DNA of 64,000 nucleotides, from assembly GCF_004761865.1 (NCBI RefSeq), contig NZ_SJDM01000005.1, forward strand, positions 1-64,000, written 5' to 3'. Shown here one piece after another: positions 1-64,000 of this stretch (positions within the stretch are counted from its first letter, which is position 1; each line of letters opens with the position of its first letter). The notes under the pieces are model-generated. The model saw only the letters and a program-made list of their open reading frames with translations. It did not search any database and was not told the DNA's origin. Both the position numbers and the translations under genes were made by a program. This DNA comes from Crenalkalicoccus roseus (GTDB lineage Bacteria > Pseudomonadota > Alphaproteobacteria > Acetobacterales > Acetobacteraceae).

Positions 1-339
1 GCCGCCGCCGCCGAAGTCGCGCCGCGGCGGGCGGTCGCCACCCCCTTCACGGAAGGGCCGTCGGGCCGCTCCTGCCGCTCCGGCGCCGCCTTCCCCGGGT
101 TTGCGTTCGATGATGCGGGTGACCAGACGCCTGCCCATCCGGTCGGTGCCGATCTCGCAGACCAGCGTGTCGCCGCTTTCCGGGGGTTCGATGCCGGCCT
201 GGGTCAGGGCCGAGGCATGGAAGAAGACGTCCTGGCCGTCGGGCCCCAGAACGAAGCCGAAGCCTTTGCGGGCGTTGTACCACTTCACCTGGGCCTCGAT
301 GGGCCCGTCGCCGCCCGGCGTTTCGTTGTCAGAAGGCAC
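1..339 (-). CDS. Cold-shock domain protein, C-terminus beyond window
   Basis: A single cold-shock (OB-fold) domain that should bind single-stranded RNA or DNA in the cytoplasm. Both nucleic-acid motifs are visible: RNP1 KGFGFV (residues 25-30) after VKWYNAR, and RNP2 VFFHAS (38-43). The domain ends near residue 80. It is followed by an Ala/Gly stretch and an Arg/Gly-rich tail (RRPFREGGGDRPPRRDF) still open at the window edge, so the gene is partial at its 3' end. I chose the GTG at 339 because family members start just before the PIEAxVKWYN block. An in-frame ATG at 405 would add 22 atypical residues. The RNA-chaperone role is from the family; the cold response is not shown here. Confidence 0.85.
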   Translation of the reverse strand, partial: MPSDNETPGGDGPIEAQVKWYNARKGFGFVLGPDGQDVFFHASALTQAGIEPPESGDTLVCEIGTDRMGRRLVTRIIERKPGEGGAGAAGAARRPFREGGGDRPPRRDFGGGG

Positions 340-483
340 TTGATGTCGTATCCGTAAAGGGTGAGACGCGGCGCGCAGGTGCGCAAGGCCGCCGACCCGA
401 AGCATGGCACCAGCCGCGCCGCAATGCACGCGCTATTTCGGCGGGTGTCGGGCGCATCCGCTTTCCTGGGCGACCGGCGGGGG

Positions 484-1767
484 TCAGGGGGACGCCCCAC
501 CGCGCCACCGGCGGAAGCGGCGCGGGTCATAGGGCGCCATGTCGAGTTCCGGCGCGCGGCCGCAGAGCATCTGCGCCACCAGCCGTGCGCTGCGCGGCGC
601 GGCCACCAGCCCGACATGCCCGTGCCCGAAGGCCAGGGCGATGTCGGCGGAGGCGCGCGAAAGCCCGAGGCAGGGCAGGCCGTCCGGCATGCTCGGCCGG
701 TGCCCCATCCAGAACCGCACGCGCTCCGCCGGCAGGTCCCGCGGCAGGTCGGGGAAGCTGCGCAGCAGATGATCGCGCAGGATCTCCGCCCGCCGCCAGT
801 TCGGCGGCGCCCGGAGGCCGGCGATCTCCACCTGCCCCGAGCAGCGGAGCCCATGCGCGGTCATGGTAATGGACATCTTGCCGTCCGAAGGCATCAGCGG
901 CGTGCGGGGGCCGACCTCCACCCCCTCGATGACGGCGTGGTAGCCGCGCTCCGTCTCCAGCGGCACGCGGTCTCCGGCGGCAAGGGCGAGCGGGCGCGAA
1001 TGCGCGCCGGCCGCGATGACGGCCTTGTCCGCCGCGATCTCCTCCCCATCCGTCAGCACCGCCCGGAGCCGGCCGCCCTCGATGCGGAAGCCGGTGCCGC
1101 GCCGCGCCAGCAGCCGCGCCCCCTGCGCCCGCGCCAAGGCCACCAGCGCCGCGACGTAGCCGCCGGGATCAACGCAGTGCCCGCCCTCCTCGACCAGGAT
1201 GCCGAAGCCGTAGCGGCGGTGCAGCGCCGGCTCGCGCTGGTACAGCTTCTCGGCCGAAAGCTCGATCCAGCGGATCCCGACCTGGTGGCGGATGCGCCAG
1301 GCCATCGCCTCGGCCTCGAAGGCGGCGCGGTCGGGATAGACGTAGATCAGGCCGCGGCGATGGATCAGCCCGCCCACCCCCGCCTCCTCGGCCAGCCGGG
1401 CATGCCATGCCGGCGCGTCCCGCAGCAGGGCGCGCAGCGCTACCGCGGTGCGCGCCACCCGCGCCTCGGTCCAGCCGGAGAGCAGGTAACGCAGCAGCCA
1501 GGGCGCCACCCGCGGCAGGTAGGACCAGCGTATCGCCAGCGGCCCCAGCGGATCGGCCAGGAAGCCCGGTACCTTCCGCCACAGGCCCGGCACGGCCGGG
1601 GGAATGACCGACATCGGGCTCAGCCAGCAGCCATTGCCGTAGCTGGCCGCCTGCGGCCCTCCCGGAGGGCCGGGGTCGAGCAGCACGACCTCGTGGCCCT
1701 CGCGCAGCAGCTCGAGCGCGCAGCAGGCGCCCACGATGCCGGCCCCGATGACCACGCTGCGCGTCAT
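484..1767 (-). CDS. FAD-dependent D-amino-acid dehydrogenase-type oxidoreductase
   Basis: A 427-residue DAO-family flavoenzyme with the dinucleotide motif GAGIVG at residues 8-13, the acidic beta-2 end (LLDPG), and a C-terminal GHGHVGL segment typical of the FAD site. The length and the early SYGNGCWLSP block match the DadA-like branch, which oxidises D-amino acids or secondary amines at the membrane and passes electrons to the respiratory chain. It is last in a minus-strand set with the 2-hydroxyacid dehydrogenase and the enolase-superfamily enzyme (gaps of 37 and 12 nt), so its substrate may belong to that pathway. A second, closer DadA homologue lies at 42148-43407, which suggests this copy has a different substrate. 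Confidence 0.85.
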   Translation of the reverse strand: MTRSVVIGAGIVGACCALELLREGHEVVLLDPGPPGGPQAASYGNGCWLSPMSVIPPAVPGLWRKVPGFLADPLGPLAIRWSYLPRVAPWLLRYLLSGWTEARVARTAVALRALLRDAPAWHARLAEEAGVGGLIHRRGLIYVYPDRAAFEAEAMAWRIRHQVGIRWIELSAEKLYQREPALHRRYGFGILVEEGGHCVDPGGYVAALVALARAQGARLLARRGTGFRIEGGRLRAVLTDGEEIAADKAVIAAGAHSRPLALAAGDRVPLETERGYHAVIEGVEVGPRTPLMPSDGKMSITMTAHGLRCSGQVEIAGLRAPPNWRRAEILRDHLLRSFPDLPRDLPAERVRFWMGHRPSMPDGLPCLGLSRASADIALAFGHGHVGLVAAPRSARLVAQMLCGRAPELDMAPYDPRRFRRWRGGASP

Positions 1768-1804
1768 GCTGTGGCCATCCGTCTACGCTCCCTCTGCGGA
1801 TGCG

Positions 1805-2848
1805 CTAGCTGTTCGGCCCGCGCCCCATGCCGATGGGCTGCCAGCGCCGCAGCGTGGTGTTCTGCAGCACCGCCGGATTGACGCAGGACATCGGCCACCT
1901 GCCGGAGAGCACGAGGGCGAGCTCGTGCCCGACCCGGCGCTTCCGCGCCTCGTCGAAGCGGGCGGAGGCGGAGGCCACATGCGCCGTCAGCGTCACGTTG
2001 TCCATCCGCAGCAGCGGGTTGTCGGGGGAGGGGGGCTCCACCTCCAGCACGTCGAGCGCCGCATGGGCGATCCAGCCCTCCTGCAGGGCCTTGATCAGCG
2101 CGCTCTCGTCCACCGTAGGACCGCGCCCGGTGTTGATGAAGATCGCACCCTTCTTCATGCGGCGGAAATGCTGCTCCCGCAGCATGTGGTGGCATTCGGG
2201 CCGCGCCGGCGCGTGCATCGAGACGAAGTCGGACTGCTCCAGAAGCTCGTTCAGCGTCGCCGGCATCACCCCGTATTCAGAGAGCAGCATCTCCTCCACG
2301 AAGGGATCATAGGCGAGCATGCGCAGGCCGAAGGGGGCGGCGCGGCGCGCCACGGCGCGGGCGACGCGGCCGAAGGAGATGAAGCCCAGGGTCTGACCCA
2401 TCAGGCGGGGAATCTGCAGCAGCGCCGGCCGCCCCTCCTTCCAGCGACCCTCCCGCACCATGCGGTCCTGCTCGATCAGCCGTCGGAAGCCGGCGAGCAG
2501 CAGCATCATGGCGTGGTCCGCCACCTCCTCGATGAAGGTGTCGGGAACGTTGGTGACCGGGATGCCCCGCTCGGTCGCCGCCTTTACATCCACCGAATCG
2601 ACGCCGACGCTGCCGAGGGCGATGATCCGGCACCGGGTCAGGCCCTCGATGATCCTGCGGGTGATGGGAATGCCCTTGGCGTAGATCGCGTCCGCCTCGC
2701 GCGCCGCCTCGAGGAAGCCGTCCTCGGTGGCCGGCCCCTCGACGATCTCGGCGTCGAGGCCCTGCAGCGCCTCCATCTCGTACTCGTAGCCGCCGCCGGC
2801 GACGGTGAAGCTCGCCCCGGCGGGGGTGAGGATCCTGAACCTGGCCAT
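1805..2848 (-). CDS. D-2-hydroxyacid dehydrogenase (CtBP-like branch)
   Basis: NAD(P)-dependent oxidoreductase of the D-isomer 2-hydroxyacid dehydrogenase family, 347 residues. The catalytic triad is present: Arg242 (NTGRGP), Glu271 (LEVEPP) and His290 (TAHVAS). The Rossmann loop is degenerate: where relatives have GxGxxG this protein reads S158-F-G-R-V-A163. Ala at the last position is common in CtBP-like members, Ser at the first is not. A good ribosome site (GAGAGGGAG) precedes the ATG. It lies 12 nt downstream of the enolase-superfamily gene and is likely co-transcribed, so it may reduce or oxidise the 2-keto product of that enzyme (inference). Confidence 0.85.
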   Translation of the reverse strand: MARFRILTPAGASFTVAGGGYEYEMEALQGLDAEIVEGPATEDGFLEAAREADAIYAKGIPITRRIIEGLTRCRIIALGSVGVDSVDVKAATERGIPVTNVPDTFIEEVADHAMMLLLAGFRRLIEQDRMVREGRWKEGRPALLQIPRLMGQTLGFISFGRVARAVARRAAPFGLRMLAYDPFVEEMLLSEYGVMPATLNELLEQSDFVSMHAPARPECHHMLREQHFRRMKKGAIFINTGRGPTVDESALIKALQEGWIAHAALDVLEVEPPSPDNPLLRMDNVTLTAHVASASARFDEARKRRVGHELALVLSGRWPMSCVNPAVLQNTTLRRWQPIGMGRGPNS

Positions 2849-2860
2849 GGCATCTCCCTC

Positions 2861-4036
2861 TCAGTGCTTCGGCGGCCGCGCGCGGATGGCGGCCTCGTTG
2901 ACCTCGACTCCCCAGCCCGGCCCCGTCGGCAGCACCAGCTCGCCGTTCTCGATCACCGGCGGGGGGGTGAATTCGTCCCGCCAGGAGACGCTGTCCATGT
3001 CGATCTCCATCACCCGGAAATTCGGGATGGCGGCGCAGAAATGCGCGCTGATCAGGCTGCACAGGTTGCCGTAGAAATTGTGCGGCGCGCAGTTCACCTC
3101 GTAGACATCGCACATCGCGGCGATCTTGAGGCTCTCCGCGAGGCCGTTCCAGATCACGTCCACGATGGCCACGTCCATCGCGTACTGCTCGAGGAAGGGG
3201 CGGAATTCGCGCCGCCCGTGCAGGGTCTCGCAGGAGGCGATGGGGCAGGGGGCGCGGCGCCGGATGCTCGCCAGCGCCGCCGGATCGTGGGTGTCGATCT
3301 CGAGCCAGGTCAGGTCGTAGGGCGCCACCGCCTCGGCGACCCTGAGGAAGCCCTCGGTCCTGAAGTGGAAGTTGACATCCAGATGCACGCCCATCTCCGG
3401 CCCCACCGCCTCCCGGATGGTGGCGAGATGCCGGCGCAGTCCGGCGAGGGTGCGGCTGTCCCAGTTCAGCTCCGGCCAGCCGGCGTGGCGGCCGAAGCCG
3501 GGCGCGTGCTGGTAGAGCCTGCCGTCGGGTCCGGACAGCAGGATGTTGGTCTTGAGTCCCCTGAAGCCGAGCGCCTTCACCTCCGCGGCATGGCGCGCCA
3601 CCCCGTCGTGGTCGAGGAGCGGCGGCACGCCCATATGCGCGGCGTTGCGCACGCGGTAGGTGCCGAAATGCGACCAGTAGACCGGGATCCGCTCCCGGAC
3701 CGGGCCGCCGAACAGCGCGCAGACGGGAATGCCGCGGGCCTTGGCGGCGATGTCGAGCAGCGCGTTCTCGATCGCGGCGATCGCCTGCTGGTTCAGCCCG
3801 CCGCGCGCCTGCCGCGTCATCACGTGCAGGAAGGCCGTCACCTCCTCGAAGCGTGTCGGGTCCCGCCCGATGACCAGCGGCGCGAGGCCCTCGATCACCG
3901 CGGAGAGGCCGGTGCTGCCGAAGCTCTCATTGTATTCCGACCAGCCGACCAGGCCGTCCTCGGTGGTGACCTTGAGGAAGGAGAACAGGCGCCATCCGGC
4001 ATCCGCCCGCAGCGTCTCGATCCGCGCGATCCTCAT
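2861..4036 (-). CDS. Mandelate racemase/muconate-lactonizing (enolase) superfamily enzyme
   Basis: A 391-residue enolase-superfamily protein: N-terminal capping domain to about residue 125, then the TIM barrel. Visible catalytic elements are Lys162 (LKTN) and the metal ligands Asp220 (HLDVN), Glu246 (WLEID) and Glu270 (SCET). Members abstract a proton alpha to a carboxylate with Mg2+, usually as sugar-acid dehydratases or racemases. First gene of a minus-strand group with a 2-hydroxyacid dehydrogenase and an amine/D-amino acid oxidase, and next to an SDR and a sugar-type ABC importer, so a sugar-acid dehydratase is the best guess. The exact substrate cannot be read from the sequence. Confidence 0.85.
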   Translation of the reverse strand: MRIARIETLRADAGWRLFSFLKVTTEDGLVGWSEYNESFGSTGLSAVIEGLAPLVIGRDPTRFEEVTAFLHVMTRQARGGLNQQAIAAIENALLDIAAKARGIPVCALFGGPVRERIPVYWSHFGTYRVRNAAHMGVPPLLDHDGVARHAAEVKALGFRGLKTNILLSGPDGRLYQHAPGFGRHAGWPELNWDSRTLAGLRRHLATIREAVGPEMGVHLDVNFHFRTEGFLRVAEAVAPYDLTWLEIDTHDPAALASIRRRAPCPIASCETLHGRREFRPFLEQYAMDVAIVDVIWNGLAESLKIAAMCDVYEVNCAPHNFYGNLCSLISAHFCAAIPNFRVMEIDMDSVSWRDEFTPPPVIENGELVLPTGPGWGVEVNEAAIRARPPKH

Positions 4037-4084
4037 CGTTCCCCCCTATTCCCGGGCGGCCAAGCCAAGCATGGCGGCCGCGGC

Positions 4085-4113
4085 TCCACAAGGCGCGGCG
4101 GCGGCGCTAGCCT
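4085..4113 (+). promoter_or_regulatory. Candidate promoter of the SDR gene
   Basis: TCCACA at 4085-4090, a 17-nt spacer and TAGCCT at 4108-4113, followed by a strong ribosome site and the ATG at 4138. The match to the sigma-70 consensus is only partial, but the same TA-N3-T box at the same distance recurs upstream of several genes here. Confidence 0.3.
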
Positions 4114-4137
4114 CGGGCGGAGGAGAGGGAGGACGGC

Positions 4138-4899
4138 ATGGGCAGGCTGCAAGGCAGGATTGCCTGGATAACCGGAGCGGGCAGCGGCATCGGCGAGGCG
4201 GCGGCCGAGCGCTTCGCCGCCGAGGGCGCCGCCGTGGTGATCACCGGGCGGCGGCGCGAGAGGCTGGAGCAGGTCGCCGCCCGCATCGGCGCCAGGGGCG
4301 GCACCGCCCATGTGCAGCCCGCGGACCTGATGCGGGCGGACCAGGTGCGGGCGGTGGCCGGGTGGATCGGCGAAACGCTCGGCCGGCTGGACATCCTGGT
4401 GAACAATGCCGGGCTGAACATCACCGAGCGGGACTGGAAGCGGCTGAGCCCGGCAGGCATCGACGAGCTGATCGGCGGCAACCTCACCTCGGCCTTCTAC
4501 GTCGCGCAGGCGGTCCTGCCGATGATGCGGGCGCAGGGGGGCGGGGTGATGATCCACACCGCCTCCATGGCCGGGCGCAACGTGAGCCCGATGAGCGGGC
4601 CTGGCTACACGGCCGCCAAGCACGGCGTGGTGGCGATGAGCCACAGCATCAACATGGAGGAGTGCACCAACAACATCCGCAGCACCGCCTTCTGCCCCGG
4701 CGAGGTGAACACCGAGATCCTGAGGAAGCGCCCCAACCCTCTCGGCCAGGAGGATCTCGACCGGATGCTGCAGCCGGCCGATTGCGCCGACCTGCTGCTC
4801 TACATCGCCACCCTGCCGCCGCAGGTGACGATGAACGAGGTCTGGCTGACGCCGACCTGGAACCGCGGCTACGTCGCGGCGCAGGGGCGGAAGCTGTAG
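4138..4899 (+). CDS. SDR family NAD(P)-dependent oxidoreductase
   Basis: Classical short-chain dehydrogenase of 253 residues. Cofactor loop TGAGSGIG (12-19), NNAG (89-92), catalytic Ser143 and the Y157xxxK161 pair are all present. It would oxidise or reduce an alcohol/ketone in the cytoplasm. A very strong ribosome site (GGAGGAGAGGGAGG) precedes the ATG. It stands alone on the plus strand, divergent from the enolase-superfamily operon and convergent with the ABC permease gene, which fits a role in the same sugar-acid or polyol pathway. The substrate is not determinable. Confidence 0.88.
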   Translation: MGRLQGRIAWITGAGSGIGEAAAERFAAEGAAVVITGRRRERLEQVAARIGARGGTAHVQPADLMRADQVRAVAGWIGETLGRLDILVNNAGLNITERDWKRLSPAGIDELIGGNLTSAFYVAQAVLPMMRAQGGGVMIHTASMAGRNVSPMSGPGYTAAKHGVVAMSHSINMEECTNNIRSTAFCPGEVNTEILRKRPNPLGQEDLDRMLQPADCADLLLYIATLPPQVTMNEVWLTPTWNRGYVAAQGRKL

Positions 4900-4923
4900 G
4901 CCGGGGCAGGGGGGCGCGGCCCC

Positions 4924-5862
4924 CTACTCCTTCACCGCGCCGGTCAGGGAGGAGACGTAGTAGTCCACGAAGAACGAGTAGAAGATCGCCACGGGCAGCG
5001 AGCCCAGCAGGGAGCCAGCCATCAGCGCACCCCACTGGTACACGTCGCCCGATACCAGCTCGGTGAGGATCGCCACCGGCACCGTCTTGTTCTCGCTGCT
5101 CTGGATGAAGGCGAGGGCGTAGATGAATTCGTTCCAGGACAGGGTGAAGCTGAAGATGCCCGCCGAGATCAGCCCCGGCACCGCCAGCGGCAGGGTGATC
5201 TGGGTCAGGATCTGCAGCCTGGTCGCGCCGTCGATCAGCGCGCACTCCTCCAGCTCATAGGGAATGGACTTGAAGTAGCCGATCAGCAGCCAGGTGCAGA
5301 AGGGGATCAGGAAGGTCGGGTAGGTCAGGATCAGCGCGAAGGGCGTGTCGAACAGCCCGAACTGGAACACCATGATCGCCAGCGGGATGAACAGGATCGA
5401 GGGCGGCACCAGATAGGCGAGGTAGATCGCCAGGCCGACGTACTGGCTGCCCCGGAAGCGCAGCCGCTGGATCGCGTAGGCGGCGAGCACGCTGCAGAAC
5501 AGCGACAGGAAGGTGGAGGCGATCGCCACCAGCATCGTCGTCCAGAGCCAACGCGGATAGGAGGTGGCGAAGAGCAGGTGGTAGATGTGGTCGAGGGTCG
5601 GCGAGCTGATCCAGAACGGATTGTAGTTCTTGTAGTCGTACATCTCGGCGTTCGGCTTGAACGCCGTGATCGTCATCCAGTAGAAGGGGAACAGCAGGAT
5701 GACGACGAAGCAGGCCAGCGGCAGGTAGAGCGTCACCACCCGCCGCGCCCGGCTGTCCCAGGACATCATCTCGGGCGCGAGGCTCGCCTTCGCCTGCGCT
5801 TCCGGCGTGACGGCGGCGACGGTGTCGGTCGTGCGCGCGACGGCGCCGGGGGCGTCAGTCAT
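4924..5862 (-). CDS. Carbohydrate ABC transporter permease (MalG/UgpE type)
   Basis: Inner-membrane permease of 312 residues with a hydrophilic N-terminal leader (about 40 residues), six predicted membrane segments and the binding-protein-dependent EAA loop (EECALIDGATR...LPLAVPGL) that docks with the ATPase. It pairs with the permease immediately upstream; the two genes overlap by 8 nt, typical of translational coupling. Last gene of the minus-strand order ThDP enzyme, ATPase, binding protein, permease, permease. Family members import sugars, sugar alcohols or glycerol-3-phosphate; the ligand here is unknown. Confidence 0.9.
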   Translation of the reverse strand: MTDAPGAVARTTDTVAAVTPEAQAKASLAPEMMSWDSRARRVVTLYLPLACFVVILLFPFYWMTITAFKPNAEMYDYKNYNPFWISSPTLDHIYHLLFATSYPRWLWTTMLVAIASTFLSLFCSVLAAYAIQRLRFRGSQYVGLAIYLAYLVPPSILFIPLAIMVFQFGLFDTPFALILTYPTFLIPFCTWLLIGYFKSIPYELEECALIDGATRLQILTQITLPLAVPGLISAGIFSFTLSWNEFIYALAFIQSSENKTVPVAILTELVSGDVYQWGALMAGSLLGSLPVAIFYSFFVDYYVSSLTGAVKE

Positions 5863-6811
5863 TGGCCTCTCCCTGCTGCCACTTGCGGCGCGCGAGCGCG
5901 AAGTAGCTGAACAGCGTGGCGAAGACGAGGAAGGGGATCATCGCCACCGCGATCGCCGCCCCTTCGGCGAGCTGGCCACCGGGGATGCCGCGCTGGAAGG
6001 CGAGGGTGGCCATGAGATGCGTCGAGTTCACCGGCCCGCCGCGCGTGATGGCGTAGACGAGCTGGAAATCGGTGAAGGTGAAGATGATCGAGAAGGTCAT
6101 CACGATCGCCAGGATCGGCAGGAGCAGCGGGAAGGTGATGTAGCGGAAGCGCTGCCATGCCGTGCTGCCATCGAGCAGCGCCGCCTCGTAGAGCGAGGGC
6201 GAGATGGTCTGCAGCCCGGCGAGCAGCGTGATCGCCACGAAGGGGATGCCGCGCCAGATGTTGGCCGCGATCAGCGAGAACCGCGCCGACCAGGCGTCGC
6301 CCAGGAAGTTGAACGGCGTTTCCCGTATGCCGAGAACGTCCACGGCGAGATAGGAGATGATCGAGAACTGCGGATCGTAGATCCACCAGAAGGCAATGGC
6401 CGAGAGCACCGTCGGCACGATCCAGGGCAGCAGGATGATCGCGCGCAGCAGGCTCTTGAACGGGATGTGCTGGTTCAGGAGCAGCGCCAGCCACAGGCCG
6501 AGGGCGAATTTCCCCACCGTCGCGACCGCGGTGTAGAACACGCTGTAGAAGACGGCGCTCCAGAACAGCGGGTCTTCCATCAGGTATATGAAGTTCTCGA
6601 GCCCCACCCACTGCCCGCGCCGCCCGATCGTCGCGTCGGTGAAGGCCAGCCAGATGCCGAGGCCGAGCGGATAGGTGAGGAACACCGTCAGCAGGCCGAC
6701 CGCCGGCAGCAGGCAGGCGAAGATGAGGAAGGGCTTCGAGTCGAACAGCCGGGTCAGCCAGCCGGGCTGGGCTCTCGCCCGTGTCCAGTCGGGCGCGGCG
6801 GTGACGGACAT
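5855..6811 (-). CDS. Carbohydrate ABC transporter permease (MalF/UgpA type)
   Basis: A 318-residue inner-membrane permease with about six hydrophobic segments and the conserved cytoplasmic loop YEAALLDGSTAWQRF...PLLLPIL, which contacts the ATPase. It forms the second transmembrane half of the importer with the downstream permease, which starts 8 nt inside this gene. The ribosome site GAGGGAGG lies just before the ATG. Its neighbours are the binding protein 51 nt upstream and the ATPase beyond that. Assignment to the sugar importer class is secure; substrate is not. Confidence 0.9.
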   Translation of the reverse strand: MSVTAAPDWTRARAQPGWLTRLFDSKPFLIFACLLPAVGLLTVFLTYPLGLGIWLAFTDATIGRRGQWVGLENFIYLMEDPLFWSAVFYSVFYTAVATVGKFALGLWLALLLNQHIPFKSLLRAIILLPWIVPTVLSAIAFWWIYDPQFSIISYLAVDVLGIRETPFNFLGDAWSARFSLIAANIWRGIPFVAITLLAGLQTISPSLYEAALLDGSTAWQRFRYITFPLLLPILAIVMTFSIIFTFTDFQLVYAITRGGPVNSTHLMATLAFQRGIPGGQLAEGAAIAVAMIPFLVFATLFSYFALARRKWQQGEAND

Positions 6812-6862
6812 GGAACCCTCCCTCGGTGGCGCGGGGCGGCCATGCCGGCCGCCCCGCCGCGC

Positions 6863-8200
6863 TCAGCTGCGGTAGATGCGCCGCGCGCGGCGCTCCGCCT
6901 CGCGGATCGCCTGTTCCGGCGTCGCCTGCCCCGAGGCGACCGAGGCGTACATCTGCACCATGATGTATTCCGAGGCGACGGTGCCGGAGGCGGCGGTGAT
7001 CGGTCCCTTGTAGCCGCTCCAGAACGGGTTGTTCATGCCGTCCCTGAACACCGTCAGCTTCGGATCGCTCTCCCAGACCGGGGCGGCGTCGTAGGCGGTG
7101 AGCGGATGCGACCAGTAGCCGAGGCAGTTGTTCAGCCAGGGGCTGTACTGCTCCTGCTCCAGCATGAACTGGATGAAGGCCTTACCCGCATTGGGGAAGC
7201 GGGTGTGGCGGAAGATCATGGCGTTGAGGATCGTCGCCGACTGCGGCGGCCGGTCCACACGGCCCTTCGGCAGCGGCGCGTGGTTGGTGTCCTCGGCGAT
7301 GGCGCGCGTGGCAGGATCGTTCTTCAGCGCGAAGTAGAGCGACACGCCATTGGCGGTGAGGAAGCACTCCTGCGCGGCGTAAGCGCGGTTGTTGCTGGGA
7401 TCGAGCCAGGACAGGGTGCCGGGCACGAAGGTCTGGTACAGCTCCCTGACGTAGTTGAGCGCCTCCAGCGTCTCGCGGCTGTTGATGGCGACCTTGCCTT
7501 CCTCGTCCACGAGGTAGGCGCCATGGGCCCAGGTCATCCAGTTGGCGAATCCGTTGCCATCCCCGACCGCGTTGCCCAGGGCGAAGCCGGGCGGCTTGTT
7601 GTTGCGCCGCATCGCCTGGCAGAGGCGCAGGAACTCGCCCAGATCGTCCGGGATCCTGTCGAAGCCCGCCTCGCGCACCGCCGAGATGCGATAGACGATG
7701 GGGCCGGTGGAGCCGCCGAAGGGGATGCCGATCCAGTTGTTGGTGCCGTGCCGCTTGCCGAACTTGTCGGCCAGGAATTTCCAGCCGCCGTATTTCCTGC
7801 CGAGGTATTCGGCGACGTCGGAAAGCTCGATCAGCTTGTCGGCGTAGATGTGCGGGTCGTCGGCCCAGCCGATCACCACGTCCGGCCCGGTGCCGGTGTT
7901 CGCCGTCACCGCCGTCTGCGGGCGGATGTCCTCCCAGCCCACGAAGTCCACGCGGACCGGAATGTTGAATTGCTGGCTGAAGCGCTGCGCATTCTCGCGA
8001 AAGATCACCTCGTCCGGCTCCACGAAGCGGGCGGGACGGATGATGCGGAGCTGCGCGCCCTGCTCAATCTGCAGGCGCGGCGGTTCGGCCTGCTGCGTGG
8101 GCACCGGCGGGAGCTGCGCCCAGGCCCGCTCGCGCAGGGCAAGCGCGGCGAACCCCGCGGCACCGAGGCCGATGGCGCCGCGTCTCGTGAAGTCCCTCAT
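6863..8200 (-). CDS. Extracellular solute-binding protein of sugar ABC importer
   Basis: Periplasmic substrate-binding protein of 445 residues (family 1 type). The N-terminus MRDFTRRGAIGLGAAG... reads as a twin-arginine-like signal with cleavage near AWA|Q (about residue 29). The mature part has the two-lobe layout of sugar-binding proteins (TGPDVVIGW, GIPFGG segments). It sits between the ATPase gene (21 nt) and the first permease (51 nt), so it supplies the specificity of this importer. GAGGGAGGAAACGC precedes the ATG. A possible oligosaccharide, polyol or sugar-acid ligand is inferred only from the neighbouring catabolic genes. Confidence 0.9.
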   Translation of the reverse strand: MRDFTRRGAIGLGAAGFAALALRERAWAQLPPVPTQQAEPPRLQIEQGAQLRIIRPARFVEPDEVIFRENAQRFSQQFNIPVRVDFVGWEDIRPQTAVTANTGTGPDVVIGWADDPHIYADKLIELSDVAEYLGRKYGGWKFLADKFGKRHGTNNWIGIPFGGSTGPIVYRISAVREAGFDRIPDDLGEFLRLCQAMRRNNKPPGFALGNAVGDGNGFANWMTWAHGAYLVDEEGKVAINSRETLEALNYVRELYQTFVPGTLSWLDPSNNRAYAAQECFLTANGVSLYFALKNDPATRAIAEDTNHAPLPKGRVDRPPQSATILNAMIFRHTRFPNAGKAFIQFMLEQEQYSPWLNNCLGYWSHPLTAYDAAPVWESDPKLTVFRDGMNNPFWSGYKGPITAASGTVASEYIMVQMYASVASGQATPEQAIREAERRARRIYRS

Positions 8201-8221
8201 GCGTTTCCTCCCTCTTGCTGT

Positions 8222-9274
<1,053 letters not shown>

Positions 9275-9306
9275 CGGTGCCTCCCTCCCCCGATCTGGCG
9301 CCGCGC

Positions 9307-10935
9307 CTACAGCCGCGAAACCGCCGTTTCCTTGCTGGTGATGAACTCCAGCAGCACCGGCACGCCCTCCTGCGTCTTCCGGATGCCGCGCCTGATGGCG
9401 GGGACGATCTCGGACGGGTCGGTCACCCGCTCGCCGTAGCCGCCGAAGGCGCGAGCCATCGCGGCGTAGTCGCCGGAGATGTCGGTGCTGCGGTACTTCT
9501 CGGTGCTGATCGGCATCACCTTCAGCTCGATCGCCATGGAGAAATTGTTGAGCAGCACAGACATGATGGGGATGCGCTCGCGCACCGCGGTCTCGAAGTC
9601 CATCCCGGTGAAGCCGATCGCCGCGTCGCCCCAGACGTTGATGCACAGCTTGTCCGGCGCGGCGAGCTTCGCGCCCATCGCAAGGCCGAGCCCGTAGCCG
9701 AGCTGCGTGGTCTTGCCCCAGCCGAGATAGGAAAGCGGCGTGGTCGCGCGCCAGAAGGGCGAGAGCTGATCGCGCGGGCTGCCCGCATCGTGCGTGATGA
9801 TGGTGTTGTCCCGGTCCACCGTGTGCTGCAGGTCCCATAGCACGCGGTAGGGATTGAGTGGGGCGTCCTTCGAGGTGAGCTTCGGCATCCATTCCGCGAG
9901 CCACGGCTCGCGCACCGCCTGGATCTCGGCCGCCACCGGGGCCGGGTCGCGCGGGCCGTCCACCAGGCCCGAAAGCTCGGCGAGCAGCGCGTCCAGCGTC
10001 AGCCCGGCGTCGCCGATCAGCCCGATCTCCGCCCGCACGTCCTTGTTCAGGTGCATCGGGTCGAGGGTGGCGTGGATGTAGGCCGGACCCTTCGGCATCC
10101 GCACGCCGAAATTGGTCTCGGTGAAGGAGCAGCCGATACCGAGGATGACGTCGGCCTGGTCGAGGAAGTGCCGCACCGGCTTCGAGATGGCGAGGCCGCC
10201 CGAACCCAGGGAGAGCGGGTGCTCCTCGTTGAAACTCGACTTGCCGCCGAGGCTGGTGGTGACCGGCGCCGCCAGAAGCTCCGCGAGCCGCCGAAGCTGG
10301 TCCCAGGCCCGCGCCCAGTGCACGCCCTGACCGGCATAGATCACCGGGCGCTTGGCGTTCGCCAGCAGCCGCGCCGCGCGCCTCACATCGGCCGGGTCCG
10401 GGCCGTAGCGGGTGGCGCAGACCGGGGTGTAGTCCAGCGGCTCCGGCACCTCCTCGTTCCACATGTCCGAGGGCACCTCGACCAGCACCGGCCCGCCGCG
10501 CCCGTTGCGCAGCCGGGTGAAGGCGCGGCGCATGATGTGCGGCACCTCGGCGGCGAGATTCACCGGCTCCGCCGACTTCACCACGTGCCGCATGGCGACG
10601 GTGGAGTTGAAATTGGGGTCCACATGGGCGAGCCGCCGCGGGTAGCCCATCGGCACCACCAGCACCGGCACCGATTCGCCATAGGCCTGCGCCACGCCGC
10701 CATAGGCGTTCTCCGCCCCCGGCCCGTGCTGCATGCAGAAGGCGCCGATCTTGCGGCCGGCGGTGACGCGGGAGATCGCGTCCGCCATGTGCAGCCCGGT
10801 CCGCTCCTGGCGCACCATGATCGGGCGGATGTCCTTCGCGGCTGCGAATTCGATGAGGTGGTTCACCGGGTAGCCGGTGAGGATCTCGACGCCCTCGCGC
10901 TTCATGATCTCGGCGATGGCTTCCCCGACCTTCAT
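9307..10935 (-). CDS. Thiamine diphosphate-dependent enzyme (acetolactate synthase/benzoylformate decarboxylase-like)
   Basis: A 542-residue ThDP enzyme with the three-domain layout of the acetolactate synthase superfamily. The activating glutamate is Glu44 (VRQERTG). The ThDP/Mg2+ motif near residue 440 reads [17 protein letters not shown]...LLNN, i.e. GDA instead of the usual GDG, with the closing NN intact. The middle domain ([17 protein letters not shown]) is present. It leads the importer operon (32 nt before the ATPase). Members cleave or join carbon bonds next to a keto group, so it may process the 2-keto acid made from the imported compound. The specific reaction is unknown; I would not call it ilvB. 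Confidence 0.85.
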
Positions 10936-10951
10936 GCCCGTCTCCTTCCCG

Positions 10952-10972
10952 CCGGGCGCGTTGCGCGCCCGG
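10952..10972 (-). other. GC-rich perfect hairpin in leader of ThDP/ABC operon
   Basis: CCGGGCGCG at 10952-10960 and CGCGCCCGG at 10964-10972 form a perfect 9-bp stem with a 3-nt loop. It lies 17-37 nt upstream of the ThDP enzyme start, immediately before its ribosome site, within the predicted 5' untranslated region. It could be an operator or an RNA element; no T-run follows it. Confidence 0.4.
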
Positions 10973-11004
10973 TTCCGCGGCGGCGCCGCCTCGTTCCGGC
11001 CGAA

Positions 11005-11034
11005 AGCCTAGCCTCCGCCTCGCGGCGCTGGCAA
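11005..11034 (-). promoter_or_regulatory. Candidate promoter of the ThDP/ABC importer operon
   Basis: Reading the minus strand: TTGCCA (11034-11029), 18-nt spacer, TAGGCT (11010-11005). The start codon is about 70 nt downstream, with a hairpin in between. The same TAGGCT box occurs before dadA and the aldo/keto reductase gene. Confidence 0.3.
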
Positions 11035-11095
11035 CGGCATCCCGATGGTTCCCGCCGCGGAAGCCGCCATACTGCCGGGGAAGGGGAGGACAGGC

Positions 11096-11308
11096 ATGGC
11101 CGAGCAGATCACTGATGCCGAGTTCGAGGTCCTGTTCCGGCGCGCCGGCCTGGCGCTGGCGCCGGCGCAGCGGGCCGAGGTGCGGGCCGCGTGGCGGGCG
11201 GTGCAGGACATGCTCGCGCGCAACCGCGCCCCCGCCCCCGATACCGACGAGGTTGCCGCCGCCTCCGCCGAGCCGGCTGTCACCTTCGCGGCGGAGTCCC
11301 GGCCGTGA
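11096..11308 (+). CDS. AtzG-like/GatC-like small amidase subunit
   Basis: A 70-residue protein beginning [19 protein letters not shown], with an N-terminal helix-turn-helix-like pair of amphipathic helices and a low-complexity Ala/Pro tail. Size, composition and position match the AtzG-like (DUF4089) family, whose founding member is the GatC-like partner that stabilises the amidase AtzE. The ATG at 11096 is preceded directly by AAGGGGAGGA; an upstream in-frame start is possible but has no such site. Its stop overlaps the start of the amidase gene (GTGA at 11305-11308), so the two are translationally coupled. Its role in a complex is inferred from that family. Confidence 0.7.
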
Positions 11309-12696
11309 GCGCGATCCCGACCATCGCCGAGGCCGCCCGGCGCATCGCCGCGCGCGACCTCTCGCCGCTGGAACTGACCCGAGCCTGTCTCGGGCGCATC
11401 CGCCGCCTCGACGGCAGGCTGCACGCCTTCCTCCGCGTGGAGGAGGGCGCCCTCGCCGCCGCGCGGGCGGTCGAGGCGCGGATCGCGAAGGAGGGGCCGC
11501 GCGGGCCGCTCGACGGCATCCCCATTGCCCACAAGGACATCTACGAAACCGCCGGCATCCCGACCACCGGCCACTCCCGCGTGCTGCGGCACCACGTGCC
11601 GCGGTGGGACGCCACCACCGTGCGCAGGCTGGCCGAGGCCGGGACGGTGATGCTGGGCAAGCTCGCCACCCATGAGTTCGCCTTCGGCGGCCCTTCCTTC
11701 GACCTGCCCTGGCCGCCGGCCCGCAACCCCTGGAACCCGGAGCACTTCACCGCCGGCTCCTCCTCCGGCACCGGGGCGGCGGTGGCGGCGGGGATGATCC
11801 TCGGCGGCACCGGCTCGGACACCGGCGGCTCGATCCGCGGGCCGGCGGCGCTCTGCGGCATCGCCGGCATCAAGCCGACCTACGGCCTGTGCTCGCGCGC
11901 CGGCGTGCTGCCGCTGGCCCAGACCCTCGACCATGCCGGCCCGCTCGCCTGGACGGTGGAGGACTGCGCCATCCTGCTCCAGGCCATGGCCGGCCACGAC
12001 CCGGAAGACCCGGCCAGCGCCGACCGGCCGGTGCCGGATTTCCGCGCCGGCATCGGGCAGGGCGTGAAGGGGCTCAGGATCGGCGTGATCCGCCACTTCC
12101 ACGAGACCGATCACCCGGCGAGCCCGGCGACGCTCAAGGGCATCGAGGACGCCGCCGCCTTCTTCCGCGCCGAGGGGGCGGCGCTGCGCGACGTCGCCCT
12201 ACCGCCGCTCGCCGACTTCAACGCCTGCGGCTGGGTGATCCTGATGGCCGAGGCCTTCGCGGTGCACGAGACCTGGATGCGCCGCGATCCCGGCCTCTAC
12301 GGCGAGTCCATGCGCGGTCGCATGGCCCTCGGGGCGCTGCTGACCGCCGCCGACTACATGCAGGCGCAGAAGAAACGGCGGGAGCTGATCGCGCGGACCG
12401 TGGCGGCGGCGCAAGACCTCGACCTGCTGCTCACCGCGGCGCAGCCGGGCGAGGCGCCGCGCCTCGACGCCGTGCCCAAATGGGGCTTCCTGGAGAAGCC
12501 CAATTTCACCATCCCCTTCAACGTCACCGGCTGGCCGGGCCTGACCCTCTGCACCGGCTTCGGCGAGGGTGGGCTGCCGGTGGCGATGCAGCTCGTCGCC
12601 AAGCCCTTCCGGGAGGATCTGCTGTTCCGCGCCGGCCACGCCTATGAGCGGGCGAGGCCCTGGCGGGACCGGCGGCCCATGCCGGCGGAGGGCTGA
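11305..12696 (+). CDS. Amidase signature enzyme (AtzE/GatA-like)
   Basis: A 463-residue amidase-signature hydrolase. The Ser-cisSer-Lys triad can be read: Lys77 (IAHKD), the Gly/Ser signature GSSSGTG starting at 151 (cis-Ser 152/153), and Ser176 ([11 protein letters not shown]). It hydrolyses an amide bond in the cytoplasm. The GTG start at 11305 overlaps the stop of the AtzG-like gene, arguing for a two-subunit enzyme as in the AtzE/AtzG pair. It is not likely to be GatA of the tRNA amidotransferase, since no gatB is nearby. Substrate unknown; a small amide or ureide is plausible. Confidence 0.85.
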
Positions 12697-12723
12697 GGCG
12701 GGCGGGGCCCGCCCCCTACCGCG

Positions 12724-14283
12724 TCAGGGCCGCATCCCGTGCCGGCTCATGCCCGGCTCCAGCAGCCTTGCCGCGAGGTCGGCGAACTCGCAGAGCAGGC
12801 GGCGGGTGTGGCGGGGGTCGATGATCTCCTCCACCCAGAAGGCCTCCGCCGTGCGCAGCGGGCTGCGCAGCTTCTGCAGCCGGGTCTCGATCTCGGCCAG
12901 CTTCGCCTTCGGATCCTCCGCCGCGTCCAGCTCGGCCCGGTAGGCCGCCTCGATGCCGCCCTCGAGCGGCAGCGAGCCCCAGCGTGCCGAGGGCCAAGCG
13001 TAGCGGAGGGAGAAGCGGCTGGCCGGCTGGTGCACCACGCCCGCGACGCCGAAGGCGTTGCGCACGATCACCGTGCACCAGGGGATGGTGGTCTGGTTCA
13101 CCGCCGCCATGGCCCGCACGCCCCAGCGTATGGTCGCGGCCTTCTCCGCCTCCGGCCCGATCATGAAGCCCGGGCAGTCCATCAGGTAGACCATGGGTAG
13201 GTGGAAGGTCTGCGCCAGGTCCACGAAGCGCACCACCTTGGCGCAGGCATCCGCGGTCCAGGACCCGGCGTAGTGGAAGGGATCGCCCGCCATCACCGCC
13301 ACCGGCAGCCCGTGCAGCCGCGCCAGCGCCGTGATCACCGGGCGGCCGAACCAGCGGCCGAGCTCGAACACGCTGCCGCGATCCATCACGCTCTCGATGA
13401 TCGGGCGCATGCGGTAGGGCTTGCGGATGTCGCGCGGCACCGCCGCGATCAGCGCCTCCTCGGCGCGTGTCGGGTCGTCCTCGCATGCCGTGCGCGGGGG
13501 CAGCTCGAACACCGAGGAGGGCAGGTAGGAGAGGAAGCGCCGCGCCGCCGCGAAGGCCTCCTCCTCGCTGTCCACCGCGTGGTCCACCGCGCCGCTCCGC
13601 GTCTGGATCTCCCACCCGCCGAGCTCCTGCTTGGTGAGGTTGTGGCCGAGCGCGTTCACCACCGGCGGCCCAGCGACGAACAGCGCCGAGGTCTCCTTGG
13701 TCATCACCGAATAATGGCTCGCCGCCAGCCGCGCCGCGCCGAGCCCCGCGACCGAGCCGAGGCCGAGCGCCACCACGGGAACGCGCGAGAGGTTGTCCCC
13801 CGTGTGGTGGTAGAGCCAGGTGCCGCCGATCCCGCCCGGCAGGTTGGCTCGCCCCGTGGTCTCGATGGTCTTGACCGAGCCGCCGCCGCCCGAGCCCTCG
13901 ATGATGCGGATGATCGGCAGCCGCAGGTCGGCGGCCATGCGCTCGGCCATGATCGGCTTCTCGCGGATGGTGGCGTCGGCGCTGCCGCCGCGGACGGTGA
14001 AGTCGTCGCCCACCACCACGACGGGGCGGCCCTCGATCCGGCCCCGGCCCATGACGCAATTGGAAGGGGTGAAGCGCTTCAGCTCCCCGGTCGTGTCGTA
14101 CTCGGCCCGCCCGGCGATGGCGCCCACCTCGTGGAAGCTGCCGGGGTCGAGCAGGGCGCCGATCCGCTCGCGCACGGTCAGCCGCCCGCCCTCGTGCTGC
14201 CGGCGCACCTTCTCCGCGCCGCCCATGGCATGGGCCAGCGCCTCCCGCCGGCGCAATTCCTCGAGTTCGGGCTCCCAGGTCAT
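12724..14283 (-). CDS. Acyl-CoA carboxylase carboxyltransferase (beta) subunit
   Basis: A 519-residue carboxyltransferase of the propionyl/methylcrotonyl-CoA carboxylase beta family, two crotonase-fold halves. The N-terminal half has LTVRERIGALLDPGSFHE and the oxyanion region GGSADATIREKP; the C-terminal half has MDCPGFMIGPEAE and the GSLPLEGGIEAAYR segment. It moves a carboxyl group between carboxybiotin and an acyl-CoA. No biotin carboxylase or biotin carrier gene lies next to it in this window, so partners must be encoded elsewhere, or it acts as a decarboxylase. The start is supported by GGAGGAGCGG. It is divergent from the thiolase gene. Confidence 0.85.
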   Translation of the reverse strand: MTWEPELEELRRREALAHAMGGAEKVRRQHEGGRLTVRERIGALLDPGSFHEVGAIAGRAEYDTTGELKRFTPSNCVMGRGRIEGRPVVVVGDDFTVRGGSADATIREKPIMAERMAADLRLPIIRIIEGSGGGGSVKTIETTGRANLPGGIGGTWLYHHTGDNLSRVPVVALGLGSVAGLGAARLAASHYSVMTKETSALFVAGPPVVNALGHNLTKQELGGWEIQTRSGAVDHAVDSEEEAFAAARRFLSYLPSSVFELPPRTACEDDPTRAEEALIAAVPRDIRKPYRMRPIIESVMDRGSVFELGRWFGRPVITALARLHGLPVAVMAGDPFHYAGSWTADACAKVVRFVDLAQTFHLPMVYLMDCPGFMIGPEAEKAATIRWGVRAMAAVNQTTIPWCTVIVRNAFGVAGVVHQPASRFSLRYAWPSARWGSLPLEGGIEAAYRAELDAAEDPKAKLAEIETRLQKLRSPLRTAEAFWVEEIIDPRHTRRLLCEFADLAARLLEPGMSRHGMRP

Positions 14284-14359
14284 GCCGTCCGCTCCTCCAT
14301 CGCCGAGGGGGCGGAGTTGAGCATGCGGGGCGGCGATGGGGTAGCCGCCCCGGGCGCCG

Positions 14360-14388
14360 TTGGCCGGCGCCCCGTCCCACCCTATCTT
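14360..14388 (+). promoter_or_regulatory. Candidate promoter of the thiolase-cutA pair
   Basis: TTGGCC (14360-14365), 17-nt spacer, TATCTT (14383-14388); the ATG follows 26 nt later after a GAGGAGG ribosome site. The same TATCTT hexamer with a 17-nt spacer occurs upstream of the SSADH gene. Confidence 0.4.
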
Positions 14389-14414
14389 CGTCGGGCACGC
14401 CAGAGGAGGACGCC

Positions 14415-15608
14415 ATGCGCGAGGTCACCCAGGGGGCGCCCGACGCCTGCATCGTCGGCTGGGCCCATTCCCCCTTCGGCAAGCTGGAGGAGCCGGACCT
14501 CGAGGCGCTGATGGCCCGCGTCGCCCGCGCCGCGATCGAGGATGCCGGGATCTCGCCCGACGAGGTGGATGCCGGCTTCGTCGGCGTCTTCGGCGAGGGC
14601 TTTACCGACCAGGGCTTCCCCGCCTCGCTGGTGCTGCAGTCGGTGCCGGAGCTGCGCTTCAAACCGGTCACCCGCTTCGAGAACGCCTGCGCCACCGGCA
14701 GCGCCGCCATCCACGGCGCGCTGGACTTCCTGGCCGCCGGGCGCGGCCGCTTCGCCCTGGTGGTGGGGGCGGAGAAGATGACCGCGACGCCGGGGCCGAA
14801 GATCGGCGACATCCTGCTCTCCGCCAGCTACCGCAAGGCGGAGAAGGACATCGAGGGCGGTTTCGCCGGCGTCTTCGCCCGCATCGCGGAGGCCTATTTC
14901 CAGCGCCATGGTGACCAGTCCGACGCGCTGGCGGCGATCGCGGCCAAGAACCACGCCAACGGGGTGGACAATCCCTGGGCGCAGATGCGCAAGGATCTCG
15001 GCTACGAATTCTGCCGCCGCGAGAGCGAGAAGAACCCCTACGTCGTCCGGCCGCTGAAGCGCACCGACTGCTCCCTGGTCTCGGACGGCGCGGCGGCGCT
15101 GGTGATCACCGATGCCGAGACGGCGAGGGCGATGGGCAAGGCGGTGCGCTTCCGCGCCGCCGTGCACGTCCAGGATTTCCTGCCGATCGCCAGCCGCGAC
15201 ATCGTCCGCTTCGAGGGGCCGCGCGAGGCCTGGCGGCGGGCCCTGGCGCAGGCCGGGCTTGGCGCGGTGACCGACCTCTCCTTCGTCGAGACGCATGACT
15301 GCTTCACCATCGCCGAACTCATCGAGTACGAGGCGATGGGCCTGACCCCGGAAGGGCAGGGCGCGCGCGCGGTGCTGGAGGGCTGGACGGCGAAGGACGG
15401 CAAGCTGCCCGTCAACCGTTCCGGCGGGCTGAAGGCGAAGGGCCACCCGATCGGCGCCACCGGCATCTCCATGCACGTGCTGACGGCGATGCAGCTCACC
15501 GGTACCGCCGGGGCCATGCAGCTTCCGAAGGCGGAACTCGGCGGCGTGTTCAACATGGGCGGCGCGGCGGTGGCCAATTACGTGTCCATCCTGGAGCGCA
15601 CCGGGTGA
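14415..15608 (+). CDS. Thiolase family acyl-CoA acyltransferase (SCP-x type)
   Basis: A 397-residue thiolase. Nucleophile Cys92 sits in ENACATGSAA; the C-terminal half has ETHDCFTIAELI and the catalytic His of AKGHPIGATG. These are the features of the SCP-x/acetyl-CoA acetyltransferase-like branch common in Alphaproteobacteria, which cleaves 3-ketoacyl-CoA or condenses acyl-CoAs. The SCP2 sterol-carrier domain is absent. The ATG follows GAGGAGG. The last codons overlap the GTG start of cutA. The physiological substrate is unknown; the divergent carboxyltransferase gene suggests acyl-CoA metabolism. Confidence 0.87.
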   Translation: MREVTQGAPDACIVGWAHSPFGKLEEPDLEALMARVARAAIEDAGISPDEVDAGFVGVFGEGFTDQGFPASLVLQSVPELRFKPVTRFENACATGSAAIHGALDFLAAGRGRFALVVGAEKMTATPGPKIGDILLSASYRKAEKDIEGGFAGVFARIAEAYFQRHGDQSDALAAIAAKNHANGVDNPWAQMRKDLGYEFCRRESEKNPYVVRPLKRTDCSLVSDGAAALVITDAETARAMGKAVRFRAAVHVQDFLPIASRDIVRFEGPREAWRRALAQAGLGAVTDLSFVETHDCFTIAELIEYEAMGLTPEGQGARAVLEGWTAKDGKLPVNRSGGLKAKGHPIGATGISMHVLTAMQLTGTAGAMQLPKAELGGVFNMGGAAVANYVSILERTG

Positions 15609-15934
15609 GCGGGGACCAGGTCCTCTGGGTCTACGTCACCGCGGCCGACGCCGAAGAGGCGCGGCGGATCGGCCGCGCGCTGGTGGAGGAGGGGCTGGCC
15701 GCCTGCGTCAACCTCCTCCCCGGCCACACCGCGATCTACCGCTGGCAGGGACGGATCGAGGAGGGGCCGGAGGCCGCCTTCCTTGCGAAGACCACCGCCG
15801 CCCGGTTCGAGGCGCTGCGCGCCCGCATCCGCGCGCTGCACAGCTACAGCCTGCCCTGCATCCTCGCCCTTCCCGCGGCGGCGGGGGATGCGGAGTTCCT
15901 CGACTGGGTGCGCGCCAACGCCACCCCGGCCTGA
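15605..15934 (+). CDS. cutA: CutA divalent-ion tolerance protein
   Basis: A 109-residue CutA1 homologue covering the whole family length. Conserved blocks are YVTAADAEEARRIGRALVEEGLAACVN, IYRWQGRIEE and the HSYSLPCI segment (the family has HPYexPei). CutA forms very stable cytoplasmic trimers with a ferredoxin-like fold; a link to copper tolerance is genetic rather than biochemical. The GTG start overlaps the thiolase stop (GTGA at 15605-15608), so the genes are coupled. An 11-G tract begins right after the stop codon. Confidence 0.9.
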   Translation: MSGDQVLWVYVTAADAEEARRIGRALVEEGLAACVNLLPGHTAIYRWQGRIEEGPEAAFLAKTTAARFEALRARIRALHSYSLPCILALPAAAGDAEFLDWVRANATPA

Positions 15935-15945
15935 GGGGGGGGGGG
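15935..15945. repeat. Homopolymeric G11 tract
   Basis: Eleven consecutive G residues directly after the cutA stop codon, in the 102-bp gap between convergent cutA and acyltransferase genes. Such tracts are prone to slippage and to base-calling error. It does not lie in a coding sequence or an obvious promoter. Confidence 0.9.
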
Positions 15946-16036
15946 CGCCATGCCGGATGCCGCGAAGGCGGATCGCGCTGTGTAGGCGCGCCCCGGCACC
16001 CATGGGCGCATCGGCCGCGGTCCGCGGGACCCGGTG

Positions 16037-17089
16037 TCAGTCCGTCATGCGGTCGAGGGGGCGCACGCGGCGCAACACCCATCGCTTGAAGGCGATCGGC
16101 AGGGCCACGCCGGCAAGGGTCAGCAGGATGGCGTGGATCCAGAAATGTTCCGCCGTCCAGCCGATGCCGGCGGCGATCAGCAGCGCCTTGGTGCCGCCGA
16201 TGGCCAGCGTGTTGAACAGGTAGATCGCCATCGCGTAGCGGCCGAAGAACAGCGGCCAGGACCAGGACGAGACCGGCGGCAGGCGCACCATCCCGTGCAG
16301 GGCGGGGATGGCGAGCAGCCCGCAGACCACCAGCGCCTGGCGCGCCTCCAGCACCCCGGCGAGGGCGAGGCCGAGCGCGGCGCCGAACAGCAGCCACCAC
16401 AGCCACTGCCCGCGCTCGAAGGCAGGCAGCAGCGTCCCCTGGCGCTCGGCCACCCAGAGGCCGGCGGCGAAGAACAGGAAGTGGCTGGCGAAGCGGTCGA
16501 GATAGGCGACCGGCGGCACCTCGACGAGCTGCAGCAGCAGGCCGAGCGCCACCAGCCCCCCGGCGCCGATGCCGAGGCGCATCAGCGGCAGCGACACCAC
16601 CGTGCAGAGGAACAGCACCGCCAGGTACCAGACGGTGACCGCGGGGCTGCGCTCGGTGGTCCAGAAAAGGTCGCGCAGCCCACCCCAGAACCCGTCCGGG
16701 ACGTTGTCCACGTACACGACCTGCATGGCGGCGAGCTTGGCCAGCAGAATCATGAGGCCGAGCAGGAAGAAGGGGAGCAGCAGCCGCTCCGCCCGCGCGC
16801 GCACCACCCCCGGCCAGGCCGAGGGCGGCCGGGCCAGCAGGCCGCTCAGCACCACCACCGTGCCGCTGAGATAGAGGAAGAACGGCATGTGGAAGCGGTA
16901 GATGGCGTAGCGCACGGGCTCGTACCACTCGACGCCCGCGGGCGCCCGCTGGGCGACGATGTGGCCGAACACCACGAGCAGGATCGCGATCCCCTTCGCG
17001 CGCTCGATGTCGAGCCGGCGCGTCCGCGCCGGGGCCTGCGCGGCGCTCGACGGCGCCAGGGGGGCCTGCAGGGGCAGGGTCTGCGACAT
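16037..17089 (-). CDS. Acyltransferase-3 family membrane protein
   Basis: A 350-residue integral membrane protein with about ten hydrophobic segments. The N-terminus has the family signature RRLDIERAKGIAILLVVFGH with the catalytic-type His43, then RFHMPFFLYLSG. Acyltransferase-3 proteins transfer acetyl or other acyl groups to sugars of exo- or O-polysaccharides at the inner membrane. It starts 1 nt after the stop of the O-antigen ligase gene, so the two form an operon. Together with the second acyltransferase across the divergent promoter it suggests an acyl-decorated surface polysaccharide (inference). Confidence 0.85.
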   Translation of the reverse strand: MSQTLPLQAPLAPSSAAQAPARTRRLDIERAKGIAILLVVFGHIVAQRAPAGVEWYEPVRYAIYRFHMPFFLYLSGTVVVLSGLLARPPSAWPGVVRARAERLLLPFFLLGLMILLAKLAAMQVVYVDNVPDGFWGGLRDLFWTTERSPAVTVWYLAVLFLCTVVSLPLMRLGIGAGGLVALGLLLQLVEVPPVAYLDRFASHFLFFAAGLWVAERQGTLLPAFERGQWLWWLLFGAALGLALAGVLEARQALVVCGLLAIPALHGMVRLPPVSSWSWPLFFGRYAMAIYLFNTLAIGGTKALLIAAGIGWTAEHFWIHAILLTLAGVALPIAFKRWVLRRVRPLDRMTD

Positions 17090-17090
17090 C

Positions 17091-18488
17091 TCAGCCGGTG
17101 GCGTACCCGCCGTGCGTGGCGGGGGGATATCGTCCGGCGCCTTGCCAGGCGGGGTGCTGGCGCTGCGCGAGGCGCGCCTCGATCCGGGCGCGGGCCATGG
17201 CGGCGGCGAAGAAGGTGAACTGCATCACCGCCGTGGTGGCGATCAGCGTGTTGTCGAACCCGCTGTGCACCAGGGCGGCCACCAGCGCGGCGCGCAGCAC
17301 CAGCCGGTCGGACGGGGCGGCGCGGCGCGTGCCGCCCCAGATCCAGGCGATGATGCAGAGGAAGATCAGGGCGCAGCCGACGATGCCGGCATCCACCGCG
17401 AGGCGCAGATACTCGTTGTGGGCCGCGTTGCTGCCGAGCAGGCGGATCATCGGATCCTCGGGGTCCACGATCAGCTTGCCGGCGCCGAGCCCCCAGCCGA
17501 ACAGCGGGCGGGCGGCGATCGCCTCGGTGAAGTAGGGCCAGATGATGTCGCGGCCCGAGTAGTTGAACTCTCCGTCGCGGCCGATGAAGCGCTCCAGCGC
17601 GTAGGCCACGAAGGGCCCGAGCAGCAGCGCCGCCGGCACCAGGCCGCCCATCACCAGGTCCACCTTGCGCTGCAGGGGAAAGATGCGGCGGTTGGAGAGC
17701 AGGAATACCGTGAGCAGGAACAGCGCCACGGTGAAGAGGGGGGCGCGCGCCTGGGTGGCGAGCAGGACCGCGAGGTTCATCCCGCCCGCCACCAGCCAGA
17801 TGGGCCGGAAGCCCCGCAGGTATTCGAGCACGCAGGCGAAGATGGCGGTGACGCAGAACCCAGCCAGGAAGGGCGGCGAGTGCAGGCCCTGGAAGCGGCC
17901 GAACCGGTCGAAGGCCGGGTAGAGGCCGAGCAGGTCGGCGAATAGGCCGAGCAAGGCGCTCGTCACCGGAACCGCCGCCACACCGCGCACCAGCACCGTC
18001 CACACCTTGTGCGGCGCGAGCGCGAAGCCGAGGGCGAAGGGCGCGGTGGAGCCGAGGAAGCTGCGCACCATCTCCCCGGTGTCGATGACGTTGCTGATCG
18101 GCAGGATGGCGAGGCTGAGCCCGCCCACCACGGTGAAGGCGAGGAACGGCCAGTTGATCGCCCGCGACACGCCGTAGCGCAGGATCAGCGATGCGGCGAG
18201 TGCGAAGGGCGCTATCTTTACCACCGCCACGCCGAGCGCCGCCGCCGAGCCCCCCATGTCGCGGAGCTGCACGCCGAACTGGATGTCGAGGCCAAGCCCG
18301 TACATCAGCACCAGCAGGGCGGCGAAGGCGACGGGAATCTGGTAGAGGACGAGGGCGAGCAGCGCCAGGACGAGAAGCGGCAGCACCATCATGGTGCGCT
18401 CGGGCAGCAGAAGCGCCACCAGTAGCAGCGCCGAGGCGCCGAGGAAGGAGGCCAGGAGGCCGAAGGCCGGGGACGCAACGACTCGCAT
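17091..18488 (-). CDS. O-antigen ligase/polymerase (Wzy/WaaL) family protein
   Basis: A 465-residue polytopic membrane protein with roughly 10-12 hydrophobic segments and a large periplasmic loop. The conserved ligase/polymerase block GSNAAHNEYLRLAVDAG is present. Members join or polymerise undecaprenyl-linked oligosaccharides at the periplasmic face. The ATG at 18488 (MRVVASPAF) has a GGGAG upstream; a TTG 39 nt further upstream is less likely. The acyltransferase gene follows after 1 nt. Whether it is a lipid A ligase, a polymerase or a protein O-glycosylation ligase cannot be decided from sequence alone. Confidence 0.8.
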   Translation of the reverse strand: MRVVASPAFGLLASFLGASALLLVALLLPERTMMVLPLLVLALLALVLYQIPVAFAALLVLMYGLGLDIQFGVQLRDMGGSAAALGVAVVKIAPFALAASLILRYGVSRAINWPFLAFTVVGGLSLAILPISNVIDTGEMVRSFLGSTAPFALGFALAPHKVWTVLVRGVAAVPVTSALLGLFADLLGLYPAFDRFGRFQGLHSPPFLAGFCVTAIFACVLEYLRGFRPIWLVAGGMNLAVLLATQARAPLFTVALFLLTVFLLSNRRIFPLQRKVDLVMGGLVPAALLLGPFVAYALERFIGRDGEFNYSGRDIIWPYFTEAIAARPLFGWGLGAGKLIVDPEDPMIRLLGSNAAHNEYLRLAVDAGIVGCALIFLCIIAWIWGGTRRAAPSDRLVLRAALVAALVHSGFDNTLIATTAVMQFTFFAAAMARARIEARLAQRQHPAWQGAGRYPPATHGGYATG

Positions 18489-18551
18489 GCGGGCAGCGTT
18501 CTCCCATGCCGGGGCCGGCGCGGCCAATCAGCGATGTGTCAGGAGAGGCGG

Positions 18552-19661
18552 ATGCTGGAGGGGGGTCGGGTCGCCGGCGGAACGGGAGAGGCGGGGGCGC
18601 CGCGCGAGGCGTCCCTGACCCGGCTGCGCTTCGTGCTGATCTCTTGGGTTGTTCTCTATCACCTCGATCTTGCCCTCAGGGTGAGTGCCGGCCTCCCCTG
18701 GCTCGCCCCGGTCCTGGGTGTGGGCTATCTCGGGGTGGACGGGTTCTTCCTGCTGTCCGGCTTTGCGCTCTGGGTCGGATACGCGGCGCGGCCGCCCTCC
18801 GGGTGGCAGGGGGTCGGCGCCTTCCTGCTGCGGCGCGTGGCGAAGATCTGGCCGCTGCATCTCGCGGCGCTGCTCGGCCTGCTGGCGGTGGTGCTAGCCG
18901 CGGTGCAGCTCGGCATCCCCATCCGCGAGCCGGAGCGGTTCTCGGCCGAGGACTTCCTGCTCCAGCTCCTCCTCGTCAACGCCTGGGAGACGACGGACCG
19001 GCTGGCCTGGAACTACCCCTCCTGGGCGCTCTCGGCGGAATGGGCAGGCTACCTAGCCTTTCCGCTGCTGCTGTGGGGGATGCTGCGCCTGCCCGCGCCG
19101 CTGGTGCCGGCGCTGGCGCTCGGCGCGCTCGGCGGCCTCGCCTGGCTCGGCAGCCTGAACCCGGGGGTGGGTTTGAACTACACGGTGCATCTCGGGCTGG
19201 TGCGGTTCGGCTGCGAATTCCTTCTCGGCATGGCCCTGGGCCGGCTGGCCACGTCGGGCCGGCTACCCGCCTGGACCCTCGCCGGGGCAGCGGCGGTGCC
19301 GGCGGGGCTCGCCCTCGGGCAGGATGCGCTGGTGGTGGCGGGGCTCGCCGCCGCCATCGCCGGCCTCTGGCTGCGCGGGCAGCGGCGGCGCGTCGCCGGC
19401 GCGCCGCGCCAGGACCTCGTGCTGCGGCTCGGCGAGGCCTCCTTCGGGGTCTATCTCTGCTGGGTTTTCGTCGAGGCGGCGCTGGTCGGGCTGCTCCGCG
19501 TCGCCGAGCCGGGCCTCGCGGCGCGGCTCGGGCTGATGGCCGGCGCCTTCGCGCTCAACCTGCTGCTCGGCTGGCTCGCCTGGCGGCTGGTCGAGGTGCC
19601 GGCGCATCGCTGGATCCTCGGCCGCAGGCGCCCGGCGCCGGTGCCGGCGGCGGCCGGCTGA
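18552..19661 (+). CDS. Acyltransferase-3 family membrane protein (second copy)
   Basis: A 369-residue integral membrane acyltransferase: SLTRLRFVLISWVVLYHLDL carries the catalytic-type His, then GYLGVDGFFLLSGFALW and RRVAKIWPLH, all typical of OafA/ExoZ-like proteins. About ten membrane segments follow, and the protein ends in a short Arg/Pro/Ala tail. AGGAGAGG at 18541-18548 favours the ATG at 18552 over one 18 nt upstream. It is transcribed away from the O-antigen ligase gene and runs convergently into the GH5-like gene, with 1 nt between the stops. Role: O-acylation of a surface glycan (family-based). Confidence 0.85.
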   Translation: MLEGGRVAGGTGEAGAPREASLTRLRFVLISWVVLYHLDLALRVSAGLPWLAPVLGVGYLGVDGFFLLSGFALWVGYAARPPSGWQGVGAFLLRRVAKIWPLHLAALLGLLAVVLAAVQLGIPIREPERFSAEDFLLQLLLVNAWETTDRLAWNYPSWALSAEWAGYLAFPLLLWGMLRLPAPLVPALALGALGGLAWLGSLNPGVGLNYTVHLGLVRFGCEFLLGMALGRLATSGRLPAWTLAGAAAVPAGLALGQDALVVAGLAAAIAGLWLRGQRRRVAGAPRQDLVLRLGEASFGVYLCWVFVEAALVGLLRVAEPGLAARLGLMAGAFALNLLLGWLAWRLVEVPAHRWILGRRRPAPVPAAAG

Positions 19662-19662
19662 T

Positions 19663-20574
19663 TCAGCCGAGCGCGGCGCGGATCTCCGGGCGGGGGGCGG
19701 AGTCGTCCCCCCGCTGCAGCCGCCACCAGCCGCCATGGGTGTAGGCCCAGAGCGCGGCCGGCAGGCGCAGCTCCCGCAGCACCGGCAGCACCTGGCGCAG
19801 ATCCTCGGCCAGCGCGGCCGGGTTCTGCTTGTTCGCCTCCGCCCCGCCGAGCTCGCTGACCAGCACGGGCAGGCCGTGCCGCTCCCGCCAGGCGGCGACG
19901 GGGGCGAAGCGGGCGCGCACCGCCTCGGGGCTGCCCGCCTGGTAGTCATGCGCCTCGGCGATGGTGCCTGGATCCGCCGGCGGCGTGGCCTCGAGCAGGG
20001 AGCGCGCGCTGCACCATTCCCGCCCGCCCCACATCAGCAGATGCGCCGGCGCGGCGCGGCGGACCTCCCCGAGCAGCCGGTCGCGCACGGGAAGCCAGGT
20101 GGCGGTGTCGGGGAAGGCGGGCTCGTTGATCGGGGCCAGCACCACGTGCTCGGGGTCGAGCCGCGGGCCGAAGAACGCCGCCCGGCTGCGCAGCGCCTGC
20201 CAGTAGCGCTCGGGCCAGGGGTGGCTGTGATAGAAGAAGTCGGCAAGGCCGAGCAGCACCGGCACCCCCATCGCCACCGCATCCTCCACCGCCTGCTGGA
20301 ACAGGCGCAGCACCTCCTGGGAGTCGCCGGTCTGCGACACGTCGGGGATGAACAGCCGCGCATGGTCGAAGCCGGCGGCGCGGAAGCCGCGCCACCACTC
20401 CCGGCCGAGCCGGCGGGGCTGGTTGTCGCGCGCGATCGGGTACCAGCGCTCGAGATTGGCGCCGAGGCGGAGATCGGCGAGGCGCCGCCGCAGCCGCTCC
20501 CGCGCCGCGCCCTGCGCCGCGGCGGGGGCGGCGGCGAGGCCGGCGGCGGCGCCGAGAAGGACGCGGCGCCTCAT
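19663..20574 (-). CDS. Exported GH5-like (clan GH-A) glycoside hydrolase
   Basis: A 303-residue protein with a short N-terminal signal (MRRRVLLGAAAGLAAAPAAAQ, cleavage near residue 20) and a TIM-barrel hydrolase. Clan GH-A landmarks: acid/base Glu151 in INEP, nucleophile Glu241 in LVSELGG, and a WAYTHGGWW strand near the C-terminus. It should retain-hydrolyse a beta-glycan in the periplasm or outside. Its start overlaps the GT2 stop (ATGA, 20571-20574), so synthesis and hydrolysis genes are coupled, as in many exopolysaccharide operons where a hydrolase trims or clears the polymer. The signal peptide makes it an unlikely type I secretion cargo. Confidence 0.8.
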   Translation of the reverse strand: MRRRVLLGAAAGLAAAPAAAQGAARERLRRRLADLRLGANLERWYPIARDNQPRRLGREWWRGFRAAGFDHARLFIPDVSQTGDSQEVLRLFQQAVEDAVAMGVPVLLGLADFFYHSHPWPERYWQALRSRAAFFGPRLDPEHVVLAPINEPAFPDTATWLPVRDRLLGEVRRAAPAHLLMWGGREWCSARSLLEATPPADPGTIAEAHDYQAGSPEAVRARFAPVAAWRERHGLPVLVSELGGAEANKQNPAALAEDLRQVLPVLRELRLPAALWAYTHGGWWRLQRGDDSAPRPEIRAALG

Positions 20575-21482
20575 GCCCCGGCCTCCTGCCCGAGCGGGGC
20601 AAGGCGCCCGCGGAGATAGCCGAGATTGTAGGCCGCGCCGCAGCGCGCCCGCAGCAGGGCGGGAGAGGCGGCGGGCCAGAGCAGCAGCGGCGCCTGCACC
20701 AGCAGCCGGGCGGCGGCGCCGAGGGCGCGGCCGGGCCCGCCCTGCCGGCGGTCGCGCATCGCGTCCGTCGCGCCCTGCCACAGCAGGCGGGAGAGCAGCC
20801 AGGACGGGCGCAGCCGCTCGCGCTGGATGCTGTGCCGCACCGCCGCCGCGCCGTCGTAGAAGGCGCGGAAGCCCCGGGCGCGCAGCCGCGCCACCACCTC
20901 CACCTCCTCGCCCGAGAGCAGGCGGTCGCCGATGCGCCCGAGCGCCTCGGGAAAGCCGCCGATCTCGAGCAGCGGCGCACGGGCGAAGGCCATGTTGGCG
21001 CCGTAGATCTCCACCCCCGCCGGCAGGTCGCGCCCGACCTCGCCGAAGCCCTCCCATTCGACGATGGTCAGCACCCCGCGCAGCGAGGGCGGCCACCAGG
21101 GCGGCAGCGGCGCCTCCCAGGCGGGGAGGATGCGCCCGCCGAGCGCCGCCGCCTTCGCCGGCAGGGCGGCGATGCGGCCGAGCAGGGCGGCGGCCCAGCC
21201 GGGCTCCGGCACCGCGTCGTCGTCGAGATAGGCGACCCAGCCCGGCGCCGCCGCCCGCAGCCCGAGGTTGCGGGCGTGGGACAGGCCGGGCGCCTCGGCG
21301 CGGAGCAGCCGGGCGCCCGCCTCCGCGGCCAGGGCGGCGATCGCGGCCGCCTCCGCGGCGGGGGAGGCGCTGTCCACCACCACCACGGCGAAGTCCCGCC
21401 GCGTCTGCGCGGCGAGCCCCGCGAGGCAGGCGCGCAGGTAGTGCGGCCGGCCGTGGGTGCACAGCACCACCGTCAGCGGCAC
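20571..21482 (-). CDS. Glycosyltransferase family 2 protein
   Basis: A 303-residue GT-A fold transferase: VVLCTHGRPHYLRACLAGL at the N-terminus, LSHARNLGL, then the metal/nucleotide motif DDD at 87-89 (YLDDDAVP) and the acceptor-side GGFPEALGRIGDRLLSGEEVE. It should add one sugar from a nucleotide donor in the cytoplasm or at the inner membrane. The C-terminal third is hydrophobic and basic, suggesting membrane association. It begins 3 nt after the stop of the 98-aa gene and overlaps the hydrolase gene by 4 nt. Confidence 0.85.
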   Translation of the reverse strand: MPLTVVLCTHGRPHYLRACLAGLAAQTRRDFAVVVVDSASPAAEAAAIAALAAEAGARLLRAEAPGLSHARNLGLRAAAPGWVAYLDDDAVPEPGWAAALLGRIAALPAKAAALGGRILPAWEAPLPPWWPPSLRGVLTIVEWEGFGEVGRDLPAGVEIYGANMAFARAPLLEIGGFPEALGRIGDRLLSGEEVEVVARLRARGFRAFYDGAAAVRHSIQRERLRPSWLLSRLLWQGATDAMRDRRQGGPGRALGAAARLLVQAPLLLWPAASPALLRARCGAAYNLGYLRGRLAPLGQEAGA

Positions 21483-21485
21483 GGC

Positions 21486-21782
21486 TCAGCTACCGAAGCG
21501 GAAGGCACCCGAGAGGTTGGGGGGCGAGCCCTCGCCCCCGCCATTGCCGGCCGGCGACTGTCCGCCGCCCCCCTGGGCCTCCTTCATCTTGCTCTCCACC
21601 TGGCGGAGCAGGTTGACGAGGCCGTTGGCGAAGGCCGGGAGCTGGGTCAGCGGCATGACGAGCTGGCCCGCCGGCAGCGGCTTCCCGTCCGCGCCCGCCT
21701 GGGCCAGCGTCAGGCGCACCACCCCGTGGGTGACGCTGGCCTCCAGGATGCCGTCGGCGAAGATGGTGCGGGCATCGGGCAT
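21486..21782 (-). CDS. Unrecognised 98-residue protein in type I secretion/polysaccharide operon
   Basis: I do not recognise this protein. The first 70 residues look like a compact beta-rich fold ending in a helix (MPDARTIFADGILEAS... PAFANGLVNLLRQVESKMKEAQ), loosely like small DUF3467-type proteins. The last 28 are Gly-rich (GGGGQSPAGNGGGEGS) and end SGAFRFGS. No signal peptide or membrane segment is seen. AGGAGAG precedes the ATG at 21782; an upstream in-frame start is weaker. It lies between the HlyD-type adaptor gene (156 nt away, with strong hairpins between) and the GT2 gene (3 nt). A structural, regulatory or cargo role for the exporter is possible but unproven. Confidence 0.6.
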   Translation of the reverse strand: MPDARTIFADGILEASVTHGVVRLTLAQAGADGKPLPAGQLVMPLTQLPAFANGLVNLLRQVESKMKEAQGGGGQSPAGNGGGEGSPPNLSGAFRFGS

Positions 21783-21804
21783 GGTGGCTGACTCTCCTGT
21801 TGGC

Positions 21805-21850
21805 GCCGGGGCCGGTGCCGCTCGGCTGCGCACGCGGCACCGGTCCCGGC
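21805..21850 (-). other. Strong intercistronic stem-loop upstream of 98-aa gene
   Basis: Arms 21805-21821 and 21834-21850 are complementary at 16 of 17 positions with a 12-nt loop. The stem ends just before the AGGAGAG ribosome site of the 98-aa gene. No T-run follows, so it is more likely an mRNA-stabilising, attenuating or translation-control element than a classic terminator. Confidence 0.65.
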
Positions 21851-21861
21851 TCGTTGGTGGT

Positions 21862-21925
21862 GGGGCGGATCCGCGCTTCCGGCCCCCCGCGATCCGCTCC
21901 GGGGTGGGCCCGCGGCGGCGGCCCG
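21862..21925 (-). other. Two further inverted repeats in the hlyD to 98-aa gene spacer
   Basis: GCGGATC (21865-21871) pairs with GATCCGC (21891-21897), extended by flanking G/C pairs. GGGCC (21906-21910) pairs with GGCCC (21920-21924). With the larger stem at 21805-21850 they fill almost the whole spacer after the adaptor gene. Confidence 0.45.
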
Positions 21926-21938
21926 CCTCGCCCGGCCG

Positions 21939-23366
21939 CTACTGCTCGCGGAAGGCGCGCTGGAAGCTGTCCCGGATCGGCTGGGTGATGTAGCGCAGGA
22001 AGCTGCGCTCGCCGATGCGGACATGCGCCTCCACCGGCATGCCGGGGGTGAGGAAGACGTTGGGCAGGCGCTCGAGCTGCTCGGGGTCTATCATGATGAA
22101 GGCGCGGTAGTATTGCTGGCGCGTCTGCTCGTTGGTGGTCACGTCCGCGGCGACCCAGGTCACATGCCCGTGCAGGTAGGGCACCAGCCGCTGCTTGAAG
22201 GCGGGCAGCCGCACCTCGGCCTGCAGGCCGGGATAGACCACGTCGATGTCGTTCGGCTGGATGTGCACCTCGGCGACCAGGCGGTCCTGATCCGGCACGA
22301 TGTCGAGCACCGGCTCGCCGGCGCGCAGCACCGCGCCGAGGGTGAAGACGCGCAGGTTGACGACGGTGCCGGATTCGGGGGCGAGGATCTCGCGCCGCGT
22401 CAGCACGTCCTCGGCCGCGCGCAGCCGCTCCTCGGCGTCGGCGAGGCGGGCGCGCACCTCGCGCAGCTCGGCCGAGGCCTCCTGCATCCGCTGGTCCAGC
22501 ACCTGCTGCATCTGCTGGCGCGCCTCGGCGATGGTGGCGTTGGCCCGGCTGATCTCGCCGCCATACTGCTGGATGGTGCCCTCCACCTGCGCGATGCCCC
22601 GCTGCAGGGCAAGCACCTGCGGCAGCCGGGCGAGGCCCTGGTTGAGCAGGCCGCGTGTCGTCGCCTCCTCCTGGCGGATCAGGTCGAGCATCCGCCGGGC
22701 GGCGGCGAGCTGGCCCTCGGCGCCGGCGATCACGCCCTGCTGCTGCTCGATGCGCGTCTGCAGCACCTGCACCTGGCTGTTCAGGCTGGCGCGGCGGGCC
22801 TCGAACAGGGTGCGCTGGCCGACCACGGCGTCGCGGGCGCGCGGGTGCGGGCTGTCGAGCAGCTCGGCGGGAAAGCTCACCTCCGCGGCCCGGACGAGTT
22901 CGGCGTTCAGCCGCGCATCCTGCGCGAGCAGGCTCCAGCGCTGCGCCCGCAGCGCCTCGAGCGCGCTGTCGGCCTGGATGTCGTCGAGGCGCAGCATCAC
23001 CTCGCCCTGCCGCACCTTGCTGCCGTCGCGCACCAGGATCTCGCGCACGATGCCGCCCTCGAGGTGCTGCACGGTGCGCCGCTGGCCCTCCACCTTGATC
23101 ACACCCGGGGCGAGCGCCGCCTCGGCCAGCGGGGCGAGGGCGGCCCAGGCGCCGAAGCCGACCACGAAGACGAGGAACACGATCAGCCCGAAGACGACGG
23201 GCAGCCGGGTGCGCGGCGCCGGGGCGTCGAGCACCGGGTCGGGGACCAGGCCGGGCAGCGGCACGACGAGGTCCCCCCGCCCGGCCGGCGCGAGGGCGCG
23301 CCCGCGCGGCAGGGCGAGCGCCCGCGGCCCCGGCGCGGCGGGCAGGGTGGTGGCGCCGCCGCTCAT
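21939..23366 (-). CDS. HlyD family type I secretion periplasmic adaptor subunit
   Basis: Membrane fusion protein of 475 residues: cytoplasmic N-terminal region of about 55 residues, one membrane segment (LPVVFGLIVFLVFVVGFG), a lipoyl-like half (IKVEGQRRTVQHLEGGIV), a long coiled-coil (about 130-330) rich in Gln/Glu/Ala, the second lipoyl half (LAPESGTVV) and a beta-barrel domain ending in TPGMPVEAHVRIGERSFLRYI. It bridges the inner-membrane ABC exporter to a TolC-type channel. The ATG at 23366 overlaps the ABC gene stop (ATGA), fixing the start. No tolC homologue lies in this window. PrtE/HlyD relatives in polysaccharide loci (PrsE, AtrB) are a known precedent. Confidence 0.9.
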   Translation of the reverse strand: MSGGATTLPAAPGPRALALPRGRALAPAGRGDLVVPLPGLVPDPVLDAPAPRTRLPVVFGLIVFLVFVVGFGAWAALAPLAEAALAPGVIKVEGQRRTVQHLEGGIVREILVRDGSKVRQGEVMLRLDDIQADSALEALRAQRWSLLAQDARLNAELVRAAEVSFPAELLDSPHPRARDAVVGQRTLFEARRASLNSQVQVLQTRIEQQQGVIAGAEGQLAAARRMLDLIRQEEATTRGLLNQGLARLPQVLALQRGIAQVEGTIQQYGGEISRANATIAEARQQMQQVLDQRMQEASAELREVRARLADAEERLRAAEDVLTRREILAPESGTVVNLRVFTLGAVLRAGEPVLDIVPDQDRLVAEVHIQPNDIDVVYPGLQAEVRLPAFKQRLVPYLHGHVTWVAADVTTNEQTRQQYYRAFIMIDPEQLERLPNVFLTPGMPVEAHVRIGERSFLRYITQPIRDSFQRAFREQ

Positions 23367-25117
23367 CGCGCGCCGCTCCCCTCGAGCCGGGCGGCGGGCG
23401 CCTCGGCCGGCCGCGGCGGCGCCATCAGCCGCTTCAGCACCTCGGCGCGCGGGCCGAACATCTCCATCGCCCCGTCCTTCAGCAGCAGCACCTTGTCCAC
23501 CCCCTGCACCAGGGCCGGGCGGTGGGAGACCAGCACCAGCGTCGTCCCGCCGGCCTTGAGCCGTTCCAGCGCCCGGATCAGCGCCGCCTCGGAGTCGCCG
23601 TCGAGGTTGCTGTTGGGCTCGTCCAGCACCACGAGCTTGGGCCGGCCGAACATGGCGCGGGCGAGGCCGATGAGCTGGCGCTGTCCGCCCGAGAGGTACA
23701 TGCCGCCCTCTCCGATCTCGGTGTCGTAGCCGTTGGGCAGGCGCAGGATCATCTCGTGGCAGCCGGCGAGCCGCGCCGCCTCGAACACCTCCTCGGGCTC
23801 CGCCTCGCCCATGCGGGCGATGTTCTGGAACACGGTGCCGTCGAACAGCTCCACGTCCTGGGGCAGGTAGCCGACATGGCGGCCGAAATCCTCCCGCATC
23901 CACTGGTAGACGTCGGCGCCGTCGAGCCGGACCGTGCCGGCCGAGGGGGGGAGGGTGCCGATCAGCAGGCGGATCAGCGTGGTCTTGCCGGCGGCTGAGG
24001 GGCCGATCACGGCCAGGCTCTCGCCGGGGGCCAGGCTGAAATGCACGCCCTTGATCATCGCCACCCCCTGACCGGGAAAGGCGTAGGAGACGCGCTCGAC
24101 CGAGAGCTGCCCGGTCGGCTCCGGCAGCGGCAGGCCGGGGGGGCGCAGCCGCGGCAGGGAGAGGAAGCCCTCCAGCCGCCGGTAGGACTGGCGCGCCTGC
24201 ACGAGCTGCTTCCAGCCGCCGATCATCTGCTCCACCGGCGCGAGCGCCCGTCCCATGATGATGGAGCCGGCGATGGAGGCGCCCGCGGTGATCTCCTGCA
24301 GCAGCACCAGGTAGGCGCCGGCGCCGAGGATGCCGATCTGCACCGCGAGGCGGAAGAACTTGGTCGCCGCCAGCAGTACCGCGGCGCGGTCGAGCGCGCG
24401 CTGCTGCGGCTCCGCCATGGCCGAGACCGACTGCCGCCAGTGGCCGACCACGGCGGGCAGCATGCCCATGCTGTCGATCACCTCGGCGTTGCGGGAGATC
24501 GAATCCGCCCGGCGCTGCGAGGCCATGGCGGCGGTATTGGCCTCCCTGAGCAGCCCGGAGGTGGCGAACTCGCTCGCCAGCGTCAGCCCGAACAGCACCA
24601 GCGCCCCGCCGAGCGCGATCCAGCCCATCACCGGGTGCAGCAGGAAGATGACGGCGATGTAGATCGGCACCCAGGGCACGTCGTAGAGCGCGAGCGCGCC
24701 CGGGGAGCTCAGGAAGCCGCGGCAGACCGCGAGGTCGCGCAGCGCCTCCATGCGGTAGGGGCGGCCGCGCAGCGTGCTCTCGATGGCGCGGACGAAGCCC
24801 TCCGGCGCCACCCGGTGCTCCACCCACATCGCCAGGCGCTGCATCACCTGGCTGCGCACCGCCTCGAGCATCGCCAGCACCAGCACGGCGGCGATGGCGA
24901 TCACGGTCAGGTAGATGAGGGTGTCGAGCACGCGGGTGGCGAGCACCCGGTCGAACACCTGCATCATGTAGATGGAGGTGGTGAGCTGCAGCAGGTTGAC
25001 CACGCCGCTGAACAGCCCGACCAGCAGCAGGTGCCGCCGGCACGCGGCCAGGGCCTGCCGGAGGATGGTCTTTCCGGAAGGGGAGGCGCCGTGCAGGCCG
25101 GCGCGGAGCTGGAGCAT
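23363..25117 (-). CDS. Type I secretion system permease/ATPase (PrtD/PrsD type)
   Basis: A 584-residue half-transporter with a membrane domain (residues about 30-300) followed by a nucleotide-binding domain: Walker A GPSAAGKTT (372-380), signature LSGGQRQ, Walker B VVLDEPNSNLD and switch His in SHRP. There is no N-terminal C39 peptidase or C39-like domain, which places it with PrtD/PrsD exporters of proteins bearing a C-terminal signal. It dimerises in the inner membrane and works with the HlyD-type protein encoded 4 nt overlapping downstream. No RTX nonapeptide-repeat protein is encoded in this window, so the cargo is unknown. Confidence 0.92.
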   Translation of the reverse strand: MLQLRAGLHGASPSGKTILRQALAACRRHLLLVGLFSGVVNLLQLTTSIYMMQVFDRVLATRVLDTLIYLTVIAIAAVLVLAMLEAVRSQVMQRLAMWVEHRVAPEGFVRAIESTLRGRPYRMEALRDLAVCRGFLSSPGALALYDVPWVPIYIAVIFLLHPVMGWIALGGALVLFGLTLASEFATSGLLREANTAAMASQRRADSISRNAEVIDSMGMLPAVVGHWRQSVSAMAEPQQRALDRAAVLLAATKFFRLAVQIGILGAGAYLVLLQEITAGASIAGSIIMGRALAPVEQMIGGWKQLVQARQSYRRLEGFLSLPRLRPPGLPLPEPTGQLSVERVSYAFPGQGVAMIKGVHFSLAPGESLAVIGPSAAGKTTLIRLLIGTLPPSAGTVRLDGADVYQWMREDFGRHVGYLPQDVELFDGTVFQNIARMGEAEPEEVFEAARLAGCHEMILRLPNGYDTEIGEGGMYLSGGQRQLIGLARAMFGRPKLVVLDEPNSNLDGDSEAALIRALERLKAGGTTLVLVSHRPALVQGVDKVLLLKDGAMEMFGPRAEVLKRLMAPPRPAEAPAARLEGSGAR

Positions 25118-25128
25118 GGAACCGCCTG

Positions 25129-25539
25129 TCAGCGGCCGAGAAGGCCGGAAAGGGTTTCAGGGTACAGCGCGATCCAGCCGCCCGCCACGGCGGCGATCGC
25201 GAGGGCGGCCAGGTTGGCCAGCACCAGCCGCAGGAAGCCCGGCGGGCGGCCGATCCGGCCGAGCTGCGCCGCCACCGCCTCGCGCCTTATCTCCTCCACC
25301 CGGTTGTGCAGGTAGCGGAAGGCGAAGGCGCTGAGCGTGGCTGCCGCCTGGGTGCGCAGCGACTCGACCGTCTCGGGCGAGGCGGCCAGGCCGCGCTCAG
25401 CGGCCATGGCGAAGGCGAGCTGGGCGACCAGCCGGTCCTCCTCGGAGTCGCCCGCCCGGAAGGCGTCGGGGCCGGGCAGGAGCGGGGCGCCCGCCGCCGC
25501 GCCGGCCGTCTCCGTCCGGCTGGGTTCCGTCATCGCCAT
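25129..25539 (-). CDS. Unrecognised small membrane-anchored protein, first gene of the secretion operon
   Basis: A 136-residue protein with a Pro/Ala-rich N-terminus, a central helical cytoplasmic region (EEDRLVAQLAFAMAAERGL, then TVESLRTQAAATLSAFAFRYLHNRVEEIRRE) and one C-terminal membrane helix (FLRLVLANLAALAIAAVAGGW). I chose the ATG at 25539 because GGAG lies 7 nt upstream; another ATG is 6 nt further in. It is 11 nt before the type I ABC gene, so it is the promoter-proximal member of that operon. The tail-anchored layout suggests an accessory factor of the exporter. No family recognised. Confidence 0.65.
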   Translation of the reverse strand: MAMTEPSRTETAGAAAGAPLLPGPDAFRAGDSEEDRLVAQLAFAMAAERGLAASPETVESLRTQAAATLSAFAFRYLHNRVEEIRREAVAAQLGRIGRPPGFLRLVLANLAALAIAAVAGGWIALYPETLSGLLGR

Positions 25540-25679
25540 GCATCGGCTCCAGGTTCTGGCGGTGCCGCGGCCCGGCGGAGGCACCGGGGCCGGGGGAAGG
25601 TGGGGGGGAGCGGCATAGGGCATGGCGCCACGCCCGGCCGCCCCCGCGCCCACCATTCACGCCTTGCTCACGATTATTT

Positions 25680-25708
25680 GCAAGCGGCTTCTGCATCTTT
25701 CCGCTTGC
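25680..25708. promoter_or_regulatory. Perfect 8+8 inverted repeat in divergent intergenic region
   Basis: GCAAGCGG (25680-25687), a 13-nt spacer, CCGCTTGC (25701-25708). It lies between the divergent secretion operon (minus strand, starting at 25539) and the outer-membrane barrel gene (plus, starting at 25835), in locally AT-richer DNA. A dimeric regulator site or an RNA hairpin are both possible. Confidence 0.5.
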
Positions 25709-25834
25709 CGATCCAAGCTGTGACGGCGGCGTGCCGAGGAGGCCACTCTGGAAGGGTATCGTGATCCTCGCGCATTGGCCGCGCCGGGCCGGCCGTGTTA
25801 CCTGACCGGCGCGGATTCGAGGGACGGGGGAGCC

Positions 25835-27100
25835 ATGGGGGGGCGGCAATCGCTGGCACGGATCGGGCTGGCGCTTCTGGTCGGCGGGGCCATCGCCACC
25901 GAGGCATCGGGGCAGGCCTTCGGCGGGCGCGATGTCGAGCGCGGGGTCACCGTTCCCACCCGGCCGCGGCCCGAATTCGACCCGCTCGGCGTGCGGCTCG
26001 GCGGCTTCCGCCTCGACGCCGCGCTGCAGGCGGGGGTGGGCTGGGACAGCAACGTCTTCGGGCGGCGTGGCAACCAGGTATCGGACGGCTACGCGACCCA
26101 GCGCCTCGACGCCTCGCTGAACAGCCTCTGGAGCACCCACGCGCTCGGCTTTTCCGCCGATCTCGAGGCGCGCCAGCAGTTCAGCCGCTCCGAGCTGGAC
26201 TGGACCGACTGGAGCATCGGCGGCTTCGGTCGCTACGACTTCTCGGTGGACACCAGCGTGCGGGCGGAATACCGGCACTATCGCGCCCATCTAGACGTCT
26301 ATGACTTCGATGTGCAGCGCGCCGGCGTCTTTCGCCCGGTGCCCTACGATTCGGACGAGATCTCGGTCAGCGGCACCACGCGCCTCAACCGCATCGGCTT
26401 GCTCGCCATCGGCACCTACCGGACCTTCCGCTTCGAGGATGTCGGGGGGCAGGGGCCGTTCTCCCGCGTCTCGACCAACGATTTCGACACCGTCATCGGC
26501 GCCCTCGGCACCAGCTACTTCTTCGCTCCCGGCCGGGCTGCCAACCTCGTGGTGCGGCTGCAGGACATCAGCTACCGCGACAGCATCGCCCGCGGCCGCG
26601 ACAGCTTCACCTGGGAGGCGCTGGCCGGCCTGCAGTACGATTTCGACGGGGTGTGGCAGGCGCGCCTCTCCATCGGCTGGCGGGAGCGCGACTACCGCGC
26701 CCCGCAATTCCGCAATCTGAGCGGCCCGGCGGTGGAGGGCAGCCTGACCTGGGCGCCGACCCTGATCACCACCCTTCGCCTCGCCGTCGCCAGCACCATC
26801 GAGGAGTCGATCCGGCAGGATTCGGTGGGCTACCGCCGCTACAACGGCTCCCTCACCATCGACCACGAGCTGCTGCGCAACGTCATCCTGACCGGGCAGG
26901 CCCGGCTGGAGCGGCGGGAATACGAGCGCCCGACCCAGACGGTGACGGACGGCGTCCTCACCCTCGGCGCCAACTGGCTGATCAACCGCAACCTGGCCCT
27001 GATCGGCAGCTACAGCCACTACAACCGCCTGTCGGCCTCGGGCGGCATCTCGGAGTGGGACCGCAACCTGCTGCAGGTGCGGCTGCGCATTGCCCTTTGA
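25835..27100 (+). CDS. Outer-membrane beta-barrel protein (BBP2-like), polysaccharide-associated
   Basis: A 421-residue protein with a signal peptide (MGGRQSLARIGLALLVGGAIATEASGQA) and a barrel of alternating amphipathic strands. Typical features are RLGGFRLDAALQAGVGWDSNVF near the start, many Arg/Tyr/Asp-bounded strands, and a final strand ending in RIAL. It resembles the putative barrel porin-2 family often found in exopolysaccharide loci. I took the ATG at 25835 (GGGACGGGGGAG upstream); a TTG 60 nt upstream would spoil the signal peptide. The next gene starts within its last codons. It may help polymer or solute passage across the outer membrane (inference). It is not a TolC homologue. Confidence 0.75.
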   Translation: MGGRQSLARIGLALLVGGAIATEASGQAFGGRDVERGVTVPTRPRPEFDPLGVRLGGFRLDAALQAGVGWDSNVFGRRGNQVSDGYATQRLDASLNSLWSTHALGFSADLEARQQFSRSELDWTDWSIGGFGRYDFSVDTSVRAEYRHYRAHLDVYDFDVQRAGVFRPVPYDSDEISVSGTTRLNRIGLLAIGTYRTFRFEDVGGQGPFSRVSTNDFDTVIGALGTSYFFAPGRAANLVVRLQDISYRDSIARGRDSFTWEALAGLQYDFDGVWQARLSIGWRERDYRAPQFRNLSGPAVEGSLTWAPTLITTLRLAVASTIEESIRQDSVGYRRYNGSLTIDHELLRNVILTGQARLERREYERPTQTVTDGVLTLGANWLINRNLALIGSYSHYNRLSASGGISEWDRNLLQVRLRIAL

Positions 27101-27875
27101 CGACCCCCTGGGGCGGGTGCCCGCCCGCCCGCTGCTCGGCCTCGACTTCGCCGGGCTCGGCATGGAGGAGGTGCTGCGGCGCCTGGCGGCGCGGCCGGCG
27201 GACGCGCCCTTCGCCTATGCCGTCACGCCGAACGCGGACCACCTGGTGCGCCTCTCGCGGCAGCCGGCGCTGCGGCCCCTCTACGAGGAGGCGGCGCTGC
27301 GGCTGCTGGACAGCCGCGTGGTGGCGCGCCTTGCCCGCGGCCTCGGCCTCTCCCCGCCGCCGGTGGTGCCGGGCAGCGACCTGACCGCGGCGCTGTTCCG
27401 GGAGGTGATCCGCCCCGGGGATCCGCTCGCCATCCTCGGCGCCCCGCCGGCGGCGGTGGCGCGGGTGGCCGACCGGTTCGGCCTGTCGCGCATCGCCCAT
27501 CACGACCCGCCGATGGGCTTCGACGCCGATCCGGCGGCGCTGGAGGCGGCGCTCGCCTTCCTGGAGGCGCATCCGGCGCGCTTCGTGCTGCTCTGCGTCG
27601 GCTCCCCCCGCCAGGAGAGGGTGGCGGCGGCGCTCCGCCGGCGTGGACGCGCCAGCGGCTTCGGCCTCTGCGTCGGGGCGAGCCTGCTGTTCCTCGCTGG
27701 ACTGGAACGGCGCGCCCCGGTTGTGCTGCAGCGGGCCGGGCTGGAATGGGCCTGGCGGCTGGCGCAGGACCCCGCCCGCCTGGCGCGGCGCTACCTGGTG
27801 GACAGCCCGGCCATCCTGCGCCTGCTGTGGCGGGAGGCACGCCGCGGCCGGGGGCCGCTCTCGCCTCAGATGTAG
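27090..27875 (+). CDS. WecG/TagA/CpsF family glycosyltransferase
   Basis: A GT26-family transferase of about 261 residues. Recognisable blocks are YAVTPNADHLVRLSR, the GSDL motif, LLCVGSPRQE and the C-terminal VGASLLFLAG...RAPVVLQRAGLEWAWRLAQDPARLARRYLVD, which nearly matches the family consensus. Members add N-acetylmannosamine(uronate) or a related sugar to an undecaprenyl-linked acceptor. The start is uncertain: TTG at 27090 overlaps the barrel gene by 11 nt; GTG at 27117 is the alternative. Co-transcribed with the barrel gene, and its 3' end overlaps the convergent PRC-barrel gene by 10 nt. Confidence 0.85.
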   Translation: MPFDDPLGRVPARPLLGLDFAGLGMEEVLRRLAARPADAPFAYAVTPNADHLVRLSRQPALRPLYEEAALRLLDSRVVARLARGLGLSPPPVVPGSDLTAALFREVIRPGDPLAILGAPPAAVARVADRFGLSRIAHHDPPMGFDADPAALEAALAFLEAHPARFVLLCVGSPRQERVAAALRRRGRASGFGLCVGASLLFLAGLERRAPVVLQRAGLEWAWRLAQDPARLARRYLVDSPAILRLLWREARRGRGPLSPQM

Positions 27876-28276
27876 AAGGGGATCCGGTAGTAGCCGTAGA
27901 CGGAGCGGCCATACTCCGGATCGCCCCAGGGCGCCTCGTCGCGGCCGTAGCTCGGCGCGCCCTCGAGCTGCTCGCGGGTGAGGTCCACCACATAGCCGCC
28001 CTGGCGCGGCTCGTAGCGCAGCATCTTCCAGGGCAGGGGGTGGTAGCGCTCGCCGATGCCGAGGAAGCCGCCGAAGCTCATCACGGCGTAGCAGACCTGG
28101 CCGGAGCGCTTGTCGATCATCAGGTTGTAGATGGACCCGATGCTCTCCCCCTGAAGATTGTAGACCGGCGTGCCCTCCACCTTGTCGGAAGCGATCAGCC
28201 GCTCCGTCTCGTCCACCGGGACGCCCTCGGCTCCCATGGGGATGTCGGCGGCGGGCGGGTTCGTCTTCTGCTGCAT
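27866..28276 (-). CDS. PRC-barrel domain protein
   Basis: A 136-residue cytoplasmic protein with one PRC-barrel: [34 protein letters not shown] (about 27-60), continuing through [23 protein letters not shown], the pattern seen in stand-alone alphaproteobacterial PRC proteins. The C-terminus is Tyr/Gly-rich ([15 protein letters not shown]). The ATG at 28276 has GAGG upstream. The PRC fold is used in photosynthetic reaction centre H subunits and RimM; the role of free-standing versions is unclear, with stress or surface-adhesion roles suggested. It is divergent from rpsB. Confidence 0.85.
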
Positions 28277-28344
28277 CGGGGCCTCGCTGGTGGCGTGCGC
28301 GTCGCGGCGGCAACGCGCCGGCTCGGCCCGGGGTTCGGTCCGCC

Positions 28345-28373
28345 TTGCCGGTGCGGGGGGAGCGTGCCATATG
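28345..28373 (+). promoter_or_regulatory. Candidate rpsB-tsf promoter
   Basis: TTGCCG (28345-28350), 17-nt spacer, CATATG (28368-28373). The match to consensus is weak; it would give a leader of about 130 nt that contains the structured element at 28444-28491. Confidence 0.25.
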
Positions 28374-28443
28374 CCCGCCGGCCGGTGGCGGGCCCGCCCG
28401 CCGCCGGCAATCCGCACGCGGCGCACCCTTCCTGACCGGAACG

Positions 28444-28491
28444 GGTCCGGTCCCCTTCGGGGGAGAGCGCCGCGGAGGCCCCAACCGGACC
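28444..28491 (+). ncRNA. Structured rpsB leader (candidate S2 autoregulatory element)
   Basis: Outer stem GGTCCGGT (28444-28451) with ACCGGACC (28484-28491), a perfect 8-bp inverted repeat. Inside it CCCC-TTCG-GGGG (28452-28463) forms a UUCG-capped hairpin. The outer stem closes 3 nt before the AAGGAG ribosome site region and 19 nt before the rpsB ATG. In Enterobacteria the rpsB leader is the t44 RNA that binds S2; an analogous function here is inference. Confidence 0.5.
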
Positions 28492-28510
28492 ACTGGAAGG
28501 AGACTCGCCG

Positions 28511-29392
28511 ATGGCGATGCCCACCGTTTCGCTCCGCACGCTGCTCGAGGCCGGGGTGCATTTCGGCCACCACACGCGGCGCTGGAACCCGAAGATGGCA
28601 CCCTACATCTTCGGCGTGCGCAACCAGGTCCACATCCTGGACCTGCAGCAGACCGTGCCGATGCTCGACCGCGCCCTGCGCGCGATCCGCGACACCGTCG
28701 CGGCGGGCGGGCGGGTGCTGTTCGTCGGCACCAAGAAGGCGGCGGCGGAGTACGTGGCCGAGGCGGCGACCCGCTGCGGCCAGTACTACGTCAACCACCG
28801 CTGGCTCGGCGGCATGCTGACCAACTGGAAGACCATCACGGGCAGCATCAAGCGCCTCAAGCAGATGGAGGAGCGGCTCTCCGGCGACACCAGGGGCCTC
28901 ACCAAGAAGGAGGTCCTGATGCTGACCCGGGAGAAGGAGAAGCTCGACCGCGCGCTCGGCGGCATCAAGGAGATGGGCGGCTTGCCCAACATCCTGTTCG
29001 TCATCGACGTGGTGAAGGAGAAGCTGGCGATCGACGAGGCGAACAAGCTCGGCATCCCGGTCGTGGCGGTGGTCGATTCGAACGCCGACCCGACCGGCAT
29101 CGCCTACCCGATCCCCGGCAACGACGACGCGATCCGCGCCATCAACCTCTACTGCGACCTGGTCGCCGCCGCCGTGTTCGACGGCATCTCGGCCGAGCTG
29201 CAGGCCTCGGGCGTGGACATCGGCGCCGCGGAGGAGTTGCCGCCCGAGGAGCCGGAACTGGCCGAGCCGGCCGCTGGCGAGCCGGTGCTCGAGGAGGCGC
29301 AGGCCAGCCCCACCATCGGCGTGGACCGCGAGGCGATGGAGGCGATGGTCCAGGCCAACCGCGACGACGGCAACCAGGCCGGCAAGGTCTGA
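28511..29392 (+). CDS. rpsB: 30S ribosomal protein S2
   Basis: Ribosomal protein S2, 293 residues. Family blocks: [19 protein letters not shown] near the N-terminus, [26 protein letters not shown], and [30 protein letters not shown]. The last ~50 residues form an acidic Glu/Ala/Pro extension beyond the usual S2 core of about 240. It is needed to place S1 on the 30S subunit. First gene of a long plus-strand run with tsf, pyrH and frr, as in most Proteobacteria. GGAAGGAG before the ATG sits just after a structured leader. Confidence 0.97.
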
Positions 29393-29412
29393 GCGAGGAG
29401 AGGAACAACCCC

Positions 29413-30348
29413 ATGGCCGAGATCACCGCGGCGATGGTCCGCGACCTGCGCGAGAAGACCGGCGCCGGCATGATGGACTGCAAGCGCGCCCTGGCCGAGA
29501 CCGGCGGCGACATGGAGGCGGCGACCGACTGGCTGCGCAAGAAGGGCCTCGCCGCCGCCGCCAAGAAGTCCGGCCGTACCGCCGCCGAGGGGCTGATCGG
29601 CGTCGCCAGCGGCCCCAACGTCGCCGCCATGGTCGAGGTGAACGCCGAGACCGACTTCGTGGCGCGCAACGAGATGTTCCAGACCTTCGTCGCCGAGGTG
29701 GCGGGCCTTGCCCTCTCGGTCGGCGACGACCTGGAGACGCTGCGCCGCGCGCCCTATCCCGGCACCCGCCACAGCGTCGCCGAGGAGCTGACCCGGCTGA
29801 TCGCCACCATCGGCGAGAACATGACCATCCGCCGCGCCAAGCGCCTCGCGGTGGAGCGGGGCGTGGTCGCCACCTACACCCACAGCGCCGTCCGCCCGGG
29901 GCTCGGCAAGATCGGCGTGCTGGTGGCACTCGAGGGTGGGTCCGAGATCGAGGTGATGGAGACGCTCGGGCGGCAGATCGGCATGCATGTCGCCGCCGCC
30001 CGGCCGGAGGCGCTCGACATCGCCGGGGTGGACCCCGCGGCGCTGGAGCGCGAGAAGGCGGTGCTGACGGAGCAGGCCCGCGCCTCCGGCAAGCCGGAGG
30101 CGATCATCGAGAAGATGGTCGAGGGGCGGATCCGCAAGTATTATGAAGAAGTGGTGCTGCTCGAGCAGGTCTGGGTGCATGACGGCGAGAGCCGGGTGAA
30201 GGCGGTGCTGCAGAAGGCCGGCCTCACCCTCCGGGGCTTCGCCCGTTTCCAGCTCGGCGAGGGCATCGAGCGGCAGTCCGGCGACTTCGCCGCCGAGGTC
30301 GCCGCCGCCGCCGGCATCGCCGTCAACCCCGGCGAGCCGGCGACCTGA
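29413..30348 (+). CDS. tsf: Elongation factor Ts
   Basis: EF-Ts, 311 residues: N-terminal UBA-like module with [19 protein letters not shown], then the core with the nucleotide-exchange motif [13 protein letters not shown] (about residues 78-90), which inserts near the EF-Tu Mg2+ site. The C-terminal part contains the second signature [12 protein letters not shown]. It recycles EF-Tu-GDP in the cytoplasm. The ATG at 29413 is 20 nt after the rpsB stop, with GAGGAGAGG upstream; longer in-frame extension into rpsB is not family-like. A hairpin begins 2 nt after its stop. Confidence 0.97.
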
Positions 30349-30350
30349 CG

Positions 30351-30383
30351 CCTTCCCCTGGCCGGGGAGGGGCTTACCCTCCC
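30351..30383 (+). other. Mutually exclusive hairpins between tsf and pyrH
   Basis: CCTTCCCC (30351-30358) can pair with GGGGAGGG (30364-30371), 8 bp with one G-U. The same right arm, GGGAGGG (30365-30371), can instead pair perfectly with CCCTCCC (30377-30383). This is the geometry of alternative attenuator structures. No T-run follows. A further 6-bp hairpin lies at 30433-30451. Confidence 0.45.
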
Positions 30384-30432
30384 TGCCGGCGGCCCGCCCG
30401 CAACCCCACGGCTGATTGCGTGCCTGCCCGGG

Positions 30433-30451
30433 CGCCCGCGCTTGCCGGGCG
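30433..30451 (+). other. GC-rich hairpin upstream of pyrH
   Basis: CGCCCG (30433-30438) and CGGGCG (30446-30451) form a perfect 6-bp stem with a 7-nt loop, 42 nt before the pyrH start. Function unknown. Confidence 0.35.
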
Positions 30452-30493
30452 GGTAGGCCGTGCCTATGGTTCGCAGCCCTCCTCGATGGTCCG

Positions 30494-31219
30494 ATGATGA
30501 CACGGAAGCCCGCCTACCAGCGTGTCCTGCTCAAGGTCAGCGGCGAGGCGCTGATGGGCGGGCGCGACTACGGCCTCGACACCTCGGTCTGCCGCCGCAT
30601 CGCCGAGGATGTGCGGGGCGTGCTCGATCTCGGCGTCCAGGTGTGCATGGTGATCGGGGGCGGCAACATCTTCCGCGGCATCGCGGGGGCCGCGGCGGGC
30701 ATGGATCGTGCCCAGGCCGATTACATGGGCATGCTGGCGACCGTGATGAACGCCCTCGCCATGCAGTCGGCCCTGGAGAAGATCGGCGTGCCGACCCGCG
30801 TGCAGAGCGCGATCGCCATGGAGGCGGTCTGCGAGCCCTACATCCGGCGCCGCGCCATCCGGCACATGGAGAAGGGCCGGGTGGTGATCTTCGCCGCCGG
30901 CACCGGCAACCCCTTCTTCACCACCGACACGGCGGCGGCGCTGCGGGCGGCCGAGATGGGCTGCCAGGCGCTGCTCAAGGGCACGCAGGTGGACGGGGTC
31001 TATTCCGCCGATCCGCGCAAGAACCCGAAGGCGGAACGCTACGAGACCCTGACCTATCTCGACATGCTGTCGCGTGACCTCGCGGTGATGGACGCGGCGG
31101 CGATCTCGCTCGCGCGGGAGAACGGCCTGCCGATCATCGTGTTCAACATCCACGAGGCGGGGGCCTTCACCGCGGTGATGCGCGGGGAGGGGCGGTTCAC
31201 CACGGTGGTGGAACAATAG
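30494..31219 (+). CDS. pyrH: UMP kinase
   Basis: Bacterial UMP kinase of the amino-acid-kinase fold, 241 residues. Motifs: [11 protein letters not shown] (phosphate binding), [30 protein letters not shown], and [13 protein letters not shown], each diagnostic of PyrH. It makes UDP from UMP for nucleotide and envelope precursor synthesis and acts as a hexamer controlled by GTP/UTP. Two adjacent ATGs (30494, 30497) give nearly identical proteins; the upstream open stretch is not family-like. It follows tsf after a 145-nt spacer with possible attenuator hairpins. Confidence 0.95.
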
Positions 31220-31280
31220 CGGCCGGGGGCCCGGCGCCCGCGCCGCGGCCGCCGCACCGACGGGAATGGGGAACAGGGCC

Positions 31281-31853
31281 ATGGCGGCCGATCTCAAGAC
31301 GCTCAGGCAGGACCTCCAGCGCCGCATGGACGGGGCGATGGAGACGCTCAGGAAGGAGTTCGCGGGGCTGCGCACCGGCCGCGCCTCGCCGGCGCTGCTT
31401 GAGCCGATCCGCGTCGAGGCCTATGGCGGCGTCTCGCCGCTCAACCAGGTGGCCAACATCTCGGTCGCCGGGCCCGGGCTCCTCTCGGTGCAGGTCTGGG
31501 ACAAGGCGCTGGTCAAGGCGGTGGAGAGCGCGATCCGCGAGGCCAATCTCGGCCTCAACCCGCAGACCGAGGGGCAGGTGATCCGCGTGCCGCTGCCGCC
31601 CTTGACCCAGGAGCGCCGCAACGAGCTGGCCAAGGCGGCGGCGCGCTATGCGGAGCAGACGCGGGTGGCGATTCGCGGGGTGCGCCGCGACGGCATGGAG
31701 CAGATCAAGGCGCTCGTGCACGACAAGAAGGCCCCGATCAGCGAGGACGAGGCCAAGCGCGCCCAGGACGAGGTGCAGAAGCTGACAGATCAGTACATCA
31801 GGCAGGTGGACACGGCGCTGGCCGAGAAGGAAAAGGACATCCGCCAGGTTTGA
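31281..31853 (+). CDS. frr: Ribosome recycling factor
   Basis: RRF of 190 residues from the ATG at 31281 (MAADLKTLRQDL); an in-frame ATG 15 nt upstream is also possible. Family blocks: EFAGLRTGRASPALLEPIRVEAYG, PLNQVANISV, VPLPPLTQERRNELAK and ISEDEAKRAQDEVQKLTDQYI. The three-helix stem and the small beta domain are both complete. With EF-G it splits the post-termination ribosome. It lies 61 nt after pyrH and 24 nt before uppS, the standard alphaproteobacterial order. Confidence 0.96.
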   Translation: MAADLKTLRQDLQRRMDGAMETLRKEFAGLRTGRASPALLEPIRVEAYGGVSPLNQVANISVAGPGLLSVQVWDKALVKAVESAIREANLGLNPQTEGQVIRVPLPPLTQERRNELAKAAARYAEQTRVAIRGVRRDGMEQIKALVHDKKAPISEDEAKRAQDEVQKLTDQYIRQVDTALAEKEKDIRQV

Positions 31854-31877
31854 GCGAGCGCCCGCGGATCCTTTGCC

Positions 31878-32678
31878 ATGCCTAGCGCCCTGAAGCCGCG
31901 CCCCGCCGGCGGCCTGCCCGAAGCCGCGCGCGAGCCGACGCTGGCCGCCGCGCCGCCGCGCCCCTCCGGCCCCGGCCGCCCGCCCGCGCATGTCGCCATC
32001 ATCATGGACGGCAACCGGCGCTGGGCCGAGGCGCGCGGCATGGCGGTCTCCCTCGGCCACAAGGCCGGCGCCGAGGCGGCGCGCCGGGCGATCGAGGCGG
32101 CGGGACGCAACGGCGTCTCCTGGCTGACCCTCTTTGCCTTCTCCTCGGAGAACTGGATGCGCCCGGCGGAGGAGGTGACGGCGCTGACCGGGCTGCTCCG
32201 CTACTACCTGCGCTCCGAGGTGGAGACCTTGGCGCGCGAGGGGGTGCGGCTGCGCGTGATCGGCGACCGGCTGCGCTTCGGTCCCGAGACGGCGCGCGAG
32301 ATCGACCGCGCCGAGGCCGCGACCGCGGGCGGGACCCGGCTCAACCTGACGATCGCCCTCTCCTACGGGGCGCGGGCGGAGATCCTGGCCGCCGCGCGCG
32401 CCATCGCCGCCGCCGCCCGCGCCGGCACGCTCGACCCCGAAGCGCTGGACGAGGCGGGATTCGCCGCACATCTCTACACCGCCGGCATGCCCGACCCCGA
32501 CCTCATCATCCGCACCTCGGGCGAGCAGCGCCTGTCCAATTTCCTGCTCTGGCAGGCCGCCTACGCGGAGTTCGTGTTCCTCGACGTGCTGTGGCCGGAT
32601 TTCGAGGCCGCCCACCTGGAGGAGGCGCTGGCCGATTTCGCCCGCCGCGAGCGGCGTTACGGTGCCCGCAGCGGCTGA
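31878..32678 (+). CDS. uppS: Isoprenyl transferase (undecaprenyl diphosphate synthase)
   Basis: cis-Prenyltransferase of 266 residues with a Pro/Ala-rich N-terminal leader of about 37 residues before the core. Active-site loop HVAIIMDGNRRWA has the catalytic Asp44; FAFSSENW and the C-terminal PDLIIRTSGEQRLSNFLLWQ are the other signatures. It makes the C55 lipid carrier for peptidoglycan and O-polysaccharide from FPP and IPP. It overlaps cdsA by 17 nt, so the two are translationally coupled. Confidence 0.95.
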   Translation: MPSALKPRPAGGLPEAAREPTLAAAPPRPSGPGRPPAHVAIIMDGNRRWAEARGMAVSLGHKAGAEAARRAIEAAGRNGVSWLTLFAFSSENWMRPAEEVTALTGLLRYYLRSEVETLAREGVRLRVIGDRLRFGPETAREIDRAEAATAGGTRLNLTIALSYGARAEILAAARAIAAAARAGTLDPEALDEAGFAAHLYTAGMPDPDLIIRTSGEQRLSNFLLWQAAYAEFVFLDVLWPDFEAAHLEEALADFARRERRYGARSG

Positions 32679-33519
32679 GGGCGCCGGCCCGCCGGCGGCC
32701 GGCCGCTGGCGCGACCTGCGCAAGCGCGTCGCCTCCGCCGCCCTGCTGCTGCCTGCCGCCCTGCTCTGCATCTGGCTCGGCGCCGAGGCCTGGACCGCCC
32801 TGGTGGCCGCGGCCGTCGCGGTGCTGGCCTGGGAGTGGGTGCGCCTCTGCGGCTTCTCCACCCGCCGCCTGCCGGGCATGGCGGTGCCGCTCGCCGTGCT
32901 CGGGGCAGGCACCCTCGCGGTGGCGGACGCCTACGCCGCGGCGCTGCTCGTGCTGCTGGCCGGCTTCGGCCTCGCCTGGATGCTGGCCGAGGCGCCGCGG
33001 GCACGCCGCGCCGCCCCCACCTTCTGGCTGGGCTTCGGCGTGCTCTACATCGGCCTGGCGGGCCTCGCCCTGATCCATCTGCGCGGCGATGCCGGGGCCG
33101 GGCGCGCCAACGTGCTGTTCCTGTTCGTGGTGGTCTGGGCCAGCGACATCGGGGCCTATCTCGCCGGCCGCGTCCTGGGTGGGCCGAAGCTCGCCCCCGC
33201 GATCTCGCCGAACAAGACCTGGGCAGGGGCGGGGGGCGGGCTGCTTTCGGCCGTGGCGGCCGGGGCCGCGGCGGCGTATGTCATGGCCCCTGGGCCGTCC
33301 GGCCGGGTGGTGCTGGTCGCGGCCTTCCTCGGCCTGCTCACCCAGGCGGGCGACCTGTTCGAAAGCTGGATCAAGCGACGCTTCCACGTGAAGGATTCCT
33401 CCTCCCTCATCCCCGGCCATGGCGGGCTGCTCGACCGCCTCGACGGCGTCCTCGCCGCCGCCCCCGCGGCCTCGCTGCTCTCGCTGCTGCTCGGCCCCGG
33501 GGTGCTGCTGTGGCGCTAG
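32662..33519 (+). CDS. cdsA: Phosphatidate cytidylyltransferase
   Basis: A 285-residue polytopic membrane enzyme with about eight hydrophobic segments. The CdsA signature is complete: SPNKTWAGAGGG, then DLFESWIKRRFHVKDSS and PGHGGLLDRLD near the C-terminus, providing Mg2+ and CTP ligands. It makes CDP-diacylglycerol for phospholipid synthesis. The GTG at 32662 starts inside the end of uppS; dxr in turn begins inside the end of this gene. The compact overlaps mark one transcription unit. Confidence 0.93.
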   Translation: MPAAAEGAGPPAAGRWRDLRKRVASAALLLPAALLCIWLGAEAWTALVAAAVAVLAWEWVRLCGFSTRRLPGMAVPLAVLGAGTLAVADAYAAALLVLLAGFGLAWMLAEAPRARRAAPTFWLGFGVLYIGLAGLALIHLRGDAGAGRANVLFLFVVVWASDIGAYLAGRVLGGPKLAPAISPNKTWAGAGGGLLSAVAAGAAAAYVMAPGPSGRVVLVAAFLGLLTQAGDLFESWIKRRFHVKDSSSLIPGHGGLLDRLDGVLAAAPAASLLSLLLGPGVLLWR

Positions 33520-34697
33520 GGCCTGGCGCCGCGCCGCGGCGCGTCAGCGTGCTGGGCAGCACCGGCTCCATCGGCAGGAGCACGCTGGCGCTGCTCGAGG
33601 CGGCGCCGCCGGGGCGCTTCGCGGTGGAGGCGCTGGTCGCCGGCCGCGACGTCGCCGCCCTCGCCGCCCAGGCGCGGCGGCACGGGGCGCGCCTCGCCGT
33701 GGTGGCCGACCCCTCCTGCCACGCGGCGCTGAAGGAGGCGCTGGCCGGCAGCGGCATCGAGGCCGCCGCCGGCCCCGAGGCGGTGGTGGAGGCCGCCGCC
33801 CGGCCGGCGGAGTGGACCATGGCGGCGATCGTCGGCAGCGCCGGGCTGCGCGCCACTCTCGCGGCGCTGGCGCGCGGCGGGACGGTGGCGCTCGCCAACA
33901 AGGAGAGCCTGGTCTGCGCCGGGGAGATCGTGCTGGAGGCGGCGCGCCGCTCCGGCGCCGCCCTGCTGCCGGTGGATTCCGAGCACAACGCCATCTTCCA
34001 GGCGCTCGACGCGCGCGACCCGGCGATGGTCGAGAAGATCGTGCTCACCGCCTCCGGCGGGCCGTTCCGCACCGCCGACATCGCCACCATGCGCGCCGCG
34101 ACGCCGGATGCGGCGCTGCGCCACCCGGTGTGGAAGATGGGGGCGAAGATCTCGATCGATTCCGCCACCATGATGAACAAGGGGCTGGAGCTGATCGAGG
34201 CGGCGCGCCTGTTCCCGGTGCCGGAGCCGCGGATCGAGGTGCTGGTGCATCCCCAATCCACCGTGCACGGCCTCGTCCAGTACGCCGACGGCTCGATCCT
34301 CGCCCAGCTCGGCACGCCGGACATGCGCACCCCGATCGCCCACACCCTGGCCTGGCCGCGGCGGATGGAGGTGGCGCTGCCGCGGCTCGACCTCGCCACG
34401 CTCGGGCGGCTGGAGTTCTTCCCCCCCGACCCGGTGCGCTTTCCCGCTCTCCGCCTCGCGCGGGAGGCGTTGCGGGCGGGGGGCGGCGCCCCCACAGTAT
34501 TGAACGCCGCCAACGAGGCGGCGGTCGCCCTGTTCCTGGAGCGCCGGCTTGGCTTCCTCGACATCGCCGCGGTGGTGGAGGACGCGCTCGAGGCGCTCGG
34601 CGCGCCCGCGGTCGCCGGCCTCGAGGCGGTGCTCGAACTCGACGCTCTGGCGCGGCGGGAGGCGCTGCGGCTGGCGGCGCGCCGCGCCGCGGCCTGA
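33510..34697 (+). CDS. dxr: 1-deoxy-D-xylulose 5-phosphate reductoisomerase
   Basis: Dxr/IspC, 395 residues from a GTG at 33510 that overlaps the cdsA stop by 10 nt. NADPH-binding VLGSTGSIGRSTL is near the N-terminus; VALANKESLV, the metal ligands in PVDSEHNAIFQ, SIDSATMMNKGLELIEA and HPQSTVHGLVQY follow, then the C-terminal helical domain. It converts DXP to MEP, the committed step of the non-mevalonate isoprenoid route that feeds uppS next door. Length matches the E. coli enzyme (398), which supports the chosen start. Confidence 0.95.
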   Translation: MALGPGAAPRRVSVLGSTGSIGRSTLALLEAAPPGRFAVEALVAGRDVAALAAQARRHGARLAVVADPSCHAALKEALAGSGIEAAAGPEAVVEAAARPAEWTMAAIVGSAGLRATLAALARGGTVALANKESLVCAGEIVLEAARRSGAALLPVDSEHNAIFQALDARDPAMVEKIVLTASGGPFRTADIATMRAATPDAALRHPVWKMGAKISIDSATMMNKGLELIEAARLFPVPEPRIEVLVHPQSTVHGLVQYADGSILAQLGTPDMRTPIAHTLAWPRRMEVALPRLDLATLGRLEFFPPDPVRFPALRLAREALRAGGGAPTVLNAANEAAVALFLERRLGFLDIAAVVEDALEALGAPAVAGLEAVLELDALARREALRLAARRAAA

Positions 34698-34769
34698 GGG
34701 GGCGGCGCGGCGGCTCTCGCCTGAGGCCGGCTCGCCCCGGAAGGGGGCCGGCACGCATTGGAGGTTGGT

Positions 34770-35873
34770 GTGGATCTGCTGACGGGCCTCTGGGACGCGC
34801 TGCCGGCGCTGCCCCGCACGCTGATCGCCTTCGCGATCGTCCTCGGCGTGCTGGTCTTCGTGCACGAGATGGGGCACTACCTCGCCGCGCGCTGGCGCGG
34901 CGTGCATGTGGACGCCTTCTCGATCGGCTTCGGCCGGCCCCTGTTGCGCTGGGCCGACCGGCGCGGCACCGAGTGGCGGCTCGGCTGGATTCCCCTCGGC
35001 GGCTACGTGAAGCTGCATGGTCAGGAGGCGCCGGAGGACGCGCCGGAGGAGGTGCGCGCGCGCTGGCGCAGCGGCCAGACCTTCCACGAGAAGCCGGTGG
35101 GCAGCCGCGCCCTCATCGTCGCCGCCGGGCCGGCCGCCAACTTCCTGCTCGCAGCGCTGCTCTTCGCCGGCATCTTCGCGACCGTCGGCCAGCCGGTCGG
35201 CACCACCACGATCAGCGCGGTGGTGGAGGGCTCGGCGGCGGCGCAGGCGGGCCTCCGGCCGGGCGACGAGATCCTGGCCCTTGACGGCCAGCGCGTCAGC
35301 CGCTTCGACCAGGTGCAGCGCCATGTGCAGCCGCGCGCGGGGCAGGTGGTGGAGCTGCGCGTCCGGCGCGACGGGCAGGAACTCACCATCGCCGCCGTGC
35401 CGGCGGCGCGGGAGGCGCCGCAGGGCACGGTCGGGATGCTCGGCATCCAGGGCGGGGCGGCGCGGTTCGAGCGGCTCGATCCCTTCTCCGCCCTGGTGGC
35501 GGGCACGGTCCAGACCGCGGATTTCACCTGGCAGACCCTGGTCGCCGTGGGCGAGATGCTCACCGGCGCGCGCAGCACGGCGGATCTCGGCGGCCCGATT
35601 CGCATCGCCGAGGTGAGCGGGGAGGCGGCCTCGCTCGGCCTGCTGCCGCTCGTCAACCTGATGGCGCTGCTCTCGATCAGCCTCGGCCTGCTGAACCTGT
35701 TCCCGATCCCGCTGCTCGACGGAGGCCACCTGCTGTTCTACGCGGCGGAGGCGATCCGCGGCCGGCCGCTGCCGCCGCGGGCGCTGGAATACGGCTTCCG
35801 GGCCGGCTTCGCCCTCCTGGTGGCGCTGTTCATCTTCGTGTCCTGGAACGACATCATGCGCCTGTTCGGCTGA
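34770..35873 (+). CDS. rseP: RseP-type site-2 membrane metalloprotease
   Basis: M50 zinc protease of 367 residues. The first membrane segment carries the zinc motif HEMGH (32-36); one PDZ domain lies at about 120-200 (VVEGSAAAQAGLRPGDEI), where E. coli RseP has two. The last segments contain the third ligand region NLFPIPLLDGGHL. It cleaves anti-sigma factors and signal-peptide remnants in the inner membrane. The GTG at 34770 is preferred over a TTG 12 nt upstream because GGAGG lies 5 nt before it. It sits between dxr and bamA, its usual place. Confidence 0.94.
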   Translation: MDLLTGLWDALPALPRTLIAFAIVLGVLVFVHEMGHYLAARWRGVHVDAFSIGFGRPLLRWADRRGTEWRLGWIPLGGYVKLHGQEAPEDAPEEVRARWRSGQTFHEKPVGSRALIVAAGPAANFLLAALLFAGIFATVGQPVGTTTISAVVEGSAAAQAGLRPGDEILALDGQRVSRFDQVQRHVQPRAGQVVELRVRRDGQELTIAAVPAAREAPQGTVGMLGIQGGAARFERLDPFSALVAGTVQTADFTWQTLVAVGEMLTGARSTADLGGPIRIAEVSGEAASLGLLPLVNLMALLSISLGLLNLFPIPLLDGGHLLFYAAEAIRGRPLPPRALEYGFRAGFALLVALFIFVSWNDIMRLFG

Positions 35874-35938
35874 GGCGGGAGGCGCGCGGGGCCCGGGCCG
35901 CTCCTGCGGGGTGGCGGCGGCACCGGCCCGCAGCTATT

Positions 35939-38314
35939 GTGCCGCCCGCAACGCGACACCTCCTTTCGCCCCACGGAACGCCCTTGTCCCTGCTTCCCCG
36001 CGCCCTGCTGCTCGCCTCCGCATGCCTCGCGCCCGCGCTGCTGCCGCTGGCGGCGGAGGCGCAGACCAGGCCCCGCGCCCCCGCGCGCGCCGCCCCGGCC
36101 GCGCCCGAGGGCGTGGTCCAGGCGATCGAGGTGCGGGGGAACCAGCGCATCGAGGCCGACACCATCCGCTCCTACATGCTGCTCCAGCCGGGCGACGCCT
36201 TCGACGCGGAGCGCCTGGACCGCAGCCTGCGGACGCTGTTCGCCACCGGCCTGTTCCGCGACGTGCAGGTCCGGCGCGACGGCGGCCGCGTGATCGTGGA
36301 GGTGGTGGAGAACCCGATCGTCAACCGCGTCGCCTTCGAGGGCAACCGCAGGATCTCCGACGACGTGCTGCGCGGCGAGGTGCAGCTCCGCCCCCGCTCG
36401 GTGTTCACCACCCAGGCGGCGCAGGCGGACCGGCAGCGCATCCTCGAGCTCTACGCGCGGCGCGGCCGCTTCGCCGCGGTGGTGGAACCGAAGATCATCG
36501 AGCTCGACCAGAACCGGGTGGACGTCGTCTACGAGATCCGGGAGGGCGAGGCGGCGCTGGTCGCGCGCATCAACTTCGTCGGCAACCAGGCCTATTCCGA
36601 CCGCCGGCTGCGCGAGGTGATCTCGACGCGGGAGCAGGCCTGGTACCGCCTGCTCTCGACCTCCGACCAGCTCGACCCGGAGCGGCTGGCCTTCGACCGC
36701 GAGCTGCTGCGCCGCTTCTACCTGCGCAACGGCTATGCCGACGTGCAGGTGACCGGCGCGACCGCGGAGCTCGCACCGGACCGCACCGGCTTCTTCGTCA
36801 CCTTCACCCTGGAGGAGGGGCCGCGCTACCGGGTGGGCGAGGTGGAGCTGGTCTCCAACCTGCGCAACCTCGACCCCGCGCCCTTCCGCCGCTATCTCGA
36901 GCTGCGGCCGGGCGACTGGTACGACGGCGACCTGGTCGAGCGCACCGTGCAGCGCCTGCAGGACGAGGCGAACCTCAGGGGCTTCGCCTTCGTCGAGGTG
37001 CAGCCGCGCATCCAGCGCGACCGCGAGGCGCGCCGGGTCAACCTGACCTTCGAGATGAACGAGGCGCCGCGCGTCTTCGTCGAGCGCATCGACATCGTCG
37101 GCAACACCCGCACGCAGGACCGCGTGATCCGCCGCGAGTTCCGTGTGGCGGAGGGCGATGCCTTCAACGCCGCGCAGCTCCGCCGCTCGCGCGACCGCAT
37201 CCGCGACCTCGGCTACTTCGCCGACGTGCAGATGACCACCTCCCCGGGCTCGGCCCCGGACCGGACGGTGGTGACCACCACCGTGACCGAGCGGGCCACC
37301 GGCGAGATCTCCCTCGGCGGCGGCTACTCCACCGACGCCGGCTTCCTCGCCGATGTCGGCCTGCGCGAGCGCAACCTGCTCGGCACCGGCATCGACGCGC
37401 GCATCAACGGCACGCTGGCGCAGCGCCGCAGCCAGCTCGACTTCTCCATCACCGACCCGTACTTCCTCGACCGCAACCTGGCGGCGGGGATCGACCTCTT
37501 CTACCTGCAGCGCAACCTGCTCACCATCGCCAGCTACCGCGAGCGCCGCGCCGGCTTCGCGGTACGCATCGGCTATGCCTTCAACGAGCGGCTCCGCCAG
37601 TCCTGGACCTACAGCCTGATCAACCGGCAGGTGTTCGACGTGCTGCCGGAAGCCTCGCGCTTCGTGCAGGAGCAGCGCGGCACCACGCTGCTCTCCCAGA
37701 TCGGCCAGACGCTCAGCTACGACGTGCGCGACAGCTTCATCGATCCGCGCCGCGGCTACATCCTGCGGCTCGGCACCGATTTCGCCGGGCTCGGCGGCGA
37801 CGTGGCCTATATCCGCGCCCGGGTGGACGGAAGCTATTTTGTCCCGCTGGAGTGGCTGATGGGCAGCTCCGAATGGGTGCTCTCCATCGGCGGCAGCGTG
37901 GGCTATTTGGAGCCGCTGTTCAACCGCCGCGACCGCATCGTGGACCGCTTCTTCCTCGGCGGCGAGAACCTGCGCGGCTTCCGCATCGGCGGGGCCGGGC
38001 CGCGCGACATCACGACCCGCGACAGCCTCGGCGGCCGCTTCCTCTGGACGCAGACGACGGAACTGCGCTACCCGCTGCCCCTGCCGGCGGAGCTCGGCCT
38101 GGTCGGCCGCGCCTTCGTGGATGTCGGCTCGCTCACCCAGTCGGTGAAGGGGCCGGAGGTGCGCGACGACGCCACGCCGCGCGTCGGCGCCGGCATCGGC
38201 GTCTCCTGGCGCAGCCCCTTCGGCCTCATCAACCTCGACATCGCCCAGGCCCTGGTGAAGAAGCCCTACGACGAGACGCAGGTCTTCCGCTTCGGCTTCG
38301 GAACCCGCTTCTGA
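35939..38314 (+). CDS. bamA: Outer-membrane protein assembly factor BamA
   Basis: A 791-residue Omp85 protein: signal peptide (cleavage near AEAQ, about residue 41), five POTRA repeats (for example VQAIEVRGNQRIEADTIRSYM; last one FVERIDIVGNTRTQDRVIRREF) and a C-terminal 16-stranded barrel. The lock-loop motif reads ENLRGF..GG.GPRD (VRGF/Y type), and the protein ends in Phe (FGFGTRF), the Bam recognition signal. It inserts barrel proteins into the outer membrane. GTG start. Followed 23 nt later by the skp/ompH gene. Confidence 0.96.
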   Translation: MPPATRHLLSPHGTPLSLLPRALLLASACLAPALLPLAAEAQTRPRAPARAAPAAPEGVVQAIEVRGNQRIEADTIRSYMLLQPGDAFDAERLDRSLRTLFATGLFRDVQVRRDGGRVIVEVVENPIVNRVAFEGNRRISDDVLRGEVQLRPRSVFTTQAAQADRQRILELYARRGRFAAVVEPKIIELDQNRVDVVYEIREGEAALVARINFVGNQAYSDRRLREVISTREQAWYRLLSTSDQLDPERLAFDRELLRRFYLRNGYADVQVTGATAELAPDRTGFFVTFTLEEGPRYRVGEVELVSNLRNLDPAPFRRYLELRPGDWYDGDLVERTVQRLQDEANLRGFAFVEVQPRIQRDREARRVNLTFEMNEAPRVFVERIDIVGNTRTQDRVIRREFRVAEGDAFNAAQLRRSRDRIRDLGYFADVQMTTSPGSAPDRTVVTTTVTERATGEISLGGGYSTDAGFLADVGLRERNLLGTGIDARINGTLAQRRSQLDFSITDPYFLDRNLAAGIDLFYLQRNLLTIASYRERRAGFAVRIGYAFNERLRQSWTYSLINRQVFDVLPEASRFVQEQRGTTLLSQIGQTLSYDVRDSFIDPRRGYILRLGTDFAGLGGDVAYIRARVDGSYFVPLEWLMGSSEWVLSIGGSVGYLEPLFNRRDRIVDRFFLGGENLRGFRIGGAGPRDITTRDSLGGRFLWTQTTELRYPLPLPAELGLVGRAFVDVGSLTQSVKGPEVRDDATPRVGAGIGVSWRSPFGLINLDIAQALVKKPYDETQVFRFGFGTRF

Positions 38315-38337
38315 CCTTCCCCGGGATCCCATCGCCC

Positions 38338-39117
38338 ATGGTCCTTTCCCCTCTCCTTGCCCGTGCCCTGCCTGCCGCGTCGGCACTGTTCCTGGCGGCA
38401 GGCCTGCTGATGGCCCCGTCCGCCTCCGCCCAGCAGCAGCAGCAGGAATGGTTCATTCCCGGCCAGGGCCAGCAGCGCCCGGCGCAGGCACAGCCGCAGC
38501 AGCGGCCGGCGCAGGCGCCGCAGCAGCGCCCGGCGCAGGCGCAGCGCCCGCCGGCCCTCCCGCCCGGCCAGCCGCCGCCGGCGGCGGTGATCGGTCTCGT
38601 CGACGTGCAGGAGATCCAGCGCCAGGCCGTGGCGTTCAACCAGGTGCGCGACGAGATCGGGCGCCGCCAGCAGAAGCTGCACGAGGACCTGCAGCGCGAG
38701 CAGACCTCCTGGCGCGAGGCGCAGCAGCAGCTCGCCAACGAGCGCGCTTCCCTGCCGGCCGACCAGCTCCGGCAGCGGGAGCGGGACCTGCAGGACCGCA
38801 TCACCGAGAGCCAGCGCATCTTCCGGGAGCGCAACCGCGCCATCGAGCAGGCGGCGCAGCAGGCGCTGCTCGAGATCGAGCGCACCATGGGGCAGGTGAT
38901 CCAGCAGGTGGCGGCGAGCCGCAACGTGAACCTGGTGCTGCGCCGGGAGCTGGTGATCTTCAACGACGCGCCCTTCGACCTGACGGACGAGGTGGTGCGC
39001 GTGTTCAACACCACGCTGCGCAGCGTCACCATTCCGCCCGAGCCTTCGGCCGAGGCAACGCCGCCCGCGGCGCAGCGCTCCGGCCAGAGCCAGCAGCCGC
39101 AGCAGCAGCGGCGCTAG
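38338..39117 (+). CDS. skp: OmpH/Skp-family periplasmic chaperone with Gln/Pro repeat linker
   Basis: A 259-residue OmpH-family protein with a signal peptide ending at SASAQ (about residue 31). The first half of the mature protein is a Gln/Pro/Ala-rich linker with three copies of QQRPAQA. The chaperone body starts at VIGLVDVQEIQRQAVAFNQV (about 84) and has the long two-helix tentacle (QQKLHEDLQREQ...IFRERNRAIEQ) plus the closing NVNLVLRRELVIFND strand. Skp holds unfolded outer-membrane proteins for BamA, whose gene precedes it. The linker makes it longer than the usual 160-200 residues. Confidence 0.88.
   Translation: MVLSPLLARALPAASALFLAAGLLMAPSASAQQQQQEWFIPGQGQQRPAQAQPQQRPAQAPQQRPAQAQRPPALPPGQPPPAAVIGLVDVQEIQRQAVAFNQVRDEIGRRQQKLHEDLQREQTSWREAQQQLANERASLPADQLRQRERDLQDRITESQRIFRERNRAIEQAAQQALLEIERTMGQVIQQVAASRNVNLVLRRELVIFNDAPFDLTDEVVRVFNTTLRSVTIPPEPSAEATPPAAQRSGQSQQPQQQRR
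38470..38550 (+). repeat. Three in-frame repeats encoding QQRPAQA within skp
   Basis: Units at 38470-38496, 38497-38520 and 38521-38550 encode QQRPAQAQP, QQRPAQAP and QQRPAQAQRP. They are tandem, 24-30 nt long, and lie in the linker between the signal peptide and the chaperone domain. Copy number may vary between strains. Confidence 0.85.
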
Positions 39118-39130
39118 GACCCCGCGGGCC

Positions 39131-40171
39131 GTGGCCGCCGATCCGCGCTTCTTCGCCTCCACCGGGCCGCACCGCCTCTCCGCCATCGCGGCGGCGGCGG
39201 GCGGGCGCGTCGAGGGCGACGAGAGCCGCCTGTTCAGCGGCGTCGCCCCGTTGCAGGAGGCGGGGCCGGAGCATGTCAGCTTCCTCGACAACCGCCGCTA
39301 CGTCGAGGCGCTGCGCGCCACGCGCGCCGGGGCGGTCGTGCTCGCGCCCGCGATGCAGGGCGCGCTGCCCGCCGGCGCGGCCGCGATCCTGACCGAGACG
39401 CCCTATCTCGGCTTCGCGCGCGTGGCGCGGCTGTTCCACCCGCCGCCCGCCCCCGTTCCCGGCATCCATCCGACCGCCGTGATCGGCGAGGAGGCGGTGA
39501 TCGGGGAGGGAGTGGAGATCGGTCCCTATGTGGTGGTCGGCGCGCGGGCGCGTATCGGGCGCGGCTGCGTGCTGCATGCGCATGTGGTGGTCGGCCCCGG
39601 GGTGGAGCTGGGCGAGGAATGCCGGCTGCATCCGCACAGCAGCATCACGCACGCCATCGCGGGAAGAGGGGTTGTGCTGCATCCGGGGGCGCGCGTCGGG
39701 CAGGAGGGATTCGGCTTTGCCCTCACGCCTGATGGGGGCTACGAGACCATGCCGCAACTTGGGCGGGTGATCCTTGAGGATTTCGTCGAGGTCGGCGCGA
39801 ATGCCTGCGTGGATCGGGGCAGCCAGGGCGACACGGTGCTCGGCCGTTGCAGCCGCCTCGACAATCTGGTGCAGATCGGGCACAACGTGCGCACCGGCGC
39901 GGGCTGCGTCATGGTGGCGCAGTCCGGCATCTCCGGCTCCACCCTGCTTGGCAACCACGTGATGGTCGCGGCGCAGGCCGGCCTGGTCGGCCATCTGCGC
40001 ATCGGCGACAAGGCGCGGATCGGCGCCCAGGCGGGCGTGATGGAGGACGTGCCCGCGGGCGCGGACGTGCTGGGCAGCCCCGCCTGGCCGGTGCGCGAGT
40101 TCTGGCGCGCCATCGTCAGGCTGCGGCAGCTTGGGCGTGCGGCGGCCCGCGCAGGGCACAAGGCGGGCTAG
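39131..40171 (+). CDS. lpxD: UDP-3-O-(3-hydroxyacyl)glucosamine N-acyltransferase
   Basis: LpxD, 346 residues: N-terminal uridine-binding domain ([23 protein letters not shown]) to about residue 105, then the left-handed beta helix of hexapeptide repeats ([21 protein letters not shown]) and a C-terminal helix. The catalytic-type His is in QIGHNVRTG. It adds the N-linked hydroxyacyl chain in lipid A synthesis. GTG start, 13 nt after the skp stop. Followed by fabZ and lpxA in the classical cluster. Confidence 0.95.
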
Positions 40172-40190
40172 AGGCTCTGGCGAACGGATT

Positions 40191-40676
40191 ATGGACACAA
40201 CCGAGAGCGCGGCCGCGGAGGCCGATTCCGGTCCCTACGAGACCTTCGACATCGCGCGCATCATGCACGCGATCCCGCACCGCTACCCCTTCCTGCTGGT
40301 GGATCGGGTGGTGGACGTGGTGAAGGGCACCTCCGCGGTCGGCATCAAGAACGTCTCGATCAACGAGAACTTCTTCCAGGGGCACTTTCCGCAGCACCCG
40401 GTGATGCCTGGCGTGCTGATCATCGAAAGCATGGCGCAGACGGCGGCGGTGCTGGTGGTGGAATCGCTCGGACCCTCCGCGGCCGGCAAGCTGGTCTACT
40501 TCATGACCATCGAGAACGCGAAATTCCGCAAGCCCGTGGTGCCCGGCGACCAGCTCCGCATCCACATCCGCAAGGAGCGCCAGCGCGCCAACATCTGGAA
40601 ATTCGCGGCGGAGGCGAAGGTGGACGGCAAGGTAGTGGCCGAGGCGACCTACTCCGCCATGATCCTGGACCGCTGA
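40191..40676 (+). CDS. fabZ: 3-hydroxyacyl-[acyl-carrier-protein] dehydratase
   Basis: FabZ hot-dog dehydratase, 161 residues. Catalytic His65 and Glu79 are in [32 protein letters not shown] and [14 protein letters not shown] are further family blocks. It removes water from 3-hydroxyacyl-ACP in fatty acid elongation and competes with LpxA/LpxD for hydroxyacyl-ACP, which explains its position between them. The ATG at 40191 is chosen; the in-frame extension 60 nt upstream overlaps lpxD and is not conserved. Confidence 0.95.
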
Positions 40677-40681
40677 CCGCC

Positions 40682-41542
40682 TTGGACCGCATCCACGCAA
40701 GCGCGACGGTGGCGCCGGGCGCGATCGTCGCCGAGGGCGCCCGCATCGGCCCGGGCTGCCGCATCGGTCCCTACTGCACCGTCGGTCCCGAGGTGGTGCT
40801 GGAGGAGGGGGTCGAACTCGTCTCCCACGTCGTGATCGAGGGGGCAACGCGCATCGGCGCCGGCGCGCGCGTGCTGCCCTTCGCCAGCATCGGCACCCCG
40901 CCGCAGGACGTGAAGTATCGCGGCGAGCCCACGGGCTGCGAGATCGGCGCGCGGACGCTGGTGCGCGAGGGCGCCACCATCCACCGCGCCAGCGTCGGCG
41001 GCAGCGGCGCCACCCGGGTCGGCGCCGGCTGCATGATCATGGCGATGGCCCATGTCGCGCACGACTGCCAGCTCGGCGACGGGGTGATCCTGGCGAACAA
41101 CGTGATGCTCGGCGGCCACGTGCATGTCGGCGACCGGGCCTTCATCGGCGGCGGCGCGGCGGTGCACCAGACGGTGCGTATCGGGCGGCTGGCCATGGTC
41201 AGCGGCCTCGCCGGCGTCACCAACGACATCCCGCCCTTCGGCTACGTGTTCGGGCTGCCGGCGCGCCTGGTCGGCTTCAACCGCATCGGGCTGCTGCGCA
41301 GCGGCTGCGGCCGCGAGCAGCTTCGCACCGTGCGCGCCGCGCACGCGCTGCTGTTCAAGGAACCGGGGGAGTTTGCGGCGCGGCTCGAGGCGGCGGAGGC
41401 GCGCTTCGGGCAAGATCCGCTGGTGGCGGAGATCCTCGCCTTCATCCGCGATCCGGCGCGCCGGCGCCAGCTCGTCCGTCCGGGGCGGATGGCGGCGCCG
41501 GAGCTCGGCCCGGGCGACGACGAGAACGGCGAGGGAGGCTGA
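40682..41542 (+). CDS. lpxA: Acyl-[acyl-carrier-protein]-UDP-N-acetylglucosamine O-acyltransferase
   Basis: LpxA, 286 residues from a TTG start 6 nt after fabZ. Hexapeptide beta helix (IHASATVAPGAIVAEGARIGP...), the FASIGTPPQDVKYRGEPT block and the catalytic His127 in AMAHVAHDC, then a C-terminal helical domain with a 25-residue charged tail. It performs the first step of lipid A synthesis. In many Alphaproteobacteria lpxI and lpxB follow; here the next gene is on the opposite strand, so the run ends with lpxA. Confidence 0.94.
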   Translation: MDRIHASATVAPGAIVAEGARIGPGCRIGPYCTVGPEVVLEEGVELVSHVVIEGATRIGAGARVLPFASIGTPPQDVKYRGEPTGCEIGARTLVREGATIHRASVGGSGATRVGAGCMIMAMAHVAHDCQLGDGVILANNVMLGGHVHVGDRAFIGGGAAVHQTVRIGRLAMVSGLAGVTNDIPPFGYVFGLPARLVGFNRIGLLRSGCGREQLRTVRAAHALLFKEPGEFAARLEAAEARFGQDPLVAEILAFIRDPARRRQLVRPGRMAAPELGPGDDENGEGG

Positions 41543-41565
41543 GCGGGTCGCGCCGCGCGGCGCCC

Positions 41566-42015
41566 TCATGCGCCGCGGATCACGGCGCGGATGGCGAAGC
41601 TCGACTGGATGCGCGCCACGCCCGGCATGCGCGAGAGCTGCTCCTTGTGGATGCGCTCGTAATCCGCGGCGTCGCGCGCCTCGACGCGCAGCAGGTAGTC
41701 GGCGAGGCCGGTCATCAGGTAGCACTCCCGCACCTCCGGGCAGCGCCGCACCGCCTCCTCGAAGCGGCGCAGATGCTCGTCGGTCTGCCGCTCCAGGGTG
41801 ATCTGCACGATCACCACCACGCCCTCGCGGGGCGAGGGCTCGTCGAGCACCACGGTATAGCCGCGGATTACGCCGCGGCGCTCCAGCAGCCGCAGCCGCC
41901 GCAGGCAGGCCGAGGGCGAGAGGCCGATCGCCTGGGCCAGGGCGGCGTTGCTCATGCGCGCATCCTGGCGCAGCAGGCGGAGGATGGCGCGGTCGTGCTC
42001 GTCCAGGGCACCCAT
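41566..42015 (-). CDS. Lrp/AsnC family transcriptional regulator
   Basis: A 149-residue Lrp/AsnC regulator: N-terminal helix-turn-helix (LDEHDRAILRLLRQDARMSNAALAQAIGLS, recognition helix SPSACLRRLRLLE) and a C-terminal RAM/effector domain (VVIVQITLERQTDEHLRRFEEAVRR...CYLMTGLADYLLRVE). Such proteins bind amino acids and control nearby amino acid genes. It is divergent from dadA (132-bp gap), the arrangement expected for a local regulator of D-amino acid or alanine catabolism, as with Lrp/DadR-type control. The ATG at 42015 (MGALDEHDRAIL) matches family starts. Confidence 0.93.
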   Translation of the reverse strand: MGALDEHDRAILRLLRQDARMSNAALAQAIGLSPSACLRRLRLLERRGVIRGYTVVLDEPSPREGVVVIVQITLERQTDEHLRRFEEAVRRCPEVRECYLMTGLADYLLRVEARDAADYERIHKEQLSRMPGVARIQSSFAIRAVIRGA

Positions 42016-42087
42016 GTGGCGGATCCTGCGAAACTCGCGCAGAAAATGCCACAGACCGCGCCCCGGCCGCCAATCCTGCGCCACAAG

Positions 42088-42102
42088 GGCGGGAAATTCG
42101 CC
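42088..42102. promoter_or_regulatory. Candidate Lrp operator between the regulator and dadA
   Basis: GGCG-GGAAATT-CGCC at 42088-42102 is a short dyad with an AT-rich centre flanked by GC arms. Its 15-bp size and AT-rich middle fit an Lrp/AsnC site. It overlaps the position where the dadA -35 element would lie, upstream of a TAGGCT box at 42115-42120. Confidence 0.35.
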
Positions 42103-42147
42103 ATACCTGCCGACTAGGCTCGGTTCTGGAACACCCGGGAGGCGGCG

Positions 42148-43407
42148 ATGCGGGTTCTGGTGCTCGGCAGCGGCGTGGTCGGCGTGACCAGCGCCTGGTA
42201 CCTGGCCAGGGCGGGCCATGAGGTGACGGTCCTCGACCGCCAGCCCGGCCCCGGCATGGAGACCAGCTTCGCCAATGCCGGCCAGGTCTCGCCCGGCTAC
42301 TCCGCGCCCTGGGCGGGCCCCGGCATCCCGGTCAAGGCGCTGCGCTGGCTGATGATGCGCCACCGGCCGCTGGTGCTCTGGCCGCTGCCCGATGGCGGCC
42401 TCTACCGCTGGCTGGCGCGGATGCTGGCCAATTGCACCGAGGCCGCCTACGTCCGGAACAAGACCCGCATGGTGCGCCTGGCGGAGTACAGCCGCGACTG
42501 CCTGCGCGACCTGCGGACCGAGACCGGCATCGCCTATGACGAGCGCAGCCGCGGCACGCTGCAGCTCTTCCGCACCCAGAAGCAGCTCGACGGTGTCGGT
42601 GCCGACACCAGGGTGCTCGACGCCTTCGGCGTTCCCTACGAGGTGCTGGACGCCGCCGGCTGCGTGGCGGCGGAGCCGGCGCTCGGCCGCGTGGCCGGCA
42701 AATTCGTCGGCGGGCTGCGCCTGCCGGGCGACGAGACGGGGGATGCGCACCTGTTCACGCAGCGCCTCGCCGGCCTCGCCGCGGCGGCGGGGGTGCGCTT
42801 CCGCTACGGCGTCACTGTGCGCGCCCTGCGCACCGAGGCAGGCCATGTCGCCGGCGTCGTCACCGACCAGGGCGAGTTCGCCGCCGACCGCTACGTGGTG
42901 GCGATGGGCAGCTACTCGCCGGCGCTGCTGCGGCCGATCGGCGTTCCGGTGCCGGTCTATCCGGTGAAGGGATACTCCCTTACCCTACCGATCGTGGAGG
43001 AGGCGGCCGCGCCCGTCTCCACCGTGATGGACGAGACCTACAAGGTGGCGATCACCCGCCTCGGCGACCGCATCCGGGTCGGCGGCACGGCGGAACTCGC
43101 CGGCTTCTCGCTGCGGCTGCGCCGGCCGCGGCGGGCGACGCTCGAGCACTCGGTCGCCGACCTGTTCCCGCGGGGCGGCGACCTGGGACGGGCCAGCTTC
43201 TGGACCGGGCTGCGGCCGATGACGCCGGACGGCACGCCGGTGGTGGGCGGCACCCGCTACGCGAACCTGTTCCTCAACACCGGCCATGGCACGCTGGGCT
43301 GGACCATGGCCTGCGGCTCCGGCCGGCTGCTGGCGGATCTCGTCACCGGCCGTCGGCCGGAGATCGAGCACGCCGACCTCGCCCTCGGCCGCTACGCCGC
43401 GGCGTAG
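42148..43407 (+). CDS. dadA: D-amino acid dehydrogenase small subunit
   Basis: DadA, 419 residues, family length. FAD motif GSGVVG (7-12) and the DadA-specific [31 protein letters not shown] segment are present; the C-terminal [37 protein letters not shown] block is almost diagnostic. It oxidises D-alanine and other D-amino acids to keto acids, passing electrons to quinone at the membrane. No alanine racemase gene is adjacent. GGGAGG precedes the ATG. It is divergent from an Lrp/AsnC gene likely to control it. Confidence 0.94.
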
Positions 43408-43529
43408 CGAGGCGGCGCGGCGCCCCTTCCTCGCCGCAATGGCCGCGGAGGGAGCCGGCCGGGCCGCCCGATGGCGGCGGCGCTTCGCGCGATCCGGTAT
43501 AGGCTGCGCCGGAGGAGGGAAGGGGCACC

Positions 43530-44570
43530 ATGGAGTATCGCATCCTCGGCCGCAGCGGCATCACCGTCAGCCGGCTCTGCCTCGGCGCCATGATGTTCGG
43601 CGGCGTGACCAGCGCCGCCGACAGCCGGCGCATCATCGCCCGCGCGCGGGAGGCGGGGATCAACTTCCTCGACACGGCCGACGTCTACAACGCCGGCGCC
43701 TCGGAGGAGGTGGTGGGGGAGGCGATCGCCGGCGGGCGCAACGCCTGGGTGGTGGCGACCAAGATCGGCAATCCGACGGGCCCGGGCCCGAACGAGCGCG
43801 GCCTGTCGCGCCGCCGGATCCTGCAGGGCGCGGAGGCCAGCCTGCGCCGGCTGCGCACCGATTATCTGGACATCCTCTACCTGCACCGGGAGGATCCCGG
43901 CACGCCCCTGGACGTGACGGTGGGCGCCCTCGCCGACCTGGTGCGCGCGGGCAAGATCCGGCATTTCGGCCTGTCCAATTTCCGCTCCTGGCGCATCGCC
44001 GAGGCGTGCAGCCTCTGCGACCGGATGGGACTGGACCGGCCGGTGGTGTCGCAGCCCCTCTACAACATCATGAACCGGCAGGCGGAGGTGGAGCAGATCC
44101 CGGCCGCGGCGCATCACGGCCTCGGCGTCTTCCCCTACAGCCCGCTGGCGCGCGGCGTGCTGGCGGCGAAGTACCGTCCCGGCGCGCCGCCGCCCGAGGG
44201 GAGCCGCGCCGCACGCGCCGACCGGCGCATGATGGAGACCGAATGGCGCGAGGAATCGCTCGCCATCGCGCAGCGCGTCGCCGCCCATGCCGAGGCGCGC
44301 GGCACCACGCCGGTCGCCTTCGCCATCGCCTGGGTGTTGAACAACGCGCTGGTCACGGGCGCCATCCTGGGGCCGCGGACCGAGCGGCAGCTCGAGGAGT
44401 ACCTGGCCGCGCTCGCCTTCCGCCTCACCGCGGAGGACGAGGCGCTGGTGGACAGTTTGGTGGCGCCCGGACACCCCTCGACGCCCGGCTACAACGATCC
44501 GCAATACCCGGTCGAGGGGCGGGTCGTCGCGGCGCGGGCGGAGGCTCAGTCCGGCCAGACCAGCCGGTAG
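43530..44570 (+). CDS. Aldo/keto reductase
   Basis: An NADPH-dependent TIM-barrel reductase of 346 residues. The catalytic tetrad is Asp48, Tyr53, Lys78 and His119 (FLDTADVYN, VATKIG, LYLHRED). The C-terminal region has the cofactor-binding IAWVLNNALVTGAILGPRTERQLEEY. It resembles the YajO/Tas-like group that reduces aldehydes and ketones. GGAGGAGGGAAGG precedes the ATG. Its last 25 nt overlap the convergent response regulator gene. Substrate unknown. Confidence 0.9.
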   Translation: MEYRILGRSGITVSRLCLGAMMFGGVTSAADSRRIIARAREAGINFLDTADVYNAGASEEVVGEAIAGGRNAWVVATKIGNPTGPGPNERGLSRRRILQGAEASLRRLRTDYLDILYLHREDPGTPLDVTVGALADLVRAGKIRHFGLSNFRSWRIAEACSLCDRMGLDRPVVSQPLYNIMNRQAEVEQIPAAAHHGLGVFPYSPLARGVLAAKYRPGAPPPEGSRAARADRRMMETEWREESLAIAQRVAAHAEARGTTPVAFAIAWVLNNALVTGAILGPRTERQLEEYLAALAFRLTAEDEALVDSLVAPGHPSTPGYNDPQYPVEGRVVAARAEAQSGQTSR

Positions 44571-45274
44571 CCACGCCCGCGCAGCGCCACGATCCGGATC
44601 CGGCCGGCCGAGGCCTCGTCCAGCTTGTGCCGGAGGGAGGAGGCGAGCTGGTCGATGCCGCGCTGCTGCGGCAGCAGCCGGTGGCCGAGAACGCGCTCGG
44701 CGATGACGGTGCGCTCCACGCCCTGATCCGCGGCCTCGAGCAGGAGGGAGAGCAGCCCGCCCTCGGCCCCGGTCAGCCGCTGCTCCCGCCCGTCCTGCCC
44801 GACCAGCCGCAGCCGCGCCGGATCGAGCAGGACGCCGGCGAGCCGCCATGTCCGCGGGGCGGGGGCGGGAGTGGCGGCCGCCGCCGCGCGGGCCTGGTCC
44901 TGCGCGTCCAGCCGCCGCTGCAGCGCCCGGACCCGGGCGATCAACTCGCGCATGGAGAAGGGCTTGGTCATGTAGTCGTCGGCGCCCACCTCGAGGCCGA
45001 CCACCCGCTCCGTCTCCTCGCCCCGGCCGGTGACGATGATCACGCCGAGGCCGGGCCGGCTGGCCGCCTTGCGCACGAAATGCAGGCCACTCCCGTCCGG
45101 CAGGCCGAGATCGACGAGGGCGATCCGCCAGCTCTTCTGGGGCAGGCGCAGCAGGCCCTCCTCGAGGGAAGAGACGGCCTCGGCCTCGAACCCTTCCCGC
45201 TGCAGGGCCGCGCTCATCGTGGCGGCCACGCGCGCCTCGTCCTCCACGATCAGCACCGACCATTGGCGCGACAT
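44546..45274 (-). CDS. OmpR-family response regulator (orphan)
   Basis: A 242-residue two-component regulator: receiver domain with acidic Glu11/Asp12, phospho-acceptor Asp55 (ALVDLGLPD), Thr82 and Lys104 (TKPF), an Ala/Pro linker at about 127-140, and a C-terminal winged-helix (LTGAEGGLLSLLLEAADQGVERTVIAERVLG...RIRIVALRGRGYRLVW). It should bind promoter DNA when phosphorylated. No histidine kinase gene is next to it, so its partner is elsewhere. It lies downstream of an exceptionally AT-rich patch. It overlaps the aldo/keto reductase 3' end by 25 nt. Confidence 0.92.
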   Translation of the reverse strand: MSRQWSVLIVEDEARVAATMSAALQREGFEAEAVSSLEEGLLRLPQKSWRIALVDLGLPDGSGLHFVRKAASRPGLGVIIVTGRGEETERVVGLEVGADDYMTKPFSMRELIARVRALQRRLDAQDQARAAAAATPAPAPRTWRLAGVLLDPARLRLVGQDGREQRLTGAEGGLLSLLLEAADQGVERTVIAERVLGHRLLPQQRGIDQLASSLRHKLDEASAGRIRIVALRGRGYRLVWPD

Positions 45275-45290
45275 GCGGCCGCGGGACTCC

Positions 45291-45370
45291 CTTGCGATAG
45301 CAAAATATATTGTTCAGGGAGCTATAAACCGTAAAGAGAAAAAGTCCATAAGAATACAACCAAACTCCGG
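45291..45370. promoter_or_regulatory. AT-rich upstream region of the orphan regulator
   Basis: By my count about 30 G/C in 80 nt, against roughly 70% GC around it. On the minus strand it holds several -10-like hexamers (TATATT at 45309-45304, TATAGC at 45326-45321 with TGGACT 16 nt upstream) ahead of the regulator start at 45274. It also contains the small dyad TTGC-GATA-GCAA (45292-45303). It probably carries the regulator promoter and protein-binding sites; FAH transcription from the plus strand could also start here. Confidence 0.4.
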
Positions 45371-45480
45371 GCCCGTGCCCACTCCCCGGACCCGGCCCGA
45401 CCCACGGCCGCCCCGCTCCCCCTGGCCAGGCGGCGCCCGACCTGCTTTCTCCCCCGGACCGAAGCGGCGGAGGTGTCGGG

Positions 45481-46365
45481 ATGCGTCTGGTGACCTTCAG
45501 GCAGGATGGCGGGGCGGCAGCGAGGCTCGGCGCGCTGCGCGCCGATGGCGCGGTGCTCGACCTGGGGGCGGCCGACCCGGCCCTCGCCGGCACCAGCCTC
45601 GCCGCCCTGATCGCCGGTGGCGAGGCGGCGCTGCGCCAGGCCCGCGCGGCGGCCGACCGCGCCCCGGTGGCGCCGGGAGCCGTGCCCTGCGCGCCGATCC
45701 CCCGCCCGGCCAAGAACATCTTCTGCGTCGGCAAGAACTACCACGAGCACGCGAAGGAGTTCGCGGGCTCCGGCTTCGACGCCACGGCGAAGGAGGTGGT
45801 GCCGGAGGCGCCGGTGGTGTTCTCCAAGCCCCCCACGGCGGTGATCGGCCCGGGCGAGCCCATCCCCGCGCATCTCGATCCCACCGCCTCGGTGGATTAC
45901 GAGGGGGAGGTCGCGGTGGTGATCGGCCGCGCCGGGCGCGGCATCCGCCGGGCGGAGGCACTGGCGCACGTCTTCGGCTACACCATCGTCAACGACGTCA
46001 CCGCGCGCACCCTGCAGCACCGGCACCGGCAATGGATCCTCGGCAAGGGGATCGACGGCTTCTGCCCGATGGGCCCGGCCATCCTCACCGCCGACGAGGT
46101 GCCGGACCCGGCGCGGCTCAGGCTGCGCACCTGGGTGAACGGCGAGCTGCGCCAGGATGCGCCGCTTGCCGACCTGATCTTCGACATCCCGACCCTAATC
46201 GAGACCATCAGCGCCGGCATCACGCTGGAGCCCGGCGACATCATCGCCACCGGCACCCCGGCCGGTGTCGGCATCGGCTTCAGCCCGCCGCGCTTCCTGC
46301 GCGCCGGCGACGTGGTGCGGATCGAGGTGGAGGGCATCGGCGTGCTGGAGAACCCGGTCGCCTGA
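45481..46365 (+). CDS. Fumarylacetoacetate hydrolase family protein
   Basis: A 294-residue FAH-superfamily enzyme: N-terminal domain to about residue 75, then the catalytic beta-roll. NIFCVGKNYHEHAKE, FSKPPTAVIGPGEPI, the metal ligands in DYEGEVAVVIG, VNDVTAR and GDIIATGTPAGVG are typical. Members hydrolyse or decarboxylate beta-diketo or ring-fission acids using Mg2+/Mn2+. GGCGGAGG precedes the ATG. It is followed by a TctC-type binding protein gene and an M20 hydrolase gene on the same strand, which suggests catabolism of an organic acid. Exact substrate unknown. Confidence 0.88.
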   Translation: MRLVTFRQDGGAAARLGALRADGAVLDLGAADPALAGTSLAALIAGGEAALRQARAAADRAPVAPGAVPCAPIPRPAKNIFCVGKNYHEHAKEFAGSGFDATAKEVVPEAPVVFSKPPTAVIGPGEPIPAHLDPTASVDYEGEVAVVIGRAGRGIRRAEALAHVFGYTIVNDVTARTLQHRHRQWILGKGIDGFCPMGPAILTADEVPDPARLRLRTWVNGELRQDAPLADLIFDIPTLIETISAGITLEPGDIIATGTPAGVGIGFSPPRFLRAGDVVRIEVEGIGVLENPVA

Positions 46366-46435
46366 GGCCCCGGCGCCGCTGGACGGCGGGCGGCGGCTGC
46401 GGCACATGGCAGCGGAACGAGTGGGAGCGAATGCC

Positions 46436-47413
46436 ATGAACCGACGCGGATTCCTCGGCGCCGCCGCCGCCCTGCCGCTGGCGGCGCGCCCCGCCGCGGC
46501 GCAGGACGTCGCCTGGCCGACCCGGCCGGTGCAGATGGTGGTCGCCTTCCCGCCGGGCGGGCAGGCGGATGTGGTGGCGCGCCCGGTGGCGGCGGGGCTG
46601 GAGCGGCTGTGGCGCCAGCCGGTGCCGGTGGTGAACCGCGCCGGCGCCGCGGGCGAGATCGGCAACGCCGCGGTCGCCCGCGCCGCGCCAGACGGGCACA
46701 CGCTGCTGATGGCCCTGTCCTCCCTTGCCATGCTGCCCGAGGCGGCGCGGCTGTTCGGCCGTCAGCCCGCCTACGAGCTGGACCAGCTCACCCCCGTGGC
46801 GCTGTTCACCGCCGACCCGACGCTGCTGGTGGTGCCCGCCGGCGCGCCCTGGCGGACGCTGGAGGAGTTCATTGCCGACGCGAAGCGGCGGCCGGGGGCG
46901 ATCAGCTACTCCTCCTCGGGCAACTACTCGGCGCTGCACGTGCCGATGGCGATGCTGACCACGGCGGCGGGAATCGACCTGCTGCACGTGCCCTTCCAGG
47001 GCGGCGCGCCGGCGCTGACGGCGCTGATCGGCGGCCAGGTGGAGGCCATGGCCTCCGGCCCGGGCCCGATCGCGCCCCATGTGCGCGAGGGGCGGCTGCG
47101 CGTGCTCGCCTCCTGGGGTGCGCGGCGGATCCCCGGCTACGAGGAGGTGCCGACGCTGATCGAGAAGGGCTTCCCGGAGGCCGAGTACTACATCTGGGCC
47201 GGCGTCTTCGCCCCCGCCGGCACCCCGGCGCCGGTGCTCGCCAGGCTGCGCGAGAGCCTCTCGGCGGTGGCGCGCGACCCGGAGGTGCAGCGGGCGCTCG
47301 CCGCCTCGGGCAACACCCTCGACTACCGCGACGGCGAGGAATTCGAGCGCTTCTTCCGCGCCGACGCCGAGCGGCTGCAGCGCGCGGTGCGGCGTATCGG
47401 GCGGATAGACTGA
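46436..47413 (+). CDS. Bug/TctC-family tripartite tricarboxylate binding protein
   Basis: Periplasmic binding protein of 325 residues with a twin-arginine-like signal (MNRRGFLGAAAALPLAARPAAAQ). The Bug core is clear: WPTRPVQMVVAFPPGGQADVVAR, VNRAGAAGEIGNAAVARAAPDGHTLL, and HVPFQGGAPALTALIGGQVEAM. These proteins bind carboxylates; many are orphans without TctAB, as here. The ATG at 46436 follows GGGAG. It lies 70 nt after the FAH gene, so it may bring in the compound that FAH processes (inference). Confidence 0.9.
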   Translation: MNRRGFLGAAAALPLAARPAAAQDVAWPTRPVQMVVAFPPGGQADVVARPVAAGLERLWRQPVPVVNRAGAAGEIGNAAVARAAPDGHTLLMALSSLAMLPEAARLFGRQPAYELDQLTPVALFTADPTLLVVPAGAPWRTLEEFIADAKRRPGAISYSSSGNYSALHVPMAMLTTAAGIDLLHVPFQGGAPALTALIGGQVEAMASGPGPIAPHVREGRLRVLASWGARRIPGYEEVPTLIEKGFPEAEYYIWAGVFAPAGTPAPVLARLRESLSAVARDPEVQRALAASGNTLDYRDGEEFERFFRADAERLQRAVRRIGRID

Positions 47414-47476
47414 CACGGCCGGCGGCCGCGCGGGTCGGCGGATGCGGCCGCCGGCATGAGGGCCCGGCCGGAGGGC

Positions 47477-47505
47477 TTGCCAGGACGGGGAGGGCGGCAC
47501 AGGCT
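47477..47505 (+). promoter_or_regulatory. Candidate promoter of the M20 hydrolase gene
   Basis: TTGCCA (47477-47482), 17-nt spacer, CAGGCT (47500-47505), 29 nt before the ATG. Partial consensus match, similar to the TTGCCA/TAGGCT pair upstream of the ThDP operon. Confidence 0.3.
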
Positions 47506-47534
47506 GGCCACCTTCCGCCGCGACGAGGGGCCGC

Positions 47535-48722
47535 ATGACCGCCGACAGCACCGAGGCCAAGATCACCGCCTGGCTCGCCACCCAGCAGGAGGCGATGCTC
47601 TCCGAGCTGGAGCGCATGGTGAACACCGACGGCGGCAGCTACGACAAGGCCGGTGTGGACGCGGTGGGCGCGCAGATCCGCGACTTCTGCGACCGGCACG
47701 GCATCCCGGTGGAGGTGGTGCCGCGGGAGCGCCACGGGGACTGCCTGAAGGCGCGGGTCGAGGGCGGGGAGGCGCCGGGCGGCGGCAACATGCGCCGCAG
47801 CATCGTGCTGATGGGCCACCGCGACACGGTCTTCCCGAGGGGCGAGCCGCAGCGCCGCCCCTTCCGGATGGAGGGCGGCATCGCCTACGGTCCCGGCGTC
47901 GCCGACATGAAGGCGGGGCTGGTGATGAACATGTTCGTCCTCGCCGCCTTCCGCAAATTCGGCGGCGCGCCCGGGCCGCTGCTCGGCCTGTTCACCGGCG
48001 ACGAGGAGATCGGCAGCCCCGAGGGGCGCGAGGTGATCGAGGCCACGGCGCGCGAGGCGCGCGTCGTGTTCAACAGCGAGCCGGGGCGGCCCTCCGGCGG
48101 CGTCGTCACCGGGCGCAAGGGCGGCGTGTTCTCGGTGTTCGACATCGAGGGCAAGGCGGCGCATTCGGGCGGCAATTTCGAGGCGGGGATCAGCGCCATC
48201 GAGGAGCTGGCACGCAAGATCCAGGCGATCCACGCGCTGACCGACCTCAGGCGCGGCATCACGCTCAACGTCGGCTTGGTCTCGGGTGGGCAGAGCGTGA
48301 ACACCGTGGCGCCCTGGGCCCAGGGCCAGGTGGATCTGCGCTATGTCGAGCCCGCCGACCGCGATGAGATCATGGGGAAGATCCACGACATCGTGGCGAG
48401 ATCCTTCGTTCCCGGCACCCGGGCGAGGCTGACCGTCCGCGGCGAGTTCCTGCCCCTGACCCAGAACGCGGCCAGCGCCCGCCTGTTCGAGGCCTACCGC
48501 GCCGCGGCGGCGGAGAGCGGCCTTGCCGTCAAGGGGGAGTTCAGCGGCGGCTGCGCCGATTCCGGCTTCACCGCCGCGGTCGGCGCGCCGACGCTCTGCG
48601 CCGTCGGGCCGGTGGGCGGCAAGGCGCACAGCCCGGAGGAGTATCTGGAGGTCGCCACCATGGTGCCGCGCGCCCAGGCGCTGGCGCGGGCGATCCTGCG
48701 GCTGGACCGGGCCGGGGTGTAG
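47535..48722 (+). CDS. M20 family metallopeptidase (CPG2/ArgE-like)
   Basis: A 395-residue zinc hydrolase of the M20 family. Metal ligand motifs in order are [28 protein letters not shown] with the general-base Glu, FNSEPGR, and the late His in [12 protein letters not shown]. The dimerisation domain ([21 protein letters not shown]) lies in the middle. It resembles glutamate carboxypeptidase (CPG2) members, which remove a C-terminal acidic residue, or related deacylases. No signal peptide, so cytoplasmic. It is downstream of the FAH and TctC-type genes. Confidence 0.88.
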
Positions 48723-48970
48723 CGTCGCGCCCCCTCGCCCCGGAGGGGGCGCGTCCCTCCCTGCCAAGTGCCCGCTTCGCAGTCCTGACGCCTGCGCCAT
48801 GGAGGATGCCGCTTCTGCGCGCCGTGATCACGGCAACGGCTCGGGCTCCCTGCTCGTGGGGCGGAGCCACGCTCCGGGCTGTTTCCAGCCCTCCGCAATC
48901 TGCTCTAGGAAGCCTGAAGGAAGTCCGATGCCCCTCGCCAGGGGCTGTTCCACGCGCGGGAGGACCGGCA

Positions 48971-51145
48971 GTGTCTGATACGGTGGAGGTCGCGGGCCTG
49001 AAGGTGGCCCGCCTGCTGCACGACTTCATGGAACGGGAGGCCCTGCCGGGCACCGGCGTCTCCCCCGACCGCTTCTGGTCCGCCTACGCCGCGATCCTGC
49101 GCGACCTCGCACCGCGCAACGCGGCGCTGCTGCGCAGGCGGGACGAGCTTCAGGCGCGCCTCGACGACTGGCACCGCCGCCACCCGGCGAGGCCCGTGGA
49201 CCTCGCCGCCTACACCGCCTTCCTGCGGGAGATCGGCTACCTGCTGCCGGAGGGGCCGGACTTCCAGATCGGCACCACCAACGTGGATGCCGAGATCGCC
49301 GAGATCGCCGGGCCGCAGCTCGTCGTGCCCGTCTCCAACGCCCGCTACGCGCTGAACGCGGCGAATGCCCGCTGGGGCAGCCTGTACGACGCCCTCTACG
49401 GCACCGACGCGATCCCGGAGGCGGAGGGCGCGGCGCGCGGGCCGGGCTACAACCCGACGCGCGGGGAGAAGGTGATCGCCCGCGCGCGCCAGGTGCTCGA
49501 CCAGGCGGCGCCGCTCGCCGGCGGGGCCAGCCACGCCGATGCCGCCGGCTATGCCCTCGTGCGCGGCGCGCTGGAGGTGACGCTGCGGGACGGGCGCAAG
49601 GTGGGCTTGGCGCGGCCCGGCCAGTGCGTCGGCTACCAGGGCGATGCCGCCGCGCCCTCGGCGGTGCTGCTGGTGAACCACGGCCTGCACGTCGAGATCC
49701 GCCTCGACCGCGACCACCCGATCGGCAAGGACGACCCGGCCGGCATCGCCGACGTGGTGCTGGAAAGCGCCGTCACCACCATCATGGACGCCGAGGATTC
49801 GGTCGCCGCGGTGGACGCCGAGGACAAGGTCCTCGTCTACCGCAACTGGCTCGGCCTGATGAACGGCACGCTGGAGGCGAGCTTCGAGAAGGGCGGCCGG
49901 ACCATGACCCGCCGCCTGAACCCGGACCGCGTCTATGTGCGCCCGGGCGGCGGCGGCCTCACGCTGCACGGCCGCTCGCTGATGCTGGTGCGCAATGTCG
50001 GCCACCACATGATGACGGACGTGGTGACGCTGGACGGCGCCGAGACGCCGGAGACCATCCTCGACGCCATGTGCACCGTGGCGATCGCGCTGCACGACCT
50101 GCGCGGCCCGCGCAAGGGCCACAACAGCCGCGCCGGCAGCGTCTACATCGTGAAGCCCAAGATGCACGGGCCGGAGGAGGTCGCCTGGGCCGACGAGCTG
50201 TTCGCCCGCGTCGAGGACGCCTTCGGCCTGCCCCGCGCCACCCTCAAGATCGGCATCATGGACGAGGAGCGGCGCACCACCGTGAACCTGAAGGAGTGCA
50301 TCCGCGCCGCGAAGGACCGGGTGGTGTTCATCAACACCGGCTTCCTCGACCGCACCGGCGACGAGATCCACACCTCCATGGAAGCTGGCGCCGTCATCCG
50401 CAAGAACGACATGAAGGGCGCGGCCTGGATCAGGGCCTACGAGGACAACAACGTGGATGTCGGCCTCGCCTGCGGGCTGCGCGGCCGGGCGCAGATCGGC
50501 AAGGGGATGTGGGCGGCGCCCGATGCCATGGCGGCGATGCTCGAGCAGAAGATCGCCCATCCGCAGGCCGGAGCCAACACCGCCTGGGTGCCTTCCCCCA
50601 CTGCCGCCACGCTGCACGCGCTGCACTACCACCAGGTGGACGTGGCGGCGCGGCAGGAGGAGATCGCGCGGGGCGGGCGGCGCGCGCGGCTCGAGGACAT
50701 CCTGACCATCCCGCTGGCGAGGGACACCAACTGGTCGCCGCAGGAGGTGCAGGCGGAGCTCGACAACAACGCGCAGGGCATCCTCGGCTACGTGGTGCGC
50801 TGGGTGGACCAGGGGGTCGGCTGCTCCAAGGTGCCGGACATCAACGACGTCGGCCTGATGGAGGACCGCGCGACGCTGCGCATCAGCAGCCAGCACATCG
50901 CCAACTGGCTGCGCCACGGCGTCGCCGGCGAGGCGCAGGTGCTGGAGACGCTGAAGCGCATGGCCGCGGTGGTGGACCGGCAGAACGCCGGCGATCCCGC
51001 CTATCGCCCGATGGCGCCCGGCTTCGACGGCCCGGCCTTCCGCGCCGCCTGCGACCTGGTGTTCAAGGGGCGCGAGCAGCCCAACGGCTACACCGAGTTC
51101 ATCCTGCACGCCCGCCGGCGGGAGGCGAAGGCGGCGCGCGGCTGA
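48971..51145 (+). CDS. glcB: Malate synthase G
   Basis: Malate synthase of the G type, 724 residues, almost exactly the E. coli GlcB length (723), which supports the GTG start at 48971 with GGGAGG upstream. Recognisable blocks are [46 protein letters not shown] and [20 protein letters not shown], covering the catalytic Arg/Asp and Mg2+ ligands. It condenses glyoxylate and acetyl-CoA to malate, needed for growth on two-carbon compounds or glycolate. No isocitrate lyase or glc oxidase gene is adjacent. A 248-nt non-coding region precedes it. Confidence 0.96.
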
Positions 51146-51167
51146 GGGCGCCGGGGCCGGCGGCCGG

Positions 51168-51845
51168 TCAGATCCCGGCCGCCACCGGCCCCTCGACGAT
51201 CTCGTCGCGCACCGCCTTCACCCCCGGCACGCGGGAGGCGATGGCGACCAGGCCCTTCCGCACCGCCGGGGAGTTGCAGTAGCCGTGCAGCGTCACCTCC
51301 CCGTCCTGCACGTCGAAGAACACGTAGGGCGCGTCGGCCCAGGGCAGGCGAGCCATCTCCGCCTGCACCGCGGCACGGATGGCGGCGTCCGAGGTGTCCT
51401 TCGCCGGGGCCAGCAGCGCCCGCAGCAGGTCGGCACGGGAGAGGATGCCCACCAGCACGCCGTCATGCACCACCGGCAGCCGGCGCACCTTGTGCTCGTC
51501 GAGCAGGCGCGCGGCGTGCTCCGCGGTCATGGATTCGGTCGCCGTGATCACCTCCGTGGTCATGATGTCGCGCGCCGTCGCGCCATGGGCGCGGGCGTAG
51601 CGCAGCGCCGCCCCCTCGCGGTCGTAGAACAGGGCGCTGAGCAGCCCGCGGCGCTCCGGCGGGTCCTCGGTGGCCAGCCGCCGGATCAGGTCGGCCTCGG
51701 AGACGACGCCGAGCAGCATTCCCCAGTTGTCCGTCACCGGCACCGCCGAGAAGCCGCGGTCCGCCAGCAGGCGTGCCACCGCCATCACCGGCGTGTCCGG
51801 CGGCACGGAGATGACCTTGCGGGTCATGATCTCACCGACCTTCAT
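51168..51845 (-). CDS. CBS-pair and BON domain protein
   Basis: A 225-residue cytoplasmic protein: two CBS motifs (MKVGEIMTRKVISVPPDTPV...LLGVVSEADLIRRL, about 1-60; ARDIMTTEVITATESMTAEHAARLL...VGILSRADLLRAL, about 90-145) and a C-terminal BON domain (about 150-220, DVQDGEVTLHGYCNSPAVRKGLVAIASRVPGVKAV). CBS pairs bind adenyl nucleotides; BON domains associate with membranes or lipids. Such proteins are often stress- or hypoxia-induced. The start codon is 58 bp from a perfect FNR/FixK-type palindrome, consistent with oxygen-responsive control. GGAGG precedes the ATG. Confidence 0.92.
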   Translation of the reverse strand: MKVGEIMTRKVISVPPDTPVMAVARLLADRGFSAVPVTDNWGMLLGVVSEADLIRRLATEDPPERRGLLSALFYDREGAALRYARAHGATARDIMTTEVITATESMTAEHAARLLDEHKVRRLPVVHDGVLVGILSRADLLRALLAPAKDTSDAAIRAAVQAEMARLPWADAPYVFFDVQDGEVTLHGYCNSPAVRKGLVAIASRVPGVKAVRDEIVEGPVAAGI

Positions 51846-51902
51846 GCGCTCTGGCCTCCTTGCTGGCGGGCGTCAGCCTCCTGCCGGATCCGCGGGGCCG
51901 CC

Positions 51903-51916
51903 TTGATAGGGATCAA
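51903..51916. promoter_or_regulatory. FNR/FixK/Anr-type binding site
   Basis: TTGAT-AGGG-ATCAA, a perfect match to the TTGAT-N4-ATCAA consensus. It lies in the 244-bp divergent gap between the CBS-BON gene (start codon 58 bp away on the minus strand) and the SSADH gene (174 bp away). A site centred about -41.5 would put the CBS-BON transcript start near 51868. Confidence 0.75.
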
Positions 51917-52035
51917 CCGGGCGGAACGGTTCCGCAGGTCCCGCCGGGTATGTCGGCAGGCGCGCCGGCACGGGGAACCGGCGGCCGGGCCGCTCCCGGA
52001 ATTGTGCGGGCGGGCCGGGCGCGCCCTCGCCGCCG

Positions 52036-52064
52036 CTGACAGGGGCGTGCCGCGCGCCTATCTT
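52036..52064 (+). promoter_or_regulatory. Candidate promoter of the SSADH gene group
   Basis: CTGACA (52036-52041), 17-nt spacer, TATCTT (52059-52064), 25 nt before the ATG, with GGGAAGGAG between. This is one of the best sigma-70-like matches in the window and leaves a leader of only about 20 nt. Confidence 0.45.
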
Positions 52065-52089
52065 CGCGGCCTCGGGAAGGAGACACGCC

Positions 52090-53568
52090 ATGCTGGACGT
52101 CCTCGGGAAGCTGCCGCTGAAGGATCCGGACCTGTTCCGGCAGGCCAATTGCATCGGCGGCCAGTGGGTGCAGGCCGACAGCGGCAAGACCATCGTGGTG
52201 AGGAACCCCGCCACGGGCGAGCCGGTGGGCGAGGTGCCGGCCATGGGCGCGGCCGAGACCCGCCGCGCCATCGAGGCGGCGCACAAGGCCTACCCCGCCT
52301 GGCGCGCCATGCTGGCCAAGGAGCGCTCCGCCATCCTGCGCCGGCTGTTCGAGCTGATGCTCGAGCACACGGACGACCTCGCCACCATCATGACCGCCGA
52401 GCAGGGCAAGCCGCTCGCCGAGAGCAAGGGCGAGATCGCCTATGCCGCGAGCTTCATCGAGTGGTTCGCCGAGGAGGGCAAGCGCGTCTACGGCGAGACC
52501 ATCCCGCAGAACGCCAAGGGCCGGCGCATCCTGGTGCTGAAGGAGCCGATCGGCGTCTTCGCCGCCATCACGCCCTGGAACTTCCCCGCCGCCATGATCA
52601 CCCGCAAGACCGGGCCGGGCTGGGCCGCGGGCTGCACGGGGGTGATCCGCCCCGCCTCGCAGACGCCCTTCTCGGCGCTCGCCATCGCCGTGCTGGCGGA
52701 GCGCGCCGGGATGCCGCCCGGCGTGTGCAACGTCATCACCGGCCCCTCGGGCGAGACGGGGAAGGAACTCACCTCCAACCCACTGGTGCGCAAGCTCACC
52801 TTCACCGGCTCGACCGAGGTCGGGCGGGTGCTGCTCGCGCAGTGCGCACCGACCATCAAGAAGACCTCGATGGAACTCGGCGGCAACGCGCCCTTCATCG
52901 TGTTCGACGACGCGGACCTGGACGCGGCGGTGCAGGGCGCGATGGCGTCGAAGTACCGCAACACCGGCCAGACCTGCGTCTGCGCCAACCGCATCCTGGT
53001 GCAGGACGGCGTCTACGATACCTTCGCGGAGAAGCTGAAGGCGGCGGTGGAGGCGCTGAAGGTCGGCCCGGGCATGGAGCCCGGCGTCACCCAGGGGCCG
53101 CTGATCAACGCCGACGCCGTGGCGAAGGTGGAGGAGCACATCGCGGACGCGGTGGAGAAGGGGGCGCGGATCGTCACCGGCGGCAAGCGCCATGCCCGCG
53201 GCGGCAACTTCTTCGAGCCGACCATCCTCGCCGAGGTGCCGCACCAGGCGAAGATCTTCACCGAGGAGACCTTCGGGCCGGTGGCGCCGCTGTTCCGATT
53301 CAGGACGGAGGAGGAGGCGGTCCGCCTCGCCAACGACACCCCCTTCGGCCTCGCCGCCTATTTCTACGCCCGCGACGTCGGCCGCATCTTCCGCGTCGCC
53401 GAGGCGCTGGAGACCGGCATGATCGGCATCAACGAGGGGATCATCTCGACCGAGGTCGCGCCCTTCGGCGGCGTGAAGGAGAGCGGCCTCGGCCGCGAGG
53501 GCAGCCACCACGGCATCGACGAGTACCTGGAGGTGAAGTACCTCGCCCTCGGCGGCATCGGCACCTGA
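52090..53568 (+). CDS. gabD: NAD(P)-dependent succinate-semialdehyde dehydrogenase
   Basis: Aldehyde dehydrogenase of 492 residues, very close to GabD in layout: IEWFAEEGKRVYGETIPQ, TPWNFPAAMITRK, the Glu in MELGGNAPFIVFDDADLD, catalytic Cys in GQTCVCANRI and EVAPFGGVKESGLGREGS. It oxidises succinate semialdehyde to succinate. Unusual: the cofactor strand reads GPGWAAGCTGVIRPAS, with Arg187 where nearly all relatives have Lys, and nearby Gly/Trp changes. It begins a group with MaoC and glutathione reductase genes (gaps 7 and 8 nt). A related glutarate or other semialdehyde substrate is possible. Confidence 0.9.
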   Translation: MLDVLGKLPLKDPDLFRQANCIGGQWVQADSGKTIVVRNPATGEPVGEVPAMGAAETRRAIEAAHKAYPAWRAMLAKERSAILRRLFELMLEHTDDLATIMTAEQGKPLAESKGEIAYAASFIEWFAEEGKRVYGETIPQNAKGRRILVLKEPIGVFAAITPWNFPAAMITRKTGPGWAAGCTGVIRPASQTPFSALAIAVLAERAGMPPGVCNVITGPSGETGKELTSNPLVRKLTFTGSTEVGRVLLAQCAPTIKKTSMELGGNAPFIVFDDADLDAAVQGAMASKYRNTGQTCVCANRILVQDGVYDTFAEKLKAAVEALKVGPGMEPGVTQGPLINADAVAKVEEHIADAVEKGARIVTGGKRHARGGNFFEPTILAEVPHQAKIFTEETFGPVAPLFRFRTEEEAVRLANDTPFGLAAYFYARDVGRIFRVAEALETGMIGINEGIISTEVAPFGGVKESGLGREGSHHGIDEYLEVKYLALGGIGT

Positions 53569-53575
53569 GCGGGCG

Positions 53576-54022
53576 ATGGCGCTGTATCTCGAGGACCTGT
53601 CGCCGGGGCAGCGCTTCACCGCGGGCCCGCTGACGGTCACGGCGGAGGAGATCGTCGCCTTCGCCCGGCAGTACGACCCGCAGCCCTTCCACCTCGACCC
53701 CGAGGCGGCGAAGGCGCACCTCTTCGGCGGCCTCGTCGCCAGCGGCTGGCACACCGCGGCGCTGACCATGCGCCTGGTGACGCAGGCGCTGGAGGGGCTC
53801 GCCTGGGGCGTGGTGGGCGGCGGCGGCGACCTGCAATGGCCCCGCCCGGTCCGCCCGGGCGAATCGCTGCATCTCGAGGTGGAGGTGCTGGAGGTGACGC
53901 CCTCCCGCTCGAGGCCCGACCGCGGCACGGTGCTGGTGCGCAACACCACCCGGGTCGGGTCCGGAGAGCCTGTCTTCGTCTTCACCCCGCGGCTCGTCGT
54001 GCCGCGACGGCCGCAGGAGTGA
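53576..54022 (+). CDS. MaoC-like hot-dog dehydratase
   Basis: A 148-residue single hot-dog protein of the MaoC family. The N-terminal LEDLSPGQRFTAGPLTVTAEEIVAFARQYDPQPFHLD supplies the hydratase Asp/His pair (DPQPFHLD), and FGGLVASGWHTAALTMRL follows. Members hydrate enoyl-CoAs or act as related thioester-binding enzymes. It lies 7 nt after the SSADH gene and 8 nt before the glutathione reductase gene, so all three are probably one operon. Substrate unknown. Confidence 0.85.
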   Translation: MALYLEDLSPGQRFTAGPLTVTAEEIVAFARQYDPQPFHLDPEAAKAHLFGGLVASGWHTAALTMRLVTQALEGLAWGVVGGGGDLQWPRPVRPGESLHLEVEVLEVTPSRSRPDRGTVLVRNTTRVGSGEPVFVFTPRLVVPRRPQE

Positions 54023-54030
54023 CGGCACGC

Positions 54031-55407
54031 ATGGCCCACGACTACGACCTCTTCGTCATCGGCGGCGGCTCGGGCGGCGTGCGCTGCGCCCGCATCGCCG
54101 CCTCGCACGGCGCCCGCGTGGCGGTGGCGGAGGAGCGCTTCTGGGGCGGCACCTGCGTCAATGTCGGCTGCGTGCCGAAGAAGATCATGGTCCAGGCCGC
54201 CGAGTACGGGCAGTGGGCCGAGGACGCCGCCGCCTTCGGCTGGGACATGACGGTGCGCGGCCATGACTGGGCGCGCCTCGCCGCCGCGCGGGATGCGGAG
54301 GTGGCGCGCCTCGCCGGCCTGTATCGCCGGATGCTGGAGGGCGCCGGCGTCACCTGCTTCGAAGCGCGCGCCACCCTCGCCGGGCCGCACGAGATCGAGG
54401 TGGGGGGCAGGCGCGTCAGCGCGGCGCGCATCGTCGTCGCCACCGGCGGCCGCCCGGTGCGGCCGGAGATCCCGGGGGCGGAGCTCGGCATGCTCTCGGA
54501 CGACGTCTTCGCGCTGCGGAGCATGCCGAAGCGCCTCATCGTCGTCGGCAGCGGCTACATCGCGCTCGAATTCGCCTGCATCCTGCGCGGCCTCGGGGCG
54601 GAGGTGGACCTGGTCTACCGCGCCGAGCTGCCGCTGCGCGGCTTCGACCAGGACATCCGCGCCGCGATGAAGGAGGCGCTGGACGCGCAGGGCATCCGCC
54701 AGCACCAGAGCTGCCTGCTCGACCGCCTGGAGCGGAGCGGCGGGGGGCTCCGCCTGCACCTCAGGGGCGGGCGGGTGGTGGAGGGGGACGCGCTGCTCTT
54801 CGCCACCGGCCGCGCGCCGAACACCGAGGGGCTCGGCCTCGACCGCGCCGGGGTGTGCTGCACGGAGGGCGGCGCCATCGAGGTGGACGAGGAGCACGCC
54901 ACCACGGTCCCGCACATCTTCGCCATCGGCGACGTGACCGACAGGCTGAACCTGACCCCGGTGGCGACCGCGGCCGGGCACGCGCTGGCCGACACGCTGT
55001 TCGGCGGCAGGCCGCGCCGCACCGACTACCGCAACGTGCCGACGGCGGTGTTCACCTCGCCGCCCATCGGCACGGTCGGGCTGACGGAGGCGGATGCGGC
55101 GGCGCTCGGCCCGGTCGACATCTACCTCGCGCGCTTCACCCCGCTGCGCCACACCATCACCAGGCGCGAGGGCCGCAGGACGCTGATGAAACTGGTGGTC
55201 TGCCAGACCACGCGGAAGGTGCTCGGCGCCCACATGCTGGGCGAGGACGCGCCGGAGATCCTGCAGGGCATCGGCATCGCCGTGGTCGCCGGGCTGAGCA
55301 AGGAGGATTTCGACCGCACCATCGGCATCCACCCGACGGCGGCGGAGGAGTTCGTCACCCTGCGCACCCGCACGCGGGAGGCGGGGGTGCGCGCGGCCGC
55401 CGAATAG
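54031..55407 (+). CDS. gor: Glutathione-disulfide reductase
   Basis: Pyridine nucleotide-disulfide oxidoreductase of 458 residues. FAD motif GGGSGGVRCAR, redox pair in GGTCVNVGCVPKK, NADPH-binding GSGYIALEFACILRG, and the dimer-domain His/Glu of HPTAAEEF are all present. The GGGSGGVR sequence and length favour glutathione reductase over lipoamide dehydrogenase. It regenerates GSH in the cytoplasm. The ATG at 54031 with CAGGAG upstream is preferred over in-frame starts inside the MaoC gene. Its pairing with an aldehyde dehydrogenase may reflect aldehyde or redox stress. Confidence 0.9.
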   Translation: MAHDYDLFVIGGGSGGVRCARIAASHGARVAVAEERFWGGTCVNVGCVPKKIMVQAAEYGQWAEDAAAFGWDMTVRGHDWARLAAARDAEVARLAGLYRRMLEGAGVTCFEARATLAGPHEIEVGGRRVSAARIVVATGGRPVRPEIPGAELGMLSDDVFALRSMPKRLIVVGSGYIALEFACILRGLGAEVDLVYRAELPLRGFDQDIRAAMKEALDAQGIRQHQSCLLDRLERSGGGLRLHLRGGRVVEGDALLFATGRAPNTEGLGLDRAGVCCTEGGAIEVDEEHATTVPHIFAIGDVTDRLNLTPVATAAGHALADTLFGGRPRRTDYRNVPTAVFTSPPIGTVGLTEADAAALGPVDIYLARFTPLRHTITRREGRRTLMKLVVCQTTRKVLGAHMLGEDAPEILQGIGIAVVAGLSKEDFDRTIGIHPTAAEEFVTLRTRTREAGVRAAAE

Positions 55408-55419
55408 GCCGCGCCCCGG

Positions 55420-57753
55420 TCAGCCGGCCTCCGCCACCGCCGGCGCGCGGACCGCCCGCGGCGCATCGGGGGCGACCGGGCCGTCCGCCAGCTCCGCCAG
55501 CACCTCCTCCTCGGCGGCGAGGTGCAGGGTCAGCAGCGCCTCCAGCGCGAACAGGCTGCGCCGCAGCTCCGGCGCCACCTCCGCCCAGGCGCCCTCGCGC
55601 CGGGCGACCTCCGCCAGGGCACCGATGCGCGCCGCGAGCGCCTCGATCTCGGTGTGCATGCGCACGAGCGGGCTCATCGGGTCGCGCCCGCCGAGGCGCC
55701 GCGCCGCTTCCGGGTAGAGGACGCGCTCCTCCTCCCGATGGTGCGGCAGCAGCTCGGCGCGCAGCTCCGCCTGCAGCGCCTCGATCAGCGGCAGGGCGGT
55801 GGGCGCCTCGGTGACCGCCTCGCCCGCCTCCCGCAGCCGCTCGGCCAGGCGGCGCAGCCCGGCATGTTCCGCCGTACGCTCGGCGAGGCCGGCCTCGGGC
55901 GGCACCGCCGGGGCGGCAGCGTCCTCGCGGCCCGGCCGCAGCACGGTGAGGGCGAACAGGATGGCGGCGACGTCGATGCCCTCCTGCAGCAGCGCCCCGG
56001 CCAGCGGCGAGAGCAGCCCGGCGGCGGCGGCGACCATCGCCGCGCCCGATAGGCCCATGCCGAGGGCGATCGCCTGCAGCGCGATGCGGCGGGCGCGGCG
56101 GGCGATGGCGATCGCCTCCGCGGCGCGGTCCAGCCGGTCCACCAGCAGCACCACGTCCCCCGCCTCGGCCGCCGCCGCGGTGCCGTGCGCGCCCATGGCG
56201 ATGCCGACATCGGCGGCGGCGAGCGCCGGGGCGTCGTTCACCCCGTCGCCGATCATCGCGGTGGGGGCGCGCGCCGCCTCCTCCCGCACCGCCGCGATCT
56301 TCTCCGCCGGCGCGCGGTCCGCCAGCACCCCGTCGAGGCGCAGCGCCGCCCCGACCGGCGCGGCGGCGGCGGCGCGGTCACCGGTGACCATCAGCAGCCG
56401 CCGCACGCCGAGGGCGCGCAGCCGCCGCACCGCCCGCGGCGCCTCCGGCCGCAGCCCGTCGGCCATGACGAAGGCGGCGGCGGCGCGGCCCTCCACCGCC
56501 AGCCAAGCGACCGAGCCGGCGGCGCCGGCCACGGTCGCCACCGCGCCGAGCCGCTCGGGCCGCGCGATGCCCTGCCCGCGCAGGAAGCCCTCGCTGCCGA
56601 GGGCGAGGCGCCTGCCCCCCACCCGGCCGGCGAGGCCGCCGCCGGCCGTTTCCTCCACCCCCTCCGGCGCCAAGAGGGCCAGCCCGCGCGCCTGCGCCGC
56701 CGCGACCAGCGCCGCCGCGACGGGATGCGTCGAGCCCTGGGCCAGCGAGGCGGCGAGGGCGAGCGCCGCGTCGCGCCCGAGCCCCTGGTCGGCCTCCACC
56801 GCGGCGAGGCGTGGGCGCCCCGGGGTCAGCGTGCCCGTCTTGTCGAACAGCACGGTGTGGATGCGCGCCAGGCGCTCCAGCGCGCCGCCGCCCTTGACCA
56901 CGATGCCGCGCCGCGCCGCACGGCCGATGCCGGCGACGAGGGCAATCGGCGCGGCCAGGATCAGCGGGCAGGGGGTGGCCACCACCAGCACCGCCAGCGC
57001 CCGCACCGGGTCGCCCGACAACGCCCAGGCGCCGCCGGCCATGGCGGCGGTGAGGGCGAGGAAGCCGAGCGCCCAGCGATCGGCGAGGCGGGCCAGCGGC
57101 GGGCGCGCCTCCGCCGCCGCGCGCGTCAGGCGCAGGATGGCGGCGTAGGTGCTGGCCTCGGCGTCCGAGGTGGCGCGCATGCGGAAGGCGGGGCCGGCGT
57201 TCACCGCGCCGCTGCGCAGCGCCGCGCCACGGGCGAGGCTCGCCGGCAGCGGCTCGCCGGTGAGCGCGCTCTCGTCGAGCGTCGCCGCCTCGTCCTCCAG
57301 CACGCCATCGGCGGCGACGGTCTCGCCGGGGCGGACCAGCAGGCGGTCGCCGGGGCGGATGGCCCCGACGCCGATCTCCTCGATGCCGGTGGCGGTGACC
57401 CTGGCGGCATGGCGCGGGGCGCGGGCGATCAGCTCGGAAAGGGAGCGGGTGGCGCGGCCCTCGGCCCAGGCCTCCAGCGCCTCGCCGCCGGCCACCATCA
57501 GGGCGATCACCGCCGCCGCCGCCGCCTCGCCGAGCAGCACGGCGACCAGGATCGCCGCCAGCGCGATGACATCCACGCCGATGCGCCCGCCGGCCAGGGC
57601 GCGCACCACCCCGAGGCCGACATGCGCGGCCACGGGCAGCGCGGCGGCGGACCAGACCCAGGCGGCCTCCCGCGTCTGGCCGAGGAGGTGCAGCGCGCCC
57701 CCCGCCGCCAGACCGGCCAGGACCCACAGGAGGAGGAAGGGCAGGCGGGGCAT
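55420..57753 (-). CDS. P1B-5-type metal ATPase with C-terminal hemerythrin-like domain
   Basis: A 777-residue P-type ATPase. Core motifs (numbered from the ATG at 57753): TGE 165-167, membrane motif TPCPL 260-264, phosphorylated Asp304 in DKTGTLT, STHP 341-344, TGD 457-459, GDGVNDAP from 502. There is no N-terminal HMA domain. After about residue 610 comes a four-helix hemerythrin/HHE module: His630, H671-H672xxxE, H700xxxE and H744xxxE, which would hold a diiron site. TPC plus a hemerythrin-like tail defines P1B-5 ATPases such as S. meliloti Nia, implicated in Ni/Fe efflux. A longer start at 57861 would overlap the divergent hydrolase gene. Confidence 0.85.
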   Translation of the reverse strand: MPRLPFLLLWVLAGLAAGGALHLLGQTREAAWVWSAAALPVAAHVGLGVVRALAGGRIGVDVIALAAILVAVLLGEAAAAAVIALMVAGGEALEAWAEGRATRSLSELIARAPRHAARVTATGIEEIGVGAIRPGDRLLVRPGETVAADGVLEDEAATLDESALTGEPLPASLARGAALRSGAVNAGPAFRMRATSDAEASTYAAILRLTRAAAEARPPLARLADRWALGFLALTAAMAGGAWALSGDPVRALAVLVVATPCPLILAAPIALVAGIGRAARRGIVVKGGGALERLARIHTVLFDKTGTLTPGRPRLAAVEADQGLGRDAALALAASLAQGSTHPVAAALVAAAQARGLALLAPEGVEETAGGGLAGRVGGRRLALGSEGFLRGQGIARPERLGAVATVAGAAGSVAWLAVEGRAAAAFVMADGLRPEAPRAVRRLRALGVRRLLMVTGDRAAAAAPVGAALRLDGVLADRAPAEKIAAVREEAARAPTAMIGDGVNDAPALAAADVGIAMGAHGTAAAAEAGDVVLLVDRLDRAAEAIAIARRARRIALQAIALGMGLSGAAMVAAAAGLLSPLAGALLQEGIDVAAILFALTVLRPGREDAAAPAVPPEAGLAERTAEHAGLRRLAERLREAGEAVTEAPTALPLIEALQAELRAELLPHHREEERVLYPEAARRLGGRDPMSPLVRMHTEIEALAARIGALAEVARREGAWAEVAPELRRSLFALEALLTLHLAAEEEVLAELADGPVAPDAPRAVRAPAVAEAG

Positions 57754-57785
57754 CTCGTCGGGCTTCCCGGCGGGTGGCGACCGAG

Positions 57786-57818
57786 GTTGACGCCCCCGCC
57801 CATCCCCGCAGGATAGGC
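57786..57818 (+). promoter_or_regulatory. Candidate promoter of the dienelactone hydrolase gene
   Basis: TTGACG at 57786-57791 matches the -35 consensus at five of six positions. Possible -10 hexamers GATAGG (57811-57816) or TAGGCC (57813-57818) lie 19-21 nt downstream, about 27 nt before the ATG. The spacing is longer than ideal. Confidence 0.25.
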
Positions 57819-57844
57819 CGGGCCGGGACATGAGGGAAACGTCC

Positions 57845-58507
57845 ATGACCACCGAACTCATCGCCGCCGATGGCCACGGCCTCGCCGCCTACACGGCCGG
57901 TCCCCGGGACGCGCGCCGCGGCCTGGTCGTGGCGCAGGAGATCTTCGGCGTGAACCGCCACATGCGCCGGGTCTGCGACGCCTTCGCGCAGCAGGGCTAC
58001 GCGGTGGTCTGCCCCGCCCTGTTCGACCGGGTGGAGCGCGGGGTAGAGCTCGGCTACGGCCCCGAGGACATCGCCCGCGGGCGGGAGCTGCGCGGCCGCA
58101 TAGATCCGGGCAAGACGGTGCTGGACATCCTGGCGGCCGCCGCGGCCCTGCCGAGGGGAGCGAGGCGGGGGATCGTCGGCTACTGCTGGGGCGGCACCGT
58201 CGCCTGGCACGGCGCGACCCGCAGCTCCGCCTTCGATGCCGCGGTGGGCTGGTATGGCGGCGGCATCGCCGCGGCCAAGAACGAGGTGCCGCGCTGCCCG
58301 GTGCAGCTCCATTTCGGGGAGCTCGACGGCTCCATCCCGCTCTCCGACGTCGCCGCGCTGCGGACCGCCCGGCCGGAGGTGGAGATCCACGTCTACCAGG
58401 GCGCCGGCCACGGCTTTGGCTGCGAGGAGCGGGCGGATTACCGCCCGGACTGCGCCGCCCTGGCGCAGGAGCGGACGCTCGCCTTCCTGGCGGCGCATCT
58501 CGGCTGA
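57845..58507 (+). CDS. Dienelactone hydrolase family protein
   Basis: A 220-residue alpha/beta hydrolase of the dienelactone hydrolase family. Catalytic Cys114 (GYCWGG), Asp161 (GELDGS) and His189 (GAGHGF) form the triad, and Glu32 (AQEIFGVN) is the conserved activating residue. It opens lactone rings in chloroaromatic catabolism in the founding enzymes; many genomic copies have unknown esters as substrate. I took the ATG at 57845 (MTTELIAADG); one 15 nt upstream also exists. It is divergent from the metal ATPase and has no aromatic-pathway neighbours. Confidence 0.9.
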   Translation: MTTELIAADGHGLAAYTAGPRDARRGLVVAQEIFGVNRHMRRVCDAFAQQGYAVVCPALFDRVERGVELGYGPEDIARGRELRGRIDPGKTVLDILAAAAALPRGARRGIVGYCWGGTVAWHGATRSSAFDAAVGWYGGGIAAAKNEVPRCPVQLHFGELDGSIPLSDVAALRTARPEVEIHVYQGAGHGFGCEERADYRPDCAALAQERTLAFLAAHLG

Positions 58508-58590
58508 AGGGGGACCGCTCCCGCGCCGCAACCATCCCGCTGCGGGGACGTTCCATTCCACGCTTCGTCCATCCGCATGGGAGCGCCGGC

Positions 58591-58746
58591 ATGTCGTCCA
58601 CCTTGCTGATCGTCGTCCTGATCGTCGTGCTGCTGGCCGTGCTTCCCGCCTGGCCCTACAGCGCGGGCTGGGGGTACTACCCTTCGGGCATCCTCGGGCT
58701 GATCCTCCTGATCGTGATCATCCTTGCCCTGCTGGGCAGGCTGTAG
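58591..58746 (+). CDS. DUF3309 family small membrane peptide
   Basis: A 51-residue peptide, almost entirely hydrophobic: membrane helix, a short WPYSAGWGYYPSG loop, second helix, ending LLGRL. The Trp-Pro-Tyr-Ser...Gly-Trp-Gly-Tyr...Pro-Ser-Gly loop between two helices is the hallmark of DUF3309. GGGAG lies 8-12 nt before the ATG. Function is unknown; the family is widespread in Proteobacteria, often as single small genes with stress-type neighbours. It stands alone between the hydrolase and the FkbM methyltransferase. Confidence 0.85.
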   Translation: MSSTLLIVVLIVVLLAVLPAWPYSAGWGYYPSGILGLILLIVIILALLGRL

Positions 58747-58832
58747 CCTTCTCCGGCGCGGCCGCGTCCCTTCCCCTTGCGCAGGCGCCAGCAAGGCCCG
58801 AAACGATGCGCCATGTGCGAGAGGCGGTGAGG

Positions 58833-59663
58833 ATGAAGCCGAGGGATATGCGCCGGGTCACCCTGGCAGGCAGGTCCTGGCGCGTGGCGGGCGACCCGGC
58901 GGACAGCTACTTCCAGGCCGCCTCCGCCCATGCCCGCGGAATGGCGGAGATCCACGCTGTCGCCGCCGCCATTCTCCCTCCCGACGGCGTGGCCATGGAT
59001 GTCGGCGCGAATATCGGCCTCTCCGTCCTCGCCTTTGCGGACCTGCTGCCGCGCGGCAGGGTGATCGCCGTCGAGCCCGCGCCGCGCACCGCCGAGGCGC
59101 TGCGCCGCACCATCGCCCTGAACGGCCTCGAGGAACGGGTGGCGGTGGAGGCGGTGGCGGTCTCCGCCGCGCCGGGAGAGGCGGCGTTCAACGCCGATGC
59201 CGGCCATTCGGCCGGCAGCAAGCTCGTGACCGCCGGCACCATGGACCGCGCCGCGCTGCGGCCCATCACCGTGCCCGTCACCACGCTGGACGCGCTGGCC
59301 GCGGCGCACGGCCTGGAGCGGCTCGACCTCGTGAAGGTGGATGTCGAGGGCTTCGAGGGGGATGTCCTGGACGGCGCGCGAGAGACGATCGCCCGCTTCC
59401 GCCCCGCCTTCCTGCTGGAGTTCAACGCCTGGACGCTGCTGTGCAACCGCAACGCCAATCCGCGCGCGGTGCTGGAGGACTGGCTCGGCCGCTTTCCCTG
59501 CGTGCATGCCTTCCGCGGCGCGGCGCGGCCGGAGCGGGTGCGGCGCGAGGATGCCCTGGCCTTCCTGCACGACCATCTGGTGAAGCGCCGCTGCGCCGAC
59601 GATCTGGTGCTCGGCTTCGACGACGCCTGGGTGGAGCGGTGGCGGCCGCCCGGCGGGGGCTGA
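58833..59663 (+). CDS. FkbM family methyltransferase
   Basis: A 276-residue SAM-dependent methyltransferase. Motif I AMDVGANIGLSVLAFA, the acidic VIAVEPAP strand, and the FkbM-specific LDLVKVDVEGFEGDVLDGA...FLLEFN are present. FkbM enzymes O-methylate natural products, and many bacterial copies methylate surface or EPS sugars. The ATG at 58833 has GAGAGG and GTGAGG upstream; an ATG at 58806 would add nine residues. No polysaccharide genes are immediately adjacent. Substrate unknown. Confidence 0.87.
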   Translation: MKPRDMRRVTLAGRSWRVAGDPADSYFQAASAHARGMAEIHAVAAAILPPDGVAMDVGANIGLSVLAFADLLPRGRVIAVEPAPRTAEALRRTIALNGLEERVAVEAVAVSAAPGEAAFNADAGHSAGSKLVTAGTMDRAALRPITVPVTTLDALAAAHGLERLDLVKVDVEGFEGDVLDGARETIARFRPAFLLEFNAWTLLCNRNANPRAVLEDWLGRFPCVHAFRGAARPERVRREDALAFLHDHLVKRRCADDLVLGFDDAWVERWRPPGGG

Positions 59664-59743
59664 GCGCCCCGCGCCGCTGCCCTTGCGCCGCGCCCATCCT
59701 ATAGGGGGATGAGGGCTCGGCCAGGGAGGGGCATGATCCGGCG

Positions 59744-61459
59744 ATGGGCGAGATCAGGCTGCTGCTCGAGCTGGCGGGAGAGGCGGCGCTGCTGCTGTGG
59801 GGCCTGCACATGGTCCAGAGCGGCGTCCAGCGGGCCTTCGGCAGCCGGCTGCGCCAGGCGCTCGGCATCGCCCTGCAGAGCCGCCCGCGCGCGCTGCTGG
59901 TCGGGCTTGGCGTGACCGCGGCGCTGCAGAGCAGCACGGCGACGGCGCTCATGGTCACCTCCTTCGCCGCCGCCGGCGCGGTGGCGCTGGTGCCGGCGCT
60001 CGCCGCCATGCTCGGCGCCAATCTGGGCACGGCGCTGATCGTGCAGCTCCTCTCCTTCGAGCCGCACGCGCTGGCGCCGGCGCTGGTGCTGGCCGGCGTC
60101 GTCGCCTTCCATCGCGGCAGCCGCAGCCGCACGCGGGATCTCGGGCGCGTCGCCATCGGCCTCGGCCTGATGCTGATCGCGCTCCGCCTCCTCTCCGTCA
60201 CCATGGCGCCGGTCGAGACCTCCCCGACGTTGCGGGCGGTGCTCGCCGCCCTGGCCGACCATCCGCTGCCCAACCTGCTGCTGGCGGCGGGCATCGCCTG
60301 GGCCGCGCATTCCAGCATCGCCGGCGTGCTGTTCGTCGCCTCGCTCGCCGGGGCGGGGGCGGTCGGGCCGCAGGCGGCGCTCGCCATGGTGCTCGGCGCC
60401 AATCTGGGCAGCGCGATCAACCCGCTGCTCGCGGCGGGCGGCGATGCGCGCGACCGGGCGCGGCTGCGCCTGCCGGTCGGCAACCTGCTGAACCGCCTCC
60501 TCGGCGCGCTGCTGGCCCTCGCCCTGCTGCCGCAGGCGGCGGCGCTGCTGCACGCCCTCGACCCCGTGCCGGCGCGGCTGGTGGCGAACGCGCACCTCGC
60601 CTTCAACCTGGCGACCGGCCTGCTGGCCCTGCCGCTGCTGCCCGCCCTGGCCCGCCTGCTGCAGCGCGCCCTGCCCGAGCGCCCGCCGGACGAGGAGGAG
60701 GGACGGCCGCGCTACCTCGACGAGGCGGCGCTGCGCACCCCCGCGGTGGCGCTGGCCAACGCGGCGCGCGAGACGCTGCGCATCGCCGACGCGGTGGAGG
60801 CGATGCTCAAGGGATCCGCCGCGGCCTTCCGCGGCGAGGACCGGGAGGTGGCCAAGGAGGTCTCGCGCACCGACGACGTGGTGGACCGGCTGCATCGCGC
60901 CGTGCACGCCTACCTCGCGCGCATCCCGCGCGAGAGCCTGGGCGACGAGGACGGGCGGCGGCTGCAGGAGATCCAGACCTTTGCGATCGCCATGGAGCAC
61001 GCCGCCGACGTGGTGGAGCGCGACCTGGTGCGCCACGCCGCGAAGCGGCTGCGGCGCGGCCTGGCCCTCGGAGCCGGGGAGATGCGGGAGATCGAGGCGC
61101 TGCACGCCGCGCTGCGGGAGCAGCTCCGCCTCGCCGTGGCCGTGTTCATGCTGGAGGACGCCGAGGCGGCGCGGCGCCTGGTGCGCGGCAAGGAGGCGCT
61201 GCGCGCCGCCGAGCGGGAGGCGGCGCGGCGCCTCGGCGGGTCGGGCGGCGCCACCGCCTCGCTGATGCTCGACACGGTGCGCGACCTCCGCCGGGTCGGC
61301 GCGCACTTCGCCTCCGCCGCGCATCCGCTGCTCGAGCGCCGGGGCGAGCTGCTGCCGAGCCGGCTGGCGGCGGAGGCGGAGCTGATGGAGGCGGAGCGCG
61401 CCCCGGACGGCGAGGAGGCGGCGCGGCCGGCGGTATCGCCAGGCCCACGCGCCCCATAG
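59744..61459 (+). CDS. Na/Pi cotransporter family protein with PhoU-like tail
   Basis: A 571-residue protein. The N-terminal membrane part (about 1-310) contains the inverted-repeat signature twice: AALQSSTATALMVTSF and AAHSSIAGVLFVASL, each followed by a GANLG motif. The C-terminal 230 residues are cytoplasmic helices of the PhoU type (ETLRIADAVEAMLKGS, TFAIAMEHAADVVERDL). NptA/YjbB-like proteins move phosphate with sodium, usually outward in bacteria. No pho regulon genes surround it. The start lies just after GGGAGGGG about a dozen nt upstream. Confidence 0.9.
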   Translation: MGEIRLLLELAGEAALLLWGLHMVQSGVQRAFGSRLRQALGIALQSRPRALLVGLGVTAALQSSTATALMVTSFAAAGAVALVPALAAMLGANLGTALIVQLLSFEPHALAPALVLAGVVAFHRGSRSRTRDLGRVAIGLGLMLIALRLLSVTMAPVETSPTLRAVLAALADHPLPNLLLAAGIAWAAHSSIAGVLFVASLAGAGAVGPQAALAMVLGANLGSAINPLLAAGGDARDRARLRLPVGNLLNRLLGALLALALLPQAAALLHALDPVPARLVANAHLAFNLATGLLALPLLPALARLLQRALPERPPDEEEGRPRYLDEAALRTPAVALANAARETLRIADAVEAMLKGSAAAFRGEDREVAKEVSRTDDVVDRLHRAVHAYLARIPRESLGDEDGRRLQEIQTFAIAMEHAADVVERDLVRHAAKRLRRGLALGAGEMREIEALHAALREQLRLAVAVFMLEDAEAARRLVRGKEALRAAEREAARRLGGSGGATASLMLDTVRDLRRVGAHFASAAHPLLERRGELLPSRLAAEAELMEAERAPDGEEAARPAVSPGPRAP

Positions 61460-61489
61460 GCGGGGCGGTCCCGGCCTCCGCGCTCCGCT

Positions 61490-62440
61490 CTACCCGCCCT
61501 CCGAGAGCGGCGGCACCTCGCCAATCCGCTGGCGCAGCGCCTCCACGTCGCTGCGGCGCGGATGCGCGGTGCCGGCGCTCATCACCGCCGCCGCGCCCGC
61601 CGCCATGCCCCAGGCGAAGGCCTCGTGCGGCGGCTCGCCGCGCGACAGCGCCAGCACCATCGCGGCGAGGAAGCTGTCGCCGGCGCCCACCGCGCCCTGC
61701 ACCGGCACGTCCAGCGCCGGCAGGCGGAGCGTGCCCTCCCGCCCCGCCAGCAGCGCGCCCTCATGGCCGAGCGTCACCGCCACCAGCTCCGCCGCGCCCT
61801 CGCGCGCCAGGGCGAGCGCGGCCTGCCGCTGCTCCTCGGGCGAGGGCAGGGGGCGGCCGATCAGCGCCTCGAACTCGCCCCGGCTCGGCTTGATGAGGGC
61901 GAGGCCGTGGCCGAGCGCCGCCTTCAGCGCCGCGCCCGAGGTGTCGAGCACGAAGCGCCGGCCGCGCTGCGCCGCCGCCCGCGCGGCGCGGGCGTAGAAG
62001 TCGCTCGCCACCCCGCGCGGCAGGCTGCCGCTGGCCACCAGCCAGCCGCCCGCCTCCTCCTCCATCGCGGCGAAGGCGGCGGCGCACTCGCTCTCCCGGA
62101 TCTCCGGACCTTCCGGGACGAAGCGGTATTCCTGCCCCGCCGAAAGGTCGTGCACGGTGTGGCTGATGCGGGTGCGGCCGGCGATGGGGACGGAGCGGCG
62201 CGGCACGCCGCCCTCGTCCAGCAGTTCCTCGAGGAACCGCCCGCTCACGCCCCCGGCCAGGATGATCGCCAGCGTCTCGCCGCCGAGCTCCCGCAGCACC
62301 CGCGAGACGTTCACCCCGCCCCCGCCCGGATCGAAGGTCTCGTCCCGGGTGCGGATCTTGCGCACCGGCCGCACCGCCTCGGCATAGGCGGCGATGTCCA
62401 CGGTGGGGTTCAGCGTCAGGGTGAGGATCCGATCGGCCAT
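61490..62440 (-). CDS. PfkB-family sugar kinase (6-phosphofructokinase II/1-phosphofructokinase-like)
   Basis: A ribokinase-fold kinase of 316 residues. TLTLNPTVDIAAYAEAV at the N-terminus, the substrate-binding FDPGGGGVNVSRVLRELGG, GSLPRGV and the catalytic base in GAVGAGDSFLAAMV identify the PfkB/FruK/LacC group; EQYRFV-type residues (GQEYRFVPEGP) resemble E. coli PfkB more than FruK. It phosphorylates fructose 6-phosphate or a related sugar phosphate. It is a single gene, with no PTS genes nearby, favouring the PfkB role. The upstream 204-bp gap holds a palindrome but no clear promoter. Confidence 0.85.
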   Translation of the reverse strand: MADRILTLTLNPTVDIAAYAEAVRPVRKIRTRDETFDPGGGGVNVSRVLRELGGETLAIILAGGVSGRFLEELLDEGGVPRRSVPIAGRTRISHTVHDLSAGQEYRFVPEGPEIRESECAAAFAAMEEEAGGWLVASGSLPRGVASDFYARAARAAAQRGRRFVLDTSGAALKAALGHGLALIKPSRGEFEALIGRPLPSPEEQRQAALALAREGAAELVAVTLGHEGALLAGREGTLRLPALDVPVQGAVGAGDSFLAAMVLALSRGEPPHEAFAWGMAAGAAAVMSAGTAHPRRSDVEALRQRIGEVPPLSEGG

Positions 62441-62644
62441 CGGCAGGTCCCGGCTGGGGGCATCCCACGCCGGAGCCGGCGCGGAGGATGCGCGAGGGGG
62501 GTCAGAGGGCCGGAACGGCCGGAGGATGCGCAGCGCCTCCGCGCGCCGTTCCGCTCGGCGCGATGCTACAGCGCGATCCGTCCGCGCGGACCACGCTTCC
62601 GCCTTTGTTGAGCGGCCGCCTCGCCGCTCCGGCCCGGCGCCGCC

Positions 62645-63796
62645 TCACTCCGCCGCCAGCGCCCGCCTGGCGACGGCGGCGAGATAGCGGCTTGCGACCG
62701 GCAGGATCGCGTCGTTGAAATCGTAGCAGGGGTTGTGCAGCTCGCGCCCGTCCTCGGCCGGGCCGTTGCCGATCCAGACGAAGCAGCCGGGTACCTCCCG
62801 CAGGAACCAGGCGAAATCCTCCCCCGTCATGGCGGGAGCGAGGTCCCGACGCACTTCCGTCACCTCCGCCGCCGCCGCCGCCGCGAGGTCGCGCTCGGCC
62901 GGGTGGTTGGCGGTGACCGGCACGCCGGGGCGGATCTCCACCGCCGCCTCGAGACCGAAGGCGGCGGCGATGCCCGCGGCGACGCGGCGCATGCCCGCCT
63001 CCAGCGTGGCGCCCGCCGCGTCGCGCAGGAAGCGCATGGTGCCCTTCAGCACCGCCCGCCGCGGCACCTGGTTCTGCGCCTCCCCCGCCTCGGCGATGGT
63101 CACGCTGATCACGCCGGCATCTAGGGGGTCGAGGTTGCGCGCCACGATGCTCTGCAGGGCGACGATGCAGTGCCCGGCGCCGAGCATCGGGTCGCGCGTC
63201 AGGTGCGGCAGGGCGGCATGGCCGGCATGGCCTTCGAAGGCGATCTCGAAGCGCGCCCCGGCGGCCATCACCGGCCCCTCATGCACCGCCACCGTGCCGG
63301 CGGCGAGGCCGGGCCAGTTGTGCCAGCCGAAGATGCGCTCCATCGGGAAGCGCCGGAACAGCCCGTCCTCGATCATGGAGCGGGCACCGCCGCCGCCCTC
63401 CTCCGCCGGCTGGAACACCAGCCGGACGGTGCCGGACCACCCCTCGTCGGCGAGCAGCAGCGCCGCGGCGCCGAGCAGGGCGGCGGTGTGCCCGTCATGG
63501 CCGCAGGCATGCATCACGCCGGGCACCGTGGAGCGGTGCGGCAGGCCGGGATTGGCCTCCTCGATCGGCAGCGCGTCCATGTCGGCGCGCAGCCCGACCG
63601 AGCGGTTGGAGGCGCCACCGCGGCGGATGGTGCCGACCACGCCGTGCCCGCCCACGCCCTCCGTCACCTCCACCCCCATCTCCCGCAGCCGCGCGGCGAC
63701 GAAGGCGGCGGTGGGCGCCTCCTGCAGGGTGAGGGCGGGGTTGGCGTGCAGGTGGCGCCGCCAGCGGGTGAGGGATTCGACAAGGGCGGGATCCAT
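62645..63796 (-). CDS. M20 family amidohydrolase (hippurate hydrolase/IAA-amino acid hydrolase-like)
   Basis: A 383-residue M20D amidohydrolase. LRADMDALPI, the metal motif HACGHDGHTAALLGAA with the bridging Cys, QPAEEGGGGA, and the late AMTGEDFAWFL and NP...DFND residues are all typical. It removes acyl groups from N-acyl amino acids in the cytoplasm. ATG at 63796; a TTG 6 nt upstream is possible, and neither has a strong ribosome site. It is different from the CPG2-like M20 gene at 47535. Specific substrate unknown. Confidence 0.88.
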   Translation of the reverse strand: MDPALVESLTRWRRHLHANPALTLQEAPTAAFVAARLREMGVEVTEGVGGHGVVGTIRRGGASNRSVGLRADMDALPIEEANPGLPHRSTVPGVMHACGHDGHTAALLGAAALLLADEGWSGTVRLVFQPAEEGGGGARSMIEDGLFRRFPMERIFGWHNWPGLAAGTVAVHEGPVMAAGARFEIAFEGHAGHAALPHLTRDPMLGAGHCIVALQSIVARNLDPLDAGVISVTIAEAGEAQNQVPRRAVLKGTMRFLRDAAGATLEAGMRRVAAGIAAAFGLEAAVEIRPGVPVTANHPAERDLAAAAAAEVTEVRRDLAPAMTGEDFAWFLREVPGCFVWIGNGPAEDGRELHNPCYDFNDAILPVASRYLAAVARRALAAE

Positions 63797-63875
63797 GTCC
63801 AAGGTGTAAGGTGGCGGCCGCGGCGTCGCCAGCCCCGCGCGCGGAACCGTTGCCCCCGCCCTGCTTTTCAGGTCC

Positions 63876-64000
63876 GTGACATTGCCTCTCGGTCGCCTCC
63901 GCCTGATCCGCCCCGGCGCGGCCGTGGCGCTCCTCCTGGTCCTGCTGTTCGCGGCCCCGGGCCCGGCGCAGGAGCCGCAGGAGATCCCCTACGTCGTGGA
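63876..64000 (+). CDS. Exported protein, N-terminus only (possibly TamA-like)
   Basis: The first 41 residues of a gene cut by the window end. A GTG start gives VTLPLGRLRLIRPGAAVALLLVLLFAAPGPAQEPQ: basic start, hydrophobic core and a likely signal peptidase site after PAQ (near residue 32). The next residues EIPYVVE resemble the first strand of the N-terminal POTRA of TamA-type Omp85 proteins, but this is too short to be firm. Divergent from the M20 amidohydrolase gene. Confidence 0.5.
   Translation, partial: MTLPLGRLRLIRPGAAVALLLVLLFAAPGPAQEPQEIPYVV

Follow-up and report, generated by a model that had tools for sequence, protein, structure and literature searches.

Upstream of a gene for a protein with CBS and BON domains, Crenalkalicoccus roseus carries a 14-base palindrome of the kind that FNR or FixK proteins bind. 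Is this palindrome an operator, and if so, for which gene and for which regulator? The window (the whole stretch of 64,000 nucleotides that was analysed) has TTGATAGGGATCAA at 51903-51916. A sequence check bore out the perfect palindrome that had been reported from the letters alone: both 5-base arms are exact, and the central AGGG is not palindromic. Read on the other strand, towards the CBS-BON gene, the site is TTGATCCCTATCAA, which fits the definition of the FixK2 box, TTGA/C-N6-T/GCAA (PMC9104804). It lies between the CBS-BON gene (51168-51845, minus strand) and a gene for succinate-semialdehyde dehydrogenase (SSADH; 52090-53568, plus strand) and is upstream of both. From the centre of the box to the start codon is 64 bp for CBS-BON, the same value as in the sequence-only reading, and 180 bp for SSADH. 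The features of the locus are:

51168..51845, minus strand: CBS-BON protein, 225 amino acids, two CBS domains and one BON domain; predicted target (domain search, alignment A1)
51855..51861, minus strand: Shine-Dalgarno-like AAGGAGG before the CBS-BON ATG (sequence)
51868, minus strand: transcription start predicted for a box at -41.5 (class II geometry)
51875..51880, minus strand: GAGGCT, the predicted -10 element, with its start 29.5 bp from the box centre (family-wide profile)
51900-51902, minus strand: conserved GGC extension directly after the box, on the CBS-BON side
51903..51916, minus strand: predicted FixK/FNR box, centred at -64 from the CBS-BON ATG
52090..53568, plus strand: NADP-dependent SSADH, divergent neighbour, probably not a target (above the NCBIfam cut-off)
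53576..54022, plus strand: protein with a MaoC-like dehydratase domain, downstream of SSADH (domain search)
54031..55407, plus strand: glutathione-disulfide reductase (gor), downstream of SSADH (domain search)

The exact palindrome, TTGATN4ATCAA, is rare. It occurs three times in the 4.43 Mb genome, as compared to zero times for the reversed control, so it is indeed more than chance would give, as had been claimed. If one mismatch is allowed, the window has two matches (shuffles of the window average 0.16), and the one at 51903-51916 is the only exact one.

If the box controls the CBS-BON gene, then it should recur at related genes. Upstream of each of the four CBS-BON genes in this genome is a box or near-box, centred at -64 (the exact one), -68 (with one mismatch), -62, and -166. 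Across the Acetobacteraceae (Siccirubricoccus, Roseicella, Dankookia, Roseomonas, and others), the motif TTG[AC]N6[GT]CAA is centred between -55 and -110, and mostly between -55 and -72, in 80 of 99 distinct CBS-BON upstream regions. Just 2 of the 99 have it centred between -250 and -121. The reversed motif was found in none of these upstream regions, shuffled versions average 0.18, and other genes from the same loci have the motif in 25 of 282 cases. (Fisher's exact test gives P = 4e-41, which ignores the relatedness of the sequences and so overstates their independence; the effect size is unaffected by this.) A smaller initial set, with the motif at 33 of 49 CBS-BON genes and 13 of 148 background genes, is superseded by the set of 99 and 282.

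Conservation is less even among the seven nearest orthologues of the CBS-BON protein (68-72% identity): one has a perfect box, three have GCGCAA as a half-site, one has GCACAA as a half-site, one has its sole box at -159, and the last has none. The box is thus kept across the family, though unevenly among the closest relatives. In a more distant and less selected group of CBS-BON upstream regions, the box stands between -130 and -45 in 16 of the 34 that come from genomes with FixK and in none of the 6 whose genomes have no detected FixK (two-sided P = 0.064). The absence of the box goes with the absence of FixK in these genomes, which is suggestive only.

The spacing between the box and the promoter is conserved as well. 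When the CBS-BON upstream regions are aligned by their boxes, a single -10-like hexamer appears (T 49%, A 90%, T 66%), which starts 29.5 bp past the box centre, and no such hexamer is seen at any other offset from the box. Class II promoters of CRP and FNR have their box centred at -41.5; a box placed there would put the hexamer at -12 to -7, in keeping with the class II arrangement. The corresponding hexamer in the window, GAGGCT, retains only the conserved A at position 2 and T at position 6. The flanks of the box also mark its direction, because a G directly after the box is common (72 of 80 CBS-BON upstream regions, with GGC in 40 of 80) and GCC before the box is found in none of the 80 (L035-L064, L127-L206). 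In the window, the GGC is on the CBS-BON side. The class II placement that had been proposed for this gene is therefore supported by a box and a -10 spacing that are conserved across the family. Because of these two features, the palindrome is best read as part of a FixK-activated class II promoter; judging from the sequences, we consider it very probable that it is a FixK-type operator for the CBS-BON gene.

Could the box instead, or also, govern the divergent SSADH-MaoC-gor genes, as the sequence-only reading had suggested? The box is upstream of SSADH too (centred at -180), and in Bradyrhizobium diazoefficiens the SSADH gene bll3998 is activated by FixK2 (PMC6515984). Yet among 30 orthologues of SSADH (at least 80% identity), the one in the window is alone in having a box within 300 bp upstream; the other 29 have none, which speaks against SSADH as a conserved target. 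Furthermore, the hexamer that faces SSADH at the class II distance is TCCCGC, which is not -10-like, the flank on that side is CCG instead of GGC, and the seven closest orthologues of CBS-BON are not next to an SSADH gene (within flanks of 1.5 kb). Control of SSADH-MaoC-gor thus seems unlikely, and the suggestion is not sustained. Adjoining gor, at 55420-57753 on the minus strand, is a gene for a heavy-metal P-type ATPase that carries a hemerythrin domain at its C-terminus and resembles the P1B-5 class.

The genome has other sites of this type. Besides the three exact palindromes there are two further matches to TTGAYN4RTCAA, and all five, among the matches listed, are outside of the genes that a simple gene caller predicts. 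When a single mismatch is tolerated, there are at least 75 sites, as compared to 33 for the control. (The names of the genes next to these boxes come in part from reading the sequences.) A search for more exact sites had been proposed, and it yielded two. One is between ccoN, the first gene of the cbb3-oxidase operon, and a gene for a DUF2189 protein, and the other is between genes for a P-type ATPase and a KefB-like antiporter. The other two sites are between genes for a CRP/FNR-family regulator and a NarK-like transporter, and upstream of an uncharacterised gene of 371 amino acids. The cbb3 operon is a standard target of FNR and FixK (PMC2908626). At the ccoN/DUF2189 box (L006:7644-7657), TAGGCT stands at the class II distance towards the DUF2189 gene, which may be a direct target of FixK. 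At the ATPase/KefB box (L007:7338-7351), TAG-type hexamers are at the class II distance on both sides; this could possibly be a two-way FixK promoter.

Which regulator is likely to act at these sites? A search of the genome for CRP/FNR-family proteins found five above the cut-off for HTH_Crp_2, including FixK. None of these five has the N-terminal cysteine cluster of a [4Fe-4S] FNR, which speaks against FNR, so the regulator is most likely FixK. The FixK protein (L008:8499-9299) matches the structure of FixK2 (4i2o, E = 1.8e-40), keeps the recognition-helix motif E-x-x-S-R as ETVSR, and has no [4Fe-4S] cysteine cluster. Its gene is in a cluster (L008:7835-12291) with genes for a lone receiver protein, a FixJ-like protein, and a FixL-like kinase. 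The PAS domain of the kinase (L008:10642-12291) matches the heme-PAS structures of FixL (E ~ 1e-54), and the RHD-YI-RY segment with the conserved histidine is aligned, so this kinase is a predicted heme sensor, FixL. Of the proposal of FNR or FixK control, then, the FixK part is supported, with a FixL/FixJ/FixK set in the genome, and the FNR part is not.

Another candidate is a second FNR-like regulator of the DNR/NnrR type (226 amino acids, C56), which is encoded beside narK, would respond to nitrogen oxides, and could be the main protein to bind the box. It has the motif ETLSR and matches the structure of DNR (3dkw), and there is a box between its gene and narK. Its relatives are found in just 12 of 150 genomes of the family, while the CBS-BON box is widespread and relatives of FixK are found in 130 of 150 (the two counts used different E-value limits, 1e-30 and 1e-15). 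This makes FixK the better candidate, and we think it quite improbable that the second regulator is the main one.

A chance match without function is a very remote prospect: matches of 14 bases do turn up at random, and the exact box is missing from some close orthologues, but the exact palindrome is rare across the genome, it keeps company with the sites at the cbb3 operon/DUF2189, KefB/P-type ATPase, and NarK/CRP-family regulator genes, and the position of the box and the -10 spacing hold across the family.

Activation by FixK would work as follows. As oxygen falls, the heme-containing FixL would phosphorylate FixJ, and phosphorylated FixJ would raise the level of FixK. Bound to the box at -41.5, FixK would then recruit RNA polymerase via the weak -10 element (GAGGCT), so that transcription of CBS-BON would start near 51868. 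We infer that CBS-BON would be expressed alongside the cbb3 oxidase and other genes of the low-oxygen response.

A structure search gave matches to 1xkf and 1y5h, which we take to be Hrp1 (Rv2626c), a CBS protein of the hypoxic response in Mycobacterium tuberculosis. Hrp1 is likewise a small protein with a CBS pair and a tie to hypoxia, which for CBS-BON is a predicted one. Hrp1 is under the control of DosR, not FixK, and is not known to have a BON domain.

Another parallel is the FixK2 regulon of B. diazoefficiens, in which FixK2 controls the CBS gene blr6074 via the box TTGAGCTGCATCAA (PMC9104804) and which also includes blr4646, induced by microoxia (PMC6515984). The two systems share TTG(A/C)N6(T/G)CAA before a CBS gene, the FixL-FixJ-FixK cascade, and the cbb3 oxidase in the same regulon. 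In contrast, C. roseus belongs to another order of Alphaproteobacteria, its predicted target carries a BON domain as well, and the regulation here is predicted from sequence. In their study of the FixK, FNR, and DNR regulons, Dufour et al. 2010 predicted a FixK regulon that takes in a CBS-domain protein with a putative role in signal transduction, and they placed the cbb3 oxidase in the FNR core (PMC2908626). A predicted CBS-domain target of FixK is common to both; in their account FixK is generally restricted to Rhizobiales, whereas here it is in Acetobacteraceae. Our literature searches found no paper on FixK and FixL in Acetobacteraceae, and none that linked these CBS/BON genes to hypoxia or FNR.

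Because the control of CBS proteins by FixK2 is already published for Bradyrhizobium, the boxes described here extend a known kind of regulation. What they add is a family-wide and position-exact case for placing CBS-BON genes in the low-oxygen regulon of FixK in Acetobacteraceae. The FixL-FixJ-FixK set in this family is also useful, given that a comparison from 2016 reported only FnrN, and no FixK, among the Rhodospirillales studied (PMC4999443). Tentatively, CBS-BON proteins might serve the Acetobacteraceae as a general low-oxygen module, with several paralogues per genome, nearly all of them under FixK class II promoters that have an additional conserved G(G)C right behind the box; the proteins might sense adenine nucleotides as respiration slows and act at the envelope via BON. 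The boxes also offer a route to the function of CBS-BON, which is to study these proteins in cells grown at low oxygen.
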